Shown in pieces: positions 1-36,494 of a DNA stretch of 36,494 nt (positions are counted from its first letter, which is position 1; each line of letters starts with the position of its first letter). The stretch is from Paracoccaceae bacterium. Lineage in GTDB: Bacteria; Pseudomonadota; Alphaproteobacteria; Rhodobacterales; Rhodobacteraceae. The translations under genes were made by a program, and so were the position numbers. The stretch is from NCBI GenBank assembly GCA_009920775.1, contig RFZI01000007.1, positions 1 to 36,494 on the forward strand, read 5' to 3'. The notes beneath the pieces were generated by a model. The model worked only from the letters and a program-made list of their open reading frames with translations. It was not told the DNA's origin and did not search any database.

Positions 1-45
1 AGGTAGTGACGGGCCGACCCGATTGCTGCGGAAAAGGGGCAGGCC

Positions 46-912
46 ATGAGCGTGCAGGATCACTCCAACCCCAAGACCCTCGTATCGACCGCTTGGCTCG
101 AGGCGCATCTGCGCGACCCCGACCTGCGGATCCTCGATGCTTCGTGGTATCTGCCGACCGAGAACCGCGATCCCAAGGCCGAGTATCTCGACCGCCACAT
201 CCCCGGCGCGCGGTTCTTCGATATCGACGAGATTTCCGATCTGCGGTCGGACCTGCCGCATATGGTCCCGCCGGTGGAAAAATTCATGAGCCGGATGCGG
301 GCGATGGGCGTGGGCGACGGGCATCAGGTCGTCGTCTATGACGGCTCGGGGCTTTTCTCCGCCGCCCGCGTCTGGTGGCTTTTCCGGCTGATGGGCAAGT
401 CTGACATCGCGGTGCTCGATGGCGGTCTGCCCAAGTGGCTGGCCGAAGGGCGGCCGGTGAACGACGACGATCCGATCATCCGCGACCGGCACATGACCGT
501 GACCCGCCAGAACCAGATGGTGAAGGACGTCACCCAAGTGGCCCGCGCCTCCAAGCTCGGAGATTTCGAGATCATCGACGCCCGCGCCCCCGCCCGTTTC
601 CGCGGCGAAGCGCCCGAGCCTCGGGCCGGTTTGCGCTCGGGCCATATCCCCGGCTCGCGCAATGTCTTTTTCAAAGACCTTCTGAAAGCCGACGGCACGA
701 TGAAAGATGCCGCTGGCATCCGCGCGGCCTTTGAAGCCTCTGGGGTCGATCTGAACAAACCCGCGATCTGCACCTGCGGTTCGGGCGTAACGGCTTCGGT
801 CCTTGCGCTTGGCCTCGAGGTGATCGGCAAGCGCGATCACTCTGTCTATGACGGCTCATGGTCCGAATGGGGCATGTATGCCGACCTTCCTATCGCAACC
901 GGAGAAGCCTGA
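46..912 (+). CDS. sseA: 3-mercaptopyruvate / thiosulfate sulfurtransferase (two rhodanese domains)
   Basis: 288 aa ORF; rhodanese motifs HIPGARFFDID and HIPGSRNVFF; active-site loop CGSGVTA near the C-terminus. Confidence 0.93.
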   Translation: MSVQDHSNPKTLVSTAWLEAHLRDPDLRILDASWYLPTENRDPKAEYLDRHIPGARFFDIDEISDLRSDLPHMVPPVEKFMSRMRAMGVGDGHQVVVYDGSGLFSAARVWWLFRLMGKSDIAVLDGGLPKWLAEGRPVNDDDPIIRDRHMTVTRQNQMVKDVTQVARASKLGDFEIIDARAPARFRGEAPEPRAGLRSGHIPGSRNVFFKDLLKADGTMKDAAGIRAAFEASGVDLNKPAICTCGSGVTASVLALGLEVIGKRDHSVYDGSWSEWGMYADLPIATGEA

Positions 913-2096
913 TGCTCGAGCATCTCAAACCCCAACCCGCCGACAAGATCCTGATGCTCATGCAAACCTTCCGCGAGGATCCGCGGACCGACAAGATCGA
1001 CCTCGGGGTGGGTGTCTACAAAGACCCGACCGGCCTGACGCCGGTGATGCGCGCGGTGAAGGCCGCCGAGAAGAAGATCTGGGAAAGCCAGAACACCAAG
1101 GCCTATGTCGGCCTTGCGGGCGATCCGGCCTTTCTTGATGCGATGATCGGTCTTGTCCTTGATGGCGCTGTGGCCCGCGAGCGCATCGGCGCAGTGGCGA
1201 CCCCCGGCGGCACCGGCGCGATCCGTCAGGCGCTTGAGTTGATCCGTCTGGCCTCGCCCGAGGCTACGGTGTGGCTCTCGAACCCGACTTGGCCCAACCA
1301 CAACTCGATCATCAAGTATCTCGGCATGAAGATGGCCGACTACCGCTATTTCGACGAGGCGACCCGTGGCGTCGATTTCGCGGGCATGGTCGCCGATCTT
1401 CAGGGCCTCAAGGCGGGTGACGTCGTGCTGCTGCACGGCTGCTGCCACAACCCGACCGGTGCCAACCTCGACGCTGCGCAGTGGGGCGAGGTGATTGCCC
1501 TTCTCAAGGCCAAGGGTGCGGTGCCGCTTGTCGACATCGCCTATCAGGGCTTTGGCGACGGCTTGGCCGAAGACGGCGCCGCGACCCGCTTGGTCGCCGC
1601 AGGCATGGACGAATGCCTGATCGCGGCCTCCTGCTCGAAGAATTTCGGCATCTACCGCGAGCGCACCGGCATCCTGATGGCCGTGGCCCGCGATGACGCG
1701 CAGGCCAAGCTGGCGCAGGCCAACCTCGCCTTCCTCAACCGGCAAAACTATTCCTTCCCGCCCGACCACGGCGCGCGGATCGTCTCGACGATCCTTGGCG
1801 ATGCGGCGCTGCGGGCCGATTGGGAGGCGGAGCTCGAAGAGATCCGCAACACGATGCTCGGCCTGCGCCGCCAGTTGGCCGACGAACTGCGCCGCCTGTC
1901 GAACTCGGACCGGTTTGATTTCATCGCCCATCACCGGGGCATGTTCAGCCGGATCGGCACCACGCCCGAAAAGGTCGAGAAGATGCGGGCAGATAGCGGC
2001 ATCTACATGGTCTCCGATAGCCGGATGAACATCGCGGGACTGAACGCGCAGACCATCCCGATCCTCGCCAAGGCGATCATCGACGCAGGCGTTTAA
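912..2096 (+). CDS. Aromatic amino acid / aspartate aminotransferase (class I, PLP)
   Basis: Starts MLEHLKPQPADKILMLMQTFREDPR; GVGVYKD, NPTWPNH, CCHNPTGANL and SCSKNFGIYRERTG motifs. The 912 start is preferred over 858 because it overlaps the sseA stop (TGATG). Confidence 0.92.
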   Translation: MLEHLKPQPADKILMLMQTFREDPRTDKIDLGVGVYKDPTGLTPVMRAVKAAEKKIWESQNTKAYVGLAGDPAFLDAMIGLVLDGAVARERIGAVATPGGTGAIRQALELIRLASPEATVWLSNPTWPNHNSIIKYLGMKMADYRYFDEATRGVDFAGMVADLQGLKAGDVVLLHGCCHNPTGANLDAAQWGEVIALLKAKGAVPLVDIAYQGFGDGLAEDGAATRLVAAGMDECLIAASCSKNFGIYRERTGILMAVARDDAQAKLAQANLAFLNRQNYSFPPDHGARIVSTILGDAALRADWEAELEEIRNTMLGLRRQLADELRRLSNSDRFDFIAHHRGMFSRIGTTPEKVEKMRADSGIYMVSDSRMNIAGLNAQTIPILAKAIIDAGV

Positions 2097-2108
2097 GGCA
2101 AATCCAAA

Positions 2109-2126
2109 GGCCCGCTTCGGCGGGTC
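2109..2126 (+). terminator. GC hairpin after the aminotransferase gene
   Basis: GGCCCGC-TTCG-GCGGGTC stem-loop; only a weak T-rich tail. Confidence 0.5.
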
Positions 2127-2168
2127 TTGACTTATCTGATATTTCCATTATTCTAGATATATGGATAA
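2127..2168 (+). promoter_or_regulatory. Putative arsR promoter/operator
   Basis: TTGACT (2127-2132), 16 nt spacer, TATTCT (2149-2154); AT-rich; outer dyad TTATC (2132-2136) / GATAA (2164-2168). Confidence 0.45.
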
Positions 2169-2502
2169 GAAACTCACCCTCGCCGCACTCGCCGCCCTTG
2201 GCCAAGAAACCCGGCTCGATATCTTTCGCCTTCTGGTCCGCGCCGGGCCGGACGGCCTTGCCGCCGGAGAGATCGCCGAAGAGCTGGGTGTTCTTCAGAA
2301 CACGCTCTCGGCCAATCTCTCGGTGCTTCTGCGGGCCGGCATGGTCCGCAACCGCCGCGAGGGGCGTTCGATCCGCTATTTCGCCGATATGGACGGCATG
2401 GCCGGCCTGTTGGCCTATCTGATGGAAGATTGCTGCGACGGGGCCCCCTCGCGCTGCAATCCCGCAATTGAAGAGGTGACGGGCTGCTGCCCGTCAGGAT
2501 GA
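2161..2502 (+). CDS. arsR: ArsR-family metalloregulatory HTH repressor
   Basis: 113 aa; [63 protein letters not shown] winged helix; C-terminal CC-x6-C and CC. Confidence 0.88.
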
Positions 2503-2503
2503 T

Positions 2504-3217
2504 ATGTTTGACACACCCAATATCGTTGACGACCTGTTTCGGCCGGTCGATGGATCAAAGTTGACCACAACCGAAAGGCGGTCGGACCCTCCGCGCTTTC
2601 TGCTGCTCTACGGCTCGCTGCGCGACCGCTCCTACAGCCGCCTCGTGGCCGAAGAGGCGGCACGCCTCCTGCGCCGGTATGGCGCCGAGGCGAGGTTCTT
2701 TAATCCCGAAGGGCTACCTCTCCCCGATGAGACGAGCGCGGGCCACCCCAAGGTCGTCGAGCTGCGCGAGCTGGTCGCCTGGTGCGATGGCATGGTCTGG
2801 TCTTCGCCGGAACGCCACGGCGCCATGACCTCGGTGATGAAGGCGCAGATCGACTGGATTCCGCTCTCGGTCGGCTCGGTCCGACCGACCCAAGGCAAAA
2901 CCCTTGCCGTGATGCAGGTGAGCGGCGGCTCGCAGAGCTTCAACACGGTCAACCAACTTAGGGTTCTGGGGCGCTGGATGGGGCTTCTGACCATCCCCAA
3001 CCAATCCTCGGTGCCGAAGGCCCATCAACAGTTCGAGGCGAATGGCCGGATGAAGCCATCGCCCTATTACGACCGGATCGCCGATGTGATCGAAGAGCTT
3101 GTGAAATTCACGGTTCTAACCCGAGACATCCGGGATCACCTGGTCGACCGCTATTCCGAGCGCAAGGAAAGCGGCGAAGCGATGATCGCCCGCGTGAGCG
3201 CCAGCGTTCCTGCGTGA
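2504..3217 (+). CDS. arsH: Arsenical resistance protein ArsH (NADPH-dependent FMN reductase family)
   Basis: 237 aa; [70 protein letters not shown]. Confidence 0.93.
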
Positions 3218-3228
3218 CGCATGAAAAA

Positions 3229-3250
3229 TGGGGCGCATTTCCGCGCCCCA
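3229..3250 (-). terminator. Intrinsic terminator of glnK-amtB
   Basis: TGGGGCGC-6nt-GCGCCCCA stem followed by TTTTT on the minus strand (aaaaa at 3224-3228 on plus). Confidence 0.8.
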
Positions 3251-3284
3251 GTCTCGCTTTGTCCTCAGGGAAGGGTCTTTGGAC

Positions 3285-4610
3285 TTAGCTGTGGTAGGCC
3301 TGCTCGCCGTGCGAGCTGAGGTCGAGGCCACGGCGTTCATCGTCGCTTTCAACACGCAGGCCGGTGATGGCCTTGGTGATGTAGAGAAGAACCGCCGAGG
3401 CCACGCCGCACCAGACGATAGTGATGGCAACGGCTTCGATCTGGATCCATGTCTGCGAGGCGATCGAATAATCGTCACCGCCGATGCCACCAAGGGCGGG
3501 GGCGGTGAAGATACCGGTACCGATTGCACCGATGATGCCGCCGATGCCGTGGATGCCAAAGACGTCGAGGCTGTCGTCATAGCCGAACTTGTTCTTCACC
3601 ACCGCGACGAAGAAGTAGCTGACGACCGAGGCGACCGCGCCGAGGGCGATGGCGCCGACCGGTCCGATCAGGCCAGCGGCAGGCGTGACGGCGACAAGGC
3701 CAGTCACGAGGCCAGAGGCAGCGCCAAGCATCGAGGCCTTGCCGCGGGTCAGCGCTTCGACGGCAGCCCAGGCGAGGATCGCACCGGCGGTGGCCGTGAA
3801 GGTGTTGATCATGGCAAGCGCCGCGCCACCGTTGGCTTCGAGGTTGGAACCCGCGTTGAAGCCGAACCAGCCGACCCAGAGGATGCCCGCGCCGACGAGC
3901 GTCAGGGTCATCGAGTGCGGGGCCATCATGTCTTTGCCGAGACCAAGACGCGGGCCGACGATGATCGAGGCGACAAGCGCTGCGATACCGGCATTGATGT
4001 GGACAACCGTGCCGCCGGCAAAATCAAGCGCGCCCATGTTGAAGAGCAGGCCGTTGGCATCCCAGACCATGTGGGCGATCGGGAAGTAAACGACCGTGAC
4101 CCACATCGCGGTGAAGAGAAGCACCGCCGAGAATTTGATCCGCTCGGCAAAGGCGCCGACGATCAGGGCCGGCGTGATGGCCGCGAAGGTCATCTGGAAG
4201 GCGATGAAGACGAACTCGGGGATCACATAACCCTCCGAGAAGGTCGCTGCCATGCTGTCAGCCGTGACGCCGGCAAGAAAGAGCTTGGCTGTGCCACCCC
4301 AGAACGGGCCCTCGCCGCCGCCGAAAGCGAACGAATAGCCGTAGACCACCCAGATCACCATCACCATCGCGGTGATCATCGTGACCTGCATGAGAACCGA
4401 GAGCATATTCTTTGCTCGGACGAGCCCGCCGTAAAAGAGCGCCAGACCCGGCAAAATCATGAAAAGGACCAAAATGGTCGAGACGAGCATCCAGCTCACA
4501 TCGCCCTTGTCCATGACCGGCCCGGCGTCCTGCGCCATGGCCGGAGCCGCCATCAGGGCGGCAAGTCCGGCCGCGCCGGAGATTTTAAACTTGTTCAACA
4601 TCTTTCCCAT
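3285..4610 (-). CDS. amtB: Ammonium transporter
   Basis: Signal-like N-terminus MGKMLNKFKISGAAGLAALMAAPAMA; Amt motifs GLALFYGGLVRAKN, DFAGGTVVHINAG, DVFGIHGIGGIIGAIGTGIF. Confidence 0.95.
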   Translation of the reverse strand: MGKMLNKFKISGAAGLAALMAAPAMAQDAGPVMDKGDVSWMLVSTILVLFMILPGLALFYGGLVRAKNMLSVLMQVTMITAMVMVIWVVYGYSFAFGGGEGPFWGGTAKLFLAGVTADSMAATFSEGYVIPEFVFIAFQMTFAAITPALIVGAFAERIKFSAVLLFTAMWVTVVYFPIAHMVWDANGLLFNMGALDFAGGTVVHINAGIAALVASIIVGPRLGLGKDMMAPHSMTLTLVGAGILWVGWFGFNAGSNLEANGGAALAMINTFTATAGAILAWAAVEALTRGKASMLGAASGLVTGLVAVTPAAGLIGPVGAIALGAVASVVSYFFVAVVKNKFGYDDSLDVFGIHGIGGIIGAIGTGIFTAPALGGIGGDDYSIASQTWIQIEAVAITIVWCGVASAVLLYITKAITGLRVESDDERRGLDLSSHGEQAYHS

Positions 4611-4627
4611 TTCCCTCTCGCGCGCAC

Positions 4628-4966
4628 TCACAGCGCGTCCTCGTTGGTTTCGCCGGTCCGGACCCGCAGCGCGGATTCGAGATCGAGAACAAAGATCTTG
4701 CCGTCGCCGATCTTGTCCGTCTTGGCGGTCTTGGCGATCACCGAGACAACCTCGTCGGCGAGGCTGTCGGGCACCGCGATCTCGAGCTTGACCTTCGGCA
4801 CGAAGTTCACGGCGTATTCCGCGCCGCGATAGATTTCGGTGTGGCCCGACTGAGAGCCGAAGCCTTTGATTTCTGTCACCATCATCCCGCGCACGCCCGT
4901 GGCGGTAACGGCTTCACGCACCTCCTCGAGCTTGAACGGTTTGATTGTCGCAATGATAAGTTTCAC
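4628..4966 (-). CDS. glnK: P-II family nitrogen regulatory protein
   Basis: 112 aa; MKLIIATIKPFKLEEVREAV, T-loop GHTEIYRGAEYAVNFVPK; directly upstream of amtB. Confidence 0.95.
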   Translation of the reverse strand: MKLIIATIKPFKLEEVREAVTATGVRGMMVTEIKGFGSQSGHTEIYRGAEYAVNFVPKVKLEIAVPDSLADEVVSVIAKTAKTDKIGDGKIFVLDLESALRVRTGETNEDAL

Positions 4967-5252
4967 GCTGTTCCCCTTGTCCGTGGTCGTTTCTGCGGCC
5001 GGAGTGGTTGGCCGTTCGCAAGCCCATGAGGGCCGCGGCCCGGAGAAGGCTCAAGAAAATGCTGCAGGTGCGAAGAGAGGAAATCCGAAGATTTCGCACA
5101 TTTTTTGCACTTTGACGCCGCCCTGCCCAAATTTGGGGCAGAACAAAAAGCCGCCGACGCCGACTCATCCCGCTCAACATTCGTTACGGATGGGTCTATG
5201 GTCCCGCCAAACAACGGGCCGGCAGACAGGCAAAGACGGGCGCAGACAGGCA

Positions 5253-7281
5253 ATGAGTGGTTCAGACAGAAAGAGACCGCCACTGGTGGCCGACAAGCGC
5301 TATGCCGAAACAGCGCCCAAACCCAAGCCCAAGGCCAAGCCGCGAAAACCCAAGGCTCGCCCGAGGAAGAAACCCGTTCGCCGCGGGCCCCTTGGCTGGC
5401 TTGCCGCCGCGGTGCGGGGCATCCTCCGGTGGATCCTGCGCCTTGTCTGGGGCATCGGCTGGCGTGTTGGCGTTATCGCCGCCCTGCTGATCGGCGCCGC
5501 TTCGGTCTATCGGGCGGCAACATTGCCGCCGGCGAGCGATCTGGTCGATGGGCGCGCCCGCGGGTCTGTCACCATGCTTGACCGCAACGACGAGGTCTTT
5601 GCCTGGCGCGGCGACCAGTTTGGCGGCGTCATCACTGCCGACCTCGTATCGCCACACCTCAGGAACGCGGTGATCGCGACCGAGGACAAGCGCTTCTATA
5701 GCCACTTCGGCGTGAGCCCCCGTGGCATCGCGGGCGCGATCCGCATCAACCTTGCCGAAGGGCGCGGACCCTTGTCGGGCAACGGCGGTTCGACCATCAC
5801 CCAGCAGACGGCCAAACTTCTTTGCCTCGGCAAGCCCTTCGATCCCGAGGTCTGGAAGGACGAGGCCGCCTATGAGGCCGACTGCCGTCGCACGACGCTT
5901 TGGCGCAAGGTCGAGGAAGCGATCTATGCCATGGGCATGGAGATCGCCTATACCAAGGACGAGATCCTCACCCTCTATCTCAACCGCGCCTACCTTGGCG
6001 CCGGCACCCGCGGCTTCGAGGCCGCGGCCCAGCAATGTGGTGATCGGGCTGATGGAAGCCCAAGGCTATCTCACGCCCATCGAAGCGACACTGGCACGAA
6101 CTTCGCCCGCCGAGCTTTCCGCCGCCGCCGAGCAACGGGCGGGCGGCTATTTTGCCGATTGGCTGATGGAGATCACCCCCGACTATTTCGCCAAGACCAC
6201 GACCGAAGACGTGATCTATCGCACCACGCTCGATCCGCGCATCCAGACGGCGGCGGAAGAGGCGCTGGCCTATATCTTTGAGGAGAAGGTCAAGGAAGGA
6301 TCCGAGGCGCAGGCGGCGATTGTTGTCATGTCGGCCGATGGTGCCGTGCGGGCGATGGTCGGCGGGCGCAATACCAACATCGCGGGCGCCTTCAACCGCG
6401 CGACCCAAGCCTCGCGTCAGACAGGTTCGCTTTTCAAGCCGTTCATCTATGCCGCCGCCCTCGAGCTCGGCCATTCGCCGCTCGAGATGGTCGACGACAG
6501 CCCCCTTTGCATGACCATCCCCGGATCAGGCGAGTGGTGCCCCAAGAACTATGACGGCGAGTTCAAAGGCGAGATCCCCTTCGTTCAAGCCCTGCGCGAG
6601 AGCCGCAACATTCCGGCGATCAAGGTTTCCGAGATGGTCGGCCGCGACAATGTTCGGGCAGTGGCGAGCGGCTTTGGTGTGGCCAGCGATCTGGCCGATG
6701 GCCCCGCGCTGGCGCTGGGCGTCTCTGAGTCGACGCTCGTTGACATGGTCGGCGCCTATGCCGGCATCCTTAACGGTGGTTCAGCCGTGGCGCCCTATGG
6801 CCTCGTCGAGCTACGCCTTCAGGGCGACGACATTCCGCTCATGGGCATGGGTGGCGGCATCGGCGAGCGGGTGGTTCAAGAGGCCGCCGCACGGCAACTG
6901 ACATGGATGATGACCCAAGTGGTCGAGCAAGGCACTGGCGTGCGCGCCCGCATCCCCGGTTGGCAGATCGCCGGCAAGTCGGGCACGACGCAGGCCTCGC
7001 GCGATGCATGGTTCATCGGCTTTACCGGCGATTATGTGACCGGCGTCTGGATGGGCTATGACAACAACACGCCGCTCTCAGGCGTGACCGGCGGCGGGCT
7101 TCCAGCCGAGATCTGGCACGAAACGATGGTGCGGGTGCTCGACGGGATGACGCCCGTTCCCCTGCCGATGGACGAGCCGATCGAACCCGGACCGATCCTG
7201 TTTGGGCCGCAACCCGGCGGCGCCACTAACGGCAATTTCCTGATTGACCTCTTGAACTCGATCCTCGGCGGCGGAAACTAG
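5253..7281 (+). pseudogene. mrcA: Class A penicillin-binding protein (PBP1A-like), disrupted by an internal deletion with frameshift near 6031-6036
   Basis: First frame: ATEDKRFYSHFG, GNGGSTITQQTAKLL, LYLNRAYLGAGTRGFEAAAQQ. The other frame resumes at NVVIGLMEAQGYLT and contains SRQTGSLFKPF and AGKSGTT. The expected RYFGK...AAMLAGL...P region is absent. Confidence 0.88.
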
Positions 7282-7284
7282 CGC

Positions 7285-7650
7285 CTATTCCTCGGGGTCG
7301 GGGCAGCGGGAATAGCGGAAGACGTAGCCGTTCCAAATGACGAAGATGCTGCCGTCGCCGGGGCCGTCCATGATCATCGCCCGCTCCGCCCAGACATCGC
7401 CGCCGCCCGAACACTCCATGGTGTAGAGCGTGGCGTCCATATCGACCACGTTGACCGGGCGCGCCATCAGGCATTGCATCCCGACACCATAGAAGATGCC
7501 ATCGTCAATCTTGATCGCGGCGCCATCGACACCGACGAGCCCGCATTCCGAATTGGCCGCCTGCCGATAAGTGCCGTCATAGGGCGTCGCCCCTGCCGCA
7601 AGGGGCAGTAGGGCAAGGATAAAGGCCGAAGCCTTCAGAGCATGGGTCAT
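7285..7650 (-). CDS. Small predicted secreted protein of unknown function (four Cys)
   Basis: 121 aa; signal peptide MTHALKASAFILALLPLAAGA; ATGA overlap with upstream mlaC. Confidence 0.7.
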   Translation of the reverse strand: MTHALKASAFILALLPLAAGATPYDGTYRQAANSECGLVGVDGAAIKIDDGIFYGVGMQCLMARPVNVVDMDATLYTMECSGGGDVWAERAMIMDGPGDGSIFVIWNGYVFRYSRCPDPEE

Positions 7651-8237
7651 AGCGCGCGCAGGTCGGTGATCAGACGGTCGAGGTCGCCGCGACGCTGGTC
7701 GAGCATGGCGCCGATCTCGGTCCGCTCCGACAGCAGCATGTCGATCCCTTCAATGATGATATTGAAGAAAAGCGCTTTGCCCGAGGCGTCTGAGACATGG
7801 AAATCCACCCGGAACGGCGCTTGGCCCCGCAGGTTGGCCATGGTCTCGACCTGAACGCCGCGCGGGATCGCGCTCTCGCCCTGAACGTCGATCCGACCGC
7901 CGATGAATTCCCGGAAGCGGCGGCCATACTTGGCCGAGATATAGGTGCGGAATGCCTCGGTGAAGGCCTTCATCTGCGCCGCCGATGCGCTGCGGGCATC
8001 CGCGCCCAGCGCATAGCGGGCCATGATCGGCACATCCGCATAGCGATCGAAAATGCCTTCGAAATCCTTGATCATCTCGGCTTCGGACTTGCCGCTGGCG
8101 ATGACCGCATTGATATCGGCCACCAGAAGATCGACGAGCGAGCGCGCCTCGGAGCCGCTCAATGCCCATGCCGCGCCCGGAAGGCAGGCGGCACCCGTGA
8201 GAAGAAGAAACGATCTGCGGCGGATCGCGGGGGTCAT
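7647..8237 (-). CDS. mlaC: MlaC/Ttg2D-family phospholipid-binding protein
   Basis: 196 aa; RRRSFLLLTGAACLPGAAWA signal; YALGADARSASAAQMKAFTEAFRTYISAKYGRRF; adjacent to mlaA. Confidence 0.85.
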   Translation of the reverse strand: MTPAIRRRSFLLLTGAACLPGAAWALSGSEARSLVDLLVADINAVIASGKSEAEMIKDFEGIFDRYADVPIMARYALGADARSASAAQMKAFTEAFRTYISAKYGRRFREFIGGRIDVQGESAIPRGVQVETMANLRGQAPFRVDFHVSDASGKALFFNIIIEGIDMLLSERTEIGAMLDQRRGDLDRLITDLRAL

Positions 8238-9032
8238 CTAGAAGTCCTCATAGGGGTCGACAAAGTCGCCATAGGGATCGGCATAAGGGTCGGCATAGGG
8301 ATCTGCGCCGCCCTCCATATAGGAGCTATCCACAGACACTCCAAGATCGAACCGGCGGTTCTGCAGGTAGAGAAGCCGCGCCTGTGCGTAGGGATCGGCG
8401 CTTTCGTAAAGGAGCGAATCTACTGTCGAGCCAAAGCGCCCGCGGCTGATGACTTTCTTGCCGACAAACGCATAGGGCTGCGTTTCCTGCGCCTCGACAG
8501 GGACGAGGAATTGCAACGGATCGAAAGCGAAATCTACAAGCAGGCCCGCAGTATCCCGCTCGGTCGATGGGCCTAGAAACGGCAACACGATATAGGCGCC
8601 TTCCGGCACACCCCAGACGGCCAGAGTCTGGCCGAAATCGGTTGTCTTTTCATAAACGCCGGCCTCATCTGCCGGGTCGAAAAGCCCGCCAAGTCCGATC
8701 GTAGTGTTCAAGACAAAGCGGAACGTGTTGGAAATCGCACCTTCCAGATCGCCCTGCAAAAGACCATTCACCACCATTCCCGGCAGTGCCAAGTTGTCCG
8801 CAAACTCCACAACGCGGTCGGTCAGGGCATCCGGCAAGGCTTCGGTCACCTCTGAGGCAGGCCGCAGAAGCGCCTTGTCAAGCCCCGTATTGAAATCGTG
8901 AACCCTCCGGTTCGCGCCCTCATAGGGATCGTTGATTAGCGTGCCGTCCGGCGCGGCAGAGCAGCCCGCAAGCGTGGCCGCCAAAAAGACGAGGGGCAGA
9001 ATCTGGCTGCGCTTGTACATGGTTCTCGCCAA
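8238..9032 (-). CDS. mlaA: MlaA/VacJ-family outer-membrane lipoprotein
   Basis: Lipobox LAGC; NDPYEGANRRVHDFNTGLDKALLRP; VVNGLLQGDLEGAISNTFRFVLNTTIGLGGLFDPA; TDFGQTLAVWGVPEGAYIVLPFLGPST. Confidence 0.93.
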   Translation of the reverse strand: MARTMYKRSQILPLVFLAATLAGCSAAPDGTLINDPYEGANRRVHDFNTGLDKALLRPASEVTEALPDALTDRVVEFADNLALPGMVVNGLLQGDLEGAISNTFRFVLNTTIGLGGLFDPADEAGVYEKTTDFGQTLAVWGVPEGAYIVLPFLGPSTERDTAGLLVDFAFDPLQFLVPVEAQETQPYAFVGKKVISRGRFGSTVDSLLYESADPYAQARLLYLQNRRFDLGVSVDSSYMEGGADPYADPYADPYGDFVDPYEDF

Positions 9033-9257
9033 TCACTGCTCAGTTGGCACCTTTGCCGACCACATAGCCCCTTGCCCGGCAAAAGTCACAAGGTAACACA
9101 TCGGGATTTCCCCGGCGTGGCGCACAGGATACATCCCTCGCCCAACTGTGACACGCCCCCGCGCCCACCACAACGAAAGCTTTCTCAAGATTCGCGACAA
9201 GTCTGTTCCATAGCCGCGGCCGGCAGACTAGTTTCGTGGAAATACAAGGAGACACAC

Positions 9258-9722
9258 ATGACCGGACGTATCGAATCGCGCCTTGCAGAGCTTGGCATTT
9301 CCCTTCCCCAAGCCACCGCGCCTGTCGCCAATTATGTGCCAGCGGTGCGGACCGGATCGCAGGTGTTTGTCTCGGGGCAGGTCTCGAACGGGCCGGACGG
9401 GTTCATCAAAGGCAAGCTCGGCGCGGATATGAGCATCGAAGAGGGCGCCGCCGCCGCGCGGGCCTGCGGGCTTAGCCTCATCGCCCAGCTCAAGGCCGCC
9501 TGCGACGGCGATCTCGACCGGCTGGTGCGGGTGGTCAAGCTGGTGGGCTTTGTCAATTCCACCGCCGATTTCACCGATCAGCCCAAGGTCATCAATGGCG
9601 CCTCGGATTTGATGGTCGAGGTCTTCGGCGACGCCGGACGTCACGCACGCTCGGCGGTCAGCGCCGCCTCTCTGCCGCTTGGCGTTGCGGTCGAAATCGA
9701 GGCGATCTTCGAAGTGAAATAA
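9258..9722 (+). CDS. RidA/YjgF-family protein
   Basis: MTGRIESRLAELGISLPQATAPVANYVPAVRTGSQVFVSGQ; C-terminal ARSAVSAASLPLGVAVEIEAIFEV; AAGGAGA-like RBS upstream. Confidence 0.92.
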   Translation: MTGRIESRLAELGISLPQATAPVANYVPAVRTGSQVFVSGQVSNGPDGFIKGKLGADMSIEEGAAAARACGLSLIAQLKAACDGDLDRLVRVVKLVGFVNSTADFTDQPKVINGASDLMVEVFGDAGRHARSAVSAASLPLGVAVEIEAIFEVK

Positions 9723-10474
9723 TGCAACTACCCGCCACCTTTCTTGCAAAGCCCATCGCCCACCGCGCCCTGCACGATATCAAGGCGGGGCGGCCCGAGA
9801 ACTCTCTGGCGGCGGTGCGGGCGGCTGTGGCGGCGGGCTATGGCATCGAGATCGACGTCCAGCCCTCGCGCGATGGCGTGGCGATGGTGTTTCACGACTA
9901 TGATCTTGAGCGCCTGACCGGGCGGAGCGGGGCAATCGCCACGCTCGACGCCGAGGCGCTGCGGGCGATCCCGCTTCTTGGCGGCACTGAGGGCATACCG
10001 ACGTTGAGCGAGGTGCTCGATGCGGTGGCGGGCAAGGTGCCCCTCCTAATCGAGATCAAGGATCAGGACGGCCACATGGGCCCCAACCTCGGCCCCCTCG
10101 GCGCGGCGGTCGCGCGCGATCTTGAAGGCTATAGCGGCCCCGTTGCCGTCATGTCGTTCAATCCCCATGCGGTGGCCGAGATGGGGCGCCTCTGCCCATC
10201 AATCCCGCGTGGTATCACGACCTCGGCCTATATCCCCGAAGACTGGGTGCCACTGCCGACCCGCATCTGCACCTACCTGCGGGCGATCCCCGACTACGAG
10301 TCGACCGGCTCGAGCTTCATCAGCCACGAAGTCACCGACCTCGACCGCCCCCGCGTGGCCGAGATTCGCGCCCTCGGGGCGGCGATCCTGTGCTGGACGG
10401 TGACATCGCCTGAGCTAGAGGCCGAGGCAAGGAAGGTGGCCGACAACATCACCTTCGAGGGCTATCTGGCGTGA
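9722..10474 (+). CDS. Glycerophosphodiester phosphodiesterase family protein
   Basis: IAHRALHDIKAGRPENSLAAV, GIEIDVQPSRDGVAMVFHDYDLERLTGRSG, PLLIEIKDQ; TAATG overlap with RidA. Confidence 0.92.
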   Translation: MQLPATFLAKPIAHRALHDIKAGRPENSLAAVRAAVAAGYGIEIDVQPSRDGVAMVFHDYDLERLTGRSGAIATLDAEALRAIPLLGGTEGIPTLSEVLDAVAGKVPLLIEIKDQDGHMGPNLGPLGAAVARDLEGYSGPVAVMSFNPHAVAEMGRLCPSIPRGITTSAYIPEDWVPLPTRICTYLRAIPDYESTGSSFISHEVTDLDRPRVAEIRALGAAILCWTVTSPELEAEARKVADNITFEGYLA

Positions 10475-10496
10475 GGCGGGAGCCAACCGAAATCCC

Positions 10497-11666
10497 ATGA
10501 CCGCCATAGTCACGATCACCCTTCACGATGGCATCGCTTCGATCGACGAGGCCGATTGGGACCGCTGCGCCGCGCCGGATGGTGTCACGGTCGATCCCTT
10601 CACCACCCACCGCTTTCTGCGGGCGCTTGAGGACAGCGGCTCGGTCGGTGAGGGAACCGGCTGGACGCCCCGCCCCATCGTGGCGCGGATTGGCGGCGAG
10701 GTGATCGGGGTCGCCCCCCTTTACGTCAAACATCACAGCCAGGGCGAATACGTCTTCGACCACAACTGGGCGCACGCCTATGAGCGCGCAGGCGGCAGCT
10801 ATTACCCCAAAGCCCAGATCGCCGTGCCTTTCACCCCCGCCACGGGCCGCCGCTTCCTCACGGCGAAGAGGCACGAGGCCGAGGCGATGGCGGCGCTGAC
10901 CCAAGGGGCAGTGCAGGTGGCGGCCGAAAACGGCCTCTCGTCGCTCCACATCACCTTCTGCACCGAGTCCGAGGCCATCGCGGGCGAGGCGCTGGGCCTG
11001 ATGCGGCGCACGAGCCAACAATTCCACTGGGAGAACCCAGGCTACCGGAGCTTTGATGATTTCCTCGCCGCCCTCTCAAGCCGCAAGCGCAAGACGATCC
11101 GGCGCGAGCGGGCCGAGGCGCAGGACTTTGGCGGCGAGATCGTCCAGCTGCGCGGCGCGGATATCCAGCCGCAGCATTGGGATGCCTTCTGGCGCTTCTA
11201 CCAAGACACCGGCAGTCGCAAATGGGGCCGGCCCTATCTCAGCCGGCCGTTCTTTGATCTGATCGGCGAAAGCATGGCCGACGACCTGCTCCTCGTCCTC
11301 GCGTTGCGCGATGGCAAACCCATCGCCGGCGCGCTCAACTTCATCGGCAGCGAGACCCTCTTCGGCCGCTACTGGGGCTGCACCGAACATTACCCCTTCC
11401 TGCATTTCGAGCTCTGCTACTATCAGGCCATCGACTATGCCATCGCCCACGGCCTCAGGGTCGAGGCCGGGGCGCAGGGCGAGCACAAGCTGGCGCGGGG
11501 CTATATGCCCGCCGAGACCCACTCGCTGCATTGGATCAACGATGCGGGCTTCCGCGAAGCGGTTTCGAAGTATCTAACCACCGAACGCCGTGCCATCGAC
11601 CACGAGATCGAGGTGCTCACAAGCTATGGGCCGTTTCGGCGGGGCGAGGCGCCCGAGCAGGATTAG
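10497..11666 (+). CDS. FemAB/GNAT-like N-acyltransferase (peptidoglycan biosynthesis/recognition-type family)
   Basis: 389 aa; SSLHITFCTE, FHWENPGYRSFDDFLAALSSRKRKTIRRER, GAQGEHKLARGYMP. Confidence 0.8.
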   Translation: MTAIVTITLHDGIASIDEADWDRCAAPDGVTVDPFTTHRFLRALEDSGSVGEGTGWTPRPIVARIGGEVIGVAPLYVKHHSQGEYVFDHNWAHAYERAGGSYYPKAQIAVPFTPATGRRFLTAKRHEAEAMAALTQGAVQVAAENGLSSLHITFCTESEAIAGEALGLMRRTSQQFHWENPGYRSFDDFLAALSSRKRKTIRRERAEAQDFGGEIVQLRGADIQPQHWDAFWRFYQDTGSRKWGRPYLSRPFFDLIGESMADDLLLVLALRDGKPIAGALNFIGSETLFGRYWGCTEHYPFLHFELCYYQAIDYAIAHGLRVEAGAQGEHKLARGYMPAETHSLHWINDAGFREAVSKYLTTERRAIDHEIEVLTSYGPFRRGEAPEQD

Positions 11667-12145
11667 ATCTGGTCGAGCAAGTTCTCACCGCCGGAAATGG
11701 CGCAGCCCTTTTCGATTTCGGGATTGAAGATCGTCACGACACCATCCTCGACAAACATCGAATAACGTTTGGAGCGATCAAAGAAACCGGCAGGGGGTGC
11801 CGAGAATTCCATGCCGATGGCCTTGGTGAATTCCGACGCCTGATCGGCGAGAAAGGTGATCCCCGCCGCCGCGCCGCCGCTGGTCTCGCCCCAGGCGCGC
11901 ATGACATGGGGATCGTTGACCGACAGGCAGATGATCTCGTCCACGCCCTTGGCATCGAACTGCGGCTTGGTGCGCATGAAGCTCGGCAGGTGGGCCGAAG
12001 AGCAAGTGGGCGTAAACGCCCCCGGAAGCCCGAAGATGATGACGCGCCGGCCCTTGAGGCGGCTTGCAAGGTCGACCTGCTGGACGCCATCCGGCCCCAT
12101 CATCGTCAGCGTGGCGTTCGGCAGTTTCTGCCCGACTTCAATCAT
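11663..12145 (-). CDS. Peroxiredoxin (Prx5-like)
   Basis: 160 aa; IIFGLPGAFTPTCSSAHLPSF, VNDPHVMRAWG, RSKRYSMFVEDGVV. Confidence 0.92.
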   Translation of the reverse strand: MIEVGQKLPNATLTMMGPDGVQQVDLASRLKGRRVIIFGLPGAFTPTCSSAHLPSFMRTKPQFDAKGVDEIICLSVNDPHVMRAWGETSGGAAAGITFLADQASEFTKAIGMEFSAPPAGFFDRSKRYSMFVEDGVVTIFNPEIEKGCAISGGENLLDQI

Positions 12146-12226
12146 CCGTTACTCTCCCAAAAGCGGTTGCCCGTGTTCTCGGCCACGTTATAGGTTGAGG
12201 TGCTGCAGAGACCAGAGGGCAATGTC

Positions 12227-13344
12227 ATGGACCATTTCGTTGTTGTCGGCGGCGGGCAGGCGGGGGCCAGCCTTGTCGCCAGACTTCGTACGAGCGGTTT
12301 CGAGGGCCGGATCACTTTGATCTGCGGCGAGGATGTTCCGCCCTATCAGCGCCCGCCTCTGTCAAAGGGTTATCTCTTGGGCGAGATGGAGCTTGAGCGG
12401 CTGTTCCTGCGCTCGCCCGATTTCTACCCCGAACACAACATCGACCTGCGGCTCTCGACCCATGTGAGTGCGATTGATCCTGCGGCCAAGACGGTGACAA
12501 CCAGCACAGGCGAGGTCATCGCCTATGACAAAATGGCCCTGACCACCGGCTCGACCCCGCGCCGCCTTCCCGCCACGATCGGCGGCGATCTGGAGGGCGT
12601 TTTCACTATGCGCGACCTCAAGGACGCTGACCGGCTTGCCCCCGAGATGCAGCCGGGGCGGCATATGCTCGTGATCGGCGGTGGCTATATCGGGCTTGAG
12701 GCGGCGGCGGTGGCGGCCAAAAGCGGCCTCAAGGTCACGCTGATCGAAATGGCGGACCGTATTCTTCAACGCGTCGCCGCGCCGATTACCTCGGATTTCT
12801 TCCGCGATCTTCACAGAGGCCACGGCGTCGATATCCGCGAGGGCATCGGCCTCAAAAGCCTTACCGGCGAGGGCCATGTCTGCGGGGCTGACTTGAGCGA
12901 CGGCAGCCACCTCAACGTCGATCTGGTGATCGTCGGCATCGGCATTACGCCCAACACCCAGCTTGCCGAGGCCGCGGGCCTGACAATCGAGAATGGCATC
13001 TGGACCGACAGCCACGGCCGCACCAGCGACCCCAACAGGCGCAGAACATGATGGGCGGTGATGTCGCCTATCAGCCGAAACCGTGGTTCTGGTCGGATCA
13101 ATACGACTGCAAGCTGCAGATCGGCGGGCTCAATATGGGCTATGATGCGGTGCATCTGCGCAAAGCGGCAGGTGAGAGCCAGTCCCATTGGTACTACAAG
13201 GGCGATGAGCTGATCGCTGTCGACGCGATGAACGATCCGCGCGACTATATGGTGGGCAAGCGGCTCATCGAGGCGGGCAAATCGCCAAGCCCCGAGGTGA
13301 TCCGCGATCCGGCGACCGATATGAAGGCGCTTTTGCGCTCGTGA
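12227..13344 (+). pseudogene. NAD(P)/FAD ferredoxin reductase-like oxidoreductase, split by an internal deletion with frameshift near 13033-13037
   Basis: ORF 1 (to 13051): DHFVVVGGGQAGASLVARLR ... LTIENGIWTDSHGRTSDP; ORF 2 (13048-13344): AQNMMGGDVAYQPKPWFWSDQYDCKLQIGGLNMGYD. The AAGDC FAD motif and ~27 aa are missing. Confidence 0.85.
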
Positions 13345-13904
13345 GGATCATCGGCGGCCAGCACCGCGGGCTGACGCTCGCCTCGGTCGGCAGGGGCGAT
13401 GCGGCGGCGCATCTGCGGCCGACCGCTGATAGGGTGCGCGAGAGCCTCTTCAACGTGCTTCTTGGTGGCCGGTTCGACGATCCGGTGACGGATGCCCGCG
13501 TGCTCGACCTTTTCGCCGGAACCGGCGCCTTGGGCCTTGAGGCGCTGTCGCGGGGCGCGGCCTTCGCCACTTTCGTCGATGATGGCCGCGTGGCGCAATC
13601 GCTGATCCGCGAGAACATCGGCAAATGCCGGCGCGAGGCCGATAGCCGCCTCGTCGCCCGCGATGCGACCCGCCTTGCCGCCCACACAGAAGCGCCCTAT
13701 TCCCTCGTCTTTCTCGATCCGCCCTATGGCAAGGGCTTGGGCGAGAAGGCGCTGGCCGCCGCTTTTGCGGGGGGCTGGATCGCGCCGGGGGCGCTGATCG
13801 TCTGGGAAGAGAACACCGCTCAAGCCGCGCCGGAAGGAACGACGCTTCTTGACCAGCGCCGCTACGGCGATACCTGGATCACGATCCTTCGGGCCGATCA
13901 GTAG
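13341..13904 (+). CDS. rsmD: 16S rRNA (guanine966-N2)-methyltransferase
   Basis: MRIIGGQHRG, LRPTADRVRESLFNVL, VLDLFAGTGALGLEALSRGA, LVFLDPPYGKGL; GTG start overlaps the upstream TGA. Confidence 0.93.
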   Translation: MRIIGGQHRGLTLASVGRGDAAAHLRPTADRVRESLFNVLLGGRFDDPVTDARVLDLFAGTGALGLEALSRGAAFATFVDDGRVAQSLIRENIGKCRREADSRLVARDATRLAAHTEAPYSLVFLDPPYGKGLGEKALAAAFAGGWIAPGALIVWEENTAQAAPEGTTLLDQRRYGDTWITILRADQ

Positions 13905-14704
13905 GTCGGGTGAAACTTGCCTGCGGGCGAAAGCGTGAAGATATCAGCGCCATCGGCCGTGATCCCCACCGAATGCTCGAACTGCGCCGAGAGCGACTTG
14001 TCGCGCGTCACGGCGGTCCAGTCGTCGGCCAAGACCTTGGTCTCGGGGCGGCCGAGGTTCACCATCGGCTCGATGGTGAAGAACATCCCCTCTTCAAGGA
14101 CAGGGCCGGTGCCTGCGCGGCCATAGTGCAGAACGTTGGGTGGGGCATGGAACACACGGCCAAGGCCGTGGCCGCAGAAATCGCGGACAACGCTCATGCG
14201 GTTGGCCTCGACATAGGTCTGGATCGCGTTGCCGATATCGCCAAAGGTATTGCCGGGCTTGGCCGCCTCGATCCCCTTCATCAGCGCGTCATGGGTCACT
14301 TGGATGAGCCGCTCGGCCTTGCGCGAGAGGTTGCCCGCCACATACATCCGGCTCGTATCGCCATACCAGCCATCGACGATCACGGTCACGTCGACGTTGA
14401 GGATATCGCCATCCTTGAGAACCTTAGGGCTTGGGATACCGTGGCAGACCACATGGTTCACGCTGATGCAGCTCGCGTGCTGATAGCCTTTATAGCCGAT
14501 GGTGGCCGAGACAGCGCCAGCCGCTTCGACCATACGGGTGATCTCGGCGTCGATCTCTTCTGTGGTGCGGCCCGGTTCGATCATCGGGATGATATCGTCG
14601 AGGATCTGCGCGGCGAGGCGGCCAGCTTTGTGCATTCCGGCGAAATCCGCGTCCTCGTAGATGCGGATGCCGTCTCTTGTCAGCCTGCCCTTTGAATTGT
14701 CCAC
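13898..14704 (-). CDS. map: Type I methionine aminopeptidase
   Basis: 268 aa; HASCISVNHVVCHGIPS, DILNVDVTVIVDGWYGDTSRMYVAG, FCGHGLGRVFHAPPNVLHYG, EEGMFFTIEPMV. Confidence 0.95.
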   Translation of the reverse strand: MDNSKGRLTRDGIRIYEDADFAGMHKAGRLAAQILDDIIPMIEPGRTTEEIDAEITRMVEAAGAVSATIGYKGYQHASCISVNHVVCHGIPSPKVLKDGDILNVDVTVIVDGWYGDTSRMYVAGNLSRKAERLIQVTHDALMKGIEAAKPGNTFGDIGNAIQTYVEANRMSVVRDFCGHGLGRVFHAPPNVLHYGRAGTGPVLEEGMFFTIEPMVNLGRPETKVLADDWTAVTRDKSLSAQFEHSVGITADGADIFTLSPAGKFHPTY

Positions 14705-14755
14705 GTCGCGTCCTTTCGGTCTTTCCCGCCCAATAGGCGAAATCGGCGGGATGAT

Positions 14756-15460
14756 CTAGACCTGCACGAAGAGCCGCTCGCCGAAGGTGACGCCCTCGGG
14801 ATCGATCACACAGTCATAGGCGATGGCCTCGACGCCCGCCCGCGTCGCCGCCTCAAAGGCCTCGCCATAGGCGGGGTCGATATCCGTGGCGATGCCCGCA
14901 TGGGTTATATCGGTGCGCATGATGAGGAAGAGAAGGACCGAGCGATGGCCTGAGCGGACCTCTTGCGCGAGGTCGTGCAGATGCCGCGCACCCCGTGCGG
15001 TCACCGCATCGGGAAACTGGGCAAGGCTGGAGACGCGGGAAAGCGTGACGCTCTTCACCTCGAGATAGCAATCGGGGCGGCCCTCGCCCGAGAGCAGGAA
15101 ATCGACGCGGCTGCGCTCGCCATAGCGGACTTCGGGGCGATGCAGGCCATAGCCCGAAAGCTCGGGGATACGATCAGCTGCGAGCGCCTCGGCCACCACG
15201 CGGTTGGCCAGCGAGGTATCGACGCAGGTGAAATGCCCTGTGCGATGATCGACCAGCTGCCAGCTATAGCGCAGCTTGCGCTTGGGGTCGTCGTTGCGTT
15301 CGACCCAGATCTGGGTGCCCGGCTCGGCGAGGCCGGTCATGGCACCGGGGTTGGCGATATGGGCCGTCGCCTCTGTGCCATCGTGAAAGCGTATGTCTGC
15401 GAGGAACCGCTTGTAGCGGCGGATCAGCATCGCAGGCAGAAGAGGAGTGGAAAACCGCAT
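14756..15460 (-). CDS. sfsA: Sugar fermentation stimulation protein homolog
   Basis: 234 aa; KRFLADIRFHDG, AHIANPGAMTGLAEPG, YGERSRVDFLL, CYLEVKSVTL, FPDAVTARGARHLHDL. Confidence 0.93.
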   Translation of the reverse strand: MRFSTPLLPAMLIRRYKRFLADIRFHDGTEATAHIANPGAMTGLAEPGTQIWVERNDDPKRKLRYSWQLVDHRTGHFTCVDTSLANRVVAEALAADRIPELSGYGLHRPEVRYGERSRVDFLLSGEGRPDCYLEVKSVTLSRVSSLAQFPDAVTARGARHLHDLAQEVRSGHRSVLLFLIMRTDITHAGIATDIDPAYGEAFEAATRAGVEAIAYDCVIDPEGVTFGERLFVQV

Positions 15461-15501
15461 GGGCCGGACCTATACCGAAATCAGTCCCGAAGGAGAAGCC
15501 G

Positions 15502-16224
15502 ATGACCAACCCGACCGCCGCGATGCTTGTGATCGGAGACGAGATCCTCTCGGGCCGGACGCTTGACACCAACACCCAGCATCTCGCCACGCGACTCACG
15601 CAGATGGGCATACGCATGGCCGAGGTGCGGGTTGTGCCGGACGTGCACGAGGTGATTGTCAATGCAGTGAATACGCTGCGGGCGGCCTATACCCATGTGT
15701 TCACATCGGGCGGGATCGGCCCAACCCATGATGATATCACCGCCGACTGTATCGCCGCGGCTTTTGGCGTGACGATCGGCATCCGCGACGATGCGCACGC
15801 AATCCTGCAGGCGCATTACGACCGCTCGGGCCTTGAGTTCAACGCCGCCCGCCAGCGGATGGCCCGTATCCCCGAAGGCGCGACCCTGATCGACAACCCG
15901 ATCAGCGCGGCGCCGGGGTTCACCATCGGCAATGTCCATGTGATGGCAGGGGTGCCGGATGTGTTCCACGCCATGGTCGCGGGCGTCTTACCGACGATCA
16001 CCGGAGGCGCGCCGCTTCTGTCGCAGACGCTGCGGGTGATGCGGGGCGAGGGCGAGGTTGCCGCCCCTCTCGGCGCGATTGCCGTCGATTTTCCCGATCT
16101 GTCGATTGGTTCCTATCCGTTCCAGCACAACGGCGCCTATGGCACCAACATCGTCGTGCGTGGCACCGATGGCGGGATGATCGACCGCGCCATGATCCGC
16201 GTGGCGGCGCTGGCGGGGAAATGA
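15502..16224 (+). CDS. CinA-like molybdopterin-binding domain protein (competence/damage-inducible N-terminal domain only)
   Basis: AAMLVIGDEILSGRTLDTNTQHLATRL; FTSGGIGPTHDDITADCIAAAFG; 240 aa, lacks the C-terminal deamidase domain. Confidence 0.9.
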   Translation: MTNPTAAMLVIGDEILSGRTLDTNTQHLATRLTQMGIRMAEVRVVPDVHEVIVNAVNTLRAAYTHVFTSGGIGPTHDDITADCIAAAFGVTIGIRDDAHAILQAHYDRSGLEFNAARQRMARIPEGATLIDNPISAAPGFTIGNVHVMAGVPDVFHAMVAGVLPTITGGAPLLSQTLRVMRGEGEVAAPLGAIAVDFPDLSIGSYPFQHNGAYGTNIVVRGTDGGMIDRAMIRVAALAGK

Positions 16225-16946
16225 ACTCCCCCACGGTTGAAAGCCTCTACGCCCTGACCGAGGCGACATGGCCGCCGGCGGCCAAGGTCCGCGTTGGCCC
16301 GTGGGATATCCGCGAGGGGCGCGGGGCTGGCAGCCGCGTGAGCGCGGCGACGCCTGCTGTGTCTGCTACCCTTGCAGACCTGCCTTTGGCCGAGCAGGAG
16401 ATGCGCGATCTCGGGCAGACGCCGCTCTTCATGATCCGCAAGGGCGAGGGCTGGCTCGACGAGATGCTGGCCGAGCAGGGCTATCCGATCAAGGATCCCG
16501 TCTTCCTCCGCCTCGCGCCTGTCGCGGCGATGACCGCCCTACCCCTCGAACGCGCCAAGACCTTCCGCGTCTGGCCGCCTTTGGAAACCCAGAAAGAGAT
16601 CTGGGCGGAAGGCGGTATTGGCCCTGCGCGGCTTGCGGTGATGGACCGCGCCGAAGGACCGAAAACGACGATCCTTGGGCGCGATGGTAATTCGCCGGCG
16701 GGCACCGTCTTTGTCGCCATGCAAAATGGCGTTGCGATGCTCCACGCGATGGAGGTCGCCACCGCTTTCCGCCGCCGTGGCCTCGCCCGCAAGATGATCG
16801 CCGCCGTGGGCCACTGGGCCGCCGATCACGGCGCGAGCCACGTTGCCCTTCTCGTGACCAAAGCCAACGCGGGCGCCAATGCGCTCTATGCTTCCATGGG
16901 GTTTGAGGTTGTGGGAGAGTACCACTACCGCATCAAGACAGAGTAA
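16221..16946 (+). CDS. GNAT-family N-acetyltransferase
   Basis: ATAFRRRGLARKMIAAVGHWAADHGASHVALLVTKANAGANALYASMGFEVVGEYHYR; ATGA overlap with the upstream gene. Confidence 0.88.
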   Translation: MNSPTVESLYALTEATWPPAAKVRVGPWDIREGRGAGSRVSAATPAVSATLADLPLAEQEMRDLGQTPLFMIRKGEGWLDEMLAEQGYPIKDPVFLRLAPVAAMTALPLERAKTFRVWPPLETQKEIWAEGGIGPARLAVMDRAEGPKTTILGRDGNSPAGTVFVAMQNGVAMLHAMEVATAFRRRGLARKMIAAVGHWAADHGASHVALLVTKANAGANALYASMGFEVVGEYHYRIKTE

Positions 16947-16952
16947 TCCCGT

Positions 16953-17519
16953 ATGACCGACCGCCCCACCGCCCTCGACCTGCCGATGGTCGATCCGCTC
17001 CCTGAAGCGACGCAGAAATATTTCGACGTCTGTCAAGAAAAGCTCGGCCTCGTGCCCAATGTCCTGCGGGCCTATGCCTTCGATATCGACAAGCTCAACG
17101 CCTTCACCGCGCTCTATAACGATCTGATGCTGGCGCCTTCGGGGATCACCAAGCTCGAGCGCGAGATGATCGCCGTCTGCGTCTCGTCGATCAACAAATG
17201 CTATTACTGCCTCGTCTCGCATGGCGCGGCGGTGCGCCAGTATTCGGGCGATCCCGAGCTGGGCGAGATGATGGTGATGAACTGGCGCATGGCCGCTTTG
17301 GACGAGCGGCAGACCGCGATGCTCGAGTTTGTCGAGCGGATCACAACCGCCAGCGCCTCGATCACCGAAGCGCACCGGCAGGCGCTGCGCGACGTTGGCT
17401 TCTCCGACCGCGATATCTGGGACATCGCCTCGGTCGCCGGTTTCTTCAACATGACCAACCGCGTCGCCTCGGCCAGCGGAATGCGGCCCAACACCGAGTA
17501 TCACAGCCAGAGCCGATGA
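16953..17519 (+). CDS. Peroxidase-related / carboxymuconolactone decarboxylase (AhpD-like) family protein
   Basis: 188 aa; CVSSINKCYYCLVSHGAAVR CxxC motif. Confidence 0.87.
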   Translation: MTDRPTALDLPMVDPLPEATQKYFDVCQEKLGLVPNVLRAYAFDIDKLNAFTALYNDLMLAPSGITKLEREMIAVCVSSINKCYYCLVSHGAAVRQYSGDPELGEMMVMNWRMAALDERQTAMLEFVERITTASASITEAHRQALRDVGFSDRDIWDIASVAGFFNMTNRVASASGMRPNTEYHSQSR

Positions 17520-18454
17520 CCCTCCGCACCGCCGCCTTCCTTCTTGCGATCCTGCCCGGCATGGCCGGAGCGATTTCGCTCGACCTGCCGGCAAGCGCGT
17601 CGATGCAGACAGAGGAACTCCGGCCGGCTGACAGTTTTCCGCTGCCTGTTGGCGCCTGGGCAGAGGGGGCGATCCCGACACAGACCGTCGAGGGGGATAT
17701 TTCGATCCGAACCTGGCGAATCGACTCGCCCGGACTGACCACGCTCCAGATCCTCGCGCCTATCCGCCAGCAGCTCGCACGAGAAGGCTTTGAGACCCTG
17801 TTCGAATGCCGCGCGGATGCCTGCGGAGGGTTCGATTTCCGTTTTGGAACCGAAGTGGTCGCCGCGCCTGCTATGTTCGTCGATCTTGGTGATTATCGTT
17901 TTCTTTCGGCGCGCCATAAGTCGGCCTCCGGGCCGGAATACATCGCCCTGATGATCAGCCGCAGCGCCCGCGCCGGTTTCCTTCAGGTCGTGCAGATCGG
18001 CCAATCGCCCGCGGCGGCGCGACCGGCCGCGTTGCCAGCGGCGGCCGGCACAGCTTCCGCCGGCCCCTCGGCAAAGCCGGGCTTCATCGCCAGCCTTGCC
18101 ACCGAAGGGCGTGCGGTTTTGTCGGATCTCACATTCGCTTCGGGTTCGGCCGAACTGGATGACGCGGCGTTTCCATCGCTCAAGGAGCTTGCCTCAAAGC
18201 TCGCGGCCAACCCCGGCTGGAAGATAGCTCTCGTCGGCCACACCGATACGCTTGGATCAGCCGAAGCAAATATGGCCCTGTCGCAGCGCCGCGCGGAGGC
18301 TGTCAAAGATCGCTTGGTCAATGCCTTCGGCGTGGAAGCGGCAAGAATCGAAGCGGCCGGCGTTGGCTTTCTCGCCCCGATTGCAACAAACCTGTCCCCC
18401 GAGGGTCGCGCAATGAACCGGCGCGTCGAAGTTGTGCTCGTTGCCACCGAATAA
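17516..18454 (+). CDS. OmpA-family protein with signal peptide
   Basis: MTLRTAAFLLAILPGMAGA signal; LTFASGSAELDDAAFPSLKELASKL...LVGHTDTLGSAEANMALSQRRAEAVKDRLV...NRRVEVVL. Confidence 0.92.
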   Translation: MTLRTAAFLLAILPGMAGAISLDLPASASMQTEELRPADSFPLPVGAWAEGAIPTQTVEGDISIRTWRIDSPGLTTLQILAPIRQQLAREGFETLFECRADACGGFDFRFGTEVVAAPAMFVDLGDYRFLSARHKSASGPEYIALMISRSARAGFLQVVQIGQSPAAARPAALPAAAGTASAGPSAKPGFIASLATEGRAVLSDLTFASGSAELDDAAFPSLKELASKLAANPGWKIALVGHTDTLGSAEANMALSQRRAEAVKDRLVNAFGVEAARIEAAGVGFLAPIATNLSPEGRAMNRRVEVVLVATE

Positions 18455-18456
18455 AA

Positions 18457-18478
18457 ATGCCGCCCCGAAGGGCGGCAT
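18457..18478 (-). terminator. Intrinsic terminator for the LysR gene
   Basis: ATGCCGCCC-TTCG-GGGCGGCAT on the minus strand followed by T-run (aaaaa at 18453-18457 on plus); may act bidirectionally. Confidence 0.78.
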
Positions 18479-18502
18479 CATGAATTCGGATCTAGTCGCG
18501 AC

Positions 18503-19408
18503 TTACCAGTTTTCCGGGCCTTTGTCGGCGAAGGAATGGACGAGGAAATCGATAAACGCGCGGACCTTGGGCTGGGTAAATCGGCCCGGCGGATAAACCG
18601 CATAGATGCCTTGGGTCTCCACCGGAAGATCGGGGATCGCCTCTTGCACAAGGCCTTTGGCCATCGCATCCGCATAGAGGAACGAGGGCAGATAGGCGAT
18701 GCCGAGGCCCGAGATGCAGGCGTTCAAGAGCGACTGGCCATCGTTGACGGTGAGCCAGCCAGCGGTTCGCACCTGACGCTTCTCGCCCGAAGGAGCGGTG
18801 ATCTTCCAAACCGCGCCATTGGCTTGATTGGAATAATGCAAGAGCTTGTGCTCGTTGAGATCGTCGATCTTTTCCGGGCGGCCGTATTGCTGGAAGTAGG
18901 ACGGCGAGGCGATCATCTTTTTGGTCGTCTCGGTCAGCTTGCGGGCGCGGAGCGTGCTGTCTTCCAGCTCGCCAATGCGGATCGCCATGTCAAAGCCTTC
19001 GGAGATCAGTTCGACATAGCGATTGTTGAGGACCATGTTCACCGTGATCTCGGGGAATTCCTGAAGAAATTGGCCCAAAACCGGCGAAAGGTGATTGACG
19101 CCGAAATCGGTGGCGACAGAGATCCGCAGAAGGCCCGAGGGCGCGGATTGCATCGAGGTGACGAGCGCATCGGCCTCGCCCGCATCGTTCAAGACACGGC
19201 GGGCGCGGTCGTAATAGGCTAGCCCGATTTCGGTAGGGCTCACACGGCGGGTCGTGCGGTTCAAAAGGCGGGCGCCAAGGCGCGCCTCAAGGGCCGAGAC
19301 GTGCTTGGACACCGCCGATTTGGAGATGCCCATCTTCTTGGCCGCGTCGGTAAAGCCACCCTGATCCACCACGGTGGCGAAGGCTTCCATTTCAGTGAGG
19401 CGATCCAT
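18503..19408 (-). CDS. LysR-family transcriptional regulator
   Basis: MDRLTEMEAFATVVDQGGFTDAAKKMGISKSAVSKHVSALEARLGARLLNRTTRRVSPTEIG HTH. Confidence 0.95.
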   Translation of the reverse strand: MDRLTEMEAFATVVDQGGFTDAAKKMGISKSAVSKHVSALEARLGARLLNRTTRRVSPTEIGLAYYDRARRVLNDAGEADALVTSMQSAPSGLLRISVATDFGVNHLSPVLGQFLQEFPEITVNMVLNNRYVELISEGFDMAIRIGELEDSTLRARKLTETTKKMIASPSYFQQYGRPEKIDDLNEHKLLHYSNQANGAVWKITAPSGEKRQVRTAGWLTVNDGQSLLNACISGLGIAYLPSFLYADAMAKGLVQEAIPDLPVETQGIYAVYPPGRFTQPKVRAFIDFLVHSFADKGPENW

Positions 19409-19533
19409 GCCGATTCCTCTGCAAGACTGGTTTTCTTGTCAGAGTTTGTGACGGCGAAATCGGGCAGGACTGCGGCCCCAGCCTGACAATATCGGGGATT
19501 TGCAAAGACTGATCATGGCACGGCAACAGTCAT

Positions 19534-21624
<2,091 letters not shown>

Positions 21625-21640
21625 TCAAGGCCGCACGAAC

Positions 21641-22018
21641 TCAGGCCGTTTCGGCGCAGTGGCGGCGAAACGCGCGTTTCAGCATATCAAGCTCGGCCCT
21701 GAGGAGGCTGATTTCGGCCCTCAGGTCGTGATCAAGAACGTCCCCCGCCAAAAGCGAGAAGGTTGCCACTACCGCGTTGGTCGCAGCGTCGGAGATCACA
21801 AAACTCTGGACCCCATCCGAGATAGCTTCGGGAGGAATGGGGAACCGCAGGAACCAGACCCCCGGCCCATCGCCGGCGCGTAGCGAAAGACCATCGATAG
21901 GTTTGTCGTGGTGATGCACCTTCAGGCTTGGCGCTGGCATGTCCTGCCGTGGCGCCTTCAACACAGCCTCCCAGACCCCTTCGATCAAGCGGGTTTCTGT
22001 CAGGGTCATCTGAGACAT
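21641..22018 (-). CDS. Conserved hypothetical protein
   Basis: MSQMTLTETRLIEGVWEAVLK...RAEISLLRAELDMLKRAFRRHCAETA; C-terminal coiled-coil-like segment. Confidence 0.6.
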   Translation of the reverse strand: MSQMTLTETRLIEGVWEAVLKAPRQDMPAPSLKVHHHDKPIDGLSLRAGDGPGVWFLRFPIPPEAISDGVQSFVISDAATNAVVATFSLLAGDVLDHDLRAEISLLRAELDMLKRAFRRHCAETA

Positions 22019-22032
22019 CTCGGTTCCTCGAA

Positions 22033-22806
22033 TTAAAGACCAGCGCGGGGGTGTCGGCAAAATGTGAGATCATGGATCGTCACCTGGCTCATCTCCGGGT
22101 TATCGAAGATCAGATCGAGCCACATTCCTTCCACTCGCTTTTCGTTGAGCTTGGAAAAGGCCAGATCGAATTCGACCATTGGCTCTCCAGTGCCGAGATC
22201 AAGCTCGCGCACGAATTGTTCGGTATTCGGGCCATGGCGAACATTGAGACGCGCAAAAATTTCGAGTGGTCTTTCGCATTCGATCCGCGCTTCCACACGA
22301 AGCAGATGCTGTTTGTGAAGTCCTTGGGCGCCCGAGGTAGGGAGCTCGACTGCCAGAGACAGAAACGAGCCGTCAAACCCAAAGACATCCATCCGCAGAC
22401 CATAGGGCGCGAGATCGCTTTCCCGCTGATTGCGGATCTGCCTGAGCGTGAGTTCACTTTCCCGGCAGTCGTGGAAAATTGTGATCTCGTCGCCGAATTT
22501 GGCTTTGGTCTCAATGGCAGCGATCCCCGAAACGGGAAGCGGGCGGTTCCAGAGGTCGGGCCGCCACGCCCAATCGGTGCCGCTGGGCTTGGGGAAGGTT
22601 GCCGTGCCGATACGAGGAAGGGCCAACCGGTTGTCGGCGGTGGCGAGCAAGCGATCAATTTGAATTCGAACTTGGCGGGCCAGATTCCGCATTCGGCGCA
22701 ATTCAGAAAGCTCGGCCGTATCCGCCTGCTTGGCCCAAGCGGCGAACCGCGACAGCATAAGCCGCTGCAAGAGCTTGCCGTTCAAGCCAATCCGCTCCGC
22801 CTTCAT
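22033..22806 (-). CDS. Conserved hypothetical protein, possibly a Rhodobacterales-restricted DUF family
   Basis: MKAERIGLNGKLLQRLMLSRFAAWAKQAD...VTIHDLTFCRHPRAGL; GGGAAGAGG RBS upstream of the 22806 start. Confidence 0.65.
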   Translation of the reverse strand: MKAERIGLNGKLLQRLMLSRFAAWAKQADTAELSELRRMRNLARQVRIQIDRLLATADNRLALPRIGTATFPKPSGTDWAWRPDLWNRPLPVSGIAAIETKAKFGDEITIFHDCRESELTLRQIRNQRESDLAPYGLRMDVFGFDGSFLSLAVELPTSGAQGLHKQHLLRVEARIECERPLEIFARLNVRHGPNTEQFVRELDLGTGEPMVEFDLAFSKLNEKRVEGMWLDLIFDNPEMSQVTIHDLTFCRHPRAGL

Positions 22807-22882
22807 GCCTCTTCCCTCATAGACCCTGCCCTTGCGAACCAATCAGGCTCGGGAGGCTATTCTGTGCCCGTTTTAGAAACAG

Positions 22883-23530
22883 TTACCCAGTTTCGGCTGT
22901 CGCAACAACACTATTGGCTTGGATCATAGCATCGATCGCCGCCCGCAACAGGGCTTGTCCCTGCTCATAACTCAGCGGTGCGCGATCATAGCCGCGAAGC
23001 CGGATCGTCACGAGGCGATCCTTAAGATCGAAAAAGGCGCGCCACTCGACCGGTTGAAATCCGTCAAATCCACCTCGCGGCGCCGAATTCAGATAGACCT
23101 CGACGACATGGCCCCAAACACCGGTCTTGCCAACGGAGATGCCCCGCGCCGGCCCGTCACCCGCAAGAAGTTGCTTGCCCTGATCACTCTTCAAAAATGC
23201 TCGAAGCGCCCGCTCTTCACCCGTTACGATTGCGCTGGCGGCATCTCCGATTTGGACGGTGATCAATCCATCGTAACGCGGCGCTGTCCCGCCTCGCGCG
23301 ACAAGCGCGCAGCTGGCCTCGACCGCAAAGCCAGCCTCGGCCCGCGTCGCATTCCGGTCGATGCAATAGCCCGCGGGCGTGGCAACGACGACGGCCCCAT
23401 CGAGCATTTCGATCTGAGTGGTCATCGCCCCCGAAGGGCCGGACAAAAAGGAAAACCCGCCGCCGCCCGGCTCACATCCGGCGAGCGCCAGAACGGCGCA
23501 GGCCAGAGCCAATCGGCGGCGGGTGATCAC
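22883..23530 (-). CDS. Predicted lipoprotein of unknown function
   Basis: MITRRRLALACAVLALAGCEPGGGG lipobox; 215 aa; directly downstream of ilvD. Confidence 0.7.
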   Translation of the reverse strand: MITRRRLALACAVLALAGCEPGGGGFSFLSGPSGAMTTQIEMLDGAVVVATPAGYCIDRNATRAEAGFAVEASCALVARGGTAPRYDGLITVQIGDAASAIVTGEERALRAFLKSDQGKQLLAGDGPARGISVGKTGVWGHVVEVYLNSAPRGGFDGFQPVEWRAFFDLKDRLVTIRLRGYDRAPLSYEQGQALLRAAIDAMIQANSVVATAETG

Positions 23531-23531
23531 T

Positions 23532-25262
23532 TTAGAGATCCATATAGATGTGGGTCTCTTCCTTGGCGCCGGGATGGGTCACGGCGCCGCCGACAGTCGA
23601 GCCGACGAGCTGGGCGTATTTCCAGAGCGCGCCACTGGCATAGTTGGTCGGGCGCGGACCTTTCCAATTGGCCTTGCGGGCGGCCAGCTCGTCGTCGGTC
23701 AGATCAACGCTGATCTCGCCGGTAATCGCGTTGATGGTGATCTTGTCACCATCTTTCAAAAGCGCGATCGGGCCGCATTTGGCGGCCTCGGGGCCAACGT
23801 GACCCACACAGAAGCCACGGGTCGCACCCGAGAAGCGGCCATCGGTGATCAGGGCGACCTTCTTGCCCATGCCTTGGCCGGAAATCGCGGCGGTGGTGGC
23901 GAGCATCTCGCGCATACCGGGGCCGCCCGAGGGGCCTTCGTTGCGGATGACGAGAACCTCGCCTTCCTTGTAGTTGCGGGCCTTCACGGCCTCAAAGGCA
24001 TCCTCTTCGCATTCGAAGACGCGGGCGGAGCCGGTGAAGACCTGCTCGGCCTCCGACATGCCGGCGACCTTCACGATCGCGCCTTCGGGAGCGAGGTTGC
24101 CCTTCAGGCCAACAACGCCGCCGGTCTTGGTGATCGGGGTGGCGACGGGGTGGATCACGCGGCCATCGGCTTCGGCGGCGATCAGGTCAAGCTCTTCGCC
24201 CATGGTGCGGCCCGAGGCGGTCATGCAATCTTCGTGCAGAAGGCCCGCCTTGCGCAGCTCTTTCATCACGACTGGCACGCCGCCCGCTTCGTAGAGGTCT
24301 TTGGCGACAAACTGGCCGCCCGGCTTGAGATCGACGAAATAGGGCGTGTCGCGGAAGATGTCGCAGACGTCGAAGAGATTGAAATCAATCCCCACCTCAT
24401 GGGCGATGGCCGGCAGGTGCAGGCCGGCGTTGGTCGAACCGCCGGTGCAAGCCACAACGCGCGCGGCGTTCTCAAGGCTCTTGCGGGTCACGACATCGCG
24501 GGCGCGGATGTTCTTCTCGAGAAGGTTCATCACCGCCTCGCCCGAGGCGATGGCGTATTGGTCGCGGCTTTCGTAGGGGGCCGGAGCGCCCGAGGAGTTC
24601 AGAAGCGCAAGGCCGATGGCCTCGGAGACGCAAGCCATGGTGTTGGCGGTGAACTGGCCGCCACAGGCACCCGCCGAGGGGCAGGCCACGCGCTCGAGAA
24701 CGGCCAACTCGGCGTCCGAGAAATTGCCGGCCTGATGCTTGCCAACCGCTTCGAAGACGTCCTGAACGGTCACGTCCTTGCCATCGAGACGGCCCGGCAG
24801 GATCGACCCGCCATAGATGAAGACCGACGGCACGTTGAGGCGGACCATCGCCATCATCATCCCCGGCAGAGATTTGTCACAGCCGGCAAGGCCCACGAGC
24901 GCGTCGTAGCAGTGGCCGCGCATCGTCAATTCGACCGAGTCGGCAATCGCTTCGCGGCTGGCGAGCGAGGAGCGCATCCCTTCGTGGCCCATGGCGATGC
25001 CGTCGGTCACGGTGATCGTGGTAAACTCGCGCGGGGTGCCGGAGGCGGCCTTGACGCCGAGCTTGACGGCCTGCGCCTGACGGTTGAGCGCGATGTTGCA
25101 GGGCGCCGCTTCGTTCCAACAGGTGCCGACGCCGATGAGCGGCTGGTGGATATCCGTCTCATCCAAGCCCATTGCGTAGTAGTAGGACCGGTGCGGCGCG
25201 CGGGCGGGGCCTTCAGTCACATGGCGGCTGGGGAGCTTGGATTTGTCGAAACGGCGGTTCAT
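23532..25262 (-). CDS. ilvD: Dihydroxy-acid dehydratase
   Basis: 576 aa; [82 protein letters not shown]. Confidence 0.96.
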
Positions 25263-25375
25263 TTGTGTGGTCCTTGTCGGAAAACTATCGGCAAAGGTCT
25301 AAAAGACCGGATGCGCACAGACAAGGCAGATTAGCCTCGATTGCCTCTGGCAAGGCTGCGGCCTAGGGTCCGGTC

Positions 25376-26290
25376 ATGCGATTTCTCTACTCCCCCGGCG
25401 ATTATGACGCCCACCCCTCCTTCGCCGCGCTTGCCGGATCCGAAGCCGGCCTTGGCAAGACCATGCTGGGAATCATCGCTGTCATTTTCGGCTTTGCCCT
25501 GACGCCGCTCGTCCTGTCGGCCTTCGTGCCGCCCTCGTGGTCGCTGGCAACAGGGACAACCGCTGCAGGGCTAACCGTCCAACTGGCCGGTTTCGCCCTT
25601 CCGCTCGCGCTTCTCGGCGTTGTGGTCTGGAGCCTACACGGGCGCAGCTTTGCAAGCCTTTTCGGATCGCGCGATCTGGCGTTTGGCGGCTTTCGCAGCG
25701 TCTTTGTGAAAGTCTTGATCGTCATAGCCATCATGCAGGCCGCGCCGCCTTGGCCCGGCGAAGAGGATATCGCCCTGATCCGGCCGATTGCCACATGGCT
25801 TCTCTATCTTCCGCTGGCTATTCCGGCGGTCGTCATTCAGGTCACCGCAGAAGAGGCTTTCTTCCGCGGCTATATCCAGCAGCGGCTTGCCGCGCGGTTT
25901 GCCTCTCCTCAGGTCTGGATGATTGCCCCCGCCTTGGCCTTTGGGTCGATCCACTTCCTCAACGCCGAAACGCTGATCGAGGGCATCATCTGGTCGCTCT
26001 GGGCAACCCTCTTTGCCCTCAGCGCCGCCGACCTGACCGCGCGGCATGGATCGCTTGGGCCTGCAATCGGGCTCCACCTCGCGAACAACCTCTTTGCCAT
26101 TCTGCTCTTCGGCATTGACGGGCGCGCCTCAAACGGCCTTGCCCTGATCCTTGTGGCCCCGCCCGACATCGACCTCTCGACCCTCGGACGCGAGGCGCTT
26201 CTAACCCCGTGGGGCTTTGGACAGATCGCCCTGACCATCCTCGGCGCTGGGATTCCCTGGCTTGCGGCTCGGCTGGCGCTCAGGCGTTGA
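25376..26290 (+). CDS. CPBP-family intramembrane metalloprotease (Abi/CAAX-like)
   Basis: 304 aa, multiple TM segments; TAEEAFFRGYIQQRLAARF, FGSIHFLN, LHLANNLFAILLF. Confidence 0.87.
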   Translation: MRFLYSPGDYDAHPSFAALAGSEAGLGKTMLGIIAVIFGFALTPLVLSAFVPPSWSLATGTTAAGLTVQLAGFALPLALLGVVVWSLHGRSFASLFGSRDLAFGGFRSVFVKVLIVIAIMQAAPPWPGEEDIALIRPIATWLLYLPLAIPAVVIQVTAEEAFFRGYIQQRLAARFASPQVWMIAPALAFGSIHFLNAETLIEGIIWSLWATLFALSAADLTARHGSLGPAIGLHLANNLFAILLFGIDGRASNGLALILVAPPDIDLSTLGREALLTPWGFGQIALTILGAGIPWLAARLALRR

Positions 26291-26347
26291 TTGCAATTCC
26301 CGAACGCTCGGCTTATCTCGGATCAACAGATTTCCAAGGCTGGTGCT

Positions 26348-27268
26348 ATGAACTGGATCACCAACTACGTCCGCCCCAAGGTCAACTCGCTCTTCTCGCG
26401 CCGTGAGGTTCCCGAGAACCTCTGGACCAAATGCGATGAATGCGGAACCATGCTGTTCCACCGCGAATTGGCGGACAATCAGAATGTCTGCACCTCTTGC
26501 GGCCATCACATGGCGATCACGCCGCGCAACCGCTTCAAGGCGCTGTTCGATGGCGGCGAGTTCAAGGAAGTCGCCGTGCCGGAACCGCTGGCCGATCCAC
26601 TGCACTTCCGCGACCAGAAGAAATACACCGACCGCATGAAAACCGCCCAGAAGACGACGGGCGAGAAAGAGGCGATGCTGGTGGCCGAAGGCGATATCGG
26701 CGGGACGCCGGTTGTCGCCGCCGCGCAGGATTTCTCGTTCATGGGCGGCTCGATGGGCATGTATGTCGGCAACGCCATCATCGCCGGGGCCGAAAAGGCC
26801 GTTGAGCTTCGCCGCCCGTTCATCCTTTTCTCCGCCGCCGGTGGCGCGCGGATGCAGGAAGGCATCCTGTCGCTGATGCAGATGCCGCGCACGACCGTGG
26901 CGGTCGAGATGCTGAAAGAGGCGGGCCTGCCCTATATCGTGGTGCTGACACACCCGACGACCGGCGGCGTGACCGCCTCCTACGCGATGCTGGGCGATGT
27001 GCAGATCGCCGAGCCCAACGCGCTTATTTGCTTCGCCGGCCCCCGCGTGATCGAGCAGACGATCCGCGAGAAGCTCCCCGAAGGGTTCCAGCGGGCGGAG
27101 TATCTGCTCGACCACGGGATGCTTGATCGCGTGACCCCGCGCACCAAGCTGCGCGAGGAGCTGACCACCATCCTTCGGATGCTTCTGGCCTTGCCCGCGG
27201 CCGAAATCACGCCGCCTGCGAAGAGCGAGGCCGCACCGACGCCAGAGGAAAAGGCGGCGAAGAAGTGA
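26348..27268 (+). CDS. accD: Acetyl-CoA carboxylase carboxyltransferase subunit beta
   Basis: Zn ribbon CDECG...[54 protein letters not shown]. Confidence 0.96.
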
Positions 27269-28539
27269 CAACCGGTTCCGATGTCATCCTGCAAAGGATG
27301 ATGGCGCTCCACCCCAAGATCATCGACCTGACCCTTGATCGCGTCTGGCGCCTTCTCGAGAAGGTCGGCAACCCGCAAGACCGCCTACCGCCGGTGATCC
27401 ATGTCGCCGGAACCAACGGCAAGGGCTCGACGCAAGCGATGATCCGCGCCGGACTTGAGGCCGAGGGCAAAAAGGTCCACGCCTATACCTCGCCGCACCT
27501 TGCACGGTTTCACGAGCGTATCCGCGTGGCGGGCGAGTTGATCACCGAGGCGGCGCTGACCGAAGTTCTCGATCGCGCCTACAAGGCCAACGGCTCGGAC
27601 CCGATCACCTATTTCGAGATTACGACAGTGGCCGCGCTCATGGCCTTTGCCGAGACACCGGCGGATTACACGCTTCTCGAGGTCGGCCTCGGCGGGCGGC
27701 TCGATGCGACCAACGTGATCGCCAAGCCGGCCTTGACGATCATCACGCCCGTGGACCTCGACCATCAGCAATACCTTGGCGACACGCTGGCCGAGATCGC
27801 GGGCGAAAAGGCCGGGATCATTAAGCGCGGCGTGCCCTGCGTGGTTGGCCCGCAGCTTGATGAGGGGCTCGAGGTCATCGAACGGGTCGCCGCGAGAAAC
27901 AACGCGCCGGTCTATGCCTACGGCCAGCAGTATCACGTGGGCACCGAGCGGGGCCGCCTGATCTATCAGGACGAGCGCGGCCTCCTTGATCTGCCCCTGC
28001 CCAACCTCCCGGGGCCCCACCAGATCCAGAACGCGGGTGGCGCGATAGCCGCGCTGCGCGTCTTGGGCTTTGGCGAAGAGGCCTGCGAGGCGGCGGTGTC
28101 CCGCGCCTTCTGGCCTGCGCGAATGCAGCACATGAAATCGGGCCGCCTTGTCGATCTGGCAAAGCCGGCCGAGCTGTGGCTCGACGGCGGGCACAATCCC
28201 CATGCGGGGCGGGCGCTGGCGGAAACCCTTAGCGCGTTGCCGGATCGGCCGATCCACCTCATCTGCGGGATGCTCAACACCAAGGATATCGGCGGCTATC
28301 TGCGCCCGCTCGGCAAGATCGCCAAGAGCCTCACGGCCCTGTCGATCCCCGGCGAGATGAACACCCTACCCGCCGAAGTCACCGCCGAAGAGGCCCGCAA
28401 GGCGGGCTTTGAGGCGACGACCGCTGCATCCGTTGACGACGCCATCACCGCGATCACCGCCAAAGACCCGAAGGCCCGCATCCTCATCTGCGGCTCTCTC
28501 TATCTCGCCGGTCACGTCCTGCGCGAAAACGGCGACTAA
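27265..28539 (+). CDS. folC: Folylpolyglutamate synthase / dihydrofolate synthase
   Basis: [68 protein letters not shown] start overlaps the accD TGA. Confidence 0.95.
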
Positions 28540-28547
28540 AACGACAA

Positions 28548-28567
28548 CGGGCGCCCGAAGGCGCCCG
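28548..28567. terminator. Intergenic terminator between convergent folC and gabT
   Basis: CGGGCGCC-CGAA-GGCGCCCG perfect stem; T-rich flanks on both strands. Confidence 0.7.
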
Positions 28568-28590
28568 CGTTCTTTGCCATTTCAACCCGA

Positions 28591-29868
28591 TCAGGCGGCC
28601 TTCGCGGCCTCGACCGAAGCCTCGAGGATATCGAGCGCCTCGTTGAAATGCGCGTCGGGAATTGTGATCGGCGCGAGGAAGCGCACGACGTTGCCATAGA
28701 CGCCGCAGGTCAGAAGGATCAGGCCACGCTTGAGCGCCTCGTCCTTGACGCGGTTGGTAAAGCCCGCGTCCGGCGCCTTGCCGTCGGCGGTGTTGAACTC
28801 GACCGCGACCATGAAGCCCGGTCCGCGCACATCGGCGATCTGCGGGGTGGTGGCGCGCAGAGCTTCGAGCCGCTGGCGCAGCTTGGAGCCCAGAACGTTG
28901 GCGCGATTGCAGAGATCTTCGTCCTCGATCACATCAAGCACGGCATGGGCCGCGGCGATGCCGATCGGGTTGCCACCGTAGGTGCCACCAAGGCCGCCGG
29001 GGTTGGCCGCATCCATAATCGAGGCGCGCCCCGTCACGGCGGCGATCGGGAAGCCACCGCCAAGGCCCTTGGCCATGGTGGTCAGGTCAGCCGCCACGTC
29101 ATGGTGGTTCATCGCAAACATCCGGCCGGTGCGGGCAAAGCCCGTCTGGACCTCGTCGGCGATCATCACGATGCCATGCTCGTCACAGAGCTTGCGCACA
29201 GCGCGCATCAGCTCGGTCGGGGCCGGATAGAAGCCGCCCTCGCCCTGCACCGGCTCGACGATGATCGCGGCCACGCGCGAAGGATCGAGATCGGCTTTGA
29301 AAAGCTGGGTGATCGCGCCCATCGAGGCCTCGACCGATCCACCATGCAGCTCGACCGGGAAGGGAACGTGATAGACATCGGGCATCATCGTCCCGAAGCC
29401 GGCCTTGTAGGGCTGAACCTTGCCGGTCAGCGCCATGCCCATGAACGTCCGGCCATGGAAGCCGCCGCCGAAGGCGATCACGGCATTGCGGCCGGTCGAG
29501 ACGCGGGCGATCTTGATCGCGTTTTCCACGGCTTCGGCGCCGGTGGTGACAAAGATCGTGCGCTTCTCGAAATCGCCCGGAACCGAAGCGTTCAGGCGCT
29601 CGGCCAGCTGGATATAGTTCTCGTAGGGCAGAACCTGGTGGCAGGTGTGGGTGAAGCTGTCGAGCTGCTTTTTCACCGCGTCGATCACCTTGGGGTGGCG
29701 GTGGCCGGTGTTGACCACGGCGATACCGGCGGCGAAATCGATGTAGCGGTTGCCTTCGACATCCCAGACCTCGGCGTTCTCGGCACGCTCCACGTAGATC
29801 TGGGTCATCATGCCAACGCCGCGGGCGATGGCGGTATTGCGGCGCTTGGCGATATCGGCGTTCTTCAT
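28591..29868 (-). CDS. gabT: 4-aminobutyrate aminotransferase (class III PLP aminotransferase)
   Basis: MKNADIAKRRNTAIARGVGMMTQIYVERAENAEVWDVEGNRYIDFAAGIAVVNTGH; VTTGAEAVENAIKIAR; IADEVQTGFARTGRMF; start moved from 30093 to 29868. Confidence 0.9.
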   Translation of the reverse strand: MKNADIAKRRNTAIARGVGMMTQIYVERAENAEVWDVEGNRYIDFAAGIAVVNTGHRHPKVIDAVKKQLDSFTHTCHQVLPYENYIQLAERLNASVPGDFEKRTIFVTTGAEAVENAIKIARVSTGRNAVIAFGGGFHGRTFMGMALTGKVQPYKAGFGTMMPDVYHVPFPVELHGGSVEASMGAITQLFKADLDPSRVAAIIVEPVQGEGGFYPAPTELMRAVRKLCDEHGIVMIADEVQTGFARTGRMFAMNHHDVAADLTTMAKGLGGGFPIAAVTGRASIMDAANPGGLGGTYGGNPIGIAAAHAVLDVIEDEDLCNRANVLGSKLRQRLEALRATTPQIADVRGPGFMVAVEFNTADGKAPDAGFTNRVKDEALKRGLILLTCGVYGNVVRFLAPITIPDAHFNEALDILEASVEAAKAA

Positions 29869-30016
29869 CTCTTCTGTCCTTGACTGACTGGGCGCCTCGC
29901 GCCCGAAAAACTCTCCGGCAAAGGCACGCCTGAAAGCAGCGGCAGCCGGAACGCAACAACCATATCTGAACGGCCGCTGCACAGCCATAAAAAAATGATC
30001 AAATTTTTCCTGAGGT

Positions 30017-30087
30017 GGCGAATGAAAGAAAATTCGCCGCCTGCGAATCATGCCAGTTGACCGCGAATCAGTGATCCGCTTAGATTC
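30017..30087. promoter_or_regulatory. Cluster of GCGAAT half-sites upstream of gabT
   Basis: GGCGAAT (30017-30023), ATTCGCC (30032-30038), GCGAATCA (30043-30050), GCGAATCA (30063-30070), ATTCG (30083-30087). Confidence 0.4.
30057..30086 (+). promoter_or_regulatory. Sigma70-like promoter facing the gabT-zapE intergenic region
   Basis: TTGACC (30057-30062), 18 nt spacer, TAGATT (30081-30086), with no plus-strand CDS downstream. Confidence 0.4.
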
Positions 30088-30092
30088 GAGCA

Positions 30093-30181
30093 AGTGATTT
30101 GCGTCAGCGTGGCCCCAGATCGCGCGACTGAGCAGTTTGGCAGGGCGGAGAGGCGAGCAAGAGGCTCGTCTTTCTGTTTTT
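30093..30181 (+). ncRNA. Candidate intergenic small RNA (~90 nt)
   Basis: Promoter-like element upstream; ends in an 11-bp stem (30148-30158 / 30164-30174, with G-U pairs) followed by TGTTTTT; no plus-strand CDS to terminate. Confidence 0.35.
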
Positions 30182-31257
30182 CAAGGTTGGGTCAGGTGCT
30201 TTTGCTCAACACCCCAATCAACAGCCTGCATCTCGCGCAAACGGCTGGCCGTGCGTTCGAATTCAAAAGTGCCTTCGCCCTCAACGTAGAGCATCTCTGG
30301 CTCGGCCGCGGCGGAACAGATGAGCCGCACGCGGGCTTCGTAGAGGGCGTCGATCAGGGTCACGAAGCGGCGCGCCTCGTTGAAGTTCTGCCGCGACAGG
30401 CGTGGGATATCCTCAAGGATCAAGACCCGGGCGGCCTCGGCCAGTGCCAGATAGTCCGCCGCGCCCAGCGGCTTGCCACAAAGATCAAAGAAACTTGCCC
30501 GCGCCACGCCATTGCGGAAACCGGGGATTTCGACATCACGGCCATTGACGCGCAGCATAAGCGGCCGTGATGCATCGCCGGCAAAGTCTTTCCAGAGCGC
30601 TTCAATGGCAGCGCGAGCAGCGGCATTGTTCGGCGTAAAATAGGTCTTTTCGCCCTCAAGCCGCCCCTGCCGATAGTCGGTCTCGCTGGCAAGTTCGTGG
30701 ATGACCAGGCGCTCTTTCAGCATTGATATGAATGGCAGAAATAGCTGGCGGTTGAGGCCGTTTTTGTAGAGGTCATCGGGGTGCCGGTTCGAGGTCGTCA
30801 CCACCGTCACGCCGGCGGCAAAAAGCTTTTCAAAAAGCCGCCCGACGATCATCGCGTCGGCAATATCGCTGATCTGCATCTCGTCGAAGGCCAGAAGCCT
30901 GACTTCCTTGGCGAGTATCTCGGCCACCGGAGCGATGGCGTCGTCCACACCCCGCGCCCGCGCCTTACCCATCTCGGCATGGACCCATTGCATGAAGGCG
31001 TGAAAATGCTCGCGCTTCTTGGGCGCCTCGACCTCGGCATAGAGCAGGTCCATCAGCATCGACTTGCCGCGCCCGACCCCGCCCCAGAGGTAGAGGCCCC
31101 TCACCGGCTCGGGCGCCTTGGCGAACCAGCCGCGTTTGACGGGGTGGGACAGACCTTCGCGCACCCTCTCAAGCTCGGGCAAGGCGGCAAGCTGCGCGGG
31201 ATCGGAGGTAATCCGCGCCGCGTCGATGCCTGCCTGATACGCCTCTTGAATGGTCAT
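30181..31257 (-). CDS. zapE: AFG1/ZapE-family ATPase (cell division)
   Basis: GLYLWGGVGRGKSMLMDLLY Walker A; LLAFDEMQISDIADAMIVGRLFE Walker B; VVTTSNRHPDDLYKNGLNRQLFLPFI. Confidence 0.95.
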   Translation of the reverse strand: MTIQEAYQAGIDAARITSDPAQLAALPELERVREGLSHPVKRGWFAKAPEPVRGLYLWGGVGRGKSMLMDLLYAEVEAPKKREHFHAFMQWVHAEMGKARARGVDDAIAPVAEILAKEVRLLAFDEMQISDIADAMIVGRLFEKLFAAGVTVVTTSNRHPDDLYKNGLNRQLFLPFISMLKERLVIHELASETDYRQGRLEGEKTYFTPNNAAARAAIEALWKDFAGDASRPLMLRVNGRDVEIPGFRNGVARASFFDLCGKPLGAADYLALAEAARVLILEDIPRLSRQNFNEARRFVTLIDALYEARVRLICSAAAEPEMLYVEGEGTFEFERTASRLREMQAVDWGVEQKHLTQP

Positions 31258-31349
31258 GCCCCGACATAGCCAGAGGCCGTCCGCTTGGGAATACCTCGCA
31301 CGTCCTGAAATTTGTTTGACGTCGCTCGAGAAAGGAGGATGGTGAGGCC

Positions 31350-32588
31350 ATGCAGAAATCAGCGCCGCTTTTCACTCCGGTTCTCATCGTCGGTTCGATC
31401 ATCGTGATGACCGGCTTTGCAATCCGCGCGTCGTTTGGGGTTTTCCAGATCCCGATCGCCGAGGAATTCGGCTGGCTCCGCGCCGATTTCTCGCTCGCCA
31501 TTGCGATCCAGAACCTCTTCTGGGGCATCGGCCAGCCGATTTTCGGCGCTATTGCCGAGAAGATCGGGGATCGTAAGGCGATCATCCTCGGGGCGCTGTT
31601 CTATGCGGCGGGCCTGTTGCTGTCCGCGGGCGCGACCACACCCTTGGCCCACCAGTTCTACGAAACCCTCGTCGGATTTGGCGTCGCCGGCACGGGCTTT
31701 GGCGTTGTCCTCGCGGTCGTTGGCCGCGCCAGTTCGGCCGAGAACCGGTCGATGAGCCTTGCCATCGCGACGGCCGCTGGCTCGGCCGGCCAGATGATCG
31801 GCGCTCCGGTGGCCGAGATCCTACTGGGCTATATGACCTGGCAGATGGTCTTCGTGACCTTTGCCGCCGCGATCCTTGCCGTGCTTCTTCTCCTGCCGCT
31901 CATGCGGGCGCCGCAAATGGCGTCGAAGGCCGAGCTTGAGGAAACGATGGGCCAGATCCTTGTGCGGGCGTTCAAGGATCCCTCCTATTCGATGATCTTC
32001 CTCGGCTTCTTTTCCTGCGGCTATCAGCTGGCCTTCGTGACCGCCCATTTCCCCGCCTTCGTCACCGAAATGTGCAGCCCGATTGGCGAAGCGGGCATTC
32101 TGTCGAGCCTCGGCATCACCACGACCTCGGCCCTGGGCGCGGTATCCATATCGCTTATCGGTTTCGCCAATATCGCCGGAACCATTGCCGCCGGTTGGGC
32201 CGGCAAGCGGTTTACCAAGAAATACCTCCTCGCGGGCATCTATCTGGGCCGCACGCTTGTGGCTGCATGGTTCATCCTGACGCCGATGACGCCGACGACC
32301 GTGATCCTTTTCTCGCTTCTCATGGGATCGCTCTGGCTTGCCACCGTGCCGCTCACCAGTGGCCTTGTCGCCCATATCTATGGCCTGCGCTATATGGGGA
32401 CGCTCTACGGCATCGTCTTCTTCAGCCACCAGCTTGGCAGCTTCCTTGGCGTCTGGCTGGGCGGCAAGCTCTACGACATCTACGGCACCTACACCTATGT
32501 CTGGTGGGTCGGTGTCGGCGTTGGCCTCTTCTCGGCGATCATCCACCTCCCGATCCGCGAGAAGAGGGCGGAGCTGGCGGCGGCCTGA
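31350..32588 (+). CDS. MFS transporter
   Basis: 412 aa, about 12 hydrophobic segments; GQPIFGAIAEKIGDRKAIILGALFYAAGLLLSA; AGGAGG RBS upstream. Confidence 0.92.
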   Translation: MQKSAPLFTPVLIVGSIIVMTGFAIRASFGVFQIPIAEEFGWLRADFSLAIAIQNLFWGIGQPIFGAIAEKIGDRKAIILGALFYAAGLLLSAGATTPLAHQFYETLVGFGVAGTGFGVVLAVVGRASSAENRSMSLAIATAAGSAGQMIGAPVAEILLGYMTWQMVFVTFAAAILAVLLLLPLMRAPQMASKAELEETMGQILVRAFKDPSYSMIFLGFFSCGYQLAFVTAHFPAFVTEMCSPIGEAGILSSLGITTTSALGAVSISLIGFANIAGTIAAGWAGKRFTKKYLLAGIYLGRTLVAAWFILTPMTPTTVILFSLLMGSLWLATVPLTSGLVAHIYGLRYMGTLYGIVFFSHQLGSFLGVWLGGKLYDIYGTYTYVWWVGVGVGLFSAIIHLPIREKRAELAAA

Positions 32589-32590
32589 TC

Positions 32591-33415
32591 TCAGGCGGCT
32601 TTCGTTTCCTTCACGAAGGCTTCGAACGCTGCGACCACCTCATCCGAGTGGGTATAGGGCATGCCGTGGCCTGCGTCCTCGACGACAACGATATGAGCAT
32701 CCTTGTTCCACTCCTTGAGGACTTCCATCATCTCAAGCGGCACAACATCGTCCAACGCGGCCCAGATGCCCAGCACCGGGATGCCAGCGGCATAGATCGT
32801 CTCGTGTTCTGGCCTATAGTTGTGGCGAAACGTATCGCGAGTCATAGCCGACGACACGGCATACCGAAATCCGCGCCTGTCGAGTTGGTCGAGTTGAATC
32901 TGGTGAATTCCCGGCACGTCGATCTTCTCGCCCATACTGGATTCAATGCCGATCTGCAAAATCTGCGAGCCGCGAACAGCATAGATCAAATTCGCCAGAA
33001 GTGGGACTTGAATCACAAATCTCGTCCACAGAGAGAACTTTTTTACCAATTGGAACCCGGCAGGAGCGAGCAGGACTAAATGGGAAACCCGATCAGGGTG
33101 GCGTTTTGCATAGGTCGGCGCGATGAAGCCGCCCATCCGGCCATAGATATCGTAGATCAGCACGCGATAGCCCTTGGCCGCGAGCTTCTGCGCCACGGCG
33201 AGGTAGGCGTCCGAGGGCGTCGTCTGCCCGTGCACGCAGACGACCACAGGCCCGCCCTTTGGCCCGAACCAGCGATAGTGGGTGATGCCTTGTGAAAGTT
33301 TGGCAAGGCTTCCGGGGGCTTTGGAGTGATCGACCGGCTTGCGGAAACGTTCGCGGATGAAAGGGGCGGCGATGATCGCGGCAACGATCAGGATAGCAAT
33401 CGAGAGGTATTCCAT
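32591..33415 (-). CDS. Alpha/beta hydrolase, apparently lacking the nucleophile-elbow serine because of an in-frame internal deletion
   Basis: VVVCVHGQTTPSDAYLAVAQKLAAKGYRVLIYDIYGR joined directly to MGGFIAPTYAKRHPDRVSHLVLLAPAG; C-terminal VVVEDAGHGMPYTH. Confidence 0.85.
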   Translation of the reverse strand: MEYLSIAILIVAAIIAAPFIRERFRKPVDHSKAPGSLAKLSQGITHYRWFGPKGGPVVVCVHGQTTPSDAYLAVAQKLAAKGYRVLIYDIYGRMGGFIAPTYAKRHPDRVSHLVLLAPAGFQLVKKFSLWTRFVIQVPLLANLIYAVRGSQILQIGIESSMGEKIDVPGIHQIQLDQLDRRGFRYAVSSAMTRDTFRHNYRPEHETIYAAGIPVLGIWAALDDVVPLEMMEVLKEWNKDAHIVVVEDAGHGMPYTHSDEVVAAFEAFVKETKAA

Positions 33416-33418
33416 AGG

Positions 33419-34339
33419 TCAGGCGGTCTTTTTCTTCCAGACGTCCATGATATAGCGGCAGGTCATCAGATCAAGGTGCGCACCGCCGCCGTTCTTGAAG
33501 AGCGTGATATCATCGTCCGAGCGGCGGGTGAAATTCTTAAGACCGTAGAAATCCGCAAGCACATGATCCTCGCCGAAAACGCCGTTGGCGATTGGGGTCT
33601 TTAGCTCGCCGATATGGGCGATGGTCGTATGCCGGTTGTCAACGAAGACGCGGGAGCGCAGAAGAGCCGCATCATCCGCCTCGCGCATATCGGGGCGGTA
33701 AGCGCCGATCAGGTCGATGTGCTGGCCGGGGCGGAGCCAGTCGCCGCGGATCAGCGGCTCGGAACTCATCGTGGCCGATGTGACGATATCGGCCACGCGC
33801 ACCGCGGCTTCGAGGTCGGTCGCCACACTTACACCGGGGCAATCCTTGGCGAACTCTTCCGCGCCTTCGGGGCTGCGGTTCCAGACGGAGAACTCGGCCC
33901 CCGGGAAGGCCGCGCCATAGGCCTCGACAAGGCTGCGCCCCACGGTGCCCGCACCCACGATCAGGATCTTGCGGCTATCGGGCCGCGCAAGGCGGCGGGC
34001 GGCGAGAAGGCTGTCGCCGGCGGTTTTCCATTTGGTCACGAGGTGAAAATCAATCACCGCCTCAAGCGCCCCATCCTCGTCGGAGAAAAGGCTTACCGCG
34101 CCCCCGACCATCGGCTTGCCCTTTGCGCGGTTGCCGGGGAATACGGTCGCCGCCTTCACGGCAAGGCCCATGCCGTCGATCCATGCCGAGCGGTTCAGAA
34201 GCGTATCCTTGCCGCGATAGAGGAATACATCCTCGACCTTGGCGGGCGAGCGTGTGTGGCCCGCAGCCAGTGCGTCGGTCAGGGCAAGCCAATCGAGGCC
34301 CTTCTCGCCTTCCGCAAAGGGGATCACGTCAAAACTCAT
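33419..34339 (-). CDS. Ornithine cyclodeaminase / mu-crystallin family protein
   Basis: KAATVFPGNRAKGKPMVGGAVSLFSDEDG; ILIVGAGTVGRSLVEAY; DIVTSATMSSEPLIRGDWLRPGQHIDLIGAYRPDMREAD. Confidence 0.92.
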   Translation of the reverse strand: MSFDVIPFAEGEKGLDWLALTDALAAGHTRSPAKVEDVFLYRGKDTLLNRSAWIDGMGLAVKAATVFPGNRAKGKPMVGGAVSLFSDEDGALEAVIDFHLVTKWKTAGDSLLAARRLARPDSRKILIVGAGTVGRSLVEAYGAAFPGAEFSVWNRSPEGAEEFAKDCPGVSVATDLEAAVRVADIVTSATMSSEPLIRGDWLRPGQHIDLIGAYRPDMREADDAALLRSRVFVDNRHTTIAHIGELKTPIANGVFGEDHVLADFYGLKNFTRRSDDDITLFKNGGGAHLDLMTCRYIMDVWKKKTA

Positions 34340-34956
34340 AGCGCCTCGCTTTCATTCAACAGGCCTTCCGAAACCAGCCGCACGGCCCAGCCCGAAGGCC
34401 CATCGAAAAGGTGTGTCTGCCAACCGCGGCGGGCGGCGGCTGCGATATTCTCGGCCCGATCATCCGCAAAGAGAAGCCCCGCCGGATCAAGCCCGCAATC
34501 GGCCTCGAGCATCGCATAGATTTCAGGGCTTGGCTTGGTCACGCCCATCTCGCCCGACAGATAGAGCCGGTCGAAATCGCCAAGGAAGGGATAGGCGCTG
34601 AGGCCCGTGTCATATGCCTTGCGGCTGATGTTGCTCAGGGCAAAGACGGGAACGCCCCGCTTGCGCAGCGCCCCGAGAAGCCGCGCGGAATGGTCAATCG
34701 CGGGGCTCGCCATATCGAGCCAGTTGTCGTGCCACATCCGGATCTCGGGGGCGAACTCCGGCAGCGCCTCGGCTGCGGCATAGATCGTTTCGCGGAAGGG
34801 GCTGCCGCTGTCGATCTTTTCGTTCACGCCATGTAGATCGACCGCCGCGAACATCGCTTCGCGCCGCGCCCGCCCGATTGCGCGATCGTAAAATCGTTCC
34901 GGCTGCCACTCGATGAGGACGTTTCCGATGTCGAATATAACGGCGTCGATAGGCAT
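34336..34956 (-). CDS. HAD-family hydrolase (HAD-IA)
   Basis: MPIDAVIFDIGNVLIEWQPERFYD; VFALSNISRKAYD; GVTKPSPEIYAMLE; LLFADDRAENIAAAARRGW. Confidence 0.92.
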   Translation of the reverse strand: MPIDAVIFDIGNVLIEWQPERFYDRAIGRARREAMFAAVDLHGVNEKIDSGSPFRETIYAAAEALPEFAPEIRMWHDNWLDMASPAIDHSARLLGALRKRGVPVFALSNISRKAYDTGLSAYPFLGDFDRLYLSGEMGVTKPSPEIYAMLEADCGLDPAGLLFADDRAENIAAAARRGWQTHLFDGPSGWAVRLVSEGLLNESEAL

Positions 34957-34969
34957 TCTTCGTCTCGTC

Positions 34970-35938
34970 TCAGCGGCGACCACGCGGCCCTATGCGGATG
35001 CCGCCCCGGCGCGCCACGGCTTCCCGAAGGATCAAATAGAGTCCCGAGGCGAGGATCAAGGCGATACCTGTCAGCGCCACCGCATCGGGCCATTCGCCGA
35101 AAACGACAATGCCCCAGATGACCGCGAGCGGCAGGGCGAGATATTCAAACGGCGCGACCAGTGCCGCCTCGGCCACGCGGTAGGCATGGCTGATGAAATA
35201 GCCGCCCAGCGAGATAACGGCGCCGGTCACGATCAGGAGCGCCCAGTCGCCCGCATCCGGCATGACCCAAGCTCGCAGAAGGAAATCGAGGATCGCGCCA
35301 TCATCCGAGGCATAGCGCCCGTCGCCCAGCACAAGGCCCGCAGTGGAGGCGACGATGATGAAGGCAACCTGAATGTAAAAGCTCATGGTCGCGGCGCTTT
35401 CGGTGCGGCCGATATAGCGCGTCATCATGTGCATCGCCGCGTAGCCCACGGCCGAGGCGATGGGGAAAAGCGCGGCGAGCCGGAAGGTCTCGGCGCCGGG
35501 GCGCAGCATGATCGTCACGCCGACAAGGCCGATCACCACCGCGAGCCAGCGGTGCGGTCCGACGTGTTCGCGCAGGAAGATCACCGAAAAGACGGTGATG
35601 ACGATGGGCGCGACGAAGAAAAGCGCCACGCCCTCGGCGAGCGGCAGGACCGAGAGGCCAAGGAAGAAAGTGATGTTGGAGAAAACAACGAAACTCGCCC
35701 GCAGCATATGCAGCCAGAAACGGTTGGTCCGCGCTGCCGCGAGGCCGCCGCTAAAGGGGAAGATCACGACGAAGAGCACGGCCATAGCCACGACCGAGCG
35801 GATCAGGATCACCTCGTGCAGCGGATAGCCGCCGCTGAGGAACTTGATCGCCATGTCGTTGACCGAAAAGAACAAGACCGCGAGAAGCGCGCTTGCTGCC
35901 CCGATGATGGAAGGATGGTCTTTGAACTGGGCCAACAT
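34970..35938 (-). CDS. EamA/DMT-superfamily transporter
   Basis: 322 aa; two repeats of hydrophobic segments; EVILIRSVVAMAVLFVVI; PFEYLALPLAVIWGIVVFGEWPDAVALTGIALILASGLYLILRE. Confidence 0.92.
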   Translation of the reverse strand: MLAQFKDHPSIIGAASALLAVLFFSVNDMAIKFLSGGYPLHEVILIRSVVAMAVLFVVIFPFSGGLAAARTNRFWLHMLRASFVVFSNITFFLGLSVLPLAEGVALFFVAPIVITVFSVIFLREHVGPHRWLAVVIGLVGVTIMLRPGAETFRLAALFPIASAVGYAAMHMMTRYIGRTESAATMSFYIQVAFIIVASTAGLVLGDGRYASDDGAILDFLLRAWVMPDAGDWALLIVTGAVISLGGYFISHAYRVAEAALVAPFEYLALPLAVIWGIVVFGEWPDAVALTGIALILASGLYLILREAVARRGGIRIGPRGRR

Positions 35939-35998
35939 GGCGCCAGCCTAGGGGCGGTGCAAATCGGCAATCTGTCCTGTCCGCGACAGGCCTTGGCC

Positions 35999-36448
35999 CT
36001 AGCCGCCGCGTTTGACCCTCTGGACCTCGCGCTCGAGCGCGTCGAGAAACCGGCTCCGGTCGGTCTTGCTGAAGGCTTTGCCGCCGCCCTGCCGGAATGG
36101 ATCCGCCGCACGCAGGTCGGCCATCAGATCGCGCATCCCCAGAACCTGCCCGATATTCGCCTCGGTCAGCGCCTCGCCGTTGTGCTTAAGCACCCGCGCG
36201 CCAGCGGCCACGCATTTGGCGGCGAGCGGAATATCCCCCGTCACCACGATATCGCCTTTGCCCGCCCGCTCGGCGATCCACATATCGGCAATGTCGGGCC
36301 CGTCAGGAACGATCACCGTTTCGACCAGAGGGTTGGCCGAGGGTCGGATGCCGCCGTTTGAGACGATGAACATCTTGATGCCGTGGCGGGTGGCGACCCG
36401 CTCGGCCTCGGCCTTCACCGGACAAGCATCGGCATCGACATAGATCAC
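35999..36448 (-). CDS. UPF0178 (YaiI/YqxD) family protein
   Basis: [56 protein letters not shown] start overlaps the upstream TGA. Confidence 0.93.
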
Positions 36449-36494
36449 GCGAACAAAGCCTCGGCATGGAAGGCGATATGTTCTTCGGCGAAGG
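36445..36494 (-). CDS. C-terminal end of a CDS truncated by the window edge (unidentified)
   Basis: Minus-strand frame ending ...[15 protein letters not shown] with TGA overlapping the UPF0178 GTG (GTGA). Confidence 0.45.

Follow-up and report, generated by a model that had tools for sequence, protein, structure and literature searches.

In the present study, the alpha/beta-hydrolase gene at 32591-33415 of the window (the whole stretch of 36,494 nucleotides that was analysed) is best explained by a recent allele import, imprecisely joined, that inactivated what had been a normal, membrane-anchored alpha/beta-fold serine hydrolase. We give this reading a probability of about one half. The features concerned are the following:

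32591-33415, minus strand: alpha/beta-hydrolase gene remnant of 274 aa, from the open reading frame and its translation, Pfam Abhydrolase_1, and orthologs of 310-312 aa.
33138-33415, minus strand: resident 5' part of the hydrolase gene, residues 1-93 (anchor helix, oxyanion-hole VHGQ, strand beta-4 YDIYGR), from DNA identity to the nearest relative (G001) and synonymous and nonsynonymous differences (pS, pN).
33137-33138, minus strand: joint, where 114 bp (38 codons, GYSS...MGYS) are absent relative to all orthologs, from protein and DNA alignments.
32660-33136, minus strand: divergent mosaic, imported-looking segment of about 0.48 kb, residues about 94-252, from DNA identity, codon counts and G+C.
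33419-34339, minus strand: putative ornithine-cyclodeaminase-like gene upstream of the hydrolase (named by an earlier, sequence-only reading of this DNA), from the list of open reading frames and homologs on the relatives' contigs.

The gene lies on contig C276 of a draft genome (G000) of 319 contigs and 82.6% completeness. Its start follows the stop of the ornithine-cyclodeaminase-like gene by 3 nt, and the three relatives in which the hydrolase is present have the same gene order. Along 32591-34983 of the minus strand, a HAD-like hydrolase gene, the ornithine-cyclodeaminase-like gene (both names putative) and the alpha/beta-hydrolase gene are tightly packed on one strand, with a 4-nt overlap and the 3-nt gap. 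They probably form an operon, of which the broken gene would be the last member. Its translation is a single open frame with no stop (...RVLIYDIYGRMGGFIAPTYAKRHPDRVSHLVLLAPAG...), in which YDIYGR runs straight into MGGFIAP. The protein has an N-terminal hydrophobic (membrane-anchor) helix, residues 2-23 being helical in the AlphaFold2 model. The match to the PF00561 Abhydrolase_1 profile is significant (E=9.7e-15, 55.3 bits, cut-off 25.8), and PF12146 and PF12697 are matched as well. The best Abhydrolase_1 match spans residues 94-254 only, after the joint, whereas the intact orthologs are matched end to end (56-293). Like other PF00561 proteins, the window protein has the VHGQ oxyanion-hole region, the YDxYGR beta-4 motif and the C-terminal Asp and His regions; unlike them, it is devoid of the Ser, strand beta-5 and helix B.

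The hydrolase is present at the same locus, beside the same upstream gene, in three of the four congeners, with proteins of 310-312 aa. These Marivivens-clade MAG loci (L034 and L036, titled Marivivens sp. in the public records, and L035, titled uncultured Rhodobacteraceae) have 38 more codons exactly at the joint in the protein alignment, the nucleophile elbow GYSMGG included. The extra stretch of L034 is GYSSNGKGPQTRDFLVRQLEDLLEDQGVTGKFAIMGYS; the 38 residues absent from the window protein finish in GYS, which is followed by MGG. At the DNA level, the 114-bp gap is the sole indel relative to G001 across 13.7 kb. The remainder of the G000 draft (319 contigs, 82.6% complete) yielded no second gene copy and no trace of the missing piece. 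The sequence-only reading had proposed that YDIYGR is fused in frame to the C-terminal part with the nucleophile segment gone, and this was borne out by the translation and the ortholog alignment; the acid/His region is also kept, as it had stated, since the DDV (DDVVP) and AGHG (DAGHG) regions align with the orthologs. Among further family members, YDxxGRG followed by a normally spaced elbow was found in all 28 loci checked (GYSMGG in 27, GHSMGG in 1), and the elbow serine is hence kept in all 31 homologs examined. Since the elbow is present in every relative checked, the loss of the serine is private to this one genome or its assembly. The same reading had counted orthologs with GYSMGG as evidence against a real loss; every ortholog does carry it, and this shows only that the loss is private. 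The fourth congener (G004) was set aside as a case of gene loss, because its contig (L068, G004:C343) stops at the hydrolase position, 55 bp beyond the ornithine-cyclodeaminase-like gene on its downstream side, and is uninformative. A DNA search of the G004 draft gave only a trivial match to the neighbouring MFS transporter stretch.

The C-terminal side of the joint, from 33136 down to about 32660, is divergent and imported-looking, which the sequence-only reading had missed. In the alignment with G001, covering 13.7 kb in 150-bp blocks, mean identity is 94% and falls below 86% only in four blocks, at about 32573-33136: the distal-edge block has 80% and the other three, which are successive, have 65, 67 and 68%. 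Over the patch as a whole, DNA identity to G001 is about 66%, against 94% in the flanks and 93% in the resident 5' part. The G+C content of the patch is 54.8%, that of the resident part and the neighbours 61.5-63.2%. Synonymous difference from G001 rises from a pS of 0.17 in residues 1-93 to 0.77, 0.68 and 0.65 in the next three blocks, and is 0.34 in the last 27 codons. Close to the distal edge of the patch, at about 32637-32659, 23 bp in a row are identical to G001. Because of this local jump in divergence and pS, with lower G+C, inside flanks of 94% identity, the divergent stretch is best read, from sequence comparison, as having replaced its homologous counterpart, the source lying outside the four sampled genomes. 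The whole C-terminal part has 62-69% protein identity to members of the genus and at most 42% to other sampled family members. A search of 397 family genomes for the donor found nothing above 42% identity outside the genus, and a plasmid search gave matches of 21-28% only; the donor probably belongs to the same clade but is not among its sampled members. Within the gene, the region of the patch is likewise where G001 and G002 differ most. In these two intact orthologs (L036:3394-3855 against L034), pN is about 0.26-0.29 in two blocks of the C-terminal two thirds and 0.09 in the N-terminal third; as it is far more variable between congeners, the cap/C-terminal part may be a site of recurrent allele exchange.

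Both parts of the gene were under purifying selection before the event. In the resident 5' part, pN is 0.043 and pS 0.17, and the pN/pS of 0.25 compares with 0.26 between intact relatives. In the second block after the joint (SMGEK...DTF, 38 codons), synonymous sites differ by 0.68 and nonsynonymous sites by 0.023. By these counts, the patch evolved as a constrained protein under purifying selection for nearly all its history. Since both parts carry this signature, the serine was lost recently, if it was lost at all. Rapid decay of an inactivated gene was rejected as the source of the divergence: the near-saturation of synonymous sites is local, the amino-acid sequence of one block has hardly changed, and identity in the flanks is 94%.

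Judged by fold position, the missing stretch holds the nucleophile together with helix B and strand beta-5; the ortholog model has a helix at 105-118 and a strand at 125-130. Where the orthologs have the elbow G-x-S-x-G after beta-5 as GYSMGG, the window protein has YGRMGG. The AlphaFold2 runs were made at equal alignment depth with the same four sequences; the alignments are shallow and the models themselves unreliable, and it is the contrast between them that is informative. From such a shallow alignment, the intact ortholog reached a mean pLDDT of 60.5 (80-94 in the majority of core blocks), and its model had 1486 PDB matches at E<=0.001, of which the top ones were alpha/beta hydrolases with TM 0.5-0.6. 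The window protein, at the same shallow depth, reached a mean pLDDT of 46.0; its 8 PDB matches were weak, belonged to mixed folds and had a TM of about 0.3, and its model has neither a complete core sheet nor a confident hydrolase fold. Structure prediction, which had been suggested earlier as a check, supported the hydrolase fold for the intact ortholog and not for the window protein, whose elbow is without Ser. With the catalytic Ser gone together with helix B and strand beta-5, the window protein is expected to have no hydrolase activity and is probably unfolded.

Among the solved structures closest to the intact family are 4ns4, a cold-active esterase, and 6i8w, a membrane phospholipase A. 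With 6i8w and similar N-anchored alpha/beta hydrolases, the intact family shares a hydrophobic N-terminal helix followed by the hydrolase domain; 6i8w matches the family in sequence (E=4.4e-13) and ranks second among the fold matches of the intact ortholog, but identity is about 21% and the window copy is without the nucleophile. Non-catalytic proteins of the alpha/beta-hydrolase fold, such as the NDRG family and the neuroligins, have no working catalytic triad, and known pseudo-hydrolases keep the whole fold. Could the window protein be a working pseudoenzyme of this kind, a membrane-anchored binding or scaffold protein minus its nucleophile? The open frame, the retained Asp and His regions and the low pN/pS on either side of the joint would agree with this, but the low pN/pS dates from before the event, a core strand is lost besides the Ser, and the confidence of the predicted fold collapses. 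In addition, the loss is found in one genome only, and the conserved triad loss that marks a pseudo-hydrolase is not seen among the relatives (3/3 orthologs and 28/28 further homologs keep the serine). The NDRG family and the neuroligins have a complete fold and are conserved across species, in contrast to a protein seen once with a core strand missing. NDRG3 has the alpha/beta-hydrolase fold (PMC7022630). We regard a working pseudoenzyme as highly improbable. More far-fetched still would be a trimmed alpha/beta hydrolase, with YDIYGR-MGG replacing beta-5 and the elbow (Arg for Ser), as a membrane-anchored non-catalytic binding protein made by recombination in one step.

On the coding strand at the joint, the window reads TATGGCCG-G-ATGGGCGGC and G001 reads TATGGCCGC-GGCTATTCG...GGCTATTCG-ATGGGCGGC; no clear microhomology was seen in this comparison of the window with G001 DNA. 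The sequence-only reading had proposed an in-frame deletion. The 38 codons are indeed missing in frame, but a plain deletion fits less well: because the missing 114 bp coincide with the boundary of the patch, a recombination (or chimeric-assembly) junction explains the gap better. Slippage between the GGCTATTCG direct repeats that flank the missing stretch in the orthologs was rejected, as it would delete 105 bp and leave one GYS, whereas 114 bp were lost and both GYS copies are gone. Two unrelated events, a divergent allele first and a simple 114-bp deletion later, would leave the same dead gene. The import boundary may fall at any point of the missing 114 bp, which would leave room for a separate later deletion, and the direct repeat could favour rearrangement; but the slippage it predicts is not what is observed, and two rare events would have to coincide, so that we consider this sequence of events unlikely.

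The import reading is favoured because one imprecise end of a replacement accounts for patch and gap in a single event. DNA from a diverged version of the gene would have replaced the resident 3' half. The distal exchange would have been clean, at about 32660 within conserved sequence, and the proximal one imprecise, joining resident codon 93 to donor MGG with loss of the 38 intervening codons, as in homology-facilitated illegitimate recombination; that the frame stayed open past the joint would be a one-in-three accident. Such events, in which one end is joined by homology and the other illegitimately, have been described (PMC3240628). Their products resemble the proposed event, with the difference that here no clear microhomology was seen and the donor search gave no source. 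Against the import stand the lack of a donor among the sampled genomes, the absence of clear microhomology and the fragmented source draft (319 contigs, 82.6% complete).

The last point also bears on the main rival, an assembly artefact, in which a chimeric contig or collapsed strain variants stitched co-occurring alleles together and dropped 114 bp. The locus is strain-variable, with G002 strongly unlike G001 and G003 in the same region, and the G004 contig breaks at this very place. On the other hand, the patch flanks share one backbone, the frame is undamaged, no further indel occurs in 13.7 kb and, as far as the relatives allow judging, the joint offers a k-mer assembler no long exact overlap. 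We hold such an artefact to be a serious possibility, less probable than the import.

Overall, because the gene lacks 38 codons at the edge of the patch, the catalytic serine among them, the protein is probably dead, or the joint is an assembly error. Of the three options offered by the sequence-only reading, the artefact and the dead enzyme still lead, and the non-catalytic binding protein is without support. The hydrolase case points to no new kind of protein. It is a tidy example of gene breakage where a recombination patch ends, and also a warning, as the open frame and the 55-bit Abhydrolase_1 score would earn it annotation as an active hydrolase despite the lost catalytic serine.
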